Below are positions 1 to 64,000 of a stretch of 64,000 bases of DNA, piece by piece; positions within the stretch are counted from its first letter, which is position 1; the number at the start of each line of letters is the position of its first letter. The stretch lies in NCBI RefSeq assembly GCF_900129645.1, contig NZ_FSQZ01000001.1:1116001-1180000 (forward strand), written 5' to 3'. The notes beneath the pieces were generated by a model. That model saw nothing but the letters and a program-made list of their open reading frames with translations. It was not told the DNA's origin and searched no databases. Source of the DNA: Acetomicrobium flavidum. GTDB taxonomy: Bacteria; Synergistota; Synergistia; Synergistales; Acetomicrobiaceae. Made by a program: the position numbers and the translations under genes.

Positions 1-787
1 TCATGATGGCAAGGCCTGGGAAAATGGCCACGTGGGGAGCCGCTCGCAGATACATCCTGGCGCTTGAAAGCATTGTGCCCCACTCCGGATTCGGTGGCTG
101 TACCCCAAGGCCAAGGAAGCCAAGGCCAGAGGCCGTGAGCAATACTGTAGCCATGCGAAGCGTAGTTTGAACGATAATAGGGGAAAGGGCGTTTGGCAAG
201 ACGTATCGGAGAATTATCGCGGCATCGCTTTCGCCAATTGCCTTTGCTCCAACGATGTATTCGTTCGCTCTCACAGCCAGCACTGCTCCTCTTGTGATGC
301 GCGCAAATTGCGGGACGGAATAAACGCCGATGGCAATGATGAGGTTCCTCAAGCTGGGCCCGAGCATGGCCACAATGGCCAACGCCAAAAGCATTCCTGG
401 GAATGCGAGTAGTATGTCCATAAATCGCATGATTACCTCGTCGATCTTTCCGCCGTAATATCCTCCAAGGGCACCGAGCAATATCCCGATAATAAGTGCC
501 AGGACGACAGAGCTTAACTGTATCAGTAGCGATATACGCGCTCCCCAGATGATGCGGGACAATATATCCCTGCCAAAATCGTCGCAACCGAGTAAATGCC
601 TGACGTTTGGCGACTGAAAGCTTTCGGCGAGGTTTTGCTTGGTCGGGTCGTAAGGGGATATGTAGGGAGCAAAGATGGCACAAAATACATAAAGGGACAC
701 TATGATAAGCCCTATCACGGCTATTTTGTTCTTCTTCAGTTGGTTCCATATGGCAAACGCGGGGTGTTTGATCTTCTTCTCAGTCAT
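1..787 (-). CDS. dppC: Dipeptide/oligopeptide ABC transporter permease, DppC-like (partial)
   Basis: Second inner-membrane permease of a peptide-type ABC importer. I read an open frame on the minus strand from ATG (785-787) to the left edge, where it is cut off, with about 262 residues visible. The N-terminus has one membrane segment, then a PYDPT motif and the HLLGCDDFGRD stretch typical of DppC/OppC, then the permease domain with an ARITRGAVL-type EAA loop and a GLGFLGLGVQPPNPEWG segment characteristic of the family. Its start overlaps the end of the DppB-like gene by 8 nt, so the two are translationally coupled. The substrate (peptide, nickel or other) cannot be told from the permease. Confidence 0.9.
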   Translation of the reverse strand, partial: MTEKKIKHPAFAIWNQLKKNKIAVIGLIIVSLYVFCAIFAPYISPYDPTKQNLAESFQSPNVRHLLGCDDFGRDILSRIIWGARISLLIQLSSVVLALIIGILLGALGGYYGGKIDEVIMRFMDILLAFPGMLLALAIVAMLGPSLRNLIIAIGVYSVPQFARITRGAVLAVRANEYIVGAKAIGESDAAIILRYVLPNALSPIIVQTTLRMATVLLTASGLGFLGLGVQPPNPEWGTMLSSARMYLRAAPHVAIFPGLAIM

Positions 788-1697
788 AGCGAATCCTCGG
801 ATCCAGAAAGGCATAAAGAATATCTACGCCTAAGTTGACCATGACGAAAAGGCCGGCCACCAAAACGAGGGAAGCCTGTACCACGGGGTAATCTCTGGCC
901 ATGATGGAATCGACTATCAAGCGTCCTATCCCAGGCCAGGAAAATACGGTCTCCGTGAGCACAGCTCCAGCAAGCATATATCCGAATTCAAGCCCCACTA
1001 CGGTAACCGTCGGTATCAGCGCATTCCTCAGGGCGTGGCGATAGACCACTATTCTTGAGGGCAATCCTTTCGCTTTGGCCGCCGTTATGTAGTCCTGCTT
1101 TAGGATATCCATCATGCTGGAACGGGTCATGCGAGCTATAACTCCGGCGGAAGAGGTACCAAGCACGATCGCCGGCAGTATCAAATGTCTTAGGTCGCCC
1201 ATGCCGCCGGATGGAAGCCACATCAAATACACCGAAAATATCATTATCAAGATGAGTCCCCACCAAAACACGGGCATCGATACGCCCAGAAGGGCCATAG
1301 TTGTAGCGATATAGTCCACGATGGAATGCCGACGGACTGCTGAAAGTATGCCGGCTATCATCCCGACGGTTAGGGCCACTAAAATACTTGCACAAGAAAG
1401 TTTTAGGGTATTTAAAATCCTCGGAGCTATGACGTTAACTACGGGCATCTCGTACTTGAGCGATATGAGGCTGCCATCGAAGATGCCCTTCAAGAACATG
1501 AAGTATTGGACGAAAAGTGGCTTGTCCAGGCCAAAACGCACCCGTAGGGCTGCAACGTCTTCAGCGGAAGCTTCAAGCCCGGCGAGTAACTTCGCCGGAT
1601 CTCCAGGTGCCAAGTGCAACATGAGGAAAGCGATGACGGAGACGCCAATTAAGACCGGGATGAGAAGTATAAGTCTTCTGACGATGAACTTTATCAT
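780..1697 (-). CDS. dppB: Dipeptide/oligopeptide ABC transporter permease, DppB-like
   Basis: Permease of 305 aa from the DppB/OppB/NikB family, partner of the DppC-like protein encoded just downstream. It starts with a membrane segment (about residues 8-30) followed by the family sequence HLAPGDPA, has about six membrane segments and contains the EAA cytoplasmic loop (DYITAAKAKGLPS, about residues 205-217) that docks the ATPases. The ATG at 1695-1697 is preceded by an AGGGGG Shine-Dalgarno. It is the first gene of the minus-strand unit, since the next gene upstream is divergent. The binding protein and ATPases must lie outside this window. Confidence 0.93.
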   Translation of the reverse strand: MIKFIVRRLILLIPVLIGVSVIAFLMLHLAPGDPAKLLAGLEASAEDVAALRVRFGLDKPLFVQYFMFLKGIFDGSLISLKYEMPVVNVIAPRILNTLKLSCASILVALTVGMIAGILSAVRRHSIVDYIATTMALLGVSMPVFWWGLILIMIFSVYLMWLPSGGMGDLRHLILPAIVLGTSSAGVIARMTRSSMMDILKQDYITAAKAKGLPSRIVVYRHALRNALIPTVTVVGLEFGYMLAGAVLTETVFSWPGIGRLIVDSIMARDYPVVQASLVLVAGLFVMVNLGVDILYAFLDPRIRYD

Positions 1698-1738
1698 ATA
1701 AGTCCCCCTGTCTCAACTTATTGCTTTAACGTCGTTTA

Positions 1739-1768
1739 ATTATAGGCCGATATGGTCGTTAAAGGCAA
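1739..1768 (-). promoter_or_regulatory. Candidate promoter of the dppBC operon
   Basis: Reading the minus strand there is a perfect -10 box TATAAT (1739-1744) and, 18 nt upstream, TTGCCT (1763-1768) as a -35. It lies about 40 nt upstream of the dppB start codon. This is by inspection only. Confidence 0.45.
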
Positions 1769-1854
1769 CTAGAGAATAACGCCGGCAAGCAAGAGTATGC
1801 ACGAAGAGTTTTAAAAACATGGTGAAATTGACGCTGTCTTGGTTCGAATGCCAA

Positions 1855-1893
1855 TTGCGCACTTGCATTATATGTGATAATATTGCCACATAT
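1855..1893 (+). promoter_or_regulatory. arsR promoter with ArsR-type operator
   Basis: A 24-bp imperfect palindrome (1870-1893) has perfect 7-bp arms ATATGTG and CACATAT separated by 10 nt. It overlaps a plausible -10 (TAATAT, 1878-1883) that lies 17 nt from TTGCGC (1855-1860). A near-identical 24-bp element lies over the promoter of the thioredoxin-like gene (3830-3853). The position over the -10, in front of an ArsR gene, implies autorepression relieved by metal. Confidence 0.75.
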
Positions 1894-1912
1894 TTATCGG
1901 GAGGGATTAACT

Positions 1913-2254
1913 GTGGAAATCGAAACCCAACGCAAAAAGGCCATGCTCTTAAAGGCCATGGGGCATCCCATTCGCATCGAAATCATCGAAATGTTGGGCG
2001 AAAGGGAGATGTGTGCCTGCGAAATTGCAAGCCTATTTGATTACGACAGAACTACTGTCAGCAAACACTTGGCCATCCTGAAAGATTTGGGAATTATAGA
2101 GCAAAGGCGGGACGGATTATACATCTATTACAGTCTTAAATTGCCTTGCTTGATTCCCATGCTTCAATGCATTGAACATGCCATTTTGGGCGATCCGGTT
2201 GAAATTCAATTTTGTTCCAAATGTTCATGCTCCAAGGACGGCAACGAAATTTAA
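1913..2254 (+). CDS. ArsR/SmtB-family metal-sensing transcriptional repressor
   Basis: Winged-helix repressor of 113 aa. The GTG at 1913 is preferred because GGGAGGGA lies just upstream (1899-1907); earlier in-frame starts fall inside the operator. The DNA-binding helix-turn-helix covers about residues 32-62 (CEIASLFDYDRTTVSKHLAIL). A CxC pair (Cys34, Cys36) lies at the start of this region, as in metal-binding ArsR-type sites, and a cysteine-rich tail (Cys101, Cys104, Cys106) could add ligands. It is followed after 33 nt by the permease gene, so they form an operon. The inducing ion (arsenic, copper, zinc or other) is not determined by sequence. Confidence 0.88.
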   Translation: MEIETQRKKAMLLKAMGHPIRIEIIEMLGEREMCACEIASLFDYDRTTVSKHLAILKDLGIIEQRRDGLYIYYSLKLPCLIPMLQCIEHAILGDPVEIQFCSKCSCSKDGNEI

Positions 2255-2287
2255 CAAGGATAAACGGGCGGTAAAGGGGATATTTCG

Positions 2288-3448
2288 ATGAGCGACAGAA
2301 AAAAATTCGCATTGATACTGTTCGCATTTCTTTTCTTTTACTTTATACCGGCAGATTCACCCAGGGTATCGGCCGCAGCTTCGGAGGCGCTGGCGATGCT
2401 TCATGAATATGCCAGGGAACATGTCCTGCTTTGCTTAGTTCCTGCTTTTTTCATAGCGGGTGCCATTTCCGTTTTCATCAGCCAACAGTCCGTCATGAAA
2501 TATCTTGGAAGCGGTGCGAACAAGTTCGTGTCCTATTCGGTTGCAGCAGTATCGGGCACGATTTTAGCCGTATGTTCCTGCACCGTTCTTCCTCTGTTTG
2601 CAGGAATTTACGCCAGGGGGGCCGGAATAGGCCCTGCTTCCACATTTCTTTACTCCGGACCTGCTATCAATGTGTTGGCCATAATTTTAACGGCGAGGGT
2701 GTTGGGCTTCGAGATGGGCTTGGCCAGAGCTATCGGTGCGATTTCTTTCAGCATAGTAATTGGGCTGGCGATGTCATTTATATTTAGAAAGGACGAAGAA
2801 CAAAGAAGGGAAATTTTCGCTGTTTCAGTCGAAGACAGTGCATCTCGTCCTTTGTGGCAGCCGGCATCAGTTATGGCCGGCATGATTTGCTTCTTGATAT
2901 TCGCAAACATTGCAGCTCCTAAGGTGGATGCAGGTTTTTGGGCGCAACTTCATAGCGTTAAATGGACAGCAGCATTGATCAGCCTATCCTATGTAGTGTT
3001 TGCGGCGGGAAAATGGTTCAAAGAGGAAATATCTGATTGGTTCAGAGCAACTTGGGGATATGCGCTTCAGGTATTGCCATTGCTTTTTGCCGGCGTACTG
3101 ATCGCAGGCTTTCTTTTCGGACGTCCCGGACGGGAAGGCATCATCCCGAGCGCTTACGTCTCTTATCTGGTGGGTGGCAACTCGATCTTCTCTAATTTTT
3201 TTGCCTCGATCGTTGGGGCCTTAATGTATTTTGCCACGCTAACGGAAGTGCCGATATTACAGGGTCTTTTGGGCGCAGGAATGGGCAAAGGACCGGCACT
3301 TGCCCTTCTTTTAGCCGGCCCTGCTCTATCATTGCCAAGCATGCTGGTAATAAAAACAGTACTGGGGACCAAAAAGACCCTTACGTACGTAGCCCTTGTG
3401 GTGCTGCTTTCTTCGCTGGCTGGAATGATTTATGGCAGCCTTGAATAA
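2288..3448 (+). CDS. UPF0718/ArsP-type permease (YraQ family)
   Basis: Integral membrane protein of 386 aa with about 8-10 hydrophobic segments arranged as two similar halves. The family hallmark CSCTVLPLF (Cys96, Cys98) is present in the first half, followed by ASTFLYSGPAINVLA. Members of this family (ArsP, SO_0444, YraQ) export organoarsenicals or heavy-metal species. The start codon follows an AAAGGGGA ribosome site. Linkage with an ArsR repressor and a TM0996/MTH895-type thioredoxin-like protein is a recurrent arrangement in anaerobes and supports a role in metal or metalloid resistance. The exact substrate is unknown. Confidence 0.85.
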   Translation: MSDRKKFALILFAFLFFYFIPADSPRVSAAASEALAMLHEYAREHVLLCLVPAFFIAGAISVFISQQSVMKYLGSGANKFVSYSVAAVSGTILAVCSCTVLPLFAGIYARGAGIGPASTFLYSGPAINVLAIILTARVLGFEMGLARAIGAISFSIVIGLAMSFIFRKDEEQRREIFAVSVEDSASRPLWQPASVMAGMICFLIFANIAAPKVDAGFWAQLHSVKWTAALISLSYVVFAAGKWFKEEISDWFRATWGYALQVLPLLFAGVLIAGFLFGRPGREGIIPSAYVSYLVGGNSIFSNFFASIVGALMYFATLTEVPILQGLLGAGMGKGPALALLLAGPALSLPSMLVIKTVLGTKKTLTYVALVVLLSSLAGMIYGSLE

Positions 3449-3481
3449 GCGGAATTTTTAAACAAATATATTCTATATGTC

Positions 3482-3532
3482 GATGAGCCTGCCCTGATAA
3501 AGGAATTTAACGCAACAAAAGGCAGGCTCATC
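3482..3532. terminator. Hairpin between convergent genes
   Basis: Perfect 12-bp arms GATGAGCCTGCC (3482-3493) and GGCAGGCTCATC (3521-3532) enclose a 27-nt loop between the permease gene (plus) and the thioredoxin-like gene (minus). Neither side has a strong T-run, so it may be a weak bidirectional terminator or a 3'-end stabiliser. Confidence 0.55.
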
Positions 3533-3559
3533 TATACAATATGCTTATAGATCATCTAA

Positions 3560-3802
3560 TTACCCACAAATATTTTTTAATGTCTCTTTTAATGCCTCTT
3601 CCGACGGAACTTTTCCTGCAATAACGACCTTGCCGTCAACCGCTAAGGCTGGGGTGATCATGACACCGAAGGATACTATTTTGTTAATGTCCGTAACCTT
3701 CTCGAGCTCGTAGTCGAGATTAAGTTCTCTTGCAACCTTTTCGGCCATATCGGCAAGCTTCTTACATTTAGGGCACCCCGTGCCAAGCACTTGTATTTTC
3801 AA
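3560..3802 (-). CDS. Thioredoxin/glutaredoxin-like small protein (TM0996/MTH895 type)
   Basis: Compact 80-aa thioredoxin-fold protein. The redox motif CPKC (Cys10-Cys13) follows the first strand (KIQVLGTG), and the cis-proline site is ITPALAVDG. The size and motifs match the redox-active disulfide protein 2 family often encoded beside YraQ/ArsP permeases. Its promoter carries an operator almost identical to the arsR operator although the gene is transcribed from the opposite strand, so the three genes form one regulon. A plausible role is thiol transfer to metal or metalloid species before export; this is inference from context. Confidence 0.88.
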   Translation of the reverse strand: MKIQVLGTGCPKCKKLADMAEKVARELNLDYELEKVTDINKIVSFGVMITPALAVDGKVVIAGKVPSEEALKETLKNICG

Positions 3803-3829
3803 CTTGCAATCAACTCCCTTGTCCGTTAG

Positions 3830-3853
3830 ATATGTGACAATTATATCACATAT
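3830..3853 (-). promoter_or_regulatory. ArsR-type operator over the thioredoxin-like gene promoter
   Basis: Perfect 8-bp arms ATATGTGA (3830-3837) and TCACATAT (3846-3853) are separated by 8 nt, total 24 bp as in the arsR operator. On the minus strand a perfect TATAAT (3840-3845) lies inside the spacer, so repressor binding would block the -10 directly. Confidence 0.75.
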
Positions 3854-3912
3854 TATCTACATGATGATCCTGGCTAGTCAATACACAATCCACGGCATTC
3901 GGATATTGCGCT

Positions 3913-4725
3913 TCACTGTTGCCCTCTCCTGCGTCTAGATGCCACCTCAGTCGCAAAGTAGCAAATCGCTGCGATCACGATTATCGCTGCGCCTGACGTT
4001 AGGTTAAATTTGTATGCCACCATCAAGCCGGACACCGAAAAGATGAGGCTTAGTAAGGTCGAAGTTATCATCATTCCGGCCAGGGAACGACAAAACCTTT
4101 CGGCTATGTAGGGCGGAATGGAAAGAAGCGCAATGACCAAGATAAGGCCTACTATGCGGATTATCAGCACGACGGAAAACGATATCAGCACTATTACGGC
4201 AAAGTGCAGAAAAGTGACGGGTATGCCCCTTGTGCGTGCGTATTCCTCGTCGTAAGAGTAGGCCAATAGCTGGCCGTAAAATGTAGGCACGAAGGCAGAG
4301 AGGATAAGACACAGCAAGCCCATCGATATTATGTCGCCCTTAGTGACCATCAATATGCTCCCAAATAGGTAGCTCATCAGGTCTGCTCCGTAGCCGGGCG
4401 TGAGGTCTGAAAATATCACGCCGATCGCCATGCCTACCGCCCATATGATGCTTATTATGGTGTCGGCCCGCGATTTTGCCCGAAGCGTAATCCATGCCAT
4501 GAAGCAGGAAGAAACCAGGGCAAAACCTAAGGCTCCAAGTTGCGGCGAGAAACCGAAGAACAAGGCCATGCCGATGCCACCATAAGCGGAGTGGGCCACT
4601 CCTCCGGCCATGGAGACCAGGCGTTTGCTCACCACGATCGTGCCGGTTATCCCGCATATGACGCTCGCAAGCACGGCGGCAATCACCGCATAGCGCATGA
4701 AGTCGTATTGCAAGGCCTCAAGCAT
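3913..4725 (-). CDS. znuB: Zinc/manganese ABC transporter permease ZnuB
   Basis: Membrane component (270 aa) of the ABC-3 family that imports zinc or manganese. The ATG at 4723-4725 (MLEALQYDFM) is preferred; it overlaps the ZnuC stop by 8 nt, typical translational coupling, whereas an upstream in-frame ATG would overlap far more. About 7-8 membrane segments are visible, with the family sequences SKRLVSMAGGVAHSAYGG near the N-terminus and a C-terminal segment rich in small hydrophobic residues. It is the last gene of zur-znuA-znuC-znuB. Confidence 0.93.
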   Translation of the reverse strand: MLEALQYDFMRYAVIAAVLASVICGITGTIVVSKRLVSMAGGVAHSAYGGIGMALFFGFSPQLGALGFALVSSCFMAWITLRAKSRADTIISIIWAVGMAIGVIFSDLTPGYGADLMSYLFGSILMVTKGDIISMGLLCLILSAFVPTFYGQLLAYSYDEEYARTRGIPVTFLHFAVIVLISFSVVLIIRIVGLILVIALLSIPPYIAERFCRSLAGMMITSTLLSLIFSVSGLMVAYKFNLTSGAAIIVIAAICYFATEVASRRRRGQQ

Positions 4726-5503
4726 CGTGATCACCGTCGTGTTTTGCCAACACCCTGTGGGGTATGCCATGGGCCACCAGCTCGACGGGACAGGAACCGT
4801 AGGCCATCTGTAACATCTCCGCGGTTATCTCGTTTGAATCGTGATAGTAAACCGTGCCGTTGACGCAGGCCACGGCCGTGGCGTAGCTTGTGATGACCGT
4901 CATGTCGTGGCTTACGAGCACTATGGTGATGCCCTTGTTTAGTTCTTTCAGCTTATCATAGAGGATCCTTTGTGCCTCCACGTCGACGCTGGCCGTCGGT
5001 TCGTCCAAAAGCAGGATCTTGGGCTTGGAAACTAGCGCCCTCGCTATGAGCACGCGCTGGCGCTGCCCCTGGGAAAGCTCGCTCATCCTGGCATGGGCGT
5101 ACTCATTCATGCCCATCATCTCCAGGGCTTCCTGTGCCATCCTTCTGTCTTCCTTGGTGTAAAAGCACTTTAATCCCCGAAGCCTGCCCATTAACACTAC
5201 GTCCAACACCCTTACGGGGAAGTCCAGGTTGATGTTTGCGTTTTGGGGGATATATCCCAGAAGGTACGAGCACTGCGTCGGCTCCAATCCTCCCAAAAGC
5301 CTTACGCTGCCCCTTTGGGGGACGTAAAGTCCCAGGATTAGCTTTAGCAGGGTGGTTTTGCCTCCCCCGTTTGGCCCTATTATGACCAAAAACTCCCTTT
5401 GGGGAACCGAAAACGACACGCTTCGCAGGACTGGGGAGTTATTGTAGGAAAACCAAACGTCATCAAAGAGGATATCATAGGGCGAAGCAACTTGAAGGCC
5501 CAT
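4718..5503 (-). CDS. znuC: Zinc/manganese ABC transporter ATPase ZnuC
   Basis: ATPase of 261 aa that powers the ZnuB permease. Walker A is GPNGGGKTT (about residues 43-51; the third Gly is common in ZnuC/MntB ATPases), the signature is LSQGQRQRV (about 141-149), Walker B is ILLLDEPTASVD, and the H-loop is VLVSHD. The start directly abuts the znuA stop. The C-terminal tail after the ATPase core is rich in His and Asp, which may help metal sensing. Confidence 0.94.
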   Translation of the reverse strand: MGLQVASPYDILFDDVWFSYNNSPVLRSVSFSVPQREFLVIIGPNGGGKTTLLKLILGLYVPQRGSVRLLGGLEPTQCSYLLGYIPQNANINLDFPVRVLDVVLMGRLRGLKCFYTKEDRRMAQEALEMMGMNEYAHARMSELSQGQRQRVLIARALVSKPKILLLDEPTASVDVEAQRILYDKLKELNKGITIVLVSHDMTVITSYATAVACVNGTVYYHDSNEITAEMLQMAYGSCPVELVAHGIPHRVLAKHDGDHDA

Positions 5504-6346
5504 CTACAACACCCTCGCAAAGGTATTTGCAACCGACAATAGATTGTTGGCCCAATCCTTTGACAGAGGATCTATCTCTGTCAACCTGGCTCCTATCGCG
5601 TCGGCGACCGCTTTGGCGCCCTTCTTCGAATGTTGTGGCGATACGAATATGGCTTTAACCCCTTCGGCCTTCGCTTCTTCTATGAGGCGGGCCAGATCGG
5701 CACCCTTCGGTTCCTTTCCTTCTACCTCGATTGGAACTTGCGTAAGTCCGTAATCTTTGGCGAAACGTCCCCACGAAGGATGAAAGACCACGAATTTCTT
5801 GCCCCTGACACCCTTCAGCGTATCCCATATCTTGATGTCTAAGGCGACGATATCCCCCAAGAAATCCTGGAAGTTTTTTCTGTAGACTTCTGCGCCCTTC
5901 GGGTCTGCTGATATAATTCCGCGGTATACGTTGTCTGCTATCTTTAGCATGGCAAGCGGCGACGTCCATATATGCGGGTCCTGTTCGTTCCCGTAGCCGG
6001 GCAATCCGTATCCGACATCTACTACTGCTAAATTCGGGTTGGAGGACTTGATCTTGGGCAAGATGACCCTTTCAAACGGAAAATCCGTCGAAAAATATAT
6101 GCCTGCCTTAGACAAGCTTGCCATCTGCTTCGGCTTGGGCTCAAAGGTATGGGGATCGTCGCTCGGGCTTATCATGGAGTATACCTGAACCCTTCCCTCG
6201 CCTATGCGTTCTATGCAATAGGCAATGGGCGGTACCGATGTGAATGCCATAAGCTGGGGTTGCCCTTCCGCTGCCGGCGCAAGGGACGCCACAAGAATGA
6301 TGGCGATAATGGACAGCAACATATCAATCTGTAATTTTAGTTTCAT
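5504..6346 (-). CDS. znuA: Zinc-binding periplasmic protein ZnuA
   Basis: Solute-binding protein of 280 aa, cluster A-I (TroA/ZnuA). The ATG at 6344-6346 has a GGGAGGAAGG site just upstream and overlaps the zur stop (ATGA). A signal peptide covers about residues 1-27. The four metal ligands of the family are recognisable: His66 (DDPHTFEP), His125 (DPHIW), His189 (FHPSWG) and Asp259 (EIDPL). The His-rich acidic loop found in many zinc-specific homologues is missing, so the metal could be zinc or manganese; a Fur-family regulator in the same operon favours zinc. Confidence 0.93.
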   Translation of the reverse strand: MKLKLQIDMLLSIIAIILVASLAPAAEGQPQLMAFTSVPPIAYCIERIGEGRVQVYSMISPSDDPHTFEPKPKQMASLSKAGIYFSTDFPFERVILPKIKSSNPNLAVVDVGYGLPGYGNEQDPHIWTSPLAMLKIADNVYRGIISADPKGAEVYRKNFQDFLGDIVALDIKIWDTLKGVRGKKFVVFHPSWGRFAKDYGLTQVPIEVEGKEPKGADLARLIEEAKAEGVKAIFVSPQHSKKGAKAVADAIGARLTEIDPLSKDWANNLLSVANTFARVL

Positions 6347-6786
6347 TTTCCTTCCTCCCTTCTTCTGCACTGCGCGCACAAACCTTCTATGGTGACGACC
6401 AATTGATGTACCTCAAATCCCATCTTCTCCAAGGACCTTATCTCCCTGGAAGCCGTCACCTCAAGCGGTGGCAGACAAAAGAGCCTGCCACATCCCTTAC
6501 AGCAAAAGTGCGCATGGGGAATGACTCCGGCATGCGTCCCGCTGTAATAACGGCAGTTGCCCATCTCTGCTACGCATGTCACCAAGCCGGCCTCTTCAAA
6601 GGCCTTTAAGGTACGGTATACGGTAGCAAGATCAACGGCCTTCGCTGACTCATCCAGTGCGATATGAAGATCCCTTGCAGTGAAGTGACACCCCATCTCC
6701 AGGATCTTTTTTAATATGGCCAGGCGCTGCCTCGTAACCGGTAAGCCCTTTTCTTCCAAGATGCGCAAAACTTCCCCGTCTTCCAT
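6343..6786 (-). CDS. zur: Fur-family regulator, probably Zur
   Basis: Metalloregulator of 147 aa with an N-terminal winged helix (about residues 8-75, including VDLATVYRTLKAFEEAGLV) and a C-terminal dimerisation domain. The structural zinc site is complete (Cys96/Cys99 and Cys137/Cys140) and a regulatory HAH motif lies at 91-93. The ATG at 6784-6786 is preferred (AAGGA upstream) because the longer reading would begin inside the operator. It is the first gene of the zinc-uptake operon and overlaps znuA by 4 nt, which argues for Zur rather than Fur or PerR. Confidence 0.88.
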   Translation of the reverse strand: MEDGEVLRILEEKGLPVTRQRLAILKKILEMGCHFTARDLHIALDESAKAVDLATVYRTLKAFEEAGLVTCVAEMGNCRYYSGTHAGVIPHAHFCCKGCGRLFCLPPLEVTASREIRSLEKMGFEVHQLVVTIEGLCAQCRRREEGK

Positions 6787-6803
6787 GTCCTTAATTTTAT
6801 ATA

Positions 6804-6824
6804 GTTTGCAAAGGATTTGCAAAC
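6804..6824 (-). promoter_or_regulatory. Candidate Zur box controlling zur-znuACB
   Basis: A perfect 9-3-9 palindrome (arms GTTTGCAAA and TTTGCAAAC) lies about 18 nt upstream of the zur start codon. The 21-bp length and dyad geometry match Fur-family sites. This implies autoregulation of the operon by its first product. The half-site is not the Bacillus consensus, so it would be lineage-specific. Confidence 0.7.
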
Positions 6825-6869
6825 ATGCCTTCTGTGGGAGTCGCCCTGGCGGTAATGTAGCTTTGAACG

Positions 6870-6878
6870 TGTTATAAT
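6870..6878 (+). promoter_or_regulatory. Extended -10 promoter for the HIT-yigZ genes
   Basis: TGTTATAAT is an extended -10 element (TGN plus TATAAT 6873-6878) about 68 nt upstream of the HIT-protein start. No good -35 is visible, as is usual for extended -10 promoters. Confidence 0.4.
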
Positions 6879-6909
6879 CCAGTCGGGCTTAGATTGCTTT
6901 AGACAAAAA

Positions 6910-6925
6910 TGTTTCACGTGAAACA
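6910..6925. other. parS: parS chromosome partition site
   Basis: The 16-bp palindrome TGTTTCACGTGAAACA matches the widely conserved ParB/Spo0J binding site at every position. Flanking A/T extends the dyad to 18 bp (6909-6926). It lies in the short intergenic gap upstream of the HIT-protein gene. Such sites cluster around the replication origin in most bacteria, so this window is probably in the origin-proximal part of the chromosome. Confidence 0.92.
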
Positions 6926-6945
6926 TTTAAGGGAGGGTAAGGACT

Positions 6946-7431
6946 ATGTACGTACTTCATGCACCTTGGCGTATGGCCTACATAAATCAGTCGAGTTCCG
7001 AGAAGATAGATTGTATTTTCTGCGCCTTCACCAAGGAGGACAACGACGAAAAGAGGCTCATCCTATATCGCGGCAAAAGGGCTTTTGTCATGATGAACGC
7101 CTTTCCCTATAACACGGGCCATTTGATGGTCGCCCCATACCGCCACTGCGGAGACTACGATGACCTTGATGGGGAAGAGCTTCTGGAGATAAACGAGCTT
7201 GTCCAAAGGTGCATAAAGCTGCTGAAGAAGGTCATGGCGCCACATGGTTTTAACATAGGGATAAACATGGGTAAGGTAGCAGGTGCAGGCTTTGAAGGAC
7301 ACGTTCACGTGCATATCGTTCCCCGATGGGAAGGCGATACGAACTTCATGCCCGTGATTGGGGAGACGAAGGTAATACCTGAGGCCTTAGACGTGACTTA
7401 CAGAAAGCTAAAAGAGGCGTGGGAAGGGTAA
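6946..7431 (+). CDS. HIT-family nucleotide hydrolase/phosphorylase
   Basis: Cytosolic 161-aa histidine-triad protein. The triad HVHVHIVPRW (His119, His121, His123) is intact. A CxxC pair (Cys23, Cys26), with His67 and His119 nearby, resembles the structural zinc site of AP4A-type HIT proteins. The N-terminal sequence MYVLHAPWRMAYI resembles bacterial Ap4A phosphorylase-like HIT proteins. GGGAGGGT lies 8 nt before the ATG. It is followed one base later by yigZ, so the two are co-transcribed. The natural substrate (Ap4A, AMP-lysine or other nucleotide) is not resolved. Confidence 0.9.
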   Translation: MYVLHAPWRMAYINQSSSEKIDCIFCAFTKEDNDEKRLILYRGKRAFVMMNAFPYNTGHLMVAPYRHCGDYDDLDGEELLEINELVQRCIKLLKKVMAPHGFNIGINMGKVAGAGFEGHVHVHIVPRWEGDTNFMPVIGETKVIPEALDVTYRKLKEAWEG

Positions 7432-7432
7432 G

Positions 7433-8062
7433 GTGGGAGAAAGTTACGTCTATCTCGAACCTAAAAAGGACAGCGAGGTAAGGTTTACGATCAAAAGATC
7501 GCATTTCATAGGCCACGCCAGGCTTGCCAGATCCGTGGAGCAGGCCAAAGAGATCGTAAGGGAAATATCGATGAAGTATTTGGATGCGACGCACAACTGC
7601 TGGGCCTACAGGGTTGGAGCGGATGTGCCACAAAGACATTGCTCTGACGCCGGAGAGCCCTCCGGAACTGCGGGGAAGCCCATATTGGGCGAAATAGAGC
7701 GAGCAGGATTGACAAATGTTGTGGTCGTCGTCACGCGGTACTTTGGAGGGATAAAGCTTGGAGTCAGGGGTCTCATAGAGGCTTACGGCCAAACGGCGAG
7801 GATGGCCATAGAGGCGGCGGGAGCGGTTCGCAGATTCAAGAGCAAAGTTCTATTGATAGAGCTCCCATATGACAAAGAAGGCCTCATTCGCTTCAAATTT
7901 AAGTCGCTTGCAGCAGAAGATGCCGCATGGCGGGTTTCTTATGGAGAAAATGTCCGCCTATGCGGCGAGATTTCTCTGCCTAACGTCGAAGAAGCAGAGC
8001 GGTTGCTTTTGAGCCTGGCGGGGCAGGGCATCATATTTACCTGGAAATGGCTTGACGATTAA
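7433..8062 (+). CDS. yigZ: YigZ/IMPACT-family protein (UPF0029)
   Basis: Protein of 209 aa with the two-domain YigZ layout: an N-terminal UPF0029 domain (about residues 18-125, with KRSHFIGHA, DATHNCWAYRVG, DAGEPSGTAGKPIL and TRYFGGIKLGVRGLIEAYG) and a C-terminal DUF1949-like domain. The start is a GTG one base after the HIT stop. IMPACT relatives act in translation control in eukaryotes; the bacterial role is unclear. The family assignment is firm, the function is not. Confidence 0.92.
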   Translation: MGESYVYLEPKKDSEVRFTIKRSHFIGHARLARSVEQAKEIVREISMKYLDATHNCWAYRVGADVPQRHCSDAGEPSGTAGKPILGEIERAGLTNVVVVVTRYFGGIKLGVRGLIEAYGQTARMAIEAAGAVRRFKSKVLLIELPYDKEGLIRFKFKSLAAEDAAWRVSYGENVRLCGEISLPNVEEAERLLLSLAGQGIIFTWKWLDD

Positions 8063-8094
8063 GTTTCCCGATTTGTTCGGAGGTGAATGGCTTT

Positions 8095-8667
8095 ATGTCC
8101 GATTTAAAGACAAGGTCCCTGGTGTCGGCAGCTTTGTTCGTATGTCTGACGGCAATAGGAGCCTGGATTCGTATTCCCTTTCCCTTGGTTCCCATGACTC
8201 TCCAGGTACTTTTCGTATTGCTTTCCGGCATGTGCCTGGGGCCAAAATTGGGTGCCATGTCGCAGGCTGCCTATCTGCTAATGGGATTGATGGGCCTGCC
8301 GGTCTTTGCCGGCGCAAGCGGTCCGCATATATTGTTTTCGCCCACCTTTGGCTATTTGGCGGGCTTTATTCTGGCTTCCTACGCAGCGGGTAAGGTATCA
8401 AAAGAAAGGACAAGCCTCCTTGGGCTCCTTGGCTCTTCCGTGGTGGGCCTTTTGGCCATATATGCCTGCGGGACGATCGGCTTGTTCCTTAACTTGAATT
8501 TCATAGTGGGAAAAGACATATCCTTCATCGGAGCAGTTAAAATAGGGGTGCTTCCCTTCCTTCTTGCTGACGGGTTAAAGGCAGCTGCGGCGACCATAGT
8601 GGCCTATCGGGTGGTGCCGCAGCTTTCAAGGATAAAGGCTGGTGCGGAAGCTAAAGGCAAGGCTTGA
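8095..8667 (+). CDS. bioY: Biotin transporter substrate-binding subunit BioY
   Basis: S-component (190 aa) of an ECF-type biotin importer. Six membrane segments are visible with the family motifs IGAWIRIPFPLVPMTLQ near the N-terminus and GLMGLPVFAG in the second segment. The ATG at 8095 follows GGAGGTG (8079-8085); an earlier GTG (8083) would sit inside that site. No EcfA/EcfT genes are nearby, so it uses shared modules or acts alone. Biotin supply fits the biotin-dependent decarboxylase encoded at 23.7-27.3 kb. No BirA operator was recognised. Confidence 0.93.
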   Translation: MSDLKTRSLVSAALFVCLTAIGAWIRIPFPLVPMTLQVLFVLLSGMCLGPKLGAMSQAAYLLMGLMGLPVFAGASGPHILFSPTFGYLAGFILASYAAGKVSKERTSLLGLLGSSVVGLLAIYACGTIGLFLNLNFIVGKDISFIGAVKIGVLPFLLADGLKAAAATIVAYRVVPQLSRIKAGAEAKGKA

Positions 8668-8689
8668 AGCCTTAGCCTGCAGGGTTCCC

Positions 8690-9178
8690 TTATGGCTTTT
8701 GCTGGATCAGGGGTTCTACGAACTGGATCTCGGAGTCCCAAGGAAAGAGTATCCACGTATCCTGGCTTACCTCGGTGATATATGTATCAACGTATGGCTT
8801 TCCGTCGGGCTTGGCGTAAACTGTGGCAAAATGGGCATCGGGGAGCATCTGCCTTACGATCCTGGCGGTCTTTCCCGTATCGACAAGGTCGTCAATGATG
8901 AGGGCATTTTCTCCGTTTATGCCCTCAATGCTCTTTATTATCTTGAGCTCTCCCTGCTGTCTTAGCGTGTAGCTCGATACGCATATGGTATCTACGTAAT
9001 GTATGTCCAATTCCCTGGCTATTATCGCAGCCGGCACCAAACCGCCCCTAACGACGGCGATTATCTTGTCCCACGACCTGCCGCTGTCTATGAGTCGCCA
9101 AGCGAGCGCCCGGCTGTCCCTGTGAAGCTGATCCCAAGAAACTGGATAGGTTCTTCTGTAGCGATTTTTGTCAGCCAT
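8690..9178 (-). CDS. gpt: Xanthine-guanine phosphoribosyltransferase
   Basis: Purine salvage enzyme of 162 aa that joins xanthine, guanine or hypoxanthine to PRPP. The PRPP-binding loop ALIIDDLVDTGKTA (about residues 92-105) is intact, preceded by the AVVRGGLVPA loop (41-50), and the C-terminus has the WILFPWDSE sequence typical of the Gpt branch rather than Hpt. It is convergent with bioY and divergent from the nucleoside importer, which suits a purine salvage neighbourhood. Confidence 0.92.
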   Translation of the reverse strand: MADKNRYRRTYPVSWDQLHRDSRALAWRLIDSGRSWDKIIAVVRGGLVPAAIIARELDIHYVDTICVSSYTLRQQGELKIIKSIEGINGENALIIDDLVDTGKTARIVRQMLPDAHFATVYAKPDGKPYVDTYITEVSQDTWILFPWDSEIQFVEPLIQQKP

Positions 9179-9377
9179 GTTGCATCCCCTCTTAACTTTT
9201 TTCTTTTAAAAAGCAATGTATACCCTGTTGACATTCAAGGCGATCGAAGAAACATGCTATATACGCAAGCTTTTGGTATAGTGTTATTAAAGGATTTACT
9301 TAATTGAATAGAGCCAAAAAAGACGGTAAAATTTTAGCATAAAGATTATAACATAATTCACAACAGGAGGTTGAGGA

Positions 9378-10463
9378 ATGATGAAGAGGTTTTTCCCGGC
9401 AATTGCTCTTCTGGCAGTCATCCTATTTTGCGCCCCCCTCATGGCCTTTGAGGCCGTACCTGCCGACAAGCTCAAAGCGGCATGGCTTTATAACGGTCCC
9501 ATAGGCGACGGCGGATGGACTTACATGCACGACCTTGGAAGGCTTGATGTAGAAAAGGCCTTTCCTCAGGTCAAGACCATGTACGTCGAGTCCGTGCCCG
9601 AGGGGCCCGACTCCGTAAGGGCCATGGAAAACTTCATCAGGAACGGTGCCAAGGTCATCTTTGCCACTTCCTTCGGCTACATGGATTACGTCCAGGAGGT
9701 TGCTTCCCGACATCCCGACGTGATCTTCATGCACTGCTCCGGATTCAAGATGGCCGATAACGTGGGCGTCTACTTCGGCCGCATGTATCAGGCTAGATAT
9801 CTGTCCGGACTCATAGCCGGAAGCATGACGAAGAAAAACGTGATCGGTTTTGTGGCCGCACACCCCATCCCTGAAGTGGTGAGGGGGCTTAACGCCTTTG
9901 CCCTGGGAGTGCGCAAGGCCAACCCTAATGCCAAGATAAAGGTAGTGTGGCTCTTCTCGTGGATAGATCCCGGCAAGGAGAAGGAAGCAGCCAAGGCCTT
10001 GGTCGATGCCGGGGCGGATGTGCTTGCGATGCATGCTAACACCGGCTCCGTTCCCCAGGCAGCGGAAGAAGCCGGCGTCTATGTGGTGGGCTACAACAAC
10101 GACATGTCGAGATATGCCCCCACCAAACACCTCACGGCTCCCGTCTGGAACTGGGGCGTCGTATATAAGTACACCATAGATAAGGTCATCAAAGGAACCT
10201 GGAAGCCCGAGAACATATGGTGGGGCCTGGATAAAGGCATGGTCGGCCTTGCCCCCTACAGCAAGGACGTTCCCGACAGCGCCAAAAAGCTCGTAGAAAG
10301 CGAAAGACAGCGCATAATCTCCGGCAAGTGGGACGTATTTGAAGGGCCCATCAAGGACAACCAGGGCAAGCTCAGGGTAAAGCAGGGCGAGAGGTTGACG
10401 GATCAGGATTTGCTTTCCATGAACTGGCTTGTCGAGGGCGTTGAAGGTGAACTTCCTAAATAA
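9378..10463 (+). CDS. BMP-family nucleoside-binding protein (PnrA-like)
   Basis: Exported solute-binding protein of 361 aa. A signal peptide covers about residues 1-23 (cleavage near MAFEA); no lipobox cysteine is obvious. The Bmp/PnrA domain follows, with the hallmark GPIGDGGWTYMHDLGR near the N-terminus and GYNNDMSRYAP in the second lobe. AGGAGG precedes the ATG. It is the first gene of a four-gene ABC importer whose ATPase and two permeases follow in order, matching known purine-nucleoside importers. Nucleoside specificity is inferred from the family. Confidence 0.92.
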   Translation: MMKRFFPAIALLAVILFCAPLMAFEAVPADKLKAAWLYNGPIGDGGWTYMHDLGRLDVEKAFPQVKTMYVESVPEGPDSVRAMENFIRNGAKVIFATSFGYMDYVQEVASRHPDVIFMHCSGFKMADNVGVYFGRMYQARYLSGLIAGSMTKKNVIGFVAAHPIPEVVRGLNAFALGVRKANPNAKIKVVWLFSWIDPGKEKEAAKALVDAGADVLAMHANTGSVPQAAEEAGVYVVGYNNDMSRYAPTKHLTAPVWNWGVVYKYTIDKVIKGTWKPENIWWGLDKGMVGLAPYSKDVPDSAKKLVESERQRIISGKWDVFEGPIKDNQGKLRVKQGERLTDQDLLSMNWLVEGVEGELPK

Positions 10464-10483
10464 TAAATAGTTCAAAAATCTAA

Positions 10484-10514
10484 AAGGGGCATGCAGCTTT
10501 TTTGCATGCCCCTT
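10484..10514 (+). terminator. Intra-operon hairpin after the binding-protein gene
   Basis: Arms AAGGGGCATGCA (10484-10495) and TGCATGCCCCTT (10503-10514) form a perfect 12-bp stem with a T-rich 7-nt loop. There is no T-run after it and the ATPase gene begins shortly afterwards, so it likely stabilises the upstream mRNA or attenuates transcription, raising binding protein over transporter. Confidence 0.7.
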
Positions 10515-10530
10515 AAGGTTGGTGTTACGG

Positions 10531-12060
10531 GTGGAGGACAAATATTTAGTGAAGATGCGCGGAATTACCAAATCCTTTTATGGGATGAAGGCAAATGACT
10601 GCGTCGATTTCGATCTAAGGGGCGGAGAGGTCCACGCCCTTCTTGGGGAAAACGGAGCCGGCAAAAGCACGCTCATGAGCGTGCTGTGCGGATTGTATCA
10701 CCCCGACGAGGGGACCATAGAGGTGGAAGGCCAAAGGGTCGAATTTCGCTCTCCGCGAGACGCCATATCAAGAGGTATCGGCATAGTACATCAGCATTTC
10801 ATGTTGGTCCCAAGCCTTACCGTGTGGGAAAACTTGGTATTGGGAAGCAAGGATCTGCCCTTTGTAGTCAACGAAGACGCCATTTGCGAGAGGATCAAGG
10901 ACCTCTCGCAGCGCTACGGTCTTGATGTTGACCCCAGTGCGCCGATATGGACCCTTTCCATAGGCGAACAGCAACGGGTGGCCATATTGCGCATGCTCTA
11001 TCATGAAGCCAAGATATTGATCCTGGACGAGCCGACCTCGGTGCTTACCCCCCAGGAGATCGAACATCTATTTTCAACAATTAAACACATGAAGAAAGAA
11101 GGCTACGGCATAATTTTCATCTCCCATAAGTTAAGGGAAGTTTTCGAGATCTCCGACAGGATAACCGTGTTGCGAAGAGGGAAGGTCGTCGGCTCCCTGA
11201 ATGCCCGGGAAGCCACTCCGGAAATGTTGGCGGAGATGATGGTTGGCTCATCCGATACGGGCGAGATCCCAAGGACAAAAAAGAGCCCCGCAACGAAGGG
11301 TAAGCCCATCTTGATAGCGGAAGGTTTAGTCGTCAGAAATGACAAGGGGCTAGTTGCCGTCGACGGAGTTTCTTTTACCTTAAGGGAGGGGCAAATATTC
11401 GGCATAGCAGGCGTCAGCGGTAATGGCCAGGGAGAGCTTGCAGAAGCATTGGCAGGCATGCGAAGGATCGAGAGTGGGAAGCTATATTTGGTGACCGAGG
11501 ATGTGACTTCGGCCTCCGCGAGGCACATGGTAGATCTGGGTGTCAAATACGTTCCGGCCGATCGAAAGGGTGTTGGACTGGTCCCGAACATGAACGTGGC
11601 TGAAAATGTGGCCCTTAGAAAATATTGGCATTCCCCTTACAGCAAGGGCTTTTTTATAGATTGGGATGAGGTTCATAGGCACAGCAAGTCGTTGGTGGAA
11701 AGCTATGAAATACTTACGCCCGGGCTTGACGTGCCCGTGAGAATGCTGTCGGGGGGCAACCAACAGAAGCTGATTTTGGCAAGGGAGCTCTCCGATAACC
11801 TTAGGCTGCTTGTTGCCATGCAACCCACATGGGGACTGGACGTCAAGGCCACGGCCTTCGTGAGGGAAAAGCTCATGTCGGCCAGGGCCGAGGGCGCAGC
11901 GGTATTGCTCATATCGGAGGACCTCGACGAGCTTCTGGCCTTAAGCGACGAACTTGCTGTTATCTACCGGGGAAAGATCATGGGCATCCTGGAAGGACCC
12001 GGGGCAGGGGACATTGAAAGGATTGGGCTTATGATGGCAGGCATTTCATCCAACTCTTGA
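10531..12060 (+). CDS. Nucleoside ABC transporter ATPase (duplicated, BMP-associated)
   Basis: Double ATPase of about 509 aa. The N-terminal half has Walker A GENGAGKST (about residues 39-47), signature LSIGEQQRV and Walker B ILILDEPTSVLTP. The C-terminal half is degenerate as in sugar and nucleoside importers: GVSGNGQGE in place of Walker A, an intact LSGGNQQK signature, and MQPTWGLDV where DEPTRGLD is usual. The start is uncertain: TTG 10519, GTG 10522, GTG 10531 and GTG 10549 are all in frame and none has an ideal ribosome site. Confidence 0.93.
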   Translation: MEDKYLVKMRGITKSFYGMKANDCVDFDLRGGEVHALLGENGAGKSTLMSVLCGLYHPDEGTIEVEGQRVEFRSPRDAISRGIGIVHQHFMLVPSLTVWENLVLGSKDLPFVVNEDAICERIKDLSQRYGLDVDPSAPIWTLSIGEQQRVAILRMLYHEAKILILDEPTSVLTPQEIEHLFSTIKHMKKEGYGIIFISHKLREVFEISDRITVLRRGKVVGSLNAREATPEMLAEMMVGSSDTGEIPRTKKSPATKGKPILIAEGLVVRNDKGLVAVDGVSFTLREGQIFGIAGVSGNGQGELAEALAGMRRIESGKLYLVTEDVTSASARHMVDLGVKYVPADRKGVGLVPNMNVAENVALRKYWHSPYSKGFFIDWDEVHRHSKSLVESYEILTPGLDVPVRMLSGGNQQKLILARELSDNLRLLVAMQPTWGLDVKATAFVREKLMSARAEGAAVLLISEDLDELLALSDELAVIYRGKIMGILEGPGAGDIERIGLMMAGISSNS

Positions 12061-12075
12061 GGGGGAAGTTGTTCG

Positions 12076-13140
12076 ATGAGGATAAAGATCGAAAAGCGCT
12101 TTTATATAACCAAATGGCAAGAGACCCTTATAATTTCGGCATCGATCGTCCTTGCCTTCTTCAGTGGAGCAGTGGTGTTGCACTTCTTGGGCGTCTCCCC
12201 CCTTGAGGCCTACGGGATGATGATAAAGGGGTCGCTAAGTGACTTTTACGGGATCAGCGAGACGGTGGCAAAGACCATTCCCCTTACCATGTGCTCCCTT
12301 GCCGTTGCACTTTCCTTTACCATGGTGGTCTGGAACATAGGAGCCGAGGGTCAATTCGTCTTGGGGGCTTTGGCCTGTACGGCCTTGGTCAGGTACATGG
12401 ATATCGATAATCCCTTGATAATGTTGGCGGCCATGGGGATCGTCGCTTCCATTGCAGGGGGGCTCTGGGGCGGCTTTGCGGGGTTTTTAAAGGCCAAGTG
12501 GAACGTCAACGAGATCATAACGACCTTGATGATGAACTATATCGCCATACTTTTGCTCCAGTATTTCGTCTACGGGTCGTGGCGAGATCCGACCAGCCTG
12601 GGTTTTCCCATGACGCCCCTTTTCCCTGAGGGCGCCCGCCTTCCGCAATTTTTCGGTACTCGAATCCATGCCGGCATATTTTTTGCTCTAGTCCTTGCAG
12701 TTCTCATTTGGGTGGTCGTAAGGAAAGGCGTATGGGGCTACGAAATAAGGGTCAGCGGACAAAATCCTAAGGCAGCAGATTATGCCGGCATAAGGTCTGC
12801 ACGAAACGTTATGTTGGTGATGTTCATATCCGGTGCCATAGCCGGGCTTGCCGGAATGGCCGAAATGGCGGGTCTGCACAGGCGTTTGCAGCCCGGATTT
12901 GCGATCGGCTACGGATACACGGCCATAATAATTGCCTGGCTTGCAAGGCTTCATCCCGTCACGATAATTTTCGTCTCCTTTTTGTTTGGAGCCCTCTTCG
13001 TTGGCGGAGAGAACCTGCAAATTGCCATGCGCCTTCCCCTTTCGAGCGTCCAGATACTCCAGGGATTAATATTGTTTTTCCTGCTGGGAGGGGAGTTCTT
13101 CAGGAACTACAGAATAAGCCTTACTTTCAAGAAGAGGTGA
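12076..13140 (+). CDS. Nucleoside ABC transporter permease (first)
   Basis: Membrane protein of 354 aa from the BPD_transp_2 family (YufP/NupP-like). About nine hydrophobic segments are visible. The segment FTMVVWNIGAEGQFVLGALA is typical of the first BMP-linked permease, as are the coupling loop RVSGQNPKAADYAGIRSA and GAIAGLAGMAEM. AGGGGGAAG precedes the ATG, 15 nt after the ATPase stop. It pairs with the second permease that starts 6 nt after its end. Confidence 0.93.
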   Translation: MRIKIEKRFYITKWQETLIISASIVLAFFSGAVVLHFLGVSPLEAYGMMIKGSLSDFYGISETVAKTIPLTMCSLAVALSFTMVVWNIGAEGQFVLGALACTALVRYMDIDNPLIMLAAMGIVASIAGGLWGGFAGFLKAKWNVNEIITTLMMNYIAILLLQYFVYGSWRDPTSLGFPMTPLFPEGARLPQFFGTRIHAGIFFALVLAVLIWVVVRKGVWGYEIRVSGQNPKAADYAGIRSARNVMLVMFISGAIAGLAGMAEMAGLHRRLQPGFAIGYGYTAIIIAWLARLHPVTIIFVSFLFGALFVGGENLQIAMRLPLSSVQILQGLILFFLLGGEFFRNYRISLTFKKR

Positions 13141-13146
13141 TCAGCG

Positions 13147-14076
13147 ATGGAGTTGATCGTCCCAATTTTGGCAGCTGCCGTTAGAAGCGGCACCCCGATA
13201 CTATACGCGACCCTTGGCGAGATAATTACCGAAAAATCGGGCGTGTTAAACCTTGGGTTGGAGGGGGTAATGCTCATAGGTGCCTTTACGGGATTCATCG
13301 TGACGTACGATACGGGCTCTTGCCTTTACGGCCTGATGGTCGCATTTTTGGTGGGCATCCTGGTTAACCTCATACATGCCTTTTTATGTATATCGCTGAA
13401 GGCAAACCAGGTCATATCCGGCCTTGCCATGACCATGTTCGGAACGGGGGTAAGCTCCTTGCTCGGGAGGGGTTACGTGGGAGAGACCATAGAGGGAATT
13501 AACGTCTTGGCGTTGCCGGGACTGTCGTCCATTCCCCTGTTGGGGCCTGTGCTGTTTAGCCAGGACGTGATGGTCTATCTTTCCTACATAATGGTGTTTG
13601 TCGTATGGTTTTTGATCTTCAGGACGAAGTTTGGCCTCATGATCAGGGCGGTAGGCGACAGCCCGCTTTCTGCGGAAGCTGCCGGCATTTCGGTCTCGGC
13701 AGTAAGATATATTGCGACCCTTCTTGGAGGAGGGTTCGTTTCCTTAGGCGGGGCCTATATGTCCGTCGTTTACAGCCACATGTGGGTGGACCTCATGACA
13801 GCAGGAAGGGGTTGGATAGCCGTTGCTCTGGTCATATTTGCCATCTGGCATCCCTTTAGGGCCGCTTTGGGTTCATACCTCTTTGGTGGGGTAGAGGCCC
13901 TTCAGATGAGGATACAGGCTGGGGGTACTACTATTCCTGCACCTCTGCTGATGATGCTTCCCTACATTCTCACCATAGCCGTGCTGGTAATCATATCGAT
14001 CTCAAAGGGAAAGGGCAGGTTTTTGGGCGCTCCCGGGGCGTTGGGCTTGCCCTTTTACAGGGAAGAGAGGGAATAG
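13147..14076 (+). CDS. Nucleoside ABC transporter permease (second)
   Basis: Membrane protein of 309 aa (YufQ/NupQ-like). The sequence LGEIITEKSGVLNLGLEGVMLIGA near the N-terminus is the family hallmark, and the coupling loop is RAVGDSPLSAEAAGISV. About 8-9 membrane segments are visible. It closes the four-gene nucleoside importer and is followed within 20 nt by a strong terminator. Confidence 0.93.
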   Translation: MELIVPILAAAVRSGTPILYATLGEIITEKSGVLNLGLEGVMLIGAFTGFIVTYDTGSCLYGLMVAFLVGILVNLIHAFLCISLKANQVISGLAMTMFGTGVSSLLGRGYVGETIEGINVLALPGLSSIPLLGPVLFSQDVMVYLSYIMVFVVWFLIFRTKFGLMIRAVGDSPLSAEAAGISVSAVRYIATLLGGGFVSLGGAYMSVVYSHMWVDLMTAGRGWIAVALVIFAIWHPFRAALGSYLFGGVEALQMRIQAGGTTIPAPLLMMLPYILTIAVLVIISISKGKGRFLGAPGALGLPFYREERE

Positions 14077-14095
14077 CCCTTATCGTGGAAGATCG

Positions 14096-14140
14096 GATGG
14101 CGCCGCTTCGCTCTATCGGGCGGCGCCATCTTCGTATTTT
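14096..14140 (+). terminator. Rho-independent terminator of the nucleoside importer operon
   Basis: A perfect 11-bp GC-rich stem (GATGGCGCCGC 14096-14106 with GCGGCGCCATC 14120-14130) is followed by the T-rich stretch TTCGTATTTT. Confidence 0.85.
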
Positions 14141-14250
14141 GTTCAGTTATTATGGTTATTCTGGGTTTGTGGCCTTAAAAAGTCAACATTGGTCAGTTTC
14201 TTTTTACGCTTTATATGTCTTTTCCAATCACGGATCAAATGGCCTAGATC

Positions 14251-14310
14251 TCATTTTTGCTCTTTCGCCTGTATAAATGCTAATGTGCCATCCTTATCAA
14301 CGACAAACAT
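14251..14310 (-). pseudogene. Possible decayed coding remnant in the 14.1-14.5 kb gap
   Basis: The 427-nt gap 14077-14503 holds the terminator at its left end and no intact gene. On the minus strand a 19-residue frame (MFVVDKDGTLAFIQAKEQK, stop at 14251) looks protein-like, and a second frame just upstream reads KNTKGIWKSLIIQC before a stop, as if one gene had been frameshifted. I do not recognise the family. This may be chance. Confidence 0.22.
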
Positions 14311-14503
14311 GGCACTGTATAATTAAAGATTTCCATATGCCCTTGGTATTCTTATCCTGCGCAGCATGCCCATGGATCAAGGCCTTGATTAGCTTAAGGG
14401 TATATGATGGCTCGTGACGTTTTGGAGAATTTCTTGGCAAATTTTGCCGTATAAAGCGTAAGAAATAGTTGATCAATATTGACCTAATGAGGAGGGCGGA
14501 TCG

Positions 14504-15682
14504 ATGGGATCGAAAGCTTTAATAAATGGAGGGTTTAAAGTTTGCGAAGATCCTCTGATAACGGGACGTTTCTTGAATAGACGGAATCGCTTCGTGGTCC
14601 AGGTGGATATGGAGGGTTGTACCACCTTTGCCTACCTGCCCAACCCGGGAAGGCTGTGGGAGATACTTTTGCCCGGAACGTCCTTGCTGCTTGTCCCCTC
14701 GAAAGGGGAGTTGCCCTATACCGTTATGGCTGCCAGGCGCTTGGGCGATTGGGTCTTGCTCCATACCCATTTGGCAAACGACGTGGTCGAGCATCTGCTG
14801 CGCAAGGGCTTTATATCCAGGTTTGCCGGTGCGGAAATCGTAAAAAGGGAAGTCGCCCTTGGCAGGAGTCGCATAGACTTCCTGCTGAAGATGAGGGGAG
14901 AAGAGGTTTTTCTTGAAGTTAAGTCCTGTACGCTTTTCGGACGTCACGTGGCGGCCTTTCCTGACGCTGTGACCGCAAGGGGCAAAAAACACGTTGAAGA
15001 GTTGGCCACGCTGGCAGGGCAAGGCCGGAAGGCAGCAATACTTTTTTTGATAAATTCCGCCAAGCCGGAGGCGTTCGTCCCTGATTATCATACGGACCTG
15101 GAATTTGCCCGTTCTTTGATCGCACATCGCGACGCAATAGATGTGATACCTATAGGCTTAAGCTGGAACGATGACATGACGCCTCGCTTGTTGTCGGAGG
15201 ATATTTTGGTTCCCTGGGATTTTTTGAAAGGTGAAGCCAAAGATGAGGGAGCCTACATAACCATATTTGAGTTCGACGAATTTCACGATATCGAGGTCGG
15301 CTCTTTGGGAAAGATCAAGTTGCGACCCGGCTTTTACGCCTACGTGGGCTCGGCTGCCAGAAACCTGACGGCCAGGGTCAACAGGCATTCCAGGAAGACG
15401 AAGGCCCATCACTGGCACGTGGACTTCATGTGCGAGGTTGCCAAGTCCGTGTTGAGCCTTCCCGTGAGGACGCAGGATGACGTAGAATGCGCGCTGGCAT
15501 CCCGTTTGTCGGCAATATCAAGCTGCGCCGTGGAAGCTTTTGGCTCAAGCGACTGCAGCTGCAGGTCCCATCTTTTTTATTTTCCGATCCACCCCCTAAG
15601 GACGTCGAAGTTTATGGATATGCTCATATATTTCCGCTTCGACAGGCTTTGGGATAAAATAAAGGCCCAAGGACAGGGATAA
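14504..15682 (+). CDS. sfsA: SfsA nuclease fused to a C-terminal DUF123 (GIY-YIG-like) domain
   Basis: Protein of 392 aa with two nuclease-like domains. Residues 1-240 are SfsA: PNPGRLWEILLPG (46-58), then the PD-(D/E)XK-type active site with Asp125 (RIDFLLK) and the ExK pair Glu138/Lys140 (FLEVKSC), then GKKHVEEL and the C-terminal ILVPWD. Residues about 248-385 match DUF123: GAYITIFEF, GFYAYVGSA (276-284), RVNRHSRKTKAHHWHVDF and the SSDCSCRSHLFYF segment. SfsA alone is about 230-240 aa, so this is a true fusion. SfsA binds and cuts nucleic acid; DUF123 is related to GIY-YIG endonucleases. GAGGAGGGCGG precedes the ATG. It lies upstream of a uracil-DNA glycosylase, suggesting a DNA repair or processing role. 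Confidence 0.9.
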   Translation: MGSKALINGGFKVCEDPLITGRFLNRRNRFVVQVDMEGCTTFAYLPNPGRLWEILLPGTSLLLVPSKGELPYTVMAARRLGDWVLLHTHLANDVVEHLLRKGFISRFAGAEIVKREVALGRSRIDFLLKMRGEEVFLEVKSCTLFGRHVAAFPDAVTARGKKHVEELATLAGQGRKAAILFLINSAKPEAFVPDYHTDLEFARSLIAHRDAIDVIPIGLSWNDDMTPRLLSEDILVPWDFLKGEAKDEGAYITIFEFDEFHDIEVGSLGKIKLRPGFYAYVGSAARNLTARVNRHSRKTKAHHWHVDFMCEVAKSVLSLPVRTQDDVECALASRLSAISSCAVEAFGSSDCSCRSHLFYFPIHPLRTSKFMDMLIYFRFDRLWDKIKAQGQG

Positions 15683-15720
15683 AGTTTTACGCGAAGGAGC
15701 AATGGGATAAATTTAGGGCA

Positions 15721-16311
15721 TTGTCGAACATGTGTGATGTCGAAGTTTTGGCGTCTATGATAAAAAGCTGCAACAGGTGCGATTTGGCCTTAAACCGAAA
15801 GGGTGCCGTTCCCGGGGAGGGGCCGACAGGTGCCCGCATCCTTTTAGTAGGGCAGGCCCCCTTCGATGCGGAGCAGATAAACGGCAGGCCCTTCTGGGGG
15901 GTGACGGGGTCTTTTTTGCGCTATCTTCTTGGAAGGGGAGGGGTCAAGTTTTACGACTGCTGGCGGACGAATTTGCTAAAATGCCCTCTGCCCCGTTACG
16001 GAAGGCCGAAGTGGCGTCAAGTATATGCCTGCCTTCCCTACCTCAAAGAGGAGCTTCGCTTGGTAAGGCCCGGGATCATAGTGCCTCTGGGCAAATGGGC
16101 CACAAAGGGCATTATGCACCTTTTTGGCATCCCCAGACCCGAAAAGAACTCCATGATCCCTCAAATGTTCGGGAAACCGTTGTATGTGGAAGATTACATT
16201 ATCTTTCCCCTTCCCCATCCGGCATCTCTCATATACAGGTCCACCCTCTGGAATCCGACGGTGGACTTGTTCGAGGGGTTTGGCGAATTTTTGTTACATG
16301 AGCTTAATTAG
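15721..16311 (+). CDS. Uracil-DNA glycosylase, family 4 type
   Basis: Fe-S uracil-DNA glycosylase of about 196 aa that removes uracil from DNA. Four cysteines fit the family 4 cluster: Cys17, Cys20 (CNRC), Cys88 and Cys104. The active-site motif reads VGQAPFDAEQINGRPFWG (about residues 43-60), where GEAPG is usual, and the second motif is HPASLIYR. The variant QAPFDAE may indicate a divergent subgroup (family 5 also uses variants), so substrate range is not certain. TTG 15721 and ATG 15730 are both possible starts. The stop overlaps the tenA stop by 4 nt (convergent). Confidence 0.87.
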   Translation: MSNMCDVEVLASMIKSCNRCDLALNRKGAVPGEGPTGARILLVGQAPFDAEQINGRPFWGVTGSFLRYLLGRGGVKFYDCWRTNLLKCPLPRYGRPKWRQVYACLPYLKEELRLVRPGIIVPLGKWATKGIMHLFGIPRPEKNSMIPQMFGKPLYVEDYIIFPLPHPASLIYRSTLWNPTVDLFEGFGEFLLHELN

Positions 16312-16937
16312 TCATGCTTCCATGCTGCGTCGAAAAACTCATACTCACATATCATGGCGTAGCGATAGATGGAGCGCGTTATGTCGTCGTCCTTGGCGTA
16401 GCGGTCGATGAGCATCTCCGTCTTTTGGGCAAGCTCCTCGAAGGATTTGCTTGAATAAGTCAATATCCAGTCGATGTAGGGGTTGTCCTTGTTTGCGCCC
16501 TTCATGAGGTTTTGGCCCAGCCATGCATATAGGCGGTTACAGGGCGTAGTGGCCGCAGCAATTAAGCCGGCATCCCTTTCCCATGCCGTGGCCAGCAAAA
16601 AGTCGGTATACATGCGCGTCGCCCTGCTTGGGATGACCGCTTTGACGTTGGCGCCCAATTTTTCTTCAAATCCTATATGAAGGCTCATCTCGCCCAATGC
16701 TCCTCCGGCCAGCTCGTGAAATGCCTTCATTCCCTCCACGTCGGGTGCCTTGACCACGGCGAGGCAGAAGGCCTTCGCGAAGGCCTGAAGGTAAAAGTAA
16801 TCCTGTCCCACGTACCAGTTGAACCTATCCTTGGGCAAATTGCCTGAAGCTATCCCTCGGACAAAGGGATGGTTTAAGCATGACATGGCAATATCCATGT
16901 TTTCTTCCCAAAGCGTCTTGGAGAGTCCTTCGGGCAC
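16308..16937 (-). CDS. tenA: TenA/THI-4 family protein (thiaminase II-like)
   Basis: Helical 209-aa protein of the TenA family, which salvages the thiamine pyrimidine. Visible family features are HPFVRGIASGNLPKDRFNWYVGQDYFYLQ, the glutamate-rich GEMSLHIGFEEKLG region, the Cys-containing TPCNRLYAWLG, and the C-terminal EYEFFDAAW. The GTG at 16935-16937 is chosen because AAGGGGGA lies upstream; a longer frame would read through the gdhA terminator. No TPP riboswitch was recognised. TenA paralogues without the catalytic Cys exist, so the activity should be regarded as probable. Confidence 0.87.
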   Translation of the reverse strand: MPEGLSKTLWEENMDIAMSCLNHPFVRGIASGNLPKDRFNWYVGQDYFYLQAFAKAFCLAVVKAPDVEGMKAFHELAGGALGEMSLHIGFEEKLGANVKAVIPSRATRMYTDFLLATAWERDAGLIAAATTPCNRLYAWLGQNLMKGANKDNPYIDWILTYSSKSFEELAQKTEMLIDRYAKDDDITRSIYRYAMICEYEFFDAAWKHD

Positions 16938-16969
16938 CTCTTGTTCCCCCTTTAACTGGTAATTACATA

Positions 16970-17007
16970 AAAGCCCCATCCATTTTATAACAAAGGGATG
17001 GGGCTTT
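16970..17007 (-). terminator. Terminator of gdhA
   Basis: Perfect 12-bp arms AAAGCCCCATCC (16970-16981) and GGATGGGGCTTT (16996-17007) lie 32 nt after the gdhA stop on the minus strand, with the T-run inside the stem end. They sit between gdhA and tenA and probably separate the two units. Confidence 0.75.
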
Positions 17008-17038
17008 CGCAATCAGATAACCAATGGGAAGTTAAGTA

Positions 17039-18319
17039 TTACAGAAATACTCCCCTCATCTTAACGGCATCCGCTACGCGTTTTATGGCGACCATGAAGG
17101 CAGCGCGACGCATCAGGACGTTCTTTTCCTTGGAATATTCCCATACCCTCTGGAAGTTGGACTTCATTATGGTCACCAGTCTCTGGTTGTATTCCTCTTC
17201 GCTCCAGAAGAATCCTGCCAGGTTCTGGCACCACTCGAAGTAAGACCCTATTACGCCGCCGCTGTTGGCCAAGAAGTCGGGCACGATGGGTATGCCCTTT
17301 GACTTGAGTATCTCGTCGGCCTCAGGCGTAAGCGGGCCGTTTGCTCCCTCGACGATGTATTTGGCCTTGACCTTGTCGGCGTTCGTCTTGTTGAGGGTTC
17401 CCTCCATGGCGCAGGGAAGCAGTACGTCGACGTCCAGGAAGAGCACTTCCTCGGGGCCTCTTTTCTCAAGGCCGGGCTGGGTGTAGCCTTCAAGCAGCTT
17501 TTTGGGATTGCTTTGGGTGTGGGCCATGGCCTTGTTCACGTCAATGCCGTCCTTGCAGTAGTAAGTTCCGGTTATATCGCAGATGGCAACGACTTTGACA
17601 CCGGCATCGTGGAGGAATTTGGCCGTAAAGCTGCCCACGTTTCCGAAGCCCTGGACGGCTGCCGTGGCTGTTTTGGGGTCCTTGCCCATGACGCGAAGCA
17701 GCTCCAATGCACATGTGGCAACGCCAAGGCCTGTAGCGGCATTTCTGCCCTTGGATCCCCACAGAGAGACGGGCTTCCCCGTGAATACGGCCGGATCGAG
17801 ATGCCCCCTTATCTTGCTTATCGTGTCCATGAACCACACCATTTCCTGAGGCCCTGTGTTTACGTCGGGAGCAGGAACGTCGCTCCAGGCACCGACGAAG
17901 GGCTCAATCCTAGCTGCAAAGGTCCTGGTGATCCTTTCCTTTTCCTTTAGGGATAGCTCAAGCGGGTCGCAGCATACTCCGCCCTTGCCTCCGCCGTAAG
18001 GTATGCCGGCCAGGGAGCACTTCCATGTCATCATGAAAGCCAATGCCTCGGTCTCATCCAAGGACACCTGAGGATGAAAGCGAATGCCGCCCTTTGCAGG
18101 TCCGAGGGCGCTTGAGTGGACTACGCGATATCCGTCGAAGACCCTGACTGTACCGTCATCCATCTCCACCGGTATGGATACGCAAACCCTTCTTTCCGAA
18201 CGGCTGAGTATCTCGATCAAATCGTCCTCCAGCCCCATCTCCTCTGCTGCGTTGTAAAAGTTCTCAAGGGCTGTGGAAAGAAGGACATCATGCGAGCTAC
18301 GCCTTTTTACGGCCATCAT
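17039..18319 (-). CDS. gdhA: Glu/Leu/Phe/Val dehydrogenase (glutamate dehydrogenase)
   Basis: Cytosolic 426-aa oxidoreductase that deaminates glutamate to 2-oxoglutarate, central to amino-acid fermentation. The substrate domain has GPAKGGIRFHP (73-83), Lys100 in MTWKCSL and the catalytic Lys112 in PYGGGKGGV, and a DVPAPDVNT loop. The Rossmann domain has GFGNVGSF (about residues 219-226), then ANGPLTPEAD and NSGGVIGSYFEW. GGAGGGG precedes the ATG pair. The size and motifs match hexameric GdhA of thermophilic anaerobes and archaea; NAD versus NADP use is not decided. Confidence 0.94.
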   Translation of the reverse strand: MMAVKRRSSHDVLLSTALENFYNAAEEMGLEDDLIEILSRSERRVCVSIPVEMDDGTVRVFDGYRVVHSSALGPAKGGIRFHPQVSLDETEALAFMMTWKCSLAGIPYGGGKGGVCCDPLELSLKEKERITRTFAARIEPFVGAWSDVPAPDVNTGPQEMVWFMDTISKIRGHLDPAVFTGKPVSLWGSKGRNAATGLGVATCALELLRVMGKDPKTATAAVQGFGNVGSFTAKFLHDAGVKVVAICDITGTYYCKDGIDVNKAMAHTQSNPKKLLEGYTQPGLEKRGPEEVLFLDVDVLLPCAMEGTLNKTNADKVKAKYIVEGANGPLTPEADEILKSKGIPIVPDFLANSGGVIGSYFEWCQNLAGFFWSEEEYNQRLVTIMKSNFQRVWEYSKEKNVLMRRAAFMVAIKRVADAVKMRGVFL

Positions 18320-18340
18320 TGACCCCTCCTGTTATGTGTG

Positions 18341-18371
18341 TAATATATAGACACAAACGGGCAATTTGCCC
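18341..18371. promoter_or_regulatory. Small palindromes upstream of gdhA
   Basis: In the divergent gap between gdhA and the HAD gene, GGGCAA and TTGCCC (18359-18371) form a 6-1-6 palindrome, and TGTGT...ACACA flanks the AT-rich stretch TAATATATAG just upstream of gdhA. These could be operator or promoter elements of gdhA. Weak evidence. Confidence 0.3.
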
Positions 18372-18522
18372 ATTGTAGCCCTATTGTAAAATAAAAAATG
18401 GACTTGATGCGATGGTAAATGTTATCACTATCACGTCTGCCTGATCGTTATTCGTTTATGCATGCGATGACATCAGTTACAATTATAACTAATACAACAA
18501 AAAAACCAAGAGGTGTTGAAAT

Positions 18523-19161
18523 TTGCGTGACAATAAAGAATATTCTGTCGCAATGTTTGACTTCGGCGGCGTCGTTGCCGAGGAGGGATTCATAGAGGGT
18601 ATGAAGGCAATTGCCGGGAAATACGGTCTGGATCCTGAAGGTGTGCTTGATACCGCCACCGATATACTCTACGAATCGGGATACATCTGTGGCAGAGTGC
18701 CGGAGGCAGTATTTTGGGCTGCCTTCAAAAGGAGATTTAGCCTTGGCGAGGTATCCGACGAAGATTTGCGAAACGAGGTCTTGAAGAGGTTCGTTTTGAG
18801 GGATTGGATGCTGGAATTGATCCAAAGGCTTCGTGATGACGGCTTTAAAGCGGTATTGCTCACGGACCAGACAAATTGGGTGGAAGAGGTAAACGAAGAG
18901 ACGCCCTTCTACGACAGGTTCGATCATGTCTTTAACAGCTACAGATTAGGCAAGTGCAAGCGCGACGGTAGCATATTTGATGATGTTTTGAAAGTTTTGC
19001 AGGTCGATCCGGATCGTATAATTTTCGTGGATGACAAAGATGAAAATATTAAATTGGCCGAAAGGTTGGGCATAAGGGGCATCCTTTACGTCGATAAGGA
19101 CAGTTTCCTAAAGGAGCTTTGCTCCCGCTTGCCTGAGCTTGAGGGCAAGGTGATATGCTAG
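18523..19161 (+). CDS. HAD-superfamily hydrolase
   Basis: Haloacid-dehalogenase-like hydrolase of 212 aa. Motif I is MFDFGGVV (the DxG variant used by many phosphatase and epoxide-hydrolase-N-type members), the helical cap is about residues 20-90, motif II is LLTDQTN, motif III is the lysine in RLGKCKRDGSIF, and motif IV is IIFVDDKDENI. The start is a TTG preceded by AGAGGTG. It lies 30 nt upstream of the flavodiiron gene and may be co-transcribed. The substrate is unknown. Confidence 0.88.
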   Translation: MRDNKEYSVAMFDFGGVVAEEGFIEGMKAIAGKYGLDPEGVLDTATDILYESGYICGRVPEAVFWAAFKRRFSLGEVSDEDLRNEVLKRFVLRDWMLELIQRLRDDGFKAVLLTDQTNWVEEVNEETPFYDRFDHVFNSYRLGKCKRDGSIFDDVLKVLQVDPDRIIFVDDKDENIKLAERLGIRGILYVDKDSFLKELCSRLPELEGKVIC

Positions 19162-19191
19162 ATAGGCCTTAAGAGAGGAGGATGATCTCGA

Positions 19192-20394
19192 ATGAATAAC
19201 GCAGTAGAGGTCGCAAAGGGCATTTACTGGGTGGGGGTTAATGACAAAGAGACGGACCTGTTCGAGGCGTTGTGGCCTCTTCCAAGAGGGGTTGCCTACA
19301 ATTCCTATCTGGTCACTGGCGAAAAGGTTGCGCTCATAGATACCGTTAAGGCTTTCTTTCTCACCGACCTTGTTTCCAAGGTCAAGCGCCTTCTTGGAGA
19401 GGACAAGCCCATAGATTACCTTGTGGTAAATCATATGGAGCCCGATCACTCGGGATCCATAAAGATCTTGAAGACCTTATATCCCGGCCTTAAGATCATC
19501 TGCAACGGTCAGACGGTAAAGATGCTGGAAAACTTTTACTCGGTGACCGACGATATCGTCCAGATCAAGGACGGGGAGGAGATCGACTTAGGAGGGCATG
19601 TGCTAAAGTTCTTTTTGACCCCCATGGTCCATTGGCCGGAGACCATGATGACCTACGATAAGGCCACCAAGACATTGTTTTCCTGCGACGCCTTCGGCGG
19701 TTTCGGCTGCCTGGAAGGCGGCATCTTCGACGATGAGGTCGACATGTCTTATTATGAGGGAGAGATATTGAGATATTTTTCGAACATAGTGGGTCGTTAC
19801 TCCGACCAGGTGCAGGCAGCTATCGCCAAATTGGGCGGCGTGGATATCAAGATAGTTGCCCCTTCCCACGGCCCCATACACAGGAGCAAGCCTGAGCACA
19901 TAATCAGGCTTTACGACAGATGGAGCCGCCATGAGACGGAATGTGGAGCGGTGATAGTTTACGGATCGATGTACGGAAACACTGCAAAATTGGCAAACGC
20001 TGCTGCCAGGGAGCTTGCAAGGGAGGAAATAAATCACATTATAGTGCACGATGCAGCCAGGGATCATGTCTCTTTCATCATTCGCGACATATGGCGTTAC
20101 AGAGGCCTGATTCTGGCCTCCTGCACGTACAATACGATGCCCTTTCCCCCCATAGCGGACTTGATGGCACACCTTGAGAACAAGAAGATGAAAAATCGCC
20201 TCATAGGCATCATGGGCAATTACACCTGGAGTCCCGGCATCATGAAGAGGCTGAAGGATTTTGCTCAAACGTCGGGGAAGTGGGGGCTGCTTTCTCCGGA
20301 AGTGGTGATTCAGTCCTCGCCTAAGGACGAGGATTACGCCAAGGCCGCGGAGCTGGGAAAGAATATGGCCCAGCGGCTAAAGGCGTGTCAGTAA
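19192..20394 (+). CDS. A-type flavodiiron protein (FprA/ROO)
   Basis: Cytosolic 400-aa O2 or NO reductase used by anaerobes for detoxification. The N-terminal metallo-beta-lactamase domain holds the di-iron site: HMEPDHSG (His81, Glu83, Asp85, His86), VHWPETM, the Asp in SCDAFGGFG and PSHGPIHR. The C-terminal flavodoxin domain starts near VIVYGSMYGNTAKLA (about residue 254) and binds FMN. GAGAGGAGGAT precedes the ATG, and a strong terminator follows. Electrons would come from a rubredoxin or ferredoxin not in this window. Confidence 0.94.
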   Translation: MNNAVEVAKGIYWVGVNDKETDLFEALWPLPRGVAYNSYLVTGEKVALIDTVKAFFLTDLVSKVKRLLGEDKPIDYLVVNHMEPDHSGSIKILKTLYPGLKIICNGQTVKMLENFYSVTDDIVQIKDGEEIDLGGHVLKFFLTPMVHWPETMMTYDKATKTLFSCDAFGGFGCLEGGIFDDEVDMSYYEGEILRYFSNIVGRYSDQVQAAIAKLGGVDIKIVAPSHGPIHRSKPEHIIRLYDRWSRHETECGAVIVYGSMYGNTAKLANAAARELAREEINHIIVHDAARDHVSFIIRDIWRYRGLILASCTYNTMPFPPIADLMAHLENKKMKNRLIGIMGNYTWSPGIMKRLKDFAQTSGKWGLLSPEVVIQSSPKDEDYAKAAELGKNMAQRLKACQ

Positions 20395-20401
20395 GGCTTT
20401 T

Positions 20402-20434
20402 GCCGCTCGCCCTTGAGCGAGCGGCTTTTATTTT
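20402..20434 (+). terminator. Terminator after the flavodiiron gene
   Basis: The stem GCCGCTCGC (20402-20410) pairs with GCGAGCGGC (20417-20425) around a 6-nt loop and is followed by TTTTATTTT. Confidence 0.88.
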
Positions 20435-20442
20435 ATATGATC

Positions 20443-20829
20443 CTACTGATCGTCTTTCTCCTTTTTATTTTCCTTCTTGCCATATTTTTCGGCAGCATAT
20501 TTGATCCTCGCGGTTTTTCTGCCCTTATCCTCTTTCAGGTGTTTTTCCAGCTCTTTAAGCAGCCTTTCTTTTTCGGAGAGCAGTTCGCTGTCGCTTCCCT
20601 CTCCCTCAAGCTCAAGGCGTCCCATGTCGACCAGGGCCTGGATGTCTCGGGGGTCGGCGTCCATGGCATCTGCAAGCTCCCTTACGTTTAGCCTCAGATG
20701 AGGATTATCCCTGATGTAGTCCCTGACTTCCATGTAAAGAGCATCCAAGCGCTTCATGCAGGCGGGACATATCTTCGGTCCGGTCGTGACGAAACCCTTA
20801 CCGCAGAGGTAACATTCGATTACGGACAT
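20443..20829 (-). CDS. Zinc-ribbon protein resembling flagellar-operon protein YvyF
   Basis: Protein of 128 aa. The N-terminus has a zinc ribbon with two CxxC pairs (Cys6/Cys9 in ECYLCG and Cys21/Cys24 in ICPACM), followed by a short helical region with LNVRELADAMDADPRDIQALVDMGRL that looks like a winged-helix or HTH segment. The C-terminal third is highly charged (Lys/Glu-rich, probably coiled coil and disordered tail). This layout resembles the YvyF/TIGR03826 proteins found in flagellar operons, but no flagellar gene is near. The function is unknown. Confidence 0.8.
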   Translation of the reverse strand: MSVIECYLCGKGFVTTGPKICPACMKRLDALYMEVRDYIRDNPHLRLNVRELADAMDADPRDIQALVDMGRLELEGEGSDSELLSEKERLLKELEKHLKEDKGRKTARIKYAAEKYGKKENKKEKDDQ

Positions 20830-20897
20830 GTTAATAACTCCTCCTTTATCTCTATTTTCACAAGCAATGTCATCTAATCACATTAATTGACCAATTA

Positions 20898-20940
20898 CTT
20901 GGTAAGCCTTGACACTGGGTAAAATGTGGACTTACCAGTG
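20898..20940 (+). promoter_or_regulatory. Nested inverted repeats and -35-like box upstream of the methylmalonyl-CoA mutase genes
   Basis: CTTGGTAAG (20898-20906) and CTTACCAG (20931-20938) form an inverted pair, and CACTGGGTAA (20913-20922) with TTACCAGTG (20932-20940) forms another. A TTGACA lies between them (20909-20914). This looks like a repressor-binding region for the propionate operon, about 165 nt upstream of its first gene. No cognate regulator is encoded nearby and a matching -10 is not obvious. Confidence 0.42.
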
Positions 20941-21105
20941 TTTATATGATAGCATCGTTTTTGCGGCACCTGAACTTTCGATTACAAATAGAAGTCAGAA
21001 TTGTCTTAATATTTCCTAAATGTTGCAAAGGGCGAAAATGTGCGGAATAATAGATACAAATGCGTAAATTGTGTAATGGCGAAATCTCTTGGGAGGGTGG
21101 ACTTA

Positions 21106-22788
21106 ATGTTCAAGGAAGAGGAACTGAAAAAGATATCTGAAACTCGTCTTAAATACGAGGAAGAAGTAAAAAAGGTCACTCAAAAATACCCCGAGCGCAA
21201 GGGCACATTTTCCACCTGTGGCGGGATACCGGTAGAGAGGCTTTATACGCCGGAAAACATCAAAGACATGGATTACCTTGAGGATCTCAATTTTCCCGGA
21301 GAATATCCCTATACCAGAGGCGTTCAGCCCACGATGTACAGGGGTCGCTTTTGGACCATGCGCCAGTACGCCGGCTATGCTTCCGCCGAGGAGTCCAATG
21401 AGAGATATAAATATCTTCTGCAGCAGGGCCAGACGGGCCTTTCCGTGGCCTTCGACCTGCCGACGCAAATAGGATACGATTCTGACCACCCCATGGCACA
21501 GGGCGAGGTGGGCAAGGTGGGCGTGGCCATAGACAGCCTCGAGGACATGGAGACCCTGTTCGACGGCATACCCCTGGATAAGGTCTCTACGTCCATGACA
21601 ATCAACGCGCCCGCTTCGATACTGCTTGCCATGTACATCGCCGTCGGCGAAAAACAGAACGTCCCCATCGATAAACTGTCGGGCACGATCCAAAACGATA
21701 TCTTGAAAGAATACATAGCAAGGGGAACCTATATATTCCCGCCTAAGCCTTCCATGCGCCTGATCACCGATATCTTCGAGTTTTGCAGCAAACACGTGCC
21801 CAAGTGGAACACCATTTCCATCTCCGGATACCACATAAGGGAAGCAGGTTCGACGGCAGTTCAAGAAGTCGCCTTTACGCTTGCTGACGGAATAGCCTAC
21901 GTCGAAGCTGCCGTCAAGAAGGGCTTGGATCCCAACGTCTTCGGACGAAGGCTATCCTTTTTCTTCAATTCCCACAACGACTTCCTGGAGGAGATAGCCA
22001 AATTCAGGGCCGCCAGGAGGCTTTGGGCCAAGATAATGAAGGAAAGGTTTGACGTGACTCACCCCGATGCGCAAAAGTTGCGTTTCCACACCCAGACGGC
22101 TGGCAGTACCCTCACCGCTCAGCAACCGGAAAACAACATAATACGAGTTACCATCCAGGCCTTGGCGGCCGTGTTGGGCGGAACGCAGTCGCTTCACACC
22201 AACAGCTTCGATGAAGCCCTGGCGTTGCCCTCGGAGGACAGCGTTCGCATAGCGCTAAGGACGCAGCAGATCATCGCCTACGAATCGGGCGTGACGAACA
22301 CCATAGACCCCCTTGCGGGAAGCTATTACCTGGAGTGGCTCACTGACGAGATAGAAAGAAGGGCCCAGGAATACATAAGCAAGATCGACGAGATGGGCGG
22401 CATGCTGGTCGCCATCGAAAGAGGTTACGTGCAGCAGCAGATTCAGGATTCTGCCTATGCCTATCAGCGGGCTATTGAGAAGGGCGAACAGATCGTCGTC
22501 GGCGTCAACAAATTCCAGATCGAGGAAGAGGGCAAATCCCGCAAGATATTGAGGGTAGATCCTTCCGTGGCCGAAAAGCAGATCGCAAGGCTCAAGGCGC
22601 TCAAGGAGCGCAGGGATAACGTCAAAGTTGGCGATGTGCTTGAGGAGATCAGGAAGGCTGCCCGGGACGAATCGCAAAACCTCATGCCCAAGATATTGGA
22701 GGCCGTTAAGGCTTACGCCACCTTGGGCGAGATATGCAACGTACTGCGGGAAGAATTCGGAGAATATAAAGAAAGCATAATCCTCTAA
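21106..22788 (+). CDS. mcmA1: Methylmalonyl-CoA mutase, large (catalytic) subunit
   Basis: Subunit of 560 aa that, with the B12-binding subunit, interconverts succinyl-CoA and methylmalonyl-CoA. The TIM-barrel domain shows [25 protein letters not shown] (the CoA and substrate region), [55 protein letters not shown] and [16 protein letters not shown]. The ATG at 21106 has GGGAGGGTGG upstream; longer readings lack a ribosome site. The architecture (separate large and small subunits) matches archaeal and many anaerobe enzymes. It leads the operon for succinate to propionate conversion. Confidence 0.95.
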
Positions 22789-22807
22789 ATATATGGAGGC
22801 AGGGACG

Positions 22808-23227
22808 ATGGAAGACAAAAAGATACGCGTAATAGTGGCAAAACCGGGACTTGACGGACACGACAGGGGAGCCAAGGTGGTGGCGAGGGCCCTAAGGGAC
22901 GCAGGCATGGAGGTCATCTATACCGGTTTGCGACAGACCCCCGAGCAGATCGTCGCCACGGCCATACAGGAGGACGCAGATGCTATTGGCCTGAGCATAC
23001 TGTCCGGAGCGCATGAACATTATTTTAGAGAAGTGATACGACTTCTTAAGGAAAGGGGAGCCGATGACATCATAGTCTTCGGCGGCGGCGTGATCCCCGA
23101 TGACGATGTGCCCATTCTCAAGGAGATGGGGGTAAAGGCTGTCTTCGGACCGGGGACCCCGACGTCCGAGATAATAGAATGGCTTCAAAGTGCAGTCCAG
23201 GAAAGAAGATCCAGGGAACGCGTTTAG
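22808..23227 (+). CDS. mcmA2: Methylmalonyl-CoA mutase, B12-binding subunit
   Basis: Small 139-aa cobalamin-binding subunit. The base-off motif DGHDRG (Asp16, His18, Gly21) supplies the lower axial histidine to cobalt. The Rossmann-like fold continues with [13 protein letters not shown] and [27 protein letters not shown], the GG loop that holds the B12 tail. The ATG at 22808 (MEDKK) is preferred, with GGAGGCAGGGA upstream. It lies 19 nt after the large subunit. Confidence 0.94.
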
Positions 23228-23275
23228 TTGCATCAGCTCATGATGGACGTGCCGGGAAGGAGAGTGGATCGCGAG

Positions 23276-23677
23276 ATGAAAGTAGTAGGCGTGGACCACA
23301 TAGGGATAGCGGTTAAATCCATTGACGAGGCTTTGAAGTTTTGGGAGGATGCTTTGGGCATCAAATGTACCGGCAGGGAGGAGGTCGAAGAACAAAAGGT
23401 CATCACGGCCTTTTTGCCCCTCGGCGGTACGGAGATCGAGCTGTTGGAGCCCACTTCGCCCGACAGCCCCATCTCAAAGTTCATAGAAAACAGAGGCGAA
23501 GGCATACATCACCTAGCCCTGCGAGTGGAGGACATAGAGACGGCTTTGAAGGAACTGAAGGACAAGGGCCTTCGTCTCATAGACGAGAAGCCTCGTTGCG
23601 GGGCTGGTGGCGCAAGGATCGCCTTCGTTCACCCCAAGGCCACGGGCGGCATTTTGCTCGAGATATCCCAGCGTTAG
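23276..23677 (+). CDS. mce: Methylmalonyl-CoA epimerase
   Basis: Glyoxalase-fold 133-aa enzyme that interconverts the (R) and (S) forms of methylmalonyl-CoA between mutase and decarboxylase. Metal ligands of the family are visible: His8 in VDHIGIAV, a Glu in TEIELLEP, His in GIHHLALRV and the C-terminal Glu in GILLEIS. The start is uncertain: ATG 23276 gives the usual length, GTG 23264 is nearer to the AAGGAG site. It lies in the operon directly after the B12 subunit. Confidence 0.92.
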
Positions 23678-23698
23678 ATCTATAAGGAGGGCACAGCG

Positions 23699-25258
23699 AT
23701 GGCCGAAAAGACGATAGACCAGCTTTGCGAGGAACTCATGGCTAGAAAGGAAAGGGTGCTTTACCCCGAGGGCAAGGAAGCCGTCGAAAGGCAGCATAAA
23801 CGGGGCAAACTGACTGCCAGGGAAAGGATAGACAAATTGCTCGACCCCGGCTCATTCGTGGAATTCGACGAGCATGTGGAACATCGCTGCTCGCTTTTTG
23901 GGATGGAAGGCCGAAAGATCCCCGGAGACGGGGTCGTTACGGGGTACGGCACCATTGAGGGCCGCCCCGTTTACGTCTTCAGCCAGGACTTCATGGTCAT
24001 GGGCGGCTCACTTGGCGAGATGCACGCCAAGAAGATCTGCAAGGTCCTGGATATGGCCCTGCTTAACGGAGCGCCGGTGATCGGTATAAACGACTCGGGC
24101 GGCGCGCGAATCCAGGAGGGAGTCGATTCCCTCTCTGGTTACGGAAACATCTTCTTCAGGAACGTAAAGGCTAGCGGCATAATACCTCAGATATCCATAA
24201 TTGCCGGACCCAGCGCCGGCGGTGCCGTTTATAGCCCTGCCTTGATGGATTTCATCTTCATGGTCGATAAAATTGGCATCATGCACATCACGGGGCCTGC
24301 CGTCATAAAGGCCGTGACGGGCGAAGACGTCACCAGCGAAGAGATAGGCGGTGCCATGACGCATAACCAAAAATCAGGGGTTGCCCACTTCTTTGCCCCT
24401 AACGAGGACGACTGCTTCCTTCAGGTCAGAAAGCTCTTATCCTATCTTCCCAGCAACAACATGGAAGAACCCCCCTTCGTCGATACCGGCGACGACCCCG
24501 AAAGGATAGACATGGGCTTGAGGGAGATCGTGCCGACCAATCCGAACAAGGGCTACGACGTTAAAGACGTCATAGGACGTGTCGTCGATAACGCCGAGTT
24601 CCTTGAGGTCCAGCCCTACTGGGCACAAAACATAGTTACCGGCTTTGCGAGGATAGGCGGAAGGGTCATAGGGATAATTGCCAATCAGGCACGTCACCTG
24701 GCGGGGTGTCTGGATATAGATGCCTCCGACAAGGCAAGCAGATTCATCAGGATATGTGATGCCTATAACATACCCGTCGTCAATTTCGTCGACGTTCCCG
24801 GCTATTTGCCTGGCAAGACTCAGGAGCTCGGTGGCATTATACGCCACGGAGCAAAGATGCTTTATGCCTACTCAGAGGCGACGGTGCCAAAGATAACCGT
24901 GATCTTAAGAAAGGCTTACGGCGGCTCTTACCTTGGCATGTGCAGCAAGGACTTGGGCGCCGATGTTGTTTTGGCCTGGCCCCAAGCCGAGATCGCTGTT
25001 ATGGGTGCCGAGGGTGCGGCCAACATAGTCTTTAAGAAGGAAATAGAACAGGCTGAGGACAAGGAAGCGGTGAGGCGCCAAAAAATAGAGGAATACCAGG
25101 AAGCCTTTGCCAATCCCTACGTTGCGGCCTCCAGGGGTTTCGTGGATCGCGTCATATTCCCCGAGGAGACCCGCAGGGAGATCTACAGGGCCTTGTTGAT
25201 CAGCGAGACCAAGAGGGAACTTCGTCCCAAGCGAAAGCACGGCATAATGCCGAACTAA
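23699..25258 (+). CDS. mmdA: Methylmalonyl-CoA decarboxylase alpha subunit (carboxyltransferase)
   Basis: Carboxyltransferase subunit of 519 aa that moves CO2 from methylmalonyl-CoA to biotin on MmdC. The crotonase-like N-terminal half has NDSGGARIQEGVDSLSGYG and AGPSAGGAVYSPAL; the C-terminal half has FVDVPGYLPG and a RKAYGGSYLGMCSK oxyanion-hole region, then AEIAVMGAEGAANIVF. GGAGGGC precedes the ATG. The downstream mmdD, mmdC and mmdB genes show this is the Na+-pump decarboxylase rather than an ATP-dependent propionyl-CoA carboxylase. Confidence 0.95.
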   Translation: MAEKTIDQLCEELMARKERVLYPEGKEAVERQHKRGKLTARERIDKLLDPGSFVEFDEHVEHRCSLFGMEGRKIPGDGVVTGYGTIEGRPVYVFSQDFMVMGGSLGEMHAKKICKVLDMALLNGAPVIGINDSGGARIQEGVDSLSGYGNIFFRNVKASGIIPQISIIAGPSAGGAVYSPALMDFIFMVDKIGIMHITGPAVIKAVTGEDVTSEEIGGAMTHNQKSGVAHFFAPNEDDCFLQVRKLLSYLPSNNMEEPPFVDTGDDPERIDMGLREIVPTNPNKGYDVKDVIGRVVDNAEFLEVQPYWAQNIVTGFARIGGRVIGIIANQARHLAGCLDIDASDKASRFIRICDAYNIPVVNFVDVPGYLPGKTQELGGIIRHGAKMLYAYSEATVPKITVILRKAYGGSYLGMCSKDLGADVVLAWPQAEIAVMGAEGAANIVFKKEIEQAEDKEAVRRQKIEEYQEAFANPYVAASRGFVDRVIFPEETRREIYRALLISETKRELRPKRKHGIMPN

Positions 25259-25271
25259 GGCGGTGAGACCG

Positions 25272-25688
25272 ATGACATCGGCTTTTGAAAACGGATTGTA
25301 CGGAGGATTGTTGCTTTCCATCATAGCTTTCAGCGTGGTATTTATCGTATTGGGTGGATTGACCCTTCTAATAGTGGCCATCAAGTTTGTCGGCAGCTCC
25401 GACAGGGGATCGGGCAAAAAGGGCGAAGTTGTGTACTCCGGCGGAGAAGGGGCTTCAAGTGAGACTTCCGCTCCTGTCATGCAGGCTGTGTCGACCGAAT
25501 GGCCGACTGCAACCGAGCCGCAGGTGATAGGAGGTATAGAGGAAGAAGAGATCGCTGCCATAAGCGCTGCCATAGCAGCATACAGCTCGGCTCCCTTCGA
25601 GATCAAGTCCGTAAGAAGGGTAATTCCGCCGCGGACAGGGCTATGGCGAAAGGCTTCATTCTTCGAAAGCCTTGAGGGAATAGAATAA
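25272..25688 (+). CDS. mmdD: Methylmalonyl-CoA decarboxylase delta subunit (OadG-like)
   Basis: Small 138-aa subunit that anchors the complex. One membrane helix (about residues 8-38) is followed by a polar linker and the conserved C-terminal EEIAAISAAIAAYSS segment seen in OadG/MmdD, which binds the carboxyltransferase. The ATG at 25272 follows GGCGGTGAG. It lies between mmdA and mmdC as in other Na+ decarboxylase operons. Confidence 0.88.
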   Translation: MTSAFENGLYGGLLLSIIAFSVVFIVLGGLTLLIVAIKFVGSSDRGSGKKGEVVYSGGEGASSETSAPVMQAVSTEWPTATEPQVIGGIEEEEIAAISAAIAAYSSAPFEIKSVRRVIPPRTGLWRKASFFESLEGIE

Positions 25689-25718
25689 ATCAGCATTAAA
25701 CTTTAGGGGGAAGAACAG

Positions 25719-26180
25719 ATGCAGAAAAAATACAGGATAATCGTGAATGGCAGGGTATATGAAGTGGAAGTAGAAGAGCTTGGAGCATCGATGGCGCCAA
25801 ATTATCCTCAAGCTTCACCGGCTCCCGCACCCGTTGCTGCAGTTCCTTCTCAGCCGGTCGCAGCTGCTCCAATGCCGGTACCTGTGGCTGCGGCCCCGGC
25901 TCCGAGCGTACAGCCGAGTGCTCCTGCCCCTAAACCGTCACCTGCTGCTCCTACACCTCCCGCAGGAGGCACCTTGATCTCAGCGCCCATGCCAGGGAAA
26001 ATCTTAAAGGTCTTCGTGCAGCCGGGCATGCAGGTTAAGAAAGGGTTTAATATGCTCGTGTTGGAGGCCATGAAGATGGAAAACGAGATATTGGCCCCCT
26101 CCGACGGCGTGATCAAGGAGGTAAGAGTCAAAGAAGGTGACAATGTCAATACCGGCGATCCTATGGTAGTGCTGGGTTAG
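25719..26180 (+). CDS. mmdC: Methylmalonyl-CoA decarboxylase gamma subunit (biotin carrier)
   Basis: Biotin carboxyl carrier of 153 aa. A short N-terminal domain (1-25) is followed by a long flexible Ala/Pro-rich linker (about residues 26-82) and a C-terminal biotinyl domain (84-153) with EAMKMEN, in which Lys119 is biotinylated. The linker lets biotin swing between MmdA and MmdB. AGGGGGAAG precedes the ATG. Confidence 0.94.
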   Translation: MQKKYRIIVNGRVYEVEVEELGASMAPNYPQASPAPAPVAAVPSQPVAAAPMPVPVAAAPAPSVQPSAPAPKPSPAAPTPPAGGTLISAPMPGKILKVFVQPGMQVKKGFNMLVLEAMKMENEILAPSDGVIKEVRVKEGDNVNTGDPMVVLG

Positions 26181-26206
26181 CCCTTTTAAGGGGGGGTCAA
26201 TAAAAG

Positions 26207-27328
26207 ATGGAAGTATATTTAAAGGCGTTATTAGGCATCTTCAACCAATCCGGCTTTGTGGGGTTAACGTGGGGAAACGTCATAATGATCGGCGTTTCGG
26301 CGATCTTGCTCTATCTTGCCATAGGCAAGGACTTTGAACCGCTCTTGCTGGTCCCGATATCGATCGGATGTTTGCTGGCAAATTTGCCGCTGTCAGGCAT
26401 TACCAGCGAAGGTGGATTTTTAAGGTACACTTCTTTTGGCATTGAGCACGAGATATTTCCGATAATAATATTCATGGGTATAGGTGCCCTCACGGATTTT
26501 GGTCCCCTCATTGCAAATCCCGTGACGTTTTTGCTTGGCGCTGCTGCTCAGTTGGGCGTCTTTATCGCGCTGCTTGGAGCCGTGGCTTTGGGCTTTACGG
26601 TCAAAGAGGCAGCGCCCATAGGCATCATCGGCGGAGCGGATGGCCCTACCACGATCTATGTGGCCGCCAAATTGGCTCCACATTTGCTGGGGGCCTGTGC
26701 GGTTGCCGCTTACAGCTATATGTCCTTGGTTCCTATAATACAGCCGCCCGTGATTCGCTTGCTCACCACCAAGAAGGACAGGTGCATCAGGATGGAGCAG
26801 CTTAGGCCTGTATCCAAGCGCGAGCGCATATTGTTTCCCTTGATCACGACAATCATAGCTGGCCTGATTCTTCCCGCATCGGTTCCGCTCATAGGCATGT
26901 TGATGTTCGGCAACCTGCTCAGGGAATGTGGCGTCACCGACAGGCTGTCCTTAGCCGCCCAAAACGAGATCCTTAACGCTACCACCATCTTTTTGGGGAT
27001 TAGCGTGGGAGCCACTATGGAAGCGGCAGTATTTCTGACGCCTGCCACCATAAAGATAATTCTCTTGGGGTTGGTAGCATTCGCATCCAGTACGGCCGGC
27101 GGTGTGTTGTTCGGACAGATAATGAAGGTGCTGTCCGGCGGGAAGATAAACCCCATGATAGGAGCTGCAGGGGTTTCAGCTGTTCCCATGGCAGCCAGGG
27201 TCGTTCAGCGAATTTCCCAGAAAGAAGACCCGGGCAACTTCTTGTTGATGCATGCCATGGGGCCTAACGTAGCAGGAGTAATAGGCACAGCTGTGGCTGC
27301 CGGAGTCATGATTACGCTGCTTTCTTAA
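26207..27328 (+). CDS. mmdB: Na+-translocating methylmalonyl-CoA decarboxylase beta subunit
   Basis: Integral membrane carboxybiotin decarboxylase of 373 aa that couples CO2 release to Na+ export. About nine membrane segments are visible. Conserved family sequences include GIEHEIFPIIIFMGIGALTDFGPLIANP, the Asp-bearing GIIGGADGPTTIYV loop (implicated in Na+ and carboxybiotin handling), and the C-terminal GAAGVSAVPMAARVVQ and GPNVAGVIGTAVAAG. AAGGGGGG precedes the ATG. A strong terminator follows, closing the operon. Confidence 0.95.
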   Translation: MEVYLKALLGIFNQSGFVGLTWGNVIMIGVSAILLYLAIGKDFEPLLLVPISIGCLLANLPLSGITSEGGFLRYTSFGIEHEIFPIIIFMGIGALTDFGPLIANPVTFLLGAAAQLGVFIALLGAVALGFTVKEAAPIGIIGGADGPTTIYVAAKLAPHLLGACAVAAYSYMSLVPIIQPPVIRLLTTKKDRCIRMEQLRPVSKRERILFPLITTIIAGLILPASVPLIGMLMFGNLLRECGVTDRLSLAAQNEILNATTIFLGISVGATMEAAVFLTPATIKIILLGLVAFASSTAGGVLFGQIMKVLSGGKINPMIGAAGVSAVPMAARVVQRISQKEDPGNFLLMHAMGPNVAGVIGTAVAAGVMITLLS

Positions 27329-27371
27329 AATTTAATACTTATTTAGAAAGCTGATCGCACAGTAAATTATC

Positions 27372-27410
27372 AAAAACACCCGGAAAGGCCGTTTCTTTCC
27401 GGGTGTTTTT
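27372..27410 (+). terminator. Terminator of the propionate operon
   Basis: A 16-bp stem (27372-27387 with 27395-27410; core CACCCGGAAAG/CTTTCCGGGTG) has a 7-nt loop and ends in TTTTT. It lies 43 nt after mmdB and before fumA. Confidence 0.9.
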
Positions 27411-27428
27411 AAAAGGGAGAGTTGACTT

Positions 27429-28274
27429 TTGAGAAGGATAAGCTCTAAGGAGGTTGCCGAGTTAGTAAAGAGGCTTTCGATCGAAGCAAACCTTTATGCC
27501 CCCATTGACCTTGAGGAAAGCCTGCGGGGTGCTGAGGCCTTGGAAGCTTCGCCCTACGGGTTGGCCGTCTTGCAAGATTTGCTTGAAAACATCAAACTGG
27601 CGCAAGATGAAAAGATGCCCTTATGCCAGGACTGCGGCATGGCTGTGGTATTTGTGGATTGGGGACAGGAGGCAGTTTTGGTAGACGGCAGCCTGCAGGA
27701 ATCGATCGATGAAGGGGTGAGCAGGGCATACGTAGAGGGTTATCTTAGGAAGTCCGTCGTGAACGATCCCTTGTATGATAGAAAAAACACGGGTGATAAC
27801 ACGCCTGCAATAGTACACCTCAGGCTGGTTCAGGGAAGCGAAGTCGAAATTACGGTTGTTCCTAAGGGCATGGGAAGCGAAAACGCCTCTGCATTGGCTA
27901 TGCTATCTCCCGCTGATGGGGAAGAGGGGGTGGTCAACTTCGTAACAAGCGTCATAGCCCAAAAGGGACAAAATGCCTGCCCCCCGCTTATCATAGGAGT
28001 GGGCATAGGCGGCAATTTCGAAAGTGCTCCCCTTTTGGCAAAAAGGTCTTTGCTTCGGCCGATTGGGAGCAGAAACGAAGATCCCCGTTACGCAAGACTG
28101 GAAGAAAGGCTCCTTGGGGAAGTTAACGGCTTGGGCCTGGGGCCCGGAGGATATGGAGGAAAAATAACGGCCCTTGACGTCCACGTCGAATATATGCCGA
28201 CCCATATCGCAGGTTTGCCTGTGGCCGTGAACGTTTCATGCAACGCCTTGCGACACGCAGTCGGTCGCCTGTAA
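27429..28274 (+). CDS. fumA: Fumarate hydratase class I, alpha subunit
   Basis: Subunit of 281 aa carrying the [4Fe-4S] cluster of the two-subunit fumarase or tartrate dehydratase family. The cluster cysteines are visible in PLCQDCGMAVVF, QKGQNACPPLIIGVGIGG and NVSCNALRH. The start is TTG with GGGAGAG upstream. Fumarase links malate and fumarate to the succinate branch and so fits beside the methylmalonyl-CoA operon. L(+)-tartrate dehydratase is the alternative, disfavoured by context. Confidence 0.92.
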   Translation: MRRISSKEVAELVKRLSIEANLYAPIDLEESLRGAEALEASPYGLAVLQDLLENIKLAQDEKMPLCQDCGMAVVFVDWGQEAVLVDGSLQESIDEGVSRAYVEGYLRKSVVNDPLYDRKNTGDNTPAIVHLRLVQGSEVEITVVPKGMGSENASALAMLSPADGEEGVVNFVTSVIAQKGQNACPPLIIGVGIGGNFESAPLLAKRSLLRPIGSRNEDPRYARLEERLLGEVNGLGLGPGGYGGKITALDVHVEYMPTHIAGLPVAVNVSCNALRHAVGRL

Positions 28275-28290
28275 GGACGGTGTGTACACG

Positions 28291-28860
28291 ATGGAAGCAA
28301 AAAGGATCCAAACCCCTCTGAGAGATGACGTCTTAAGGCATTTACGAATGGGAGAAAGGGTGTTTTTGTCGGGCTATATTTACACCGCTCGCGACGCTGC
28401 CCACAAAAGGATGACGGAAGCCTTGCGCAGCGGCGAAGGACTTCCCATCGACATCAAGGGTCAGGTCATCTACTACGCAGGCCCTGCCCCAGCTAAGCCC
28501 GGGACCCCGATAGGTTCAATAGGGCCTACGACAAGCGGGCGTATGGACAGGTACACACCGACGTTGCTTAGCATGGGCCTGAAGGGCATGATCGGCAAGG
28601 GAAAGAGAAGCCAAGAGGTGATAGCTGCGATAAAGGCCAACAAGGCCGTGTATTTCGGCGCCACGGGAGGAGCTGCGGTCCTTCTTGCCAAAAGGGTAAA
28701 GGCCTCCAGAGCCGTTGCTTACAAAGACCTGGGGCCTGAGGCGATTTACGAGTTGCTGGTGGAGGACTTCCCCCTCATAGTGGTGATCGATTGCGAGGGC
28801 AACGACTTGTACTCCATTGGGCCCAAAAGGTGGTTTTCCGCGGGAGGCGAGGATGTTTAG
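28291..28860 (+). CDS. fumB: Fumarate hydratase class I, beta subunit
   Basis: Small subunit (about 189 aa) of the same enzyme. Recognisable sequences are LSGYIYTARDAAHKRM, YYAGPAPAKPGTPIGSIGPTTSGRMDRYTPTLL, IGKGKRSQEV and YFGATGGAAVLLAKRVK. ATG 28291 is preferred, with GTG 28282 as an alternative; AAGGACGG lies upstream of both. The last codons overlap the start of a truncated plsY frame. Confidence 0.92.
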   Translation: MEAKRIQTPLRDDVLRHLRMGERVFLSGYIYTARDAAHKRMTEALRSGEGLPIDIKGQVIYYAGPAPAKPGTPIGSIGPTTSGRMDRYTPTLLSMGLKGMIGKGKRSQEVIAAIKANKAVYFGATGGAAVLLAKRVKASRAVAYKDLGPEAIYELLVEDFPLIVVIDCEGNDLYSIGPKRWFSAGGEDV

Positions 28861-28957
28861 GCCTGCGATTGTCTTGATCTCGTGTTATCTCATAGGTTCC
28901 GTTCCCTTTAAAAGGCGCCGCACCTTTGAAGGAATGCGGCGCCTGAAGTCTTGCTGA
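28853..28957 (+). pseudogene. plsY: Truncated plsY (acyl-phosphate:glycerol-3-phosphate acyltransferase) remnant
   Basis: A 34-codon frame opens with an ATG inside the end of fumB, preceded by an excellent GGGAGG site (28842-28847). Its first 19 residues, MFRPAIVLISCYLIGSVPF, match the N-terminal membrane helix and the YLIGSVPF signature of PlsY. The next residues (KRRRTFEGMRRLKSC) are unlike PlsY and are encoded by the terminator hairpin of the opposing gene. Everything after the first helix (about 180 residues) is missing, so this is a 5' stump left by a deletion. It could still yield a short membrane peptide. Confidence 0.72.
28913..28944 (-). terminator. Terminator of the minus-strand aminotransferase/PanB/unknown-enzyme genes
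   Basis: Perfect 10-bp arms AGGCGCCGCA (28913-28922) and TGCGGCGCCT (28935-28944) are followed, on the minus strand, by TTTT. They lie 15 nt after the stop of the 420-aa gene. Confidence 0.8.
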
Positions 28958-28958
28958 A

Positions 28959-30221
28959 TTACCTCGAGTGCAATCCCGTTGCGGCTACGAAGGAAAATCC
29001 TCTCTTGGTGAGCTCTTCGGCCGTGCGGTTCAGGGCGATGTGCTTGTAGATGTAGTTTTGCTCCAACTTTTCGAGGTCTCCGGCCTCCTCAACCTCGGCC
29101 TTGGCCCTGAAGTAGTCGAGTATGTCGGAAGGATGGTCCAGTTTGACCTCGTCTTCCGGGTCGCCTCCCTCGTGTTTTGCCGAGATGTTGGGTATGCCGT
29201 GTTCTACTGCCAAAAGCAGGTCGTCTCTTCGGCAGTAAGGCTGTATTACTATGCTCTTGTAGGCCTCCGTTATGTGGTGCTCTATCCTGACCTTATCTTC
29301 CAGCCCCAAGTCCCTGCGCATCTGCGCCATGGCAAGGAGTGTCTTGGCATTTACCGAGTTGGACACGTTTATCCCTGACAGCGCCGTAGAGCCGTCCTCG
29401 CGGGCAAGCATCTTGGCCAGGGCAAATATTATAAAGAGATAGTAAAGGTTATCGGTGCCCATGAAGACCGATATCTTAAACTTGATGTCGACCCCAAGCC
29501 GGTAGAGCATCATCCCCGCAAGGACCGAGCCGGGGTTGACGTTTAAGACCTCACGCACGCCGTAGTTGGTAGCGTAATATAGGTATTCGTCCACCCATTG
29601 AACAGGATGATCGTTGGGCTGTCCGACGCCCGTGAAATATCCCGTGAGCGTCTGCGGTCCTCCCAGGTGAATGTTCGATCCGTCGGTTCCCTTGGTATCT
29701 AACGTCTCGACCCAGCTTGCGCCGGCGATCTGAGTGGCGGCCGCGACGGCCATGATGTCGCCGTTATCGTGCTCCTGCTCCTTCATGTTCCTTACCCTTA
29801 TGTAGCGTCCGGGCATGAGCTCGCGCTTCTCTATGGCCCTTTTTGCCTCGCTTATGAACCAGGGGAAGTATTGAAGGGCGCTGATCTCAAGGGTGACGGC
29901 AGTTGACTCGTCGAACTGCATCGATGAGGCCTTTTCGCCCAACACCTTTGCCCGAAACTCGCTTAGAGATACGAAGGCCCTGCGGTCTTTTTGTTCCATC
30001 AACCATTCCAGGTCCTTTAGGTAGGGCGAGTTGATCCTGCTCAAGCGCTGGAGCAAATTCGGCACCTTTCTTGCCTCGCAGGCCCTTTCGTTTATCTCAG
30101 AAGGGGATCCATACTTCTTGATGACGTTAGATATGTCCCTTACCAGCTTGCTGTTTGGGTCAGCGAGGTAGCAGTTTAAGCTCCTTAAAGCCTCCTCACA
30201 AAAAATTCCTCCGCAACTCAT
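28959..30221 (-). CDS. Unrecognised 420-aa cytosolic enzyme, linked to panB
   Basis: I do not recognise this family. The protein has no signal peptide or membrane helix. An N-terminal helical part (about residues 1-105) with several Arg/Lys-rich helices is followed by a region that looks like an alpha/beta barrel: MPGRYIRVRNMKEQEHDNGDI, then ASWVETLDTKGTDGSNIHLGG, GVREVLNVNPGSVLAGMMLYRLG, and KVRIEHHITEAYKSIVIQPYCRRDDLL, ending in GIPNISAKHEGGDPEDEV. The pattern of charged and Gly-rich strand ends is reminiscent of cobalamin-dependent aminomutase barrels, but this is weak. It starts 14 nt after panB and has GGAGG-type signal upstream, so it is expressed with panB and probably acts on a related keto-acid or amino-acid metabolite. 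Confidence 0.9.
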   Translation of the reverse strand: MSCGGIFCEEALRSLNCYLADPNSKLVRDISNVIKKYGSPSEINERACEARKVPNLLQRLSRINSPYLKDLEWLMEQKDRRAFVSLSEFRAKVLGEKASSMQFDESTAVTLEISALQYFPWFISEAKRAIEKRELMPGRYIRVRNMKEQEHDNGDIMAVAAATQIAGASWVETLDTKGTDGSNIHLGGPQTLTGYFTGVGQPNDHPVQWVDEYLYYATNYGVREVLNVNPGSVLAGMMLYRLGVDIKFKISVFMGTDNLYYLFIIFALAKMLAREDGSTALSGINVSNSVNAKTLLAMAQMRRDLGLEDKVRIEHHITEAYKSIVIQPYCRRDDLLLAVEHGIPNISAKHEGGDPEDEVKLDHPSDILDYFRAKAEVEEAGDLEKLEQNYIYKHIALNRTAEELTKRGFSFVAATGLHSR

Positions 30222-30235
30222 GGCTTTAACCCTCC

Positions 30236-31093
30236 TTACCTTCTCTTCAACTCTTCAAGCATCTTCTGATATTCCTCGGCCGTCTCGGGCAGTATGTGGT
30301 AGCAGTGCTGATCCTCCGGGAATTTGCCCTTCTTTACGTCCTCTATGAAGGCCTTGAAGGCGTTTGTCTCAACTTCCGCGACGTTTGCGTACTTCTTTAC
30401 GAACTTGGGAGTGAAGGCCTGAAACAAACCTAACATATCTCCGCATATGAGAAGCTGTCCGTCGCAGGGAGCTCCCGCTCCTATGGAGTAAACGGGTATG
30501 GAAAGGTCCTTGGCTATGAATTCGGTCAGCTCCGGCGGCACCGCCTCAAGAAGTAGGGCGAAGGCCCCAGCTTCCTCTATGGCTCGGGCGTCCATTATTA
30601 GGTCTCTGGCGCTTTTGGGGTCCCTGCCCTGGGCCTTGAATCCCCCAAGGACACCTGAGCTTTGAGGGGTTAAGCCTATATGTCCCATGACCAAGATCCC
30701 TGCGTCGGCAATGGCCTTTATCCTCGTAATGACCCTTCTTCCGCCTTCGAGCTTAACGGCGTCCATGTCGGCTTCCTTCAAAAACCTTCCGGCGTTATAC
30801 ACGGCGTCCTCGTCGGATATCTGGTATGACATGAAGGGCATATCCCCTATGCAAAATGTATTGGGTGCGCCCCTTCGCACTGCCTTGCAGCAGGTGATGC
30901 ATTCCTCCATCGTCACGGGCACGGTTCCCTTGTAGCCCAGCAATACCATCCCCAAGCTGTCTCCTACCAAGATCATGTCCATCCCTGCCTGCTCGGCAAA
31001 GGATGCCGTGGGAAAGTCGTAAGCAGTTATCCATGCGGCAGGTTCGCCCTTTTCCTTCATCCTCATAAAGTCCAAACGTGATTTCTTTGACAT
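30236..31093 (-). CDS. panB: 3-methyl-2-oxobutanoate hydroxymethyltransferase (PanB)
   Basis: TIM-barrel enzyme of 285 aa that makes ketopantoate from 2-oxoisovalerate and methylene-THF. Conserved stretches are AWITAYDFPTASFAEQAGMDMILVGDSLGMVLLGY, VKLEGG, GHIGLTPQSSGVLGGFKAQGR and YSIGAGAPCDGQLLICGDMLGLF, including the metal-binding Asp and Glu positions. GAGGAGGAGAAGG precedes the ATG. No panC or panD is nearby; its partner is an unknown enzyme, so a role other than pantothenate synthesis is possible. Confidence 0.9.
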   Translation of the reverse strand: MSKKSRLDFMRMKEKGEPAAWITAYDFPTASFAEQAGMDMILVGDSLGMVLLGYKGTVPVTMEECITCCKAVRRGAPNTFCIGDMPFMSYQISDEDAVYNAGRFLKEADMDAVKLEGGRRVITRIKAIADAGILVMGHIGLTPQSSGVLGGFKAQGRDPKSARDLIMDARAIEEAGAFALLLEAVPPELTEFIAKDLSIPVYSIGAGAPCDGQLLICGDMLGLFQAFTPKFVKKYANVAEVETNAFKAFIEDVKKGKFPEDQHCYHILPETAEEYQKMLEELKRR

Positions 31094-31159
31094 AACCCTT
31101 CTCCTCCTCTATTAATTAAAATTATCCGGACGGGAGGCCTTCTCCCGCCCGGATTGCAG

Positions 31160-32260
31160 TTAATGCCTGATCTCGAACTTGCCTTCCAAGGCCTTGAGCC
31201 TTTCGACTATGCCGCCGTATTCAAGTTCCCCGTAGGGCAGCATGGCGTTTCCGTAAAATCCTTGCCTGCGCAGCTCTATCGCCTTTTTTGAGGCTATCTC
31301 CCTCACGTAATCCCAGAAGGGATGGTCAAAGGCGTCGGCCTCCTCGGACAGCTTGCCATCCTTTACGCAGTAGGCGGTGCAGCTTACGATTGGCGGACCG
31401 TCGAAGAAGGACACGGAGCTGTTTCGCTTGACGGGCATGAGAGGCCCTTGGTGGCTTCCCCTCATAAATCCGCCCACGTAGGGAACGAGAGCGTAGGGCT
31501 CAAGTATCTCTCCCGTGGCGGGAAAACTGCCCTGTGCCCTGACTAGAAGTATTGGATCGTCTTTTCCCACGTATTTGCCCGCTATGTTGTGAAGCCTTGT
31601 AGTGCTGGCGACGGCCGCTATTTCCCCGGTCGTCCTGGAGTAGACGGCTTTTATCACGTAGCGCTCAGGATCTCGAAGCAGCGCCGCGATGTCGTAGAGC
31701 TCCTCAGGAGCGAAGAGAGCTATTACTTTGTCGCCCTCGGTATATGCGACGTCCATGATCTCAAACTTAAACCCCTTGAACATGTTCGGCGAAAGAAGCA
31801 GCCCGCTGCAGTACATGGGATCGCAAAAGGCAAGGTAAAGCGGCAGGTTGAATGCACCGGGATCGGTCTTATCGGCGGCAAAAAGCAGGAAAGGCTCGCT
31901 TTTTCTTTCCTCGAACTCCATCTCGGCGATGCCGGGCCCAAGCCCCCTTATGTTGCCGGAGAAGGCGTCCTTTAGCAGGTCCTGTCCCGCACCATAGAGG
32001 CCCTCTTTCTTTGCCACGTCGGCGGCAGCCTTGAAGGCGTCCCAGGCTATCTGGTGGATGAGTGGGTTGTCCGTGCCGTGAGTGTGGGTCATCAATATGG
32101 CGATGTCGTCTCCCGTGTAGGAAAGGCGGAAATCGATGAAATCGCTGCCCAGATGAGGCTGAAGAGACCTTTCCACTTCCTTGAGCAGCGAAGCACTGGG
32201 GCGAATGTGCCCTCCAATGCTTCCTATGTCGGCCTTGATCGCTGTTAGGGTTACTCTCAA
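31160..32260 (-). CDS. fbp: Fructose 1,6-bisphosphate aldolase/phosphatase (archaeal type, class V)
   Basis: Bifunctional gluconeogenic enzyme of 366 aa. The N-terminus LRVTLTAIKADIGSIGGHIRPS and the metal-binding segments GDDIAILMTHTHGTDNPLIHQIAW, FLLFAADKTDPGAFNLPLY, VGGFMRGSHQGPLMPV and FDHPFWDYVREIASKKA are diagnostic. The start is the TTG at 32258-32260, directly after AGGGGGAGA; the upstream ATG would add 17 unlikely residues. The enzyme is typical of archaea and deep-branching thermophilic bacteria and lets the cell make fructose-6-phosphate from triose phosphates without separate aldolase and FBPase. Confidence 0.93.
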   Translation of the reverse strand: MRVTLTAIKADIGSIGGHIRPSASLLKEVERSLQPHLGSDFIDFRLSYTGDDIAILMTHTHGTDNPLIHQIAWDAFKAAADVAKKEGLYGAGQDLLKDAFSGNIRGLGPGIAEMEFEERKSEPFLLFAADKTDPGAFNLPLYLAFCDPMYCSGLLLSPNMFKGFKFEIMDVAYTEGDKVIALFAPEELYDIAALLRDPERYVIKAVYSRTTGEIAAVASTTRLHNIAGKYVGKDDPILLVRAQGSFPATGEILEPYALVPYVGGFMRGSHQGPLMPVKRNSSVSFFDGPPIVSCTAYCVKDGKLSEEADAFDHPFWDYVREIASKKAIELRRQGFYGNAMLPYGELEYGGIVERLKALEGKFEIRH

Positions 32261-32410
32261 TGTGCTCTCCCCCTTTTCGATTTTGTGATCAAGACGCAAA
32301 GCTAAGGTCATGCGAAAGCTTTACGCAATCATTCTATACTAAATTGCGCAAATCTTGAAGGCAGTTTAAAGGCAAGGTTCACTGAAACCGATAGGGCAAG
32401 CTAAATAGCT

Positions 32411-33634
32411 TTAATATTCACATTTTGCCCTGTATTTCTCCAAAGCCCTGCCCAGCCGCAGTCCGGCCTCGCGCGCGATCTCGGGCGGCGTCTTCGCAAA
32501 GGACAGCCGAAGGGTCGAGCTGTCCGCGCTTGTAGTGTTGGGGAAAAAGGCAGCCCCCGGAACGACGCCTACATGTTCTTCAAGCACCGCATATTTGGCA
32601 AAGTCGAAGCAGTCCTTCAGCCACGGCACACGGGCCCATATGAAAAACCCTCCCATGGGAAGGTCGTAGGTCATGCCCTGAGGTACTGCGTTATCCGCCA
32701 GGGAGGCGTCCAGGGCGTTTCTTCTTGCCACGTAGGTTTCCCTCAAATGCGCAAGGTGAGCCTTCATGTCAAGGGATGAAAGCAGCTCGAAAACTGCTCT
32801 TTGCAGGAATGCCGGAAGGGACAGCTTCGTTGCAAGCACAAGTTCTCCCATTTGAGATGCGATCTTTGATGGCACGACCATGAAGCCGCACCTTATGCCG
32901 GGCGCTATTATCTTTGAAAAGCTGCCCAGGTAAATGACCATGTCCTCGTCTTGGGCCATCTTTATGTAGCTTCCTTCGTGATTTCCTTCGTATCTCAGGT
33001 ATCTGTAGGGGTCGTCTTCTATGATCAAAAAGCCGTATCGGCGAGCCAGCTCCAATATTTGTCTCTTTCGTTCATCGCAAGTTACGCACCCCGACGGGTT
33101 TTGAAAGTTGACTATGGTGTAAAACATCTTGACCCTGCCTTTGGAAAGGACTTTTTCCATCTCCTCGACAATAGGGCCGTCCTTGTCCACGGGAACGCTT
33201 GCGAAGTTTGCGCCCTCCTTGCCGAAGGCAAGAAGGGCCTCCGGATAGGTGGGATTTTCGACCAGCACGGTGTCGCCCGGCTCTACAAAGGCCTCGGAAA
33301 CCAGGTTAAGCCCGTCCTGCGACCCGTTGGTCATTATCACATTTTCCCCGCCGTAGCTTTGCGGCAAAAGTTCGTCTTCCTTCATCCATTCGGCTATCCA
33401 CTCCCTAAGCTCCGTTATGCCCGTGGAAAGGGGATAGTAGCTGAGGATTCCGGGGTCCCTCAAAGCTTTTTCGATACTTTCCCTCAGAAGGTCCACCGGA
33501 TATACGTCGCTTGAGGGCTCTCCCGCCGTCAGCGAGATTGCGTTGTGTTTCTTTACGAGTATCATCATCTCCGTGATGGCAGAAGGTTTGATCCTCTCCG
33601 TCACTCTTTTGCCAAGCAATGACCTGATGTCCAA
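32411..33634 (-). CDS. PLP-dependent class I aminotransferase (2-aminoadipate/aromatic type)
   Basis: Aminotransferase of 407 aa with PLP fold type I. The N-terminal sequence ISLTAGEPSSDVYP, the YYPLSTGITELREWIA region, TNGSQDGLNLVSEAF, NFQNPSGCVT, DDPYRYLRYEG and the Schiff-base lysine in GSFSKIIAPGIRCGF (about residues 240-254), plus LRLSFA near the C-terminus, match the LysN/MocR-like aminotransferase subgroup. It probably starts the degradation of amino acids in a fermenter. The specific substrate is not decided. Confidence 0.9.
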   Translation of the reverse strand: MDIRSLLGKRVTERIKPSAITEMMILVKKHNAISLTAGEPSSDVYPVDLLRESIEKALRDPGILSYYPLSTGITELREWIAEWMKEDELLPQSYGGENVIMTNGSQDGLNLVSEAFVEPGDTVLVENPTYPEALLAFGKEGANFASVPVDKDGPIVEEMEKVLSKGRVKMFYTIVNFQNPSGCVTCDERKRQILELARRYGFLIIEDDPYRYLRYEGNHEGSYIKMAQDEDMVIYLGSFSKIIAPGIRCGFMVVPSKIASQMGELVLATKLSLPAFLQRAVFELLSSLDMKAHLAHLRETYVARRNALDASLADNAVPQGMTYDLPMGGFFIWARVPWLKDCFDFAKYAVLEEHVGVVPGAAFFPNTTSADSSTLRLSFAKTPPEIAREAGLRLGRALEKYRAKCEY

Positions 33635-33770
33635 TTCGCCTCACTCCTTCGTGTAAAATTGCCGCCGGCATACGCTTTATCGGCCAATTTCGACGTAAGT
33701 TGAACTGCGGATTACGTCATATAAATATTAAAATAAAATTACGGAAAAAGATAGAAAGAAAGGAGCAACG

Positions 33771-35063
33771 ATGTTGAAGGGCTTAAATAAGTATCTACTG
33801 GCAGCGGTCGCAGCATTTGCCCTGCTCGTTGGCAAGCCTCAAGGCATGTTGGGGCAGGACGCGCTCATCCGGGAAGGCGATACCTTGAGCTTGGAGCAGT
33901 GCATCGACATAGCTCTTCAGGCACACCCGGACGTCATAGGTGCCCAAAAGAAGGTCGAAGCACAACAAAGCGTAGTGGGGCAGGTCTCTTCGCAGAACTA
34001 TCCCACCCTCTCTGCCTCGACGAATTACTCGAGGAGCTCCCCCGCAGGATCAAGCACTTACTCCGACTACTCAAGCGACGTGTCGGTATCCCAGGTCATA
34101 ACCGACTTCGGAAAGAGGGAAACGCAAATAGGCTTGGAGAAGGAAAACGTTACGGTGACCGAGTTTGAGGCCGGCGACAAGCAAAGAACCGTAGTCTACG
34201 GGGTATGCGAGGCCTACTACGGCGTGCTTGCCGCCAAAAGAAACGTGGCCGTGGCAGAAGAGACGGTAAAGCAGTTCGAGGAGCACTTAAAGCAAGCCCA
34301 AGGGTTTTACGAGGCGGGCACAGCACCCCGCTTTGACGTCACGAAGGCGCAGGTGGATTTGAGCAACGCTCGCCTTGAGCTGATAAAGGCCAGGTCGTCG
34401 CTTCAGATTGCCTGGAAGAGCCTGAGCAACGCCATGGGCCTTATGGACGTTCCCCCTTACGACATAGCCGACGACATGGACTTCAAGGTCTACGAGATTA
34501 CGAAAGGCGATGCCCTGCAGAAGGCCTTCTCAAACAGGCCCGACCTCAAGGCCCAGGAGCACAGCGCTGTATCCGCGCAGCAATCCCTTAAGCTTGCCGC
34601 CAAGGGGTTGTCGCCATCCCTTTCGGCCTATGCGGCCTACAACTTCGAGGGCAGGGAATTTCCCCTGGACGAGGGTTGGAACTTCGGCATAACCATGGAC
34701 ATACCTCTTTTTGACGGCCACCTTGTAGAGTATAAGGTCAAGGAAGCTCAGGCAAACCTGGAGCAGGCCAACTTGGCCACCGAGTCCATGAAAAACGACA
34801 TCTCCCTCGAGGTCGAGCAGGGCTATCTTTCCCTGGTGGAGTACGGCGAAAGCGTGGAAGTCGCAAAGCTGGCCGTGAAGCAGGCGCAGGAAAACTTGGA
34901 CCTTGCCCTGGGCAGATATCAGGCAGGAGTGGGAAGCCCCATAGAAGTTACCGATGCCACTGTGGCCTTAAGCGACGCCAAAAAAAGCTACATACAGGCC
35001 CTTTACGACTACAGGATGGCGGAGATTACGCTTAAAAGCGCGATGGGAGAGAAGATGCCTTGA
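33771..35063 (+). CDS. TolC-family outer-membrane efflux protein
   Basis: Outer-membrane channel of 430 aa. A signal peptide (about residues 1-28) is followed by two OEP repeats with long helices: residues about 40-235 and 250-425. Family features are LSLEQCIDIALQAHPDV, YYGVLAAKRNVAVAEETVKQ and QAQENLDLALGRYQAGVGSPIEVTDA. GAAAGGAGC precedes the ATG. The next gene, a periplasmic adaptor, overlaps its stop (TTGA). It shows the cell has an outer membrane. Confidence 0.92.
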   Translation: MLKGLNKYLLAAVAAFALLVGKPQGMLGQDALIREGDTLSLEQCIDIALQAHPDVIGAQKKVEAQQSVVGQVSSQNYPTLSASTNYSRSSPAGSSTYSDYSSDVSVSQVITDFGKRETQIGLEKENVTVTEFEAGDKQRTVVYGVCEAYYGVLAAKRNVAVAEETVKQFEEHLKQAQGFYEAGTAPRFDVTKAQVDLSNARLELIKARSSLQIAWKSLSNAMGLMDVPPYDIADDMDFKVYEITKGDALQKAFSNRPDLKAQEHSAVSAQQSLKLAAKGLSPSLSAYAAYNFEGREFPLDEGWNFGITMDIPLFDGHLVEYKVKEAQANLEQANLATESMKNDISLEVEQGYLSLVEYGESVEVAKLAVKQAQENLDLALGRYQAGVGSPIEVTDATVALSDAKKSYIQALYDYRMAEITLKSAMGEKMP

Positions 35064-36229
35064 AGAAAAAGAGGACCATATCTATCGCATTGGCAGCGGC
35101 GGTCGTGTGCTTTGCTGTTTTTGGCCGCAACATGTTCGACAAGGGTGAAAAGCTGTCCTACGAGACGGTGTCAGCGGAGAGGCGCGCCATAGAGGCCCAC
35201 GTCACCGCAAGCGGAACGGTTTCGGCCGTAACCACCGTGGACGTAGGAACGCAGGTGTCGGGCACCATAAAGGAAATTTACGTGGATTACAACTCCGTCG
35301 TCAAAAAGGGGCAGCTCATAGCGCTGATAGACCCTTCTACCTTTGAGGCCCAGGTCGAGCAGGCCAGGGCCAACCTCATGCAGGCCAAGGCATCGCTTCA
35401 GAAGGCCAAGGCCACCCTTGATGACGCGAAAAGAAACCTAGACCGCCAGAAGATGCTCTGGGATAGGGACTTAATAGCAAGAAGCGATCTCGATTCCGCC
35501 CAGACCGACTACGACCTGGCAGTTGCGGGAGTGAGCGAGGCGGAGGCCAACGTATACCAGACGCAGGCCGCCTTAAAGAAGGCCGAGACAGACCTGGGCT
35601 ATACCAGGATATGTTCACCCGTTAACGGTATCGTGGTCTCCCGCGAGGTGGATGTTGGTCAAACTGTGGCGGCAAGCTATCAGACGCCTACGCTCTTTAC
35701 CATTGCCCAGGATTTGACCAAGATGCAGATAGAGACGAGCGTCGATGAAGCCGACATAGGGAACGTAAGGGAAGGCCAAGATGCCACCTTTACGGTCGAT
35801 GCCTACCCTGACGCCCTATTTTCGGGCACCATAAGGCAGGTAAGGATAGCCTCAAGCGTGGAAGAAAACGTGGTGACCTATCCCGTCATAATCGACGTGG
35901 CAAACCCCGACCTGATGCTCAAGCCCGGGATGACCGCAAACGTCACCATAATCACAGAGAAAAAGGATGACGCCTTAACGGTCCCAAGCTCGGCATTCAG
36001 GTACAGGCCGTCAAATTACACGGGCGAGACCCTGCGCGGCAAGGTCGTATGGGTGCTTGAAGGCGGCAGTCCCGTTCCCAAAAACGTAAATACCGGCATA
36101 ACCGACGGCTCCTATGTGGAGATAACAGGCGGCGATCTGAAGGAGACCGACCTCATCGTGATAGGCGAATCGACAAACTCCTCATCGGCTTCGGCGAAGA
36201 AGTCGAACGGTATGAGGCCTCCTTTTTAG
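35060..36229 (+). CDS. MacA-like periplasmic adaptor (RND/HlyD family)
   Basis: Membrane-fusion protein of 389 aa. An N-terminal anchor (about residues 5-23) is followed by a barrel-sandwich lipoyl half (VDVGTQVSGTIKEIYVDYNSVVKKGQLIALIDPSTFEAQ), a long coiled-coil hairpin (about 100-165), the second lipoyl half (RICSPVNGIVVSREVDVGQTVAAS), a beta-barrel and a C-terminal membrane-proximal domain. The start TTG overlaps the preceding TGA. The C-terminus ends in a Ser-rich tail. Confidence 0.92.
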   Translation: MKKKRTISIALAAAVVCFAVFGRNMFDKGEKLSYETVSAERRAIEAHVTASGTVSAVTTVDVGTQVSGTIKEIYVDYNSVVKKGQLIALIDPSTFEAQVEQARANLMQAKASLQKAKATLDDAKRNLDRQKMLWDRDLIARSDLDSAQTDYDLAVAGVSEAEANVYQTQAALKKAETDLGYTRICSPVNGIVVSREVDVGQTVAASYQTPTLFTIAQDLTKMQIETSVDEADIGNVREGQDATFTVDAYPDALFSGTIRQVRIASSVEENVVTYPVIIDVANPDLMLKPGMTANVTIITEKKDDALTVPSSAFRYRPSNYTGETLRGKVVWVLEGGSPVPKNVNTGITDGSYVEITGGDLKETDLIVIGESTNSSSASAKKSNGMRPPF

Positions 36230-36262
36230 GTCAAAGAAGGACGACAGCGAGGAAAGATTGAG

Positions 36263-36976
36263 ATGCCATTGATAGAAGTCGAAGACGTACGAAAGGTTTA
36301 CAGGATGGACGGCGTGGAGTTCGAGGCCCTAAAGGGCGTTTCCTTCACGGTGGATAAGGGCGAGTTCGTCATAATCATGGGCCCTTCGGGGTCAGGAAAG
36401 TCGACCATCATGCACATACTTGGCGCATTGGACGTCCCCACTTCGGGAAGGTATGCCCTGGACGGCAAGGAGATAGCCAACATGACGAGGGACGAGTTGG
36501 CCCATGTGAGAAACAGGAACATTGGCTTCGTGTTTCAGGGCTTTAACCTGCTTCCAAGGATGAACGCCATGGAAAACGTGGAGCTGCCCATGCTTTATGC
36601 GGGCGTGTCCCCCAAGGAAAGAAAGGCAAAGGCCAATCAGGCCTTGGAGCTGGTCGGGCTGCTTGAATGGGCCTACCACAGGCCAAATCAGATGTCTGGA
36701 GGTCAGCAGCAGCGGGTTGCCATAGCCCGCGCCCTGGTAAACGACGCCCCGCTTCTTTTGGCCGACGAGCCCACGGGAAGCCTGGACTCGAAGACCGGCG
36801 CCCAGGTCATGGAGATGCTTCAAAGCTTAAACGAAACCAGGGGCATAACCGTAGTCTTGGTGACCCACGACAGCAACATAGCCAAATACGGCAAGAGGAT
36901 CATACGGGTCCTTGACGGCCTCATATCGAGCGACGAATCGGAGGAAAAGGAAGAAAAGCAGGTGGCCCTGCGATGA
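36263..36976 (+). CDS. MacB-type ABC exporter ATPase (LolD family)
   Basis: ATPase of 237 aa that drives the MacB/FtsX-type permease. Walker A is GPSGSGKST (about residues 41-49), Q-loop [10 protein letters not shown], signature [15 protein letters not shown], Walker [13 protein letters not shown] and H-loop VLVTHD. In E. coli MacB the ATPase and permease are fused; here they are separate genes that overlap by 4 nt. The C-terminus has an acidic EEKEEK tail. Confidence 0.93.
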
Positions 36977-38202
36977 TATCTTTGATCGAAACGTCCAGGG
37001 TGTCCTTTAGGGCCATAGTTTCAAACAAGATGCGCTCGGGCCTCGCGATGCTTGGCATTGTAATAGGGGTGGGCGCAGTGATAGCGATGCTTGCCCTGGG
37101 TGCGGGAGCCACGATGCAGATAAAAAACGTCATGTCGAGCATGGGAAGCAACTTGCTCGTAATACGGCCCGGCACCGTTACCTCGGGCGGCATCCGTATG
37201 GGCGCCGGCAGCATCCCTTCGCTGACGCTTAGCGACGCCATGGCCATAAGGGAGGAATGTCCCTCCGTGGAAGAGGTCCTGGCCCAGTACTCAGGCACGG
37301 CACAGGTAGTCTACGGAAACCAAAACTGGTCAACCCAAATTTCAGGCGTCACCGAAGGAGTATTTGTGGTCAACGACTGGCAGCTGAAGTCGGGGCGCCC
37401 CTTCATGAATCAGGACATGAGAAGCGCTGCCAAGGTGGCCATACTGGGGTCGACCGTGGCGGAAGAGCTTTTTGGCTATTCCGACCCCGTCGGCGAGACG
37501 ATCAGGATAAAAAACATACCCTTTCAGGTGATAGGGGTGCTCGAGTCCAAGGGCGAGTCGAGCTGGGGCAGGGATCAGGACGACGTAGTCATGGTTCCCG
37601 TCACGACGGCGCAGAAGAGGCTTTTTGGCATGCCAAGGCCAGACATGGTCTCCTCCATAACGGTCAAGGTGAGGTCCGAGGATCTGATGTCCAAGGCGCA
37701 GGAAGAGGTGACGTTTCTTTTGAGGCAGCGCCATAAGATATCAAATCCACAGGACGACGACTTCACCGTGAGAAACATGCAGCAGGCCATGGAGGCAGCC
37801 CAAGAGTCCATGAAGGTTATGTCGCTGCTTTTGGGCTCCATAGCGTCGGTATCGCTGTTGGTGGGCGGCATCGGCATAATGAACGTAATGCTCGTTTCGG
37901 TCACCGAGCGCACCAGGGAGATAGGCATACGCATGGCCGTAGGTGCAACTTCAAGGGACATAATGCTTCAGTTTCTGGTGGAATCGGGGATGCTTTCCAT
38001 GACCGGCGGAGCGGTGGGGGTCTTTTTGGGGGCGCTGCTGTCCTACGTGCTGTCACACGCCTTCGGCTGGCAGACCGTGGTGCTTCCTGGCTCCGTGGCC
38101 TTGTCATTCGGCTTTTCCGCCATGGTCGGCATCGTCTTCGGCCTGTATCCAGCCTACAAGGCCTCGCTTTTAAACCCCATAGAGGCACTTCGGTACGAAT
38201 GA
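36973..38202 (+). CDS. MacB-type ABC exporter permease
   Basis: Permease of 409 aa. The N-terminal helix (about residues 20-42) is followed by a large periplasmic MacB_PCD domain (about 45-255) and three membrane helices in a FtsX domain (about 275-400) with the conserved loop SVTERTREIGIRMAVGATSRDIMLQFLVES and the C-terminal PAYKASLLNPIEALRYE. The start overlaps the ATPase stop (ATGA). Together with the TolC- and MacA-like proteins it forms a tripartite exporter; the cargo is unknown. Confidence 0.93.
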   Translation: MISLIETSRVSFRAIVSNKMRSGLAMLGIVIGVGAVIAMLALGAGATMQIKNVMSSMGSNLLVIRPGTVTSGGIRMGAGSIPSLTLSDAMAIREECPSVEEVLAQYSGTAQVVYGNQNWSTQISGVTEGVFVVNDWQLKSGRPFMNQDMRSAAKVAILGSTVAEELFGYSDPVGETIRIKNIPFQVIGVLESKGESSWGRDQDDVVMVPVTTAQKRLFGMPRPDMVSSITVKVRSEDLMSKAQEEVTFLLRQRHKISNPQDDDFTVRNMQQAMEAAQESMKVMSLLLGSIASVSLLVGGIGIMNVMLVSVTERTREIGIRMAVGATSRDIMLQFLVESGMLSMTGGAVGVFLGALLSYVLSHAFGWQTVVLPGSVALSFGFSAMVGIVFGLYPAYKASLLNPIEALRYE

Positions 38203-38218
38203 TATGCGTGGTGCCGGC

Positions 38219-38294
38219 TTGACCCTCGATTTCCTAGACCCTATAATAACAATTACAAATGGCACTATTTATTGGGCCTAATTATAGGGCCTAA
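38219..38294 (+). promoter_or_regulatory. Promoter and putative operator of the toxin-antitoxin genes
   Basis: TTGACC (38219-38224) and TATAAT (38242-38247) are separated by exactly 17 nt. Downstream lie two direct copies of GGGCCTAA (38274-38281 and 38287-38294), 13 bp apart, each part of a near-palindromic TAGGGCCTA-like block. This suits cooperative binding by a ribbon-helix-helix antitoxin. Confidence 0.62.
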
Positions 38295-38306
38295 AGGAGG
38301 GTTCAC

Positions 38307-38540
38307 ATGAAACAGGTCAAGGTTGGACTCGATGAATCGCACGTCAGATTGCTTGAACAGTTCAAGCGCTTCGGATTCAAGGACAAAAGCGAAATGGTTC
38401 GTTTTGCCCTGGATCTATATGTGAAGGATATGGCCAATCGACGTTTGCGCGAATCGGCGGCCCTTTACGCCCAAGTTTACGAAGAGGACGCCGAGACCCG
38501 AGAATGGATGAAGGCAAACACCGCGGAGTGGCCGTCATGA
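38307..38540 (+). CDS. Ribbon-helix-helix antitoxin (MazE/CopG-like)
   Basis: Antitoxin of 77 aa. The first strand (KQVKVGLDESHVRLLEQFK) and the following helices (DKSEMVRFALDLYVKDMA) fit a ribbon-helix-helix DNA-binding fold. The charged C-terminus (about residues 50-77, RRLRESAALYAQVYEEDAETREWMK) is the likely toxin-neutralising part. AAAGGAGGG precedes the ATG. The stop overlaps the MazF start (ATGA). Confidence 0.88.
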   Translation: MKQVKVGLDESHVRLLEQFKRFGFKDKSEMVRFALDLYVKDMANRRLRESAALYAQVYEEDAETREWMKANTAEWPS

Positions 38541-38896
38541 GCGTGTTAAAACGGGGGATGGTGATAGACATCGACCTTGATCCCACGAAGGGCTCCGAGA
38601 CGGGGAAAGTTCGTCCCTGCGTGGTCGTTACCAACGACGTTTACAACGAGCGCGTTCCCGTTATTCAGGTGGTGCCCATAACGGCCTGGAGCGAAAAGAA
38701 GGCCAGGATCATCACAAACGTTGAAATAGATCCGACCCCCCGAAACGGGCTGACCAAAAAATCCGTCGCTGACTGCCTGCAGACCAGGCCCGTCGATTAC
38801 GCCGAGCGCCTTGTCAGGGTGCGCGGCGAGCTTGAAGAGGACGCGATGTCAAAGATCGACGAGGCCCTAAAGGTCGTCTTTGGCCTGGATGTATAG
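38537..38896 (+). CDS. mazF: MazF/PemK-family endoribonuclease toxin
   Basis: Toxin of 119 aa of the MazF fold that cleaves mRNA. The N-terminal KRGMVIDIDLDPTKGSETGKVRPCVVVTND matches the family (RG, DLDP, GSE, K-RP), and the central VQVVPIT and SVADCLQTRPVD segments are present. The ATG at 38537 overlaps the antitoxin stop, as expected for a coupled toxin-antitoxin pair. Confidence 0.9.
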   Translation: MSVLKRGMVIDIDLDPTKGSETGKVRPCVVVTNDVYNERVPVIQVVPITAWSEKKARIITNVEIDPTPRNGLTKKSVADCLQTRPVDYAERLVRVRGELEEDAMSKIDEALKVVFGLDV

Positions 38897-38932
38897 GCTG
38901 CGGTATGAAACATTTTTACGGAGGTGTTTTAG

Positions 38933-39325
38933 GTGTTTATGACCCATACCTTGCGCACAAAGGCCCGCGAGGAGCTGATAGACATTACGCGTACGGTGGA
39001 GGAGGACGTGAGGTCTTCAGGCATAAAGGAGGGCTTATGTGTGGTTTACGTCCCCCATACGACGGCGGCCGTTACGGTAAACGAGCACGCCGATCCCGAC
39101 GTCAGGCAGGACATATTAAAGCAGCTTAAGGTATTGGTTCCCAAGGATTGTGACTACTCCCACCTCGAGGGCAACTCCGACGCCCACATAAAGTCCAGCC
39201 TCATCGGCGCCTCGCAGGTCATACCCATCCATGATGGTCGTTTAATGCTTGGCACCTGGCAGGGCATATTTTTCTGCGAGTTCGACGGTCCAAGAAACAG
39301 GAGCTTTTATGTGACCCTAACTTGA
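38933..39325 (+). CDS. YjbQ/UPF0047 family protein
   Basis: Protein of about 130 aa with the YjbQ signature: [24 protein letters not shown] and [48 protein letters not shown]. The conserved His, Asp and Glu residues cluster as in the structurally known members. Some members have been reported to complement a thiamin phosphate synthase defect, so the database name is often secondary thiamine-phosphate synthase. GTG 38933 and ATG 38939 are both possible, after GGAGGTG. Confidence 0.9.
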
Positions 39326-39334
39326 GATTGCTTG

Positions 39335-39364
39335 TTGACCTGGTGGGCTATAAATTCTTACAAT
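39335..39364 (+). promoter_or_regulatory. Promoter of the liv operon
   Basis: TTGACC (39335-39340) and TACAAT (39359-39364) are 18 nt apart, about 60 nt upstream of the livJ start. Confidence 0.5.
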
Positions 39365-39424
39365 AGTAAAAGGATTCCCTATTCCGATTCATCATGAAAT
39401 GATCAAGAATACGGGGGTGATTGT

Positions 39425-40576
39425 GTGAGGAGGATCATAGCGGGTTTGGTGATGGCTGCATTGATGTTCGGTGCCTCTGCGGCGATGGCTCAGGATACCA
39501 TCAAGATAGGTTATCTGGCCGCGCTCACGGGCGACTGGGCCGCTTACGGGCAGACGGAGCTGAAATCGGCCCAATTGGCGGCAGAGGAGATCAATGCCAA
39601 GGGAGGCGTGTTGGGAAAGAAGCTCGAGATAGTGCCCTACGACTTCAGGACCAGGGCGGAGGATGCCGTGAACGCCGTGCGCAGGATGATAGAGCAGGAT
39701 AAGGTGCTCGCCATAATAGGGGCCAACGGAAGCGGCATAAACATCGCCACGGCACCGGTGGTAAACCGAGCAGGGGTGTCTCAGATCGGCACCGTTTCGA
39801 CCAACCCCCTGGTGACGGTGGACAACAACGGCAAGGTGCGTCCCTATTCCTTCAGGATATGCTTCACCGACCCCTATCAGGGAACTGTTCTGGCCTACCT
39901 TGCGGCCAAGGAGATGGGCAAGAAAAAGGCAGCCATACTCTACGACGTGGGAAATGAATACTCTCAGGGCCTTCGCGAGTTCTTCATGAAGTACTTCAAG
40001 GAATATGGCGGCCAGACCGTCAGCGATCAGGGATTCCGCGGCGGCGTTGACGTCGATTTCAGGGCACAGCTGACGGAGATCAGGAACTCCGGAGCTGACG
40101 TCCTGGTGCTTCCCAACATGGGCAAGGAGATGGCGCTAATAATCAAGCAGGCTAGGGAATTGGGCATGAAGGACCTGTTGATCATCGGCGGCGACGGATA
40201 TGCCGAGTTCATGTGGGACATAGCCGGCGATGCCATGGAGGGCACCTATTGGGTCAACCACGTGGCCCCCGAGGACCCCGCCATGCAGCCCTTCTTTGAG
40301 GCCTACAAGAAAAAGTACAACGACGAATGCAAGGAGTTCGTAAACGGCGTCCTGGCCTACGACTCCGTGTACTGGCTGGCCGACGCCATAAAGAGGGCCG
40401 GCAAGGCCGACAGCAAGGCCATCAGGGACGCCCTTGAAAACACCACTAACCTTCAGCTCCATCACGCCGTGCTTACCGTCGACCCTACGGACCACAACCC
40501 CAAGGACAAGGACGCCGTCATACTCGTTTGCAAGGACGGCAAGGCCAGGTTCTTCAAGAAGATCAGGCCGCAATAA
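39425..40576 (+). CDS. livJ: Branched-chain amino-acid binding protein LivJ-like
   Basis: Exported type I periplasmic binding protein of 383 aa. A signal peptide (about residues 1-21, cleavage near AMA-QD) is followed by DTIKIGYLAALTGDWAAYGQTELKSAQLAAEEINAKGGVLG, and GANGSGINIATAPVVNRAGVSQIGTVSTNP. The two-lobed LivJ fold continues to the C-terminus. The start is GTG. It is first of a livJHMGF operon. Leucine-type ligands are typical but related proteins bind other amino acids. Confidence 0.93.
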   Translation: MRRIIAGLVMAALMFGASAAMAQDTIKIGYLAALTGDWAAYGQTELKSAQLAAEEINAKGGVLGKKLEIVPYDFRTRAEDAVNAVRRMIEQDKVLAIIGANGSGINIATAPVVNRAGVSQIGTVSTNPLVTVDNNGKVRPYSFRICFTDPYQGTVLAYLAAKEMGKKKAAILYDVGNEYSQGLREFFMKYFKEYGGQTVSDQGFRGGVDVDFRAQLTEIRNSGADVLVLPNMGKEMALIIKQARELGMKDLLIIGGDGYAEFMWDIAGDAMEGTYWVNHVAPEDPAMQPFFEAYKKKYNDECKEFVNGVLAYDSVYWLADAIKRAGKADSKAIRDALENTTNLQLHHAVLTVDPTDHNPKDKDAVILVCKDGKARFFKKIRPQ

Positions 40577-40600
40577 TAAGATCGCTGAAACTGCCTTACC

Positions 40601-40634
40601 GGGGCGGGGTCGAATGCTCCTCGCCCCTCTTTTT
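40601..40634 (+). terminator. Intra-operon hairpin between livJ and livH
   Basis: GGGGCGGGG (40601-40609) and CCTCGCCCC (40619-40627) form an imperfect GC stem, followed by TCTTTTT (40628-40634). As the next gene is part of the operon, it probably lets only part of transcription through, favouring binding protein. Confidence 0.6.
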
Positions 40635-40661
40635 AAAAAGACTGAGACGAGGTGAAGGCCT

Positions 40662-41543
40662 TTGGGAACGCTGGCCCAACAGCTCATTAACGGGATATCT
40701 CTGGGTTCCGTATATGCACTGATAGCCGTGGGGTACTCATTAGTATACTCCATACTCCTTTTTTCCAACTTTGCCCACGGCGGTTTTTTGGTCATCGGCG
40801 GCTACATATGCTATTACACCTTGACGGCTCTGGGAAACAACATCTGGGTGGCAGGCGGCCTTTCTTTGCTTGGCGCAGGCATAGCGGCCGTCCTGACCGA
40901 ACGGATAGCCTACAAGCCCATACGGGAGCGCACCAATATTACCCTCTATCTTCTCATAGCGTCGCTTGGCATGAGCATAGTGATTGAAAACATATTCGTC
41001 ATAGTCGCGGGCGGGCGCTTCAGGGCCCTTCCGCCCGTCATACCCACCAACCCCGTGCACCTCTTTGGGCTAACCACCACCAGCGCCTTCGATCTGCTTT
41101 CCTTGGTCGTGGCCTTCGTATTCTTGACGGGGCTTCAGCTTTTCATAGTAAAGAGCAAATGGGGGCTTGCCATAAGGGCAGCGGCCTTTGACCTCAAAAC
41201 GGCAGGCCTCATGGGGATAAACGTGAATATGCTCATATCCATCGTGTTTTTCGTGGCGGGAGTGCTGGCGGCGGTGGGCGGCATATTTTTGTCCGTACGC
41301 TACACCCTCTATCCGCAGCTCGGCGGCATCACCATAAAGGCCTTCGTGGCAGCCGTGGTGGGGGGCCTTGGGTCCCTTCCCGGGGCGGTCGTCGGAAGCC
41401 TGATTCTCGGGCTTGCCGAGATGCTGACGGCAGGGTTCATATCAAGCCAGCTTCGAGACCTGGTCGTCTTCTCCCTTTTGGTGATAACGCTTCTGGTAAA
41501 GCCTACCGGGCTTTTCGGCAAAAAGCCCACGGAAAAGGTCTGA
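40662..41543 (+). CDS. livH: Branched-chain amino-acid ABC permease LivH
   Basis: Permease of 293 aa with about eight membrane segments. The family N-terminus LAQQLINGISLGSVYALIAVGYSLVYSILLFSNFAHGGFLVIGGY and the coupling loop RAAAFDLKTAGLMGINVNMLIS are typical, and the C-terminal LLVKPTGLFGK is conserved. The TTG start follows GAGGTGAAGG. Confidence 0.93.
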   Translation: MGTLAQQLINGISLGSVYALIAVGYSLVYSILLFSNFAHGGFLVIGGYICYYTLTALGNNIWVAGGLSLLGAGIAAVLTERIAYKPIRERTNITLYLLIASLGMSIVIENIFVIVAGGRFRALPPVIPTNPVHLFGLTTTSAFDLLSLVVAFVFLTGLQLFIVKSKWGLAIRAAAFDLKTAGLMGINVNMLISIVFFVAGVLAAVGGIFLSVRYTLYPQLGGITIKAFVAAVVGGLGSLPGAVVGSLILGLAEMLTAGFISSQLRDLVVFSLLVITLLVKPTGLFGKKPTEKV

Positions 41544-41556
41544 GGAGGATGGATGT

Positions 41557-42390
41557 ATGGGCTACATTGGCGGAATAATCATCCTTCTGTGCATAAACTC
41601 CATAGCGGTCATGGGCGTATCGCTGCTCACGGGCTTTACGGGCATATTTAGCCTTGGACATGCCGCCTACATGGCCCTCGGTGCCTACACGGCCGGCATA
41701 CTGACCGTCGAACACGGCGTCCACTGGTTTTTGGCGATACTTGCGGGGGGGCTTCTTGCCATGGTCGTGGCCTACCTCATAGGCATACCGACCTTGAAGC
41801 TGATGGGCGACTACTACGCCATAGCCTCCATTGGCCTGGTTGAGTCCATCAGGCTTATCCTGGAAAACTGGCAGTCGGTGACTCGCGGTGCCAGAGGTTA
41901 CCCCGGCATTGAGGGCTTCACCACCCTGCCTGTGGCGGTGGCCTTCTTTTTGGTGATGGCCATCGTCATGGTACACCTGATAAACAGCCGTTACGGCAGG
42001 GCCTTCAAGGCCTGTCGCGACGATTACCTGGCCGCCTCCCTTCTGGGGTACAACACGGCCCGCTATAGGGTCTTGAGCCTGGCTGTTTCCGGGTTTTACT
42101 GCGGAGTTGCCGGGGCGCTTCTTGCCGGATTTATGTCCTTCATTCAGCCCGTGATGTTTGACATGATGAAGTCGACGGAGCTTACGTCCATGGTTGTCTT
42201 TGGAGGTTTGGGCTCCTTGAGCGGAACGCTTTTGGCTTCCGTCATCATTACGCTCGTCACCGAGCTCTTTCGTCCCATATCGCAGTACCGTATGCTCATC
42301 TACGGCGGGGTGCTCGTGGCCATCATGGTGTTGAGGCCCGAGGGCATCATGGGATCCAAAGAGCTGTGGAACCTGCGGAGAAAGAGGTGA
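41557..42390 (+). CDS. livM: Branched-chain amino-acid ABC permease LivM
   Basis: Permease of 277 aa. Typical motifs are [27 protein letters not shown], the [19 protein letters not shown] segment, the coupling loop [41 protein letters not shown] and the C-terminal LRPEGIMG. It lies 13 nt after livH and its end overlaps or abuts the livG start region. Confidence 0.93.
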
Positions 42391-42395
42391 CGTCG

Positions 42396-43157
42396 GTGGC
42401 TTTGCTTGAACTTTCAGACGTAAGCAAGTTCTTTGGAGGCGTTAAGGCCGTCGATCGCCTGTCTTTTTCGATTGAAAAGGGCGAGACCCTTGGGTTGATA
42501 GGGCCAAACGGGGCCGGAAAGACCACCGTATTCAACCTGATCACGGGCCTTTATCCCCTGGACGGGGGAAGGATAGCCTTCAAGGGGGAAGACATATCAC
42601 AGATGAAGCCCCACGAGATAATCCCCAAAGGGATTGCCCGCACCTTCCAGAACCTGCGCCTTTTTCCCAGGGCCTCAAGCGTTGAAAACGTCATGACGGC
42701 ATGCAGAAAGGAATCCTACTCCTTCCTTGAAGCCTTGACCCACCTCGGCAGATGGAGGCACTGCGAGCAAAGGGCCATGGAACGGGCCATGGAGCTTTTG
42801 AAACTGGTAGGCATAGCCGACAGGGCCCACCAGGCTGCAGGCACCCTTCCATATGGCCACCAGAGAAAGCTCGAGATAGCTCGAGCCCTAGCCCTGGAGC
42901 CGGAGCTTTTGCTCTTGGACGAGCCTGCGGCGGGCATGAACCCCGAGGAGGTTGACGAGCTCAACGCCCTGATACGGCGCATCTCCGAGGAGCTTGGGAT
43001 AACCATCATAGTGATAGAACATCACATGGAGCTCGTCATGGAGATATGCCCGAGGATAGTGTGCATGAACTTCGGGGCGAAGATCGCCGAGGGAAGCCCC
43101 GCCGAGATACAGAGCCACCCGGAAGTGCTTGCCGCTTACCTGGGGGAGGAGGTATAG
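42396..43157 (+). CDS. livG: Branched-chain amino-acid ABC ATPase LivG
   Basis: ATPase of 253 aa. GTG 42396 ([19 protein letters not shown]) is preferred, with AGAGGTG upstream; GTG 42387 and 42366 are in frame. Walker A is GPNGAGKTT, signature [16 protein letters not shown] (the LivG variant of LSGGQ), Walker [16 protein letters not shown] and H-loop IVIEHHM. The loop that carries extra residues after the Q-loop ([12 protein letters not shown]) is typical. Confidence 0.93.
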
Positions 43158-43159
43158 AC

Positions 43160-43882
43160 ATGGCCGAACCCCTTTTGTCCGTTCAAAACCTTTCCGTCAC
43201 ATACGGGGCCATCAGGGCGCTTCACGGCGTCTCGATGGAAGTCTACAGGGGCGAGATAGTATGCGTCATTGGCGCCAACGGAGCAGGCAAATCGACCCTG
43301 CTTAACGCCATCATGGGAGTGGTGCGCCGGGAATCAGGAGAGGCGATCTTCGACGGCAAGCCCCTTGCCAAAAGGAGCTATCAGGTCGTGGCCCAAGGCG
43401 TATCGCTGGTGCCGGAGGGCAGGCGGATATTCAGCCCCCTCACCGTCCAGGAAAACTTGATGATAGGGGCCTTTCCGCGGAAGGACATGCGTCAAATTGA
43501 AGAAGACCTAGAATGGGTGTACGGCCTTTTCCCAAGGCTTCAGGAAAGAAAGGACCAGTACGCGGGCACCCTTTCCGGCGGAGAGCAGCAGATGCTCGCC
43601 ATCGGGAGGGCCTTGATGTCGCGCCCCCGTTTGCTTCTCTTGGATGAGCCCTCCCTGGGCCTTGCCCCCATCCTGATAAGGGATATATTCAAGGAGTTAA
43701 AGCGCATCAACGGGGAGGGAGTGACCATACTCTTGGTCGAGCAGAACGCCAGGCAGGCCCTCATGCTTTCCAACAGGGGATACGTCCTGCAGACGGGTCG
43801 AATCGTGCTTCAGGGCCGCTCTCAGGACCTGCTGGTAAACCCCGACGTAACGGCCGCCTACCTGGGCAAGCTCAAGAAATAG
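43160..43882 (+). CDS. livF: Branched-chain amino-acid ABC ATPase LivF
   Basis: ATPase of 240 aa, second nucleotide-binding subunit of the importer. The ATG at 43160 follows GGGGGAGGAGG and is 2 nt after the livG stop; a longer frame inside livG is not needed. Walker A is GANGAGKST, then VPEGRRIFSPLTVQENL, signature LSGGEQQMLAIGRALM, Walker B LLLLDEPSLGLAP and H-loop LLVEQNA. It ends the operon. Confidence 0.94.
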   Translation: MAEPLLSVQNLSVTYGAIRALHGVSMEVYRGEIVCVIGANGAGKSTLLNAIMGVVRRESGEAIFDGKPLAKRSYQVVAQGVSLVPEGRRIFSPLTVQENLMIGAFPRKDMRQIEEDLEWVYGLFPRLQERKDQYAGTLSGGEQQMLAIGRALMSRPRLLLLDEPSLGLAPILIRDIFKELKRINGEGVTILLVEQNARQALMLSNRGYVLQTGRIVLQGRSQDLLVNPDVTAAYLGKLKK

Positions 43883-44029
43883 CGGACGTAGGAACCACGC
43901 GTTGTCCGATATGTGTTGATACTTTATGCTAAATGAAGGATTATTTATTTAGAATTTTTTTAATTTTGCCCATTGCAAATAAGTATACATAGTGTTAATA
44001 TCACCTAACACGAAACTATGGGCGATTAT

Positions 44030-44109
44030 ATGGGGAAACGATGATCCCTTTGCATCTACCTAAACGGGCGCAAGAGCGAAGGGTGAGAGAGTAGCGCGAC
44101 CGGCCCCAT
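44030..44109 (+). ncRNA. Class II cyclic di-GMP riboswitch (c-di-GMP-II aptamer)
   Basis: The RNA reads GGAAAC-ATGAT near 44034-44045, then CCTAAAC-GGGCGC (44059-44071), then GTAGCGC and ACCGG-CCCC (44091-44107). This follows, element by element, the conserved GGAAAC-AUGAU, UAAA-GGGC, GUAG-GC and ACCG-CC blocks of the class II c-di-GMP riboswitch as I remember the Clostridium acetobutylicum example. The closing stem P1 is ATGGGG (44030-44035) with CCCCAT (44104-44109), and GCGC (44068-44071) with GCGC (44094-44097) forms an internal stem. It lies directly before the NfrB-like gene. Its P1 3' strand is shared with the terminator that follows, so the ligand should promote read-through. Confidence 0.84.
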
Positions 44110-44155
44110 CGAGGCGCTGATTTTAAATCAAGCGCTGCAATGGGGCCTTTGTTTT
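44102..44155 (+). terminator. Riboswitch-coupled terminator upstream of the NfrB-like gene
   Basis: GGCCCCAT (44102-44109) pairs with ATGGGGCC (44140-44147), enclosing a second stem (GCGCT 44114-44118 with AGCGC 44131-44135), followed by TTTGTTTT (44148-44155). The left arm contains the CCCCAT that closes the aptamer, so aptamer and terminator are mutually exclusive. Confidence 0.86.
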
Positions 44156-44162
44156 ATGAAGC

Positions 44163-45362
44163 TTGAATGCGAAAGAGAGTGTGGCGGAAGTTATGGTTGT
44201 AAGTTTTTATTACGGGATCCTTCATGCTGCCTTTATTTTATGCCTGTATCTCATATTCATCTGGGGCATAGAAGACCTCTTGGTGGACATCTTCTATTGG
44301 ACGAGGCAAATCTACCGAAGGCTTTTTGTATATACCAAATATCCCCGTCTGACCGTTGAGGATCTATACAAAAAAGAAGAGCAGTGGATTGCCATCATGG
44401 TCCCGGCGTGGCAGGAAGCCGGAGTGATCGGCAAGATGCTTGAGACGACGGTCAAACATCTGGATTACGATCGCTACGTCATTTTTTGCGGCACCTATGT
44501 AAACGACCCGGAGACTTCGCGCGAAGTTGATCTTATATCGGAAAAATGTCAGAAGGTCGTCAAAGCCACGGTGGCTCACCCGGGACCTACCAACAAAGCG
44601 GACTGTCTTAACTTCGTCGTCCGTGAGATACATTCCTATGAAGTGCAGCACGGAATAAGCTTTTCGGGATATGTCTTGCACGATAGCGAGGACATAGTCC
44701 ACCCCCTGGAGCTGAAGCTCTTCAACTATCTGCTCCCTCGAAAGGACATGATACAAATTCCGGTCACGGCGCTGGAGCGCTCATGGAAGGATTTCGTGGC
44801 GTGCACTTACATGGACGAATTCAGCGAGTGGCACTTGAAGGACCTTTTAGTCAGAGAAAGACTGACCAAGACCATACCAAGCGCTGGGGTGGGTACCTGT
44901 TTTAGCCGGCGCGCCATATCTTTTCTGAAACAGAAAAACGGAGGCAGTCCTTTCCCCACTGATTCTCTGACAGAAGATTACGCAGTCGGATTGACGTTGG
45001 CGGAGGCGGGAATGGGTGGCATTATCTTATATTTCCCAATCGCTGTCCGGGGCAAGAAGGGCATAAGGAGGACAAGGAAGCTTTTCGTATCCGTATCTGA
45101 GTATTTCCCTGACACCTTTTGGACGGCCGTCAGGCAGAAAAGTCGCTGGATACTGGGCATTGCATTGCAGGGAGCCAAGACGTTCGGCTGGCGTGGAGAT
45201 ATATTCGATAAGTTCTTTCTGTACAGGGACCGTAAGGGCTTATTTACCTCTTTCGTTAATTTCCTGGCCAATATATTGTTTATCAATTACATGCTTTTGT
45301 TTGTTGGTCTTAGGCTTAATTTTTGCCTTCATATAACTATGCTATCCCTAGAACATTATTGA
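44163..45362 (+). CDS. NfrB-like glycosyltransferase, N-terminal part (frameshifted gene)
   Basis: First 399 aa of a homologue of E. coli NfrB, an inner-membrane processive family 2 glycosyltransferase needed for the phage N4 receptor glycan. An N-terminal membrane helix (about residues 12-36) is followed by YPRLTVEDLYKKEE, MVPAWQEAGVIGKML, HPGPTNKADCLN, the DxD-like HDSED (173-177), GVGTCFSRR, TED (270-272) and QKSRW (325-329). The catalytic set is complete. The frame ends in the membrane region after residue 389, where the rest of NfrB continues in another frame at 45323. The start is uncertain: TTG 44163 is the longest, GTG 44181 and ATG 44193 are possible. Confidence 0.85.
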   Translation: MNAKESVAEVMVVSFYYGILHAAFILCLYLIFIWGIEDLLVDIFYWTRQIYRRLFVYTKYPRLTVEDLYKKEEQWIAIMVPAWQEAGVIGKMLETTVKHLDYDRYVIFCGTYVNDPETSREVDLISEKCQKVVKATVAHPGPTNKADCLNFVVREIHSYEVQHGISFSGYVLHDSEDIVHPLELKLFNYLLPRKDMIQIPVTALERSWKDFVACTYMDEFSEWHLKDLLVRERLTKTIPSAGVGTCFSRRAISFLKQKNGGSPFPTDSLTEDYAVGLTLAEAGMGGIILYFPIAVRGKKGIRRTRKLFVSVSEYFPDTFWTAVRQKSRWILGIALQGAKTFGWRGDIFDKFFLYRDRKGLFTSFVNFLANILFINYMLLFVGLRLNFCLHITMLSLEHY

Positions 45363-46042
45363 TCTTTAACATATTTTTCCTGGCAAACAGATTATTGCAC
45401 CGCGCATTGTTTGTCTTCTTGCTTTACGGTTGGAAGCAATCGCTTTTAAGCATACCACGAATTTTTGTGGTCAACTTTATAAATTTTTGCGCTACATTGA
45501 GGGCATTGAAGCTCTTCGGCGAGCATCTTTTATCGGGTAAGCCCCTGGTGTGGGATAAAACGCAGCACGTCTACCCGACCGAGGAACAGCTCGTCACCTA
45601 CAGAAGACAATTGGGCGATATCCTATTGCAGTGGAAGTCCTTGCGGGAAGAGGACTTACGGGCTGCATTGCATGAGCAAAGGGAAAGCAACAAGTTATTG
45701 GGAGAAATATTGATGAAGCACAGGCTGATCGACGAGGATACCCTTTTTAAGGCGCTCTCCGAACAGTTGGGGTTGCCGTTGGTATCCCCCCATGAGATCA
45801 ATGTGGCAGCGATAGCAGATGTATTGCCCAAGAAGTTATGCGCCGATTATCTCGTCTTTCCGGCCTCGATCGAGAAGGATGGGACGCTTCGGGTTGCCGT
45901 CACCAGGGCTGTTGCGCAGGAATGCCTGAACGAAATAAAGAAGCACTGGACGGGGCCACTAAAGTTTTGCCTGATGAAGGAAAGCGATATGCTCAATATA
46001 CTGGGTGATCTTGCTCACATGGAAATGAGCAATCAAAACTAA
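45323..46042 (+). CDS. NfrB-like protein, C-terminal part with MshEN c-di-GMP-binding domain (frame -1)
   Basis: This 239-aa frame continues the NfrB homology in the -1 frame. Residues about 12-65 hold membrane helices matching the second membrane region of NfrB (ANRLLHRALFVFLLYGWKQSLLSIPRIFVVNFINFCATLRALKLF), then VWDKTQHVYPTEEQ. Residues about 93-175 are an MshEN domain: RQLGDILLQWKSLREEDLRAAL and LLGEILMKHRLIDEDTLFKAL repeat the two LG-x2-L blocks that bind c-di-GMP. It lacks a credible start of its own (TTG 45323), so it is the downstream half of one interrupted gene, read through a frameshift, or expressed separately from an internal start. Confidence 0.8.
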   Translation: MPSYNYAIPRTLLIFNIFFLANRLLHRALFVFLLYGWKQSLLSIPRIFVVNFINFCATLRALKLFGEHLLSGKPLVWDKTQHVYPTEEQLVTYRRQLGDILLQWKSLREEDLRAALHEQRESNKLLGEILMKHRLIDEDTLFKALSEQLGLPLVSPHEINVAAIADVLPKKLCADYLVFPASIEKDGTLRVAVTRAVAQECLNEIKKHWTGPLKFCLMKESDMLNILGDLAHMEMSNQN

Positions 46043-46049
46043 TATAGGG

Positions 46050-47819
46050 ATGATACCATTCATGAGAAGGGCAGAAAGACATCTTATTGCACCATGTATC
46101 TGCATTCACGGCAAGGATATGCTGAGGTTGCTTGCCGTTTTTGCCTTTGCGTTGTTTTTTTTATTGCCCGACATCTTTACGCATGCACATGCCTCCACGC
46201 CTTCTGCCTATGACCTTTACGAAGCGGGCAGGACAGAGGAAGCAAAGGGCCTTGCCGAAGAGCTTTTGAAGAAAGATCCCAAAAACCACTCCCTCAGAAT
46301 GCTTTATGCGGAAATACTGAGGAAAGAGGGAAAGCCCCTGGAGGCAAGAGAGCAGGTCACCAGGGCAATTTTGGGAGGCCTGCGTAACGGCTATACCCAT
46401 TCGACGCGGGGCTATTTGTCGCTTGAACTGGGCGATCCGCAAGGGGCGTTTGAGGATTTTGAAAGGGCCCTCGAGTTTGACGACCTTTCCGAGGATGCTC
46501 GAGAAAACGTGCGCTTGAGCCTGGTTAACCTCTCCATCGAGCTTAACGATGCCGGTAAGGCGTTAAAATATATGGCCAATCATGACGACCCGAAGGTGTT
46601 TTACGGCGTCGCACGGCTCGTCTCAAACACAGTGTCGGGCAGCGGGTTAAGAAGTTATATGGACAGGTTGTCCAGCATGGCCCAATCGGATTCGCAGAGG
46701 GCGGAAGTGCTATGGGCGCTTGGAGAACACGAAAAAGCTCAGGGCAACCTTGAGGCCGCGGCGAAGCTGATGTCGGAGGCCATGTCCCTGTACCCCCGGT
46801 CGGCTACCCAGTACAGGCTGCTTTCGCTTGCCTACCTCTTTGTAGACCTTGACGAGGACGACATGGCTGCAAAGCTCTTCGACGAGGCCTTGTCCGATAA
46901 CTGCGGGGCGTCTCCCGAAGCCTTGGCCGATGCCGCCTACGCCTTCAAAGGCGCAGGCAACAACAGAAAGAGCATGCATTATTTTACGAGGAGCATCAAA
47001 GCGTACAGAAACCGCGGCGAAAATGACGAGGAATCGAAGGGCTGGATTTACTCCCTTCGGCGCGAGAACTCCAACTTGGAACGACGATGGGGCATGTACA
47101 CATCTTATTTTTACCAGGAGAACGGATACCCCGGCTATATTTTGGGCAGGACCGTCTCCGGAGGCGAAACTCAACAGATGTGGCAGGAGATCTACTATCA
47201 GATGATAAACGACAATGGCAGGCAGTTGTCCATGTATGTGTCTTACGGGTTGACCTTGAGCGCCGAAAACGACAATGAAGGTTGGGATACGGGGATGTAC
47301 GTTCTGGGCATCAGGTACAAGCCTATGGGCGACGCAAACTTGAACATCGCCTTGGAAAGGCACTGGAAGCAGGACGAGCCTAACGACTGGCAGGTCCGCA
47401 TGGGCTATTCATGGGACAAAGGGTCCGATTTGAACGTGACGGATCCCAGTTGGGATTATCTTTTTTATTACGGCGAGGTAGCCCACCTGTTGGATGAAGG
47501 GCGGACCTTTGGGGTGGTAGAGTGTAGGGCTGGCAGAAGCACGCGTTTGGGAGGGGAAAGGGGAAAGGCCGTCTTTACGCCTCACCTCTTTTTCCGCGGC
47601 GATTACGACAGCGATCCTATTGCCTTCGAGGGCATCGATTCATCCGATGAGGAATGGGCCTTGAGCATTGGCCCGGGCTTGATGTGGAGGATATGGTACA
47701 GGGAAGACGATTATCATGCGCCACGTTCGTACCTCGACATCATCTTTCAATACCGTTTCAAGCTAAGCGATGCGGATAGGGCTGAAGGCCTATCCATCAG
47801 GATAACCAATGCCTTTTGA
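46050..47819 (+). CDS. NfrA-like outer-membrane protein (TPR domain plus beta-barrel)
   Basis: Protein of up to 589 aa. A signal peptide lies near residues 24-48 (LLAVFAFALFFLLPDIF, cleavage near AHA-ST); ATG 46050, 46062 and 46119 are possible starts. Residues about 50-340 are TPR-like helices (AYDLYEAGRTEEAKGLAEELLKKDP and similar repeats). The last 240 residues look like amphipathic beta strands (alternating Gly/aromatic, ending RAEGLSIRITNAF with a terminal Phe), as in an outer-membrane barrel. This order matches NfrA, the outer-membrane partner of NfrB. It follows the NfrB-like gene by 8 nt and is expressed with it. Confidence 0.82.
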   Translation: MIPFMRRAERHLIAPCICIHGKDMLRLLAVFAFALFFLLPDIFTHAHASTPSAYDLYEAGRTEEAKGLAEELLKKDPKNHSLRMLYAEILRKEGKPLEAREQVTRAILGGLRNGYTHSTRGYLSLELGDPQGAFEDFERALEFDDLSEDARENVRLSLVNLSIELNDAGKALKYMANHDDPKVFYGVARLVSNTVSGSGLRSYMDRLSSMAQSDSQRAEVLWALGEHEKAQGNLEAAAKLMSEAMSLYPRSATQYRLLSLAYLFVDLDEDDMAAKLFDEALSDNCGASPEALADAAYAFKGAGNNRKSMHYFTRSIKAYRNRGENDEESKGWIYSLRRENSNLERRWGMYTSYFYQENGYPGYILGRTVSGGETQQMWQEIYYQMINDNGRQLSMYVSYGLTLSAENDNEGWDTGMYVLGIRYKPMGDANLNIALERHWKQDEPNDWQVRMGYSWDKGSDLNVTDPSWDYLFYYGEVAHLLDEGRTFGVVECRAGRSTRLGGERGKAVFTPHLFFRGDYDSDPIAFEGIDSSDEEWALSIGPGLMWRIWYREDDYHAPRSYLDIIFQYRFKLSDADRAEGLSIRITNAF

Positions 47820-48188
47820 TGGTTTAAAATTTTATCATAAATCCTTCCTTAAAATAAAATCTCTTTAAAAATATATTGTACTTAATCATTATCATACCTC
47901 CTAATTTCATTTTCATAGATGTAGATAATTTTTCTGAGGCCAGAACTATTTCACTGGATTATGGTAGCTTCATCATATTTGATATAATCTTTTCTATTGC
48001 TAGTTATTGCTTTTTACAAGCTATAAGACGATATTATATATTGATATTACACAAAATATATGATATTGGCTTCTTCCCCTAAAATTCCCCTGCAGGAATT
48101 GAAATAGAGCCATAAATTACTTGCCACGATGCCAAATATTTGGTATATATTTTGCATCTAAACCTCGAAAGGGGATTTTGTACTTATA
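47820..48188 (+). promoter_or_regulatory. AT-rich gene-free stretch with pil operon promoter
   Basis: This 369-nt gap is unusually AT-rich with no convincing coding frame. Near its right end are TTGCCA (48121-48126) and TATATA (48144-48149), 17 nt apart, a plausible promoter for the pil operon. A perfect 12-bp palindrome CCAAATATTTGG (48132-48143) fills the spacer and could be an operator. The rest shows no recognised feature. Confidence 0.5.
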
Positions 48189-49886
48189 ATGACTCACGAA
48201 AGTACACTATGGCATAAAAAACTCCAATTAGGCCAAATATTGATCGAGCAAGATTGTATTCATGCAGAACAACTTGAAATGGCCCTTAAGGAGCAAAGTG
48301 TTACTAATCTCCGCCTTGGCGAAATTCTCGTCAAAAATGGATGGATTACGGAGAAAAATTTGATCGAGGCCATCTCAAAACAGACGGACTTGCCCTTTGT
48401 CTCTCTATCCATGTTTCATCCTATGAAAGAGGCAGTTGATGCCATTCCCGAAAATATGGCAAGGAGGCTTGAATTAGTTCCTCTCTATATTGACGAAAAT
48501 TCTCGCAGGATAGTCTTGGCTGTTTCAGATCCTTTCAATATATTGGCTCTTGATGAGATAAGGATGACAACAGGAATGGATGTTGACATAATGATAGCCA
48601 CCCTTTCCGATATCAAACGTGCGATAGATTGTTTTTACAGCGTCAAGTCTAGCGTCGAGCAAGCTTTGATCGAGGTCGTCGAAGAAGTAAAAACGGAGTT
48701 CGATCTGTCGAAGGATCAAGAAGCAGGTTCTATCGACGATGCTCCCGTGGTAAAGCTTGTTAACACCGTATTGGGGCAGGCTGTCGAAGCAGGCGCATCC
48801 GATGTCCACATGGAACCCTTCGAAGCTGAGACACGGGTCAGATATAGGGTAGATGGAGTTTTATTTGATATGCTAACCTTTCCCAGACATCTTCACGCCT
48901 CTGTTTCGTCGCGCATAAAAATAATGTCTGGCATGGACATTGCTGAGAAGCGCCATCCTCAAGACGGGAGAATGTTCCTTCGCGCAGCGGGCAGGCGCAT
49001 CGACATAAGGGTCTCGAGCCTTCCCGCCATTTACGGCGAAAAGCTGGTCATGCGCTTGCTCGATCAGGCCACGGCCATGGTGGGCCTGGAAAAGCTCGGG
49101 CTGGATCCCGAGGAGAGAGTGGTCCTGGACAAGATCATAGGGGCACCTTACGGCATCATATTGGTAACGGGGCCGACGGGGAGCGGAAAGTCGACCACCC
49201 TTTATTCAATACTGCAGACCCTTAACTCCTACGACGTGAACATCACGACGGTGGAGGACCCCGTCGAGTACACCATTGCGGGGGTCAACCAGGTGCAGAT
49301 AAACGAAAAGGCGGGCCTTACCTACGATACTGTCTTAAGGTCCATTTTACGTCAGGATCCAGACATAATATTGGTAGGTGAAATGCGTGATACCGAGACG
49401 GCCCAATTAGCAGTGAGGGCGGCCCTCACGGGACACTTGGTGCTGTCGACGCTTCACACCAACGACGCCCCAAGCTCCATCATAAGGATGGTAGACATGG
49501 GAATTCCCCCCTTCCTCGTGTCCTCTTCCGTGGTCGCCGTGATGGCGCAGAGGCTGGTCAGAAAGCTATGCCCCCGCTGCAAGGCGCCCTACGAGCTGCC
49601 GCAGGACGTGGCCGAAAGCCTGGGTCTTGACGGCTTCACGACCGTCTACAAGCCCGTGGGCTGTGATGAATGCCGCGGCACGGGCTACAGGGGAAGGACG
49701 GCGATCTTTGAGATAATGAAAATGTCAGAAAGGCTGAAGCATGCCGTAATGAAGAACACTTCTTCAGATGAGCTCGGCATGATTGCCATAGAAGAAGGCA
49801 TAACCACATTGCGCGCTTCAGGCACAAGAAAGGTAATACAGGGAATAACTAGCCCTCATGAAGTACTGTCGATAACATTGAGATGA
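48189..49886 (+). CDS. pilB: Type IV pilus extension ATPase PilB (GspE family) with MshEN domain
   Basis: ATPase of 565 aa. Residues about 12-115 form an MshEN domain with two LG-x2-L blocks (LGQILIEQDCI and LGEILVKNGWI) that bind c-di-GMP in relatives. The ATPase domain has Walker A TGPTGSGKSTTL (about 320-331), TTVEDPVEY, LRQDPDIILVGEMRD, the His box TGHLVLSTLHTNDA and a zinc site with CPRC and CDECRGTG. It is the first pil gene. Its codon use changes: the first 800 nt and the tail are AT-rich while about 48980-49720 is GC-rich like the rest of the chromosome. Confidence 0.94.
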   Translation: MTHESTLWHKKLQLGQILIEQDCIHAEQLEMALKEQSVTNLRLGEILVKNGWITEKNLIEAISKQTDLPFVSLSMFHPMKEAVDAIPENMARRLELVPLYIDENSRRIVLAVSDPFNILALDEIRMTTGMDVDIMIATLSDIKRAIDCFYSVKSSVEQALIEVVEEVKTEFDLSKDQEAGSIDDAPVVKLVNTVLGQAVEAGASDVHMEPFEAETRVRYRVDGVLFDMLTFPRHLHASVSSRIKIMSGMDIAEKRHPQDGRMFLRAAGRRIDIRVSSLPAIYGEKLVMRLLDQATAMVGLEKLGLDPEERVVLDKIIGAPYGIILVTGPTGSGKSTTLYSILQTLNSYDVNITTVEDPVEYTIAGVNQVQINEKAGLTYDTVLRSILRQDPDIILVGEMRDTETAQLAVRAALTGHLVLSTLHTNDAPSSIIRMVDMGIPPFLVSSSVVAVMAQRLVRKLCPRCKAPYELPQDVAESLGLDGFTTVYKPVGCDECRGTGYRGRTAIFEIMKMSERLKHAVMKNTSSDELGMIAIEEGITTLRASGTRKVIQGITSPHEVLSITLR

Positions 49887-49899
49887 CAGAGGTATTATA

Positions 49900-50976
49900 A
49901 TGTCACTACGGTTTGAAATCCAAGACCTGTTCTCAGAAGCCTCAAGGAGAAATGCGAGCGATATTCATATATCCGTAAATGTTCCTCCTATATTTCGTGT
50001 AGACGAACAGCTACGTCGCATCGATCATCCTCCGTTGTCGGTTGAGGATGTCAAGATGATATTATCCAGGCTGATCTCTGATCTTCAGTTTAAGCGTTTT
50101 TACAGCGAAAAGGAACTCGATTTCAGCTTTAATTTTCCTTTAGGCAATGGAGAAACCATTCGCTTTAGGGGAAATTGTTTCTTTGAGAGAGGCAATATTG
50201 CTATTGTCTTAAGGCTCATCCCACAAGAGATTCGCCTCATAAAAAATCTCCTCCTTCCATCTCAAATTCAGGAAGTGGCGAAAAAACGCCGAGGTCTTTT
50301 CCTCGTCACGGGCCCATCGGGACACGGTAAATCTACCAGCCTTGCGGCCATAATACAGGAGATAAATTTAACAAGGAACTGCCATATAGTAACCATAGAA
50401 GACCCAATCGAATATATGTTTACCTCGGTGAAATCACTGATACATCAGAGGGAAATAGAAGTGGACGCTGCAAGCTTTGCAGAAGCACTAAAAAGGACCT
50501 TGCGTCAGGACCCGGATGTCATAATGATAGGGGAGATGAGAGACCTGGATACGACAAGGGCCGCCATAACGGCAGCCGAAACAGGACATCTGGTATTGAG
50601 CACGCTTCATACCCCCGATAGTTCCCAAAGCATTGACAGGATTTTGGACATTTTCCCGGCTTATCAGCAGGACCAGGTTAAGCTGCAGCTGGCTAACATC
50701 TTGATAGGAGTCTGTTCACAACAACTCATTCCACTTTTGGAAGGCGGCAGAATAGTGGCGACGGAGTTGATGTGGGCTGTACCGGCAGTGTGCAATTGCA
50801 TAAGGGAAAGGAAGATCCATGGCATAAAAAACATCATACAAACAGGGCTGGACCAGGGCATGCACACCATGGACCAGGACCTAATCCGTTTGGTAAAAGA
50901 GGGCAAACTGCCCAAAGATCTTGCTGCTTCTTACGCCTTGGAGCGGAAGGAATTTAACAGGATGCTTTATTTATAG
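49900..50976 (+). CDS. pilT: Type IV pilus retraction ATPase PilT-like
   Basis: ATPase of 358 aa. The N-terminus (LFSEASRRNASDIHISVNVPPIFRVDEQLRRI) is typical of PilT. Walker A is GPSGHGKST, with His where Ser is usual; then TIEDPIEYMFTS, LRQDPDVIMIGEMRD and TGHLVLSTLHTPDSSQSIDRILD. The PilT C-terminal AIRNLIRE motif is replaced by AVCNCIRERKIHGIKNIIQTG, which is close but not identical. It lies 14 nt after pilB. It provides pilus retraction. Confidence 0.92.
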   Translation: MSLRFEIQDLFSEASRRNASDIHISVNVPPIFRVDEQLRRIDHPPLSVEDVKMILSRLISDLQFKRFYSEKELDFSFNFPLGNGETIRFRGNCFFERGNIAIVLRLIPQEIRLIKNLLLPSQIQEVAKKRRGLFLVTGPSGHGKSTSLAAIIQEINLTRNCHIVTIEDPIEYMFTSVKSLIHQREIEVDAASFAEALKRTLRQDPDVIMIGEMRDLDTTRAAITAAETGHLVLSTLHTPDSSQSIDRILDIFPAYQQDQVKLQLANILIGVCSQQLIPLLEGGRIVATELMWAVPAVCNCIRERKIHGIKNIIQTGLDQGMHTMDQDLIRLVKEGKLPKDLAASYALERKEFNRMLYL

Positions 50977-50990
50977 AAAGGTCAAGCGAT

Positions 50991-52211
50991 ATGGCTTACA
51001 GCTACAGAGCAAGGAGTAAAGAAGGAAAGATAATTAGGGGAAATCTTGAAGCCTGTTCCGAAGTTGAAGTTATTCAGTGGTTGAAAGAAAGATCATTTTA
51101 TCCCATAGAAATCGTGAAGATTAGGACATCAAGGGGTAAGATTCTAAGGGATAGCCTGCAAATCATGCCACCTGTAAGGCTGAAGGATAAGGCCATATTT
51201 TTTCGACAGTTGGCCACTATGCTTCAGGCAGGCATTACCTTGGGCAGCGCCTTGGACATGATAGCAAAACAGACTCAAAACTATCGCTTATCCCAAGCCA
51301 TAAGGGATATAAAGATAATGGTCGACAAGGGCGCATCCCTACACGTTGCTATGGCCACAAGAAAGGAATTTTCAAATCTCATGATTGCTATAGCTAGGGC
51401 CGGGGAGGAGGGGGGGATATTAGAGTCAAGCTTAGACAGGCTTGCAACCTTCCTAGAACGCCAGGATGAGCTGAGGAAAAAGATCCTGTCTGCCTCGATC
51501 TATCCGGCTGTGGTTATGTGCTTTGCCCTTTTCGTCGTATTGTTGTTAGTCACGGTGATAATGCCGAAGTTCGCCAGTGTCCTTGCGAACTTAAACGTCC
51601 AGCTCCCCTTGCCCTCCAAGGTTATTTTGGGTTTTTCCATATGGTTGAGCTGTTACTGGTATTTGCCTCTATTTATAGTTTTGTTTTTGGTTTTGGGAAT
51701 ATACATCCTTTCGAGAAGAAAAGAGACTAAGGCAAGGCTCGATGCTTTAAGGCTAGGGCTACCCCTTTTCGGTGATATATGGAAAAAGACAGTACTAGTC
51801 AGGACGTTTAGGACATTTGCTGCCCTTGTCCAAGCAGGTGTTCCTATTCTTTCGGCCTTAGAAATGACGGGAGGTGTTTCGGGAAGTGTCCTCGTCGAAG
51901 ATGCCTTTGCACAACTGGCCGACCAGGCAAAAAGAGGTGTTTCTCTTGGTGAAGCGGCAAAAAAGATAGCAATTATACCCCCACTACCCACCTACATGAT
52001 GGCCATAGGCGAGCAGACGGGCAGGCTTGAGATAATGGTGGATAAGGTGGCTGATTGGTTTGAGTTTGAGCTTGATGAAAAGATTAAATGGCTTACGTCT
52101 ATACTTGAACCCCTGCTTATAGTCTCTGTAGGCGGAGTGGTGGCCTTGGTTGTGTTTGCCGTATTCATGCCCATAATTGGTTCAATTCAGGGTTTACTAA
52201 ATGGTTTTTAG
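50991..52211 (+). CDS. pilC: Type IV pilus inner-membrane platform protein PilC (GspF family)
   Basis: Platform protein of 406 aa with two GspF domains (about residues 65-190 and 270-400) and three membrane helices (near 170, 222 and 380). Family markers are FFRQLATMLQAGITLGSALDMIA, ARAGEEGGILESSLDRLATFLERQDELRKKI and the second-copy RTFAALVQAGVPILSALEMTG, MAIGEQTGRLEIMVDKVADWFEFEL. It starts 15 nt after pilT. Confidence 0.94.
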   Translation: MAYSYRARSKEGKIIRGNLEACSEVEVIQWLKERSFYPIEIVKIRTSRGKILRDSLQIMPPVRLKDKAIFFRQLATMLQAGITLGSALDMIAKQTQNYRLSQAIRDIKIMVDKGASLHVAMATRKEFSNLMIAIARAGEEGGILESSLDRLATFLERQDELRKKILSASIYPAVVMCFALFVVLLLVTVIMPKFASVLANLNVQLPLPSKVILGFSIWLSCYWYLPLFIVLFLVLGIYILSRRKETKARLDALRLGLPLFGDIWKKTVLVRTFRTFAALVQAGVPILSALEMTGGVSGSVLVEDAFAQLADQAKRGVSLGEAAKKIAIIPPLPTYMMAIGEQTGRLEIMVDKVADWFEFELDEKIKWLTSILEPLLIVSVGGVVALVVFAVFMPIIGSIQGLLNGF

Positions 52212-52360
52212 TTGATAATATATCCTATATAAAAAATATTTTAAGACATATAATATTATTTACAACATATATAATATAATATCAATCTATTCAGTATATA
52301 AATGATTATTATATTATTGTATAACAATATTTAATATTTTCTTGAGAAAGGATGATTTAA
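52212..52360. other. Very AT-rich leader before the pilin gene
   Basis: This stretch is built almost entirely of A and T with TATA-type repeats (for example around 52225-52330), unlike the surrounding genome. It probably holds the promoter of the pilin gene; several TATAAT-like boxes occur, none unambiguous. Confidence 0.4.
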
Positions 52361-52876
52361 TTGAACAGCAATGTCATAAGAAAGTTTAAAAAAAGCAGAT
52401 CAAAAGAAGGTTTTACTCTTGTTGAAATTTTGGTTGTCATGATAATCATTGGAATATTAGCTAGTGGGATGGCTCTAGTAGCTGGAGGAAGCAGAGATAT
52501 TGCCGAAGCAACGAGAATAGCGAGTGATCTTAAAAATGCAAAGGTGGCAGCTATGATGTGGGTCGTTGATGATCCAAATGGAGCTAACGTCAATACTTGG
52601 AAGAGTGAAGCTCATACCTATCTCGATAGATATCTTGATAAACCGATATCTACTAACGATAATTATAAATTTGAAACAATTACGCTCAATGATAGGGATG
52701 TTTGGTTATTAGGATATAACTTATCTGGCGTAAGAGAGGGCGTGATAAAGAAGTTAGCTGAGCAAGCGGAATCTGTGGGTCTATTTGAAAAAGTTGAGAC
52801 CAATAACGCTCAGTCGCTTGCTACCTTCAAAGGTGGGGATGATAGCAACAAAGTGATCTATGTAATTGTCCAATAG
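52361..52876 (+). CDS. Type IV pilin-like protein (major pilin candidate)
   Basis: Prepilin of 171 aa. A positively charged leader (about 17 residues) ends in EG before FTLVEILVVMIIIGILASG, so PilD would cut after Gly17 and Glu at +5 is present. The remainder is a globular C-terminal domain without a clear disulfide pair. The start is a TTG with GAGAAAGGATGATT upstream. It follows a 149-nt extremely AT-rich gap, so it may have its own promoter; it could be the major pilin. Confidence 0.9.
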   Translation: MNSNVIRKFKKSRSKEGFTLVEILVVMIIIGILASGMALVAGGSRDIAEATRIASDLKNAKVAAMMWVVDDPNGANVNTWKSEAHTYLDRYLDKPISTNDNYKFETITLNDRDVWLLGYNLSGVREGVIKKLAEQAESVGLFEKVETNNAQSLATFKGGDDSNKVIYVIVQ

Positions 52877-52891
52877 CTATTGTGAATTGAT

Positions 52892-53248
52892 ATGACACGG
52901 CGCGGTTTTTCGCTGATAGAAGCTTTGGTGGCGATGATCTTTATCCTTGTCGCGCTGATACCAATGACAGCCATGTCTGCAGCAATAAATAAGCTTTATA
53001 CAACTTCGGCCGCTAGGGAACGAGCCATGTTGCTTGCCTTGCAAAAGTTAGATGAGCTTGAGGCAGAAAGGTCAACCGAGTTATTCGGCGGATCTCAAAT
53101 AGTGGATTGCTATAACATGACCTGGACTATTGGAAATCCACTACATGGACTTAGGGAAGTCAAGCTTACTATTACCTGGGACGATGGGCATAGCAAGCTT
53201 GAGATCATAAGACAGGTGAGTACTGGTGCAGACAACATCTCAACTTAG
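52892..53248 (+). CDS. Minor pilin-like protein (PilV/GspI-type)
   Basis: Prepilin of 118 aa with a very short leader: MTRRG^FSLIEALVAMIFILVALIPMTAM, a PilD cleavage site with Glu at +5. The C-terminal part resembles PilV/GspI minor pilins (LALQKLDELEAERSTELFG). It lies 16 nt after the first pilin gene, and its end overlaps the next by 23 nt. Confidence 0.85.
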   Translation: MTRRGFSLIEALVAMIFILVALIPMTAMSAAINKLYTTSAARERAMLLALQKLDELEAERSTELFGGSQIVDCYNMTWTIGNPLHGLREVKLTITWDDGHSKLEIIRQVSTGADNIST

Positions 53249-54185
53249 ATTGCGCAAGGGTTTTGTGCTAGTTGAAGTACTTGCGTCTATCGTCATTGCG
53301 TCTATTGTTGGCATCTCTGTAGCGGAGCTTGTTTCGCTCTTTCTCAAACAGCTAGATCAGGTAACAGACCTTGTAACGGCTCGTCAACGCGGAGAAATGA
53401 TTTTATCTCAATTGGAGCTACCTGTGCTTCGTGCAGGTTTGTTCATGCCAAATACTCCTGATGTCTTTATCTCAACATTTAAAGTTGGTTCGATGGATTT
53501 GGTTAAAGGCGCCCTGCAAAAGGTCGTTGTAGGCTGGAACAAGCCTGTCTTTTTATGTGAAGCAGTTGATGGGAAGGAGACAAAATATTTCAAAAAAATG
53601 GGCATCGTTTACTCTTTAGATTCGAGCATCGGAATATTGACCGAACGCGATGTTGAGGCGGGACAAGAGGTTTCCCTTAAATTGTCCTCACCATGTCCAG
53701 GTGATCAATTGAGGGCAGCAACCACTTTGATAGGCACTGACTGCTGGGTTACATTTTCAGGTTGCGAGACACCCTATCTCATTAAGGCCATAAATAATGT
53801 TAATAAAAGCTTAACCGTTATGGCGTCCCGTAGAGATTTGATACCACTTTTCTCGGAGCTTCAATATGTCCGGGCTTTGTGTGCCTATGTTGATTTCCCC
53901 GGCGGGGCATCTCCAAGTTTTTGCCTCCAGGATGTAACGCGTGGTTCTGCACAACCCATAGCAGACAGCATATCTCAAGTGCTTTTTTCTTTTGATGAGT
54001 ATAGCAAGATATTGTCGGTTTATTTGTTAATCAGAGGAAATCATAGATTTTCGAGGCAGATCACACAGGGCGATGTCAGCGGTTGGCCTATTAATGACAC
54101 TATAACTGATGAGGATAGGCATTATAGATTGATTGCTATGGCTGCCTCCTGGAGGGTTAGAAACTGGCTCGAAGAAAGGCAGTAG
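53226..54185 (+). CDS. Minor pilin-like protein (PilW/GspJ-type)
   Basis: Prepilin-like protein of 319 aa. Leader ends RKG^FVLVEVLASIVIASIVGISVAELV, with Glu at +5. The length and the long soluble domain fit PilW-like proteins. It overlaps the previous gene by 23 nt; the start has no clear Shine-Dalgarno, suggesting coupling. Confidence 0.85.
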   Translation: MQTTSQLRLRKGFVLVEVLASIVIASIVGISVAELVSLFLKQLDQVTDLVTARQRGEMILSQLELPVLRAGLFMPNTPDVFISTFKVGSMDLVKGALQKVVVGWNKPVFLCEAVDGKETKYFKKMGIVYSLDSSIGILTERDVEAGQEVSLKLSSPCPGDQLRAATTLIGTDCWVTFSGCETPYLIKAINNVNKSLTVMASRRDLIPLFSELQYVRALCAYVDFPGGASPSFCLQDVTRGSAQPIADSISQVLFSFDEYSKILSVYLLIRGNHRFSRQITQGDVSGWPINDTITDEDRHYRLIAMAASWRVRNWLEERQ

Positions 54186-54763
54186 TTTTACCTCTGGTTT
54201 TGATAGCATTCTCTTTAACAAGCGTTTTAGTGGCAGCGTGTTTTTATATTGTTGGAAACTATTATTTAAGCGCTAACCAGATGATGATGGGCAATCTTCT
54301 TTATAATGCCGCAGTGAACGGCATTGAGGAAGGGAAAGGATGGGTTAATTCAAACGTGAAGTCAGGAAGATTTCCTCGCTGGGTGGACAAAAATGGTGAC
54401 GGATTGCTTTCGTCAAACGATAAACCTGACGACGCTGCTCATGTTTACGAAGCGCTTATAGCCAAGGTTGGATCAACGGATAGAGGAATTCTTAACATCA
54501 CGACCGAATACGGGATCAAGAAATGTGTGGTAGTTTACGACCTGGCCTACGAGCCCGCTTTGGACTTGGCCTATGAAAAGGGATTTCCCCCGCGTATTCG
54601 CCCGCAGGTCGAGGAAGGTGATGATGTCTTCGAGAGTGAGGACAAAAAATGGATGGACAAATATATTACTAAAAACAATGTAGGGATTTATCTTATACGA
54701 TGTACCGCTACATATAAAGAAAGAACTTGCACCATTGAACAGGCATTTACAATAAGGGAGTAG
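54164..54763 (+). CDS. PilX-like pilus accessory protein (possible CTG start)
   Basis: Membrane-anchored protein of about 199 aa. Reading from a CTG at 54164, which has a GGAGGG site 7 nt upstream (54151-54156), gives ARRKAVVLPLVLIAFSLTSVLVAACF, the N-terminal profile of PilX. The next conventional start, TTG 54200, would leave a truncated membrane helix. The CTG start is an inference. The remainder contains a DKNGDGLLSSNDKPDD loop similar to EF-hand/dockerin calcium sites. It overlaps the upstream gene by 22 nt. Confidence 0.75.
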   Translation: MARRKAVVLPLVLIAFSLTSVLVAACFYIVGNYYLSANQMMMGNLLYNAAVNGIEEGKGWVNSNVKSGRFPRWVDKNGDGLLSSNDKPDDAAHVYEALIAKVGSTDRGILNITTEYGIKKCVVVYDLAYEPALDLAYEKGFPPRIRPQVEEGDDVFESEDKKWMDKYITKNNVGIYLIRCTATYKERTCTIEQAFTIRE

Positions 54764-54768
54764 TCGTG

Positions 54769-55380
54769 ATGGTAAATGTCGATCTAAGGCCGAACGAAAT
54801 CAAGGTGGTCGAAGGAAAGAAGATTGACCTTTCAAGGGTTATTGCTTTGACGTTAATTGTTGTATTTGTGGTCGTATCGTGTTTTGTAATCATCTATGAC
54901 TTTTTTATTATGAAGAGACTTGCAACGGAAAGGCAAATCCTTGAAGCCGATACAAAAAAGCTGATCCTCGAGAATAAGAAGTTGGATAGCTATCTAGCGG
55001 AAGTTGACGCACAGTTGGACCTTTATGAGAACGCTCTGACTCTGCTGAAAGAAGATATCCTTTCCATTGAATTTCTTACTGCTCTTGTGGCTGCATTGCC
55101 AGATAATGTATGGCTTACAGGTTTGAAAGTTGTTTCGGGAAGAGCTGACGTAAATGGTTATGCCTTTGCCGAAAACGATATAGCTGCCTTTGCTTTAAAG
55201 CTTCTTAATGTAAATGTAGTTAGATCTATAAGTCCCTTGGTGACTTCAAAGGGGGAAGAGAGGAACTTAGAAGTTCAAGGGCATACTACAGTAAAGTTCA
55301 ACTTTTCTTGCATTTTAGAAGACCTTGTTTCAATTCAGGATCCTGTCAAGGGAGCTGAAGGCGATGAAGATAAGCACTAA
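54769..55380 (+). CDS. pilN: PilN-like pilus alignment protein
   Basis: Bitopic protein of about 203 aa. The N-terminus MVNVDLRPNEIKVVEGKK resembles the NLLP-type cytosolic motif that binds PilM. One membrane helix (about residues 24-48) is followed by coiled coil (about 52-95) and a ferredoxin-like PilN domain (VAALPDNVWLTGLKVVSGRADVNGYAFAENDIAAFALKLL). GTG 54766 and ATG 54769 are adjacent starts. It overlaps pilO. Confidence 0.85.
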   Translation: MVNVDLRPNEIKVVEGKKIDLSRVIALTLIVVFVVVSCFVIIYDFFIMKRLATERQILEADTKKLILENKKLDSYLAEVDAQLDLYENALTLLKEDILSIEFLTALVAALPDNVWLTGLKVVSGRADVNGYAFAENDIAAFALKLLNVNVVRSISPLVTSKGEERNLEVQGHTTVKFNFSCILEDLVSIQDPVKGAEGDEDKH

Positions 55381-55873
55381 AAAAACGCTCATCATTTTCG
55401 TCTTTTGCCTTTTAATTGGAAGTTTTTTATGGTTTCAATATGCTTTATGTTCAAACATCATAATAAAAAAGGCGGCCATAGCAAGTCTATCTAAAGAAAA
55501 GGCAACCTTAAGAGAGGCTATATCGCGAAAGTATGCTTTGCTTATTGCCTATAAAGATGTTGTTCAAAAAGTAGGAACGTTCCAGTTTTCTTTTCCGACA
55601 GACAATGTTGCTTTTTTCGCCGCATTAGAGGGGATTATGGCAAGCAGCAGCCTAAAGATTATAGCAATAAATCCCATTAGTCGGTCTTGCGCTGATTACG
55701 TGACGGCAGTTAGAGTGACATGCGAGGGTGATTGCTACGAGTTACTAGATGCTATTTCCCGAATGCGGAATAGCAAGATGATCATGCGTCTTTCTTCTTT
55801 GGAAATAACTGAAAAAGACAAGGATTGCGTAAGGGCAGATATATTGATAGAAACCATTATACATAGGAAGTGA
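55364..55873 (+). CDS. pilO: PilO-like pilus alignment protein
   Basis: Bitopic protein of about 169 aa: short cytosolic part, a membrane helix (about residues 5-27), coiled coil and a small alpha/beta domain (FFAALEGIMASSSLKIIAINP). The ATG at 55364 overlaps the end of pilN by 17 nt, and GGGAGCTGAAGG lies upstream. It should pair with PilN to link PilM to PilP. Confidence 0.82.
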   Translation: MKISTKKTLIIFVFCLLIGSFLWFQYALCSNIIIKKAAIASLSKEKATLREAISRKYALLIAYKDVVQKVGTFQFSFPTDNVAFFAALEGIMASSSLKIIAINPISRSCADYVTAVRVTCEGDCYELLDAISRMRNSKMIMRLSSLEITEKDKDCVRADILIETIIHRK

Positions 55874-55879
55874 AAGGTT

Positions 55880-56485
55880 GTGAGAGGAGCCTGGAAAGAT
55901 GGTCTCTATTCTTTGTGGCAAGAGCTTCTTTATGGGGGCGAGGGCATGCGCTTTTTGCGCATCCTTTTGGCCATTTGCTTCGTCGCAGGAATTGGATGGT
56001 CAATATATCTCTACAAACAAATTGTCTGGCCTTCTCGCTTGACCTTTATCGAGATACCGATTGCCAAATCAGCGATTGAGCTGGATCAAAAGCATGTAGA
56101 TCTTGTTAAGGGTTTTGAGGAAATTGCAGATATACGATCAATAAACTTGGGTATGGCTGATTTAGCTTCAACACTGACCAGGCATGCCTTTAGCGAGCCT
56201 CCGATGCCGGTAGTGCAAGAGGCGGTGGTAAAGGAGGCTGCGCAAAGGGATAAGGCTCCTTCTTTGGCGGTGGAGCAAGTGTATTTGCCTCCCCACATGG
56301 AAGTTCGCGCCATCATGATATTGGATAAAAGGCCGATGGCGCTGATGAACATCGAGGGCGAGGGCGACGGCCTTATAGTCTCGCCGGGTTACAGGTTCGG
56401 AGACGGACGGGGCAGGGTAGTGAGCATTACCCAGACGAAGGTGGTGGTATTATGGGCAGGAACGAGCATGGAATTGGGGTTATAG
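55880..56485 (+). CDS. pilP: PilP-like pilus protein
   Basis: Membrane-anchored protein of about 201 aa with a helix near residues 24-42. The C-terminal part (about 130-201, VRAIMILDKRPMALMNIEGEGDGLIVSPGYRFGDGRGRVVSITQTKVVV) matches the beta-rich PilP fold that binds PilQ. The start is GTG. Composition changes from AT-rich to GC-rich near 56280. No lipobox is present, unlike most PilP. Confidence 0.78.
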   Translation: MRGAWKDGLYSLWQELLYGGEGMRFLRILLAICFVAGIGWSIYLYKQIVWPSRLTFIEIPIAKSAIELDQKHVDLVKGFEEIADIRSINLGMADLASTLTRHAFSEPPMPVVQEAVVKEAAQRDKAPSLAVEQVYLPPHMEVRAIMILDKRPMALMNIEGEGDGLIVSPGYRFGDGRGRVVSITQTKVVVLWAGTSMELGL

Positions 56486-56490
56486 GCGTT

Positions 56491-58275
56491 ATGATGATGA
56501 AAAAAATTGCTCTGATAGTCGCTGCCATGCTTTTCTGTTTTGCTGTCGCTAGCTTCATGTCAGGGCAGGCCTTTGCCCAAACGTCCTCGAGCACGACTGC
56601 AGCCGACGATAAAAACGGGAAGCTTGCCGAAAATGCGGCTGTATTTGGAGGAATCGTGATCCATCAGGCAGGGTCGAATTTGCTTTTGATCGAGATAAAG
56701 GGGGTCAATTTGCCCGCTCCGAAGATAACGACTTCCGACTCGGGCCACATGGTATTTTTCTTCGAGGGAGCTTCCATACCGGCCGAGAGGTGGACGAGAA
56801 GCTACGCATTTCCCCTTTTAAACGGGGTTGAAGTGGTCAACGTGGAAGGCGGGCTTGAGCTGCGGCTTTTTACCACCCAGCTTCTCGAGGTGAAGGAGAT
56901 GACGGGCACGCCTCCTGCGCCTCTTTACAGGTTGCAGCTTAGGGTTCCCGGCCAGGAAGTGAGCGAGCTTCCCAAGAAAGAGGAAAATCCCTTTCCCTTG
57001 GCGCTCCAGACAGGCCCGAAGGATCCCATGTCCATCACGTCGCCGGTGACGCTTGAGCTTAGGGATACGGAGCTTAAGGACCTCTTGAGGCTGCTTGCGA
57101 AGTTCATGAAATTGAACGTGATAATAGATCCGTCCGTGCCGCCAAACACCGTCACGCTGAGCGTAAAGGACGCTCCGCTTCGCGAGGTCCTGTCCTACGT
57201 CATGCGGATGAACAACTTGAATTACGCCGTCATGGGAAACACTGTGATCTTTGGTACCCCCGAAAGCCTTGGCAAGTCGCTGGGGATGGAGCAGACGAGG
57301 TCCTTTAAGATCGCCTATGCCGATCCTAAGCAAGTCCCAACGATCCTTCAAAGCATGGTCGGGGCCACTAACGTTACAGTTGACGAGAGGCTCAGGACCG
57401 TGTACGTGACGGGAAGGCCGGACAACTTGCGGGATGCCGAATATTTGCTTCAAAGGATAGACCATCCCGGACGTCAGGTCATGCTTCAGGCTCGCCTTAT
57501 TGAAGTGAGGGACACAGGCAGGAAGGAGCTTGAAAGCATCATCGATGCCGTCTACAAGCACTGGTGGTTTTCCTACGGGGCGGGCGGCGGCTCCATAGGC
57601 TATGCCAATGCGAGCGAACCCGACAAGTTCGATCCCGACGACGACAGGCCGACCTCGCCTCAGGACGTAGGCCTCGTTGACATAACCAACGGCACGCTCA
57701 GGCTTTTGGATGTTGGCATAAGAAACCTGGTCGAATCCAACAAGGCAGATATTTTGGCAAGCCCTTCGGTCGTTACCGTGGACGGGCAGAAGGCCTCGAT
57801 CGCGTTGACCACCAACGTCAAATACATATCCGAACGCGACGATGCTGGTAACCCGATATACAACGAGGAGCGAGTTGGTCCTAAGCTCGATTTTACTCCC
57901 GTCGTGGGCAGGGACAACACGGTCACCATAAACGTAACCATCTCGACCGGCGAAGTGGTGGAGTGGAGGTCGGGAGGCATGGGAGAGGAAGTCCCCGTCA
58001 CGAGCTCCCGCGACGTCACCACCATGGTCAGGGTGAAAAATGGCGAGCCCTTCGTGATTGGCGGCCTTTTCGACAAGAAAAAGACCGACACGGTTTCCAG
58101 AGTTCCTGTACTGTCCGATATTCCTCTGCTGGGGGAGATATTTAAGACCCGCACGAAGCGCGACGAGGAATCTGAGGTCGTCACTGTCGTGGTGCCATAC
58201 ATCCTTGACGTTCCGGATACCGCCATAGAGATGAGCGAGCTTGGAAGCTTGAGCCCGGGTGTCACAAAGAAGTGA
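56491..58275 (+). CDS. pilQ: Type IV pilus secretin PilQ (GspD family)
   Basis: Outer-membrane secretin of about 594 aa. A signal peptide (about residues 1-30, AFA-QT) precedes AMIN-like beta domains (about 40-165), an STN-like segment with VTLELRDTELKDLLRLLAKFMKLNVIIDPSVP (about 190-220), the N1/secretin-short domain (YADPKQVPTILQSMVGATNVTVDERLRTVYVTG) and the C-terminal secretin barrel with RNLVESNKADILASPSVVTVDGQKASI and the VPVLSDIPLLGEIFKTR signature. ATG 56491 is preferred; its gene overlaps nothing downstream. Confidence 0.93.
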   Translation: MMMKKIALIVAAMLFCFAVASFMSGQAFAQTSSSTTAADDKNGKLAENAAVFGGIVIHQAGSNLLLIEIKGVNLPAPKITTSDSGHMVFFFEGASIPAERWTRSYAFPLLNGVEVVNVEGGLELRLFTTQLLEVKEMTGTPPAPLYRLQLRVPGQEVSELPKKEENPFPLALQTGPKDPMSITSPVTLELRDTELKDLLRLLAKFMKLNVIIDPSVPPNTVTLSVKDAPLREVLSYVMRMNNLNYAVMGNTVIFGTPESLGKSLGMEQTRSFKIAYADPKQVPTILQSMVGATNVTVDERLRTVYVTGRPDNLRDAEYLLQRIDHPGRQVMLQARLIEVRDTGRKELESIIDAVYKHWWFSYGAGGGSIGYANASEPDKFDPDDDRPTSPQDVGLVDITNGTLRLLDVGIRNLVESNKADILASPSVVTVDGQKASIALTTNVKYISERDDAGNPIYNEERVGPKLDFTPVVGRDNTVTINVTISTGEVVEWRSGGMGEEVPVTSSRDVTTMVRVKNGEPFVIGGLFDKKKTDTVSRVPVLSDIPLLGEIFKTRTKRDEESEVVTVVVPYILDVPDTAIEMSELGSLSPGVTKK

Positions 58276-58309
58276 CGTTGCTCCCTTGATGAAGCAGGTT
58301 GTTTGCAAG

Positions 58310-58341
58310 AGGCCCTTTGCCGATAGGCAGGGGGCCTTTTT
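58310..58341 (+). terminator. Terminator of the pil operon
   Basis: AGGCCC (58310-58315) pairs with GGGCCT (58332-58337), extended by TTTGCC/GGCA, followed by TTTT. Confidence 0.8.
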
Positions 58342-58503
58342 CGTATCTAAAGGCTTTGTGATGACGATTGATATCCAAATGAAATGGCTGCATAAGACCG
58401 CATCGTTCTTTTGCCAGTATCATAGTTTACCTGGATATAAATTGGTGTTAAAATAAATGAACAGAAATTACATTTTCATGCCTTTTCTGAGGGGGGATTG
58501 GAA

Positions 58504-59925
58504 ATGGCAAAGGAGAAGGTGTGGTTTGCCGACGCCAACGCGGCAAACTGGGTGGAGTCTCTCGTCGCAAAGGCAAAGGACCTCTTTTACGAAGCCAAGC
58601 TCAACGAATGCATCGAAAAAGGAGACAGCGTAGCCATAAAGATACACTTCGGCGAATGGAACAGGACAAGGTGCCTGCGTCCCGAGCTGGTTGCAGCCAT
58701 AGTCGAGGAGGTCAAGGCCTGCGGTGGAAGGCCCTTCGTATGCGACACGACTACGCTTACCTATCATCCCTACAGCTCCAGGTTCATCGGAAACCTCGCG
58801 CTTGAGACAGCCGCAAGGCACGGATTTACCGAGGCCTCCATGGGCTGCCCCGTCGTGGTGGCCGACGGCTTTTCGGGAGATGACGACGTGAGGGTGGAGG
58901 TCCCGACGGGCGTCCTGCTCAAAGAGGCTTACGTCGCTGCAGCCATAGCGCATGCTGACGCCATGATAAACCTGGCCCACGCAAAGGGGCACCCCGTCGC
59001 TTCCTTCGGCGGATGCATCAAGAACATCGGCATAGGCGGTCAGTCCAAACGGGGCAAGTATCACGAACACTTAGCCCACTGGGGAAGCCCCGAGGACTTC
59101 CTGGGATGGCCCGCAAGGCACCCCGAGAAATGCCTTGGCCTGGATTGTCCCTTCCACAAGCTGTGCGAGGATTCCTGCCCCAGGGGAGCATATCACATCG
59201 ACGAAAAGGGACATCACTTCGATGCGGAAAAGTGCTGGCTGTGCTATTCCTGTCAGATAACGTGCATGTTCACGGGGCATGAGTGCATGGTCTTCACCCC
59301 CGATTACTTCCCCTATGCGCAGATAGCCATGGCGGATGCGGCCAAGGGCGTCATGCTCACCTTCGAGGAGGGCAAGGTCGGACATATGGCCTACTGCATA
59401 GACGTGGATCCCAACTGCGACTGCATCCCCTGGGCTACGCTTCCAGTTGTTCCCGACATCGGCGTGTTCGCCTCCAAGGACCCCGTAGCCATAGATGCCG
59501 CCATACTTGACATGATCGATGCCGCTCCCGCCTATCCCGGCGGTGCCAACAAGGCCCTCGAAAACGTCCAGGGCGGCTACAAACAGGGACAGGACAAGTT
59601 CGCGATCACTCAAGGCACGTCTCCAAGATACCAGCTTACCGCAGGAGTCAAAAACGGATTGGGCAAGATGGAATACGAGATCGTGCCCTACACGCCTCCC
59701 TACAACGAAGAGCACATCGCAAAGTGGCAGATCAGGCCGACGCCTACGACCCTCATCCAGCGGGAGATGTGGAAGAAGCGCGACTTCGTGCTCGAGGCTG
59801 CGCCCTATAAGAGGGTTCCCTTTGAGGAGAAGCCGAGCCATGAGGAGTTCAAGGCAGGCGACAGGAAGGAATATCTGAAGAAACTTCCCGTCAAGGAATG
59901 GGCTGACGCCGTAGGAAAGGACTAA
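58504..59925 (+). CDS. DUF362 iron-sulfur protein
   Basis: Protein of 473 aa with the DUF362 domain (about residues 6-400): KIHFGEWNRTRCLRPELVAAIVEEV, FVCDTTTLTYHPYSSR, INLAHAKGHPVASFGGCIKNIGIG. A ferredoxin-like insert around 215-265 has Cys-rich CLGLDCPFHKLCEDSCPRG and CWLCYSCQITCMF, enough for one or two [4Fe-4S] clusters. The C-terminus is a charged extension. GGGGGGATT precedes the ATG. The role of DUF362 is not established; electron transfer is likely. Confidence 0.9.
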   Translation: MAKEKVWFADANAANWVESLVAKAKDLFYEAKLNECIEKGDSVAIKIHFGEWNRTRCLRPELVAAIVEEVKACGGRPFVCDTTTLTYHPYSSRFIGNLALETAARHGFTEASMGCPVVVADGFSGDDDVRVEVPTGVLLKEAYVAAAIAHADAMINLAHAKGHPVASFGGCIKNIGIGGQSKRGKYHEHLAHWGSPEDFLGWPARHPEKCLGLDCPFHKLCEDSCPRGAYHIDEKGHHFDAEKCWLCYSCQITCMFTGHECMVFTPDYFPYAQIAMADAAKGVMLTFEEGKVGHMAYCIDVDPNCDCIPWATLPVVPDIGVFASKDPVAIDAAILDMIDAAPAYPGGANKALENVQGGYKQGQDKFAITQGTSPRYQLTAGVKNGLGKMEYEIVPYTPPYNEEHIAKWQIRPTPTTLIQREMWKKRDFVLEAAPYKRVPFEEKPSHEEFKAGDRKEYLKKLPVKEWADAVGKD

Positions 59926-59929
59926 CCAC

Positions 59930-61039
59930 ATGTCTGTCGTGAATTTTGTGGGCGCAAGGGAGCGGTGCAGCTCTTCAAGGCTGCTCGAGCGCTTCAAGGG
60001 AACCTTGAAAAAAGGCGAGCTTCAGGGCCTATTTTCCCAAGGCGAGCTGGTTGCCGTTAAGTTCGAGGCCGGTGAAAGGGATAACCTCAGATATGTGAGG
60101 CCCTTGCTCGTCAAGGCAGTGGTCGACGTGGTTTACTCCCTGGGAGGACAGCCGCTGTTGGTCGATACCTTGAGCATGGGCTCAAAGGCCTCGGAAGTGG
60201 GCCGCAGGTGGCTTGAGGCGGTGGTGCTGCACGGCTTTGACGTGACAAGCCTGGGCAAAAGCCCCATGCTGGCCGACGGATATACGGGCGAGGAGGAGAT
60301 GCTTGTCCAGGTCGACGGCGAGGAGCTCGGTGGGGTGGAGATAGCCAGGGCCGTTGCGGAATCGCAGGCGCTCGTCGTAATCTCTCACGTTACTGCCCAT
60401 CCCTTTGCCGGCCTGTCCGGGGCGCTGGTTTCCTGCGGAGTGGGTTGTGCGTCTTTGAGGGGAAAGGAAAGGATCCATGCTCCCTTGCGCCCTCTATTTG
60501 TGCAGGATCGCTGTGACGGGTGCGGGCAGTGCGAAAAACATTGCCCGCACGATGCAGTGCGCTTGAAGGACGACAGGCCTTCCCTGGACGACAAAAGGTG
60601 CAAAGGCTGCGCCTACTACTGCACGGCCGCATGCCCCGTAGGCGCAGTCGTCATAGACGGCCGGTCGGCCAGGCGCTTTCAAAGGCGCGTCGTCGATTCC
60701 GCCTTGGCCGTCACAGGGGCATTGCAGGGTAAGGTCTATTATGTAAACATCCTGATGGACGTGTGTCCCTACCCGGATTGCTATCCCTTTTCGGACGTCC
60801 CCTTCGTCTCGGACAGGGGAATTTTGATGTCCCATGACCCCGTGGCCCTCGACAGCGCCACCTTGAATGTCTTGGACGAATCTTCCGGCATTCGGGGCAG
60901 CATTGCCGAGGAAAGCGAAAGCCTGGGTTCGAGCGATGACAAGCTGCTTCGCATAACCGGGGTTGACCCGACATCTATGATCGCCTATGCTAAAAAGTTG
61001 GGCATGGGAAGCGACAGCTTTGAGATCCGTAAGGCGTAA
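59930..61039 (+). CDS. Second DUF362 iron-sulfur protein
   Basis: Paralogue of the preceding protein, 369 aa. It has the DUF362 core (VKFEAGERDNLRYVRPLLVKAVVDVVYSLG, SHVTAHPFAGLSGALVSCGVGCASLRGK) and a typical 2[4Fe-4S] ferredoxin module with CDGCGQCEKHCPHDAV and CKGCAYYCTAACPVGAV (about residues 192-250). It starts 4 nt after its neighbour, so they may act as a pair, with an Mrp-type ATPase downstream. Confidence 0.9.
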   Translation: MSVVNFVGARERCSSSRLLERFKGTLKKGELQGLFSQGELVAVKFEAGERDNLRYVRPLLVKAVVDVVYSLGGQPLLVDTLSMGSKASEVGRRWLEAVVLHGFDVTSLGKSPMLADGYTGEEEMLVQVDGEELGGVEIARAVAESQALVVISHVTAHPFAGLSGALVSCGVGCASLRGKERIHAPLRPLFVQDRCDGCGQCEKHCPHDAVRLKDDRPSLDDKRCKGCAYYCTAACPVGAVVIDGRSARRFQRRVVDSALAVTGALQGKVYYVNILMDVCPYPDCYPFSDVPFVSDRGILMSHDPVALDSATLNVLDESSGIRGSIAEESESLGSSDDKLLRITGVDPTSMIAYAKKLGMGSDSFEIRKA

Positions 61040-61054
61040 AGCGGGGGTGTGATC

Positions 61055-61942
61055 ATGAACGCCGACATCGAAAGAGAACAGTTTGAGGCCATGAAATCGA
61101 AGGTGAGGGAAGAGGCCCTTAAGGCCAAAGGCCCAATGGCGATGGCCTTGAAGGACATTCGTCATAAAATAGCAATACTTAGCGGCAAGGGCGGCGTGGG
61201 CAAGACCGTCGTCACCGTTAACCTGGCCTCGGCCTTGAAGAAAAAGGGTTACGAAGTCTGCATCTTCGACGCCGACCTTCACGGGCCTGCCGTGCCCAAG
61301 GCGTTGGGGCTGTACGGCAGGATGGACGTGGTAAGCGAACACGATCACCCCGGCCATCATGACCTTCGCTTTAATCCCTTATTGTCGTCCAACGGCATAA
61401 AGGTCGTTTCGGTGGCCTCCATGTGGGCATCGCAGGATCAGCCCATAATGTGGAAGGGAGCCCACAAGATGCGCGCCATACGGCAGCTCATCGCATCGGT
61501 CAACTGGGGAAGGGCTGACTTCCTTTTGGTAGACCTTCCACCGGGAACGGGAGACGAGGTCCAGACGGTCATGAGGTCCATACCCAAGCTGGATGGCATG
61601 ATAGTGGTGACGACCCCGCAGGGGCTTTCCACCATGGTCTGCACCAGGGCCATAAGCGCCGCCAGGGAGCTGGAGGTTCCTTTGCTTGGCCTGGTGGAAA
61701 ACATGAGCTGGCTCAAATGCCCGTCCTGTGCCACGGAGATGTATCCCTTCGGCAAGGGGCAGGGAGAAAAGCTTGCCCGCCTCATGGAGATACCCTTTTG
61801 GGGAAAGATACCCATAGAGCTTGAGATGGGGGAATGCGTCGACGAGGGTGTCCCCTTTGTCGACGAAAAGCCCGACTCCGATTTCAGCAAGGCCATGGAC
61901 AAGATCGTATCGAAATTGATGGAATCCCTTGGAGAGAATTGA
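61055..61942 (+). CDS. Mrp/NBP35-type P-loop ATPase (Fe-S cluster carrier)
   Basis: Soluble ATPase of about 295 aa. Deviant Walker A SGKGGVGKT (about residues 43-51), then FDADLHGPAVPKALGL, DLPPGTGDEVQT, and the C-terminal CPSC pair (KCPSCATEM) that binds a bridging [4Fe-4S] cluster. Such proteins load clusters onto apoproteins. It follows two Fe-S DUF362 proteins by 15 nt and could supply their clusters. Confidence 0.92.
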   Translation: MNADIEREQFEAMKSKVREEALKAKGPMAMALKDIRHKIAILSGKGGVGKTVVTVNLASALKKKGYEVCIFDADLHGPAVPKALGLYGRMDVVSEHDHPGHHDLRFNPLLSSNGIKVVSVASMWASQDQPIMWKGAHKMRAIRQLIASVNWGRADFLLVDLPPGTGDEVQTVMRSIPKLDGMIVVTTPQGLSTMVCTRAISAARELEVPLLGLVENMSWLKCPSCATEMYPFGKGQGEKLARLMEIPFWGKIPIELEMGECVDEGVPFVDEKPDSDFSKAMDKIVSKLMESLGEN

Positions 61943-61948
61943 TGTGTC

Positions 61949-62323
61949 ATGGGCTACGTTAATGATGCAAGCGAAGGGGAAAAGGGAAACGACAGCGATT
62001 TCATCCGTTCCGTAATGGGGATGGGCAAGGAAGCGCTGAAGCTGCTTTATCGCCTGAACACCGACGAGATCACGTTGGACCAGTTCGTCGAGGGGATGGC
62101 CTCGCTCAACGCCGCCGATCTATTGGCCGAATATTGGGCTTACGACGAGGGGGACGAGCGGGCCTTCGACGTAGCCAGGCAGATTTTATGGCTCATAAGC
62201 TCCCTTGAAAGCGATGCCTACAATCAGTTCGAGCTCTACGGGATAACCGCCTTCCACGAGGATTTCCGCGAACTTCGGGATTATCTTTTAACGCTAGAAA
62301 AATATTGTGGCATAAAGCTGTGA
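61949..62323 (+). CDS. Hypothetical acidic protein following the Mrp ATPase
   Basis: Soluble 124-aa protein, mostly helical and acidic, with aromatic-rich segments (LLAEYWAYDEGDERAFDVARQILWLISSLESDAYNQFELYG). No motif is recognised. It is 6 nt after the mrp gene and ends before a hairpin, so it belongs to the same transcript and may partner one of its proteins. Confidence 0.8.
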   Translation: MGYVNDASEGEKGNDSDFIRSVMGMGKEALKLLYRLNTDEITLDQFVEGMASLNAADLLAEYWAYDEGDERAFDVARQILWLISSLESDAYNQFELYGITAFHEDFRELRDYLLTLEKYCGIKL

Positions 62324-62356
62324 TGCCTGCCTTCAGGTAATTTGCCGGTAAAGACG

Positions 62357-62382
62357 AAGCTTCCATAACATAGTGGAAGCTT
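62357..62382 (+). terminator. Hairpin ending the DUF362-mrp transcript
   Basis: Arms AAGCTTCCA (62357-62365) and TGGAAGCTT (62374-62382) form a perfect 9-bp stem, followed by ATCTTTGCGGCTTTTTG. It is a plausible terminator although the T-run is broken. Confidence 0.6.
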
Positions 62383-62516
62383 ATCTTTGCGGCTTTTTGT
62401 AGGGTTCGTCAATCGATATGCGGTAAAAATTTGTACTAAGTATACAAAAGACCTGATGACTGGATATGCCATGTGATGTTATGATCTACCCAGCATCTTC
62501 GAACAGGAGTGATCTC

Positions 62517-63473
62517 ATGAAAAGCTGCCTCCACTGCGGCATATCCATCACAGGGGAAGGGCTTCGCTATGTGGAGCTCCAAAGGCAAGGCACCTCGGTC
62601 TGGTGCAGTTCGCGGGCCAAGGTTTACCTCTCAAAAAAGGCCATATGCACCGAAAGCGTTGCCGATGTAGATTTCCTTTATACTGCGCTTAAAAAATTGA
62701 AGCGAAAGATAGGAAGGTTTGGCAAAATCAGGGCTGCATTCGGGATCCCGATGAGGGATAGCTACGCCTGCTTCTTGGATTTTCCCGGCGACATGATCTT
62801 CGATGATGTCAAAAAATCGCTTCGTTGGCGACTTGAGGAACACTTTCCCCTTTCCGGCGAAGAAGCTTACTACGATGCGGCGGAAGTGGGTTTTCCCTAC
62901 GGTGGCGATTTATATGATAAAGGACCGCTTAAGAAGTATCTTGTTGTGGCATCCAGCAAATCATTTGTAGACAATATCATGAAAGCTACGACTAAAGCCG
63001 GCTTTTTCCCGACGGCCTTGGAGCCCGTATCGGTGGCGCTTTTTAGGAGCGCCTTTGCTCAATTTAAGGACAAAGACGACGCTTCAGCCGTATCTAAGGA
63101 TGAATGGCAGCTATGTTTTTTCCCTGGAGGGACAATATCATTGATAGCGCTCGGCTACAGAGGAAACGAGATATTTTTCAGGCCTGTAATGGTAGGCCGC
63201 CAAATGGCCTTCGAGGATTTGGTCCAAAACGCCGCAAAGGAGATCAACTTTACCGTGGATTACCTTAGCGGATGCTATCCCCATTTTGAGATAAATAAAT
63301 TGTTTTTGGTCTCATCTGCCAAAAGAGACCTTATCTTGCTCGATGCCTTAAGGTCTGCCCTTAGATTTGAGGTATCCTTGCTCGATCCTTGGGGGACGTT
63401 TTCTTACCACGAGCGGCCCAAGGGAAGCGGCTGGGAGGCCTCGCTGGGCTTGGCCCTCAGAGATATTGTATAA
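62517..63473 (+). CDS. pilM: PilM-like actin-fold pilus protein
   Basis: Protein of about 318 aa. The ATG at 62517 has AGGAGTGATC upstream; a longer frame has no ribosome site. The fold is actin/FtsA-like as in PilM: GISITGEGLRYVELQ at the start, AFGIPMRDSYACFLDFPGD, SLRWRLEEHFPLSGEEAYYDAAEV, then VVASSKSFVDNIMKATTKAGFFPTALEPVSVALFR and FTVDYLSGCYPHFEINKLFLV. This would complete the PilMNOPQ set, but it lies about 4.2 kb from pilQ. Confidence 0.78.
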   Translation: MKSCLHCGISITGEGLRYVELQRQGTSVWCSSRAKVYLSKKAICTESVADVDFLYTALKKLKRKIGRFGKIRAAFGIPMRDSYACFLDFPGDMIFDDVKKSLRWRLEEHFPLSGEEAYYDAAEVGFPYGGDLYDKGPLKKYLVVASSKSFVDNIMKATTKAGFFPTALEPVSVALFRSAFAQFKDKDDASAVSKDEWQLCFFPGGTISLIALGYRGNEIFFRPVMVGRQMAFEDLVQNAAKEINFTVDYLSGCYPHFEINKLFLVSSAKRDLILLDALRSALRFEVSLLDPWGTFSYHERPKGSGWEASLGLALRDIV

Positions 63474-63504
63474 TTGCATGAAATACCGGTGAGGTGGCAT
63501 TGTC

Positions 63505-64000
63505 GTGTCGAATGAGGACCTATATGCACTAAGGCAGAGGATAGAATCAGTGGACGAGGGGATGCTTCGCCTTCTGGAGGAGCGCGTGAAGTTGGCCAAG
63601 GAGATAGGCAAGGTCAAGGGCGGAGATTGCATCTACGATCCCGTGAGGGAGACCGAGGTGATAGAGCGGCTTTGCCGTTTGGCCGAAGGCCTGGACCCCA
63701 GGTTTGTGAGCTTGCTGTTCAGGGAAGTCATATCCTTTTGCAGGTCCGTACAAAAGCCGACCAGGGTGGCCTGCATGGGCCCTGAGGGCTCCTTTTCCCA
63801 CGAGGCCGTGATCTCATTTTTGGGCAGGTTCGTGGACGTGGTTTTCGTCGAAAATCCTGCCGAGGTGTTTGACTATGTATCGAAGGATAAGGCCGGCATT
63901 GGGGTTGTCCCCGTGGAAAACACCACGGAGGGCACTGTCTATTCCACGCTGGACGCCTTTGCCGCGGCCGAGCCCGGCATTTCCGTGATGGGCGAGGGGC
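63505..64000 (+). CDS. pheA: Chorismate mutase/prephenate dehydratase PheA (partial, right edge)
   Basis: The GTG at 63505 opens a frame that runs off the right edge; about 165 residues are visible. Residues 1-85 form an AroQ chorismate mutase (LYALRQRIESVDEGMLRLLEERVKLAKEIGKVKG, CIYDPVRETEVIERL) and the next part begins the prephenate dehydratase domain (VACMGPEGSFSHEAVISFLG, GVVPVENTTEGTVYSTLDAF). It is a bifunctional P-protein for phenylalanine synthesis. GAGGTGG precedes the start. Confidence 0.92.
   Translation, partial: MSNEDLYALRQRIESVDEGMLRLLEERVKLAKEIGKVKGGDCIYDPVRETEVIERLCRLAEGLDPRFVSLLFREVISFCRSVQKPTRVACMGPEGSFSHEAVISFLGRFVDVVFVENPAEVFDYVSKDKAGIGVVPVENTTEGTVYSTLDAFAAAEPGISVMGEG

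Follow-up and report, generated by a model that had tools for sequence, protein, structure and literature searches.

Results

Organization of the locus

The window (the whole 64 kb stretch of Acetomicrobium flavidum DNA analysed here) carries a probable promoter, a structured leader that ends in a predicted intrinsic terminator, the genes nfrB and nfrA, and a type IV pilus operon (Table 1). The promoter was picked by eye and lies under our threshold of 9 of 12 consensus positions; sites such as TTGTCA-17-TATAAA occupy the same place in relatives. The initial annotation had placed NfrB/NfrA-like genes downstream of the leader, and Pfam and NCBIfam matches confirm this: the NfrB translation has GT2 motifs (DSED, TED and QKSRW) and an MshEN domain, and its partner has NfrA_C. 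Only 2 of 188 Synergistota genomes carry NfrA_C or nfrBA. The arrangement, a GT plus MshEN protein followed by NfrA, is that of the E. coli nfrBA-ybcH system, in which c-di-GMP control is exerted at the protein level and NfrB binds c-di-GMP (PMC8669469). However, the paper on that system mentions a riboswitch nowhere, whereas the window has one, and ybcH is not found directly downstream in the window.

Table 1. Features of the riboswitch locus and its surroundings (window coordinates)
Feature	Position	Strand	Basis or remark
Probable promoter, TTGCAA - 17 nt - TAATAT	43973..44001	+	by eye, 8/12 consensus positions
Class II c-di-GMP-type aptamer	44025..44114	+	RF03169, 50.4 bits
P1 5' strand, ATGGGG	44030..44035	+	read directly, Rfam match
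P3 hairpin, CCCUUUGC 44046-44053 with GCGAAGGG 44076-44083	44046..44083	+	
'37'-position C (44065) and pseudoknot 5' strand GGGCGC (44066-44071)	44065..44071	+	numbering presumed to be that of 3Q3Z
Pseudoknot 3' strand and predicted binding site GCGCGACCG; G 44098 in place of canonical A ('A69')	44094..44102	+	
Intrinsic terminator, GGCCCCAT 44102-44109 with ATGGGGCC 44140-44147, tail TTTGTTTT 44148-44155	44102..44155	+	-29.2 kcal/mol
P1 3' strand, CCCCAT, also within terminator 5' arm	44104..44109	+	read directly, comparison with relatives
nfrB, GT2 + MshEN, two ORFs (44163/44193-45362; 45323-46042)	44193..46042	+	1-nt deletion, T run near 45320
nfrA, TPR repeats + NfrA_C	46050..47819	+	
AT-rich gap before pilB, promoter-like sites, no aptamer or remnant	47820..48188	+	
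Type IV pilus operon: pilB (MshEN), pilT, pilC, pilin-like genes, pilQ	48189..58275	+	

Class of the aptamer

When the window was scanned with cmscan against 4227 Rfam families, the single match above a gathering cut-off was to RF03169 (c-di-GMP-II-GAG), which is covered at full length (model positions 1-86) with 50.4 bits against a cut-off of 40 (E 5.9e-7). P1, P2, P3 and the pseudoknot occur in the order of the class II superfamily (clan CL00127), the core is conserved, and every position that is invariant across a seven-sequence alignment is kept. The P1 strands, terminator arms and tail are at the bases given by the initial annotation, and the conserved blocks follow in the order it described. 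Its assignment to the class II c-di-GMP riboswitches holds for the type of aptamer but not for canonical class II: with Infernal, RF01786 scores 39.9 bits here, short of its cut-off of 53.5, whereas the sister family RF03169 passes its own, and the canonical assignment was dropped on the curated cut-off. Matches of the hairpin region to microRNA and CRISPR families are far below cut-off, reflect the hairpin only and were set aside.

The two variant sub-families are neither of them cleanly matched, as the window aptamer is GCG-type by its site yet scores best with the GAG model. Its triple is G-C-G (GCGCGACCG), as at the site of RF03170 (c-di-GMP-II-GCG), but it stays below the RF03170 cut-off of 47.9, and the genome has no match to that family at E<=0.001. 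Copies from sister species score 33-35 bits with RF03170, and only the copy of G176, a genome of another family, exceeds the cut-off (51.4). The G-A-G triple of RF03169, as read from the family name and consensus line, is lacking, C standing in place of the middle A, so that, strictly taken, the RNA is not counted among the GAG members. Common to the window and both variants are the architecture and the ligand-site G for A, with C37/G69 as in most variants here. The window RNA belongs genuinely to a rare variant class with an orphan ligand, of which it is a new member.

The ligand-binding site

The canonical consensus reads GUGCAACCG with U before GGGC, whereas the window has GCGCGACCG with C before GGGC; the ligand-site U and A of RF01786 at '37' and '69' are thus absent, with C and G instead. 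Bases 37 and 69 of crystal structure 3Q3Z are, we assume, those that contact one ligand guanine. Among the 20 variant aptamers tabulated, C occurs together with G in 18 and U with G in two (L024 and L025), counts that represent related sequences rather than independent events. The canonical side of this comparison consists of the G121 aptamer (U with A), the Rfam consensus line and a C. difficile class II sequence, which we take to have U with A. The A-to-G change would then be accompanied by a change of the second base, as in a swapped pair. A GAG triple is present in 11 aptamers from Actinobacteria and Chloroflexi, and there the neighbouring C-to-A change coincides with replacement of its G partner in the pseudoknot by U or C.

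The G121 aptamer (L006, G121:C8:147300-147383) is the sole aptamer in the 188 Synergistota genomes to exceed the cut-off for canonical class II c-di-GMP riboswitches and lies upstream of a large surface-protein-like gene. A search for more canonical class II sequences to extend the covariation gave four matches in viral scans, none at any Rfam cut-off, and nothing usable in plasmid BLAST. Three candidates from a genome pattern scan (L018, L026 and L030) matched the pattern, fell into no Rfam family and were dropped.

Terminator and switching

The initial annotation had also proposed that P1 and the terminator share a strand and that the ligand turns the genes on. The sharing is upheld: in the window and in 6/6 intact relatives (four pilB-type copies from Acetomicrobium-like contigs, the nfrB-type copy of L034, and G176), the P1 3' strand doubles as the 5' arm of a hairpin with a T tail, although the hairpin sequences differ. 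The stems stay paired despite this divergence, with GGCCCC/GGGGCC becoming GACCCC/GGGGTC in G176 by a double change. When 44110-44155 was dinucleotide-shuffled and the 3' aptamer strand left unchanged, one of 5000 shuffles reached the hairpin stability of the window; pairing of all eight P1-side bases is less special (281/5000). In a model without pseudoknot and ligand, the ligand-free terminator fold is better than the P1-forced fold by 13 kcal/mol in the window and by 7-13 in the relatives, which fits an ON switch. Since all relatives examined preserve the strand sharing despite their divergent sequences, an ON switch is well supported; the competition between P1 and terminator agrees with the proposed direction, and the RNA, judged by its design, would switch ON with ligand. 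Canonical RF01786 switches such as C. difficile Cdi-2-4 upstream of pilA1 have the fold and the P1-based ON terminator control in common with the window, but U-A at the ligand site instead of C-G. In C. difficile, the class II switches that have been tested act as ON switches, and one of them controls type IV pili (PMC6200980).

Targets in relatives

Type IV pilus genes are the target both of Cdi-2-4 and in Acetomicrobium sister species, whereas the window has nfrBA downstream instead (PMC6200980 for Cdi-2-4). A homologous switch lies directly upstream of pilB in G014, G013, G012 and contig L027, and within the genus the usual target is the type IV pilus operon, not nfrBA. Upstream of nfrB, G012 has an additional, orthologous copy, which the Rfam search missed because an assembly gap (NN) interrupts it. 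In G012 and G013 there is a promoter-like site between the switch and pilB, so that control of pilB may be partial there. In the window, the nfrA-pilB gap is 369 bases long with promoter-like sites, and no second or decayed aptamer was detected before pilB (best score 1.5 bits, filters off). In G176, the switch precedes small secreted-protein genes, which are followed by the pilus operon.

Several further copies are worth describing. The G015 pilB switch (L055 465-553; G015:C7:104164-104252) has changes in its core (GGGGTACGATAA, CGACAG) with the terminator intact, and is either decayed or respecialised. Just upstream of the G012 pilB riboswitch there is a remnant of a second nfrA (L008 17016-17285; G012:C7:83015-83284), which suggests duplication or insertion of nfrBA followed by partial deletion. 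In a MAG labelled Bacillota (L034 1-2636), the nfrB-type riboswitch of Acetomicrobium is present but most of nfrBA has been deleted; the contig is probably misassigned. L027 carries the label Armatimonadetes, yet it too resembles a pilB contig from Acetomicrobium. The GAG relatives of Actinobacteria and Chloroflexi stand mostly before genes for secreted proteins, of which several are, by our reading of the translations, large and resemble adhesins; such targets are typical of c-di-GMP control too. One Actinomycetes MAG contig (L035) has two c-di-GMP-II-GAG aptamers 3 kb apart (3042-3125 and 6190-6277), and a very large secreted repeat protein follows each of them.

Discussion

Identity of the ligand

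Because the aptamer is an A-to-G binding-site variant and not canonical class II, c-di-GMP as its ligand is something that we infer. It is the most likely ligand, given the MshEN motifs on NfrB and PilB and two canonical diguanylate cyclases in the genome. The NCBIfam c-di-GMP-binding motif NF053729 scores 53.6 in NfrB and 67.1 in PilB against a cut-off of 38. Three GGDEF proteins are encoded, two with intact GGDEF and GHxxGD motifs and one degenerate and fused to EAL.

Rfam lists such A-to-G RNAs as separate variants. In the window, as in most variant aptamers, U37/A69 is changed to C37/G69, and the RNA mechanism might thus be unchanged with specificity altered toward a different cyclic dinucleotide such as 3',3'-cGAMP. 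The discoverers of the variants (Weinberg and co-workers, in 2017) reportedly thought that they might bind another signal, and to our knowledge A-to-G class II variants have no assigned ligand. Hypr enzymes, which make cGAMP, have Ser at the Asp position of GHxxGD; however, both intact GGDEF proteins have Asp, no SMODS nucleotidyltransferase was found in the genome, and a cGAMP-making enzyme as source of the ligand was set aside on these grounds. V. cholerae MshEN binds cGAMP too, although weakly (PMC5013675), but the targets here are MshEN proteins, which are best known for c-di-GMP, and a paired swap could preserve the geometry of the site. Another ligand is unlikely. The wider proposal that C37/G69 variants, the window included, do not sense c-di-GMP but a different cyclic dinucleotide, which in Acetomicrobium activates the glycan exporter together with type IV pili, seems to us if anything a little less likely still.

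State of the target gene

A T run within 45315-45325 has five T in the window and six in G012, with the result that nfrB is split into two overlapping frames, whereas the G012 ORF is intact (627 aa). The assembled target may therefore be broken or misassembled here; a sequencing error, a recent loss or phase variation may account for the split. This split raises the prospect that the RNA is a relic, a former riboswitch losing its role in the lineage, and the altered conserved core of the pilB aptamer in the sister species G015 and the L034 record without most of nfrBA point the same way. However, of the 126 codons that differ from G012 across both nfrB halves, 78 differ synonymously, so that selection acted until recently, and with both halves conserved the deletion is either recent or an assembly error. 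Moreover, the window aptamer retains all alignment-invariant positions, and its identity to the nfrB-type copies is higher (73/75 and 88/90) than that of the upstream sequence (119/134 and 121/135). We consider a relic quite improbable. That this is a constitutive terminator or leader resembling an aptamer by chance has no positive evidence in its favour and is extremely improbable; as regards the aptamer it is refuted by the E-value of 5.9e-7 against all of Rfam and by homologues in another bacterial family that keep the core and the shared-strand terminator.

Proposed mechanism and significance

The reading that we favour, with a probability of roughly three in four, is that a riboswitch of the class II c-di-GMP superfamily turns transcription of nfrBA ON, with c-di-GMP as its most likely ligand, and that NfrB itself is subject to a second control. 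The aptamer, the shared strand, the terminator and the targets are shown from the sequence and from comparison with relatives. Transcription would start some 20-30 nt upstream of P1. With the ligand absent, the GGCCCCAT strand would pair downstream, forming the terminator just before nfrB; with the ligand, most likely c-di-GMP, bound, P1 and the pseudoknot would hold this strand, no terminator would form and nfrBA would be transcribed. The MshEN domain of NfrB would then need c-di-GMP again for glycan synthesis. We infer the switching and this double control, as we do the ligand. The initial annotation had suggested that RNA and protein control combine: with an MshEN domain on NfrB they could, but several consensus residues of the NfrB motif are missing. 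By comparison with the E. coli system, R and G positions of the MshEN motifs are partly lost: in motif I, R is replaced by Q and G by K, and in motif II, R by L and G by R, so that binding of c-di-GMP by NfrB is plausible rather than assured. Motif II of PilB is perfect by a relaxed pattern. Two UDP-GlcNAc 2-epimerases in the genome could supply the proposed Nfr substrate (PMC8669469).

This kind of riboswitch is already known; what makes the finding worthwhile is its target, together with the opportunity to assign a ligand to an orphan variant. Here, orphan A-to-G variants precede the genes for NfrB and PilB, proteins with c-di-GMP-binding motifs, and the genome encodes few c-di-GMP enzymes; this yields a specific prediction of the ligand that is simple to test. 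We found no precedent for nfrBA as a target. If the proposed reading is true, this would be, as far as we could find, the first riboswitch-controlled Nfr glycan synthesis, with one messenger acting on both the RNA and the enzyme.
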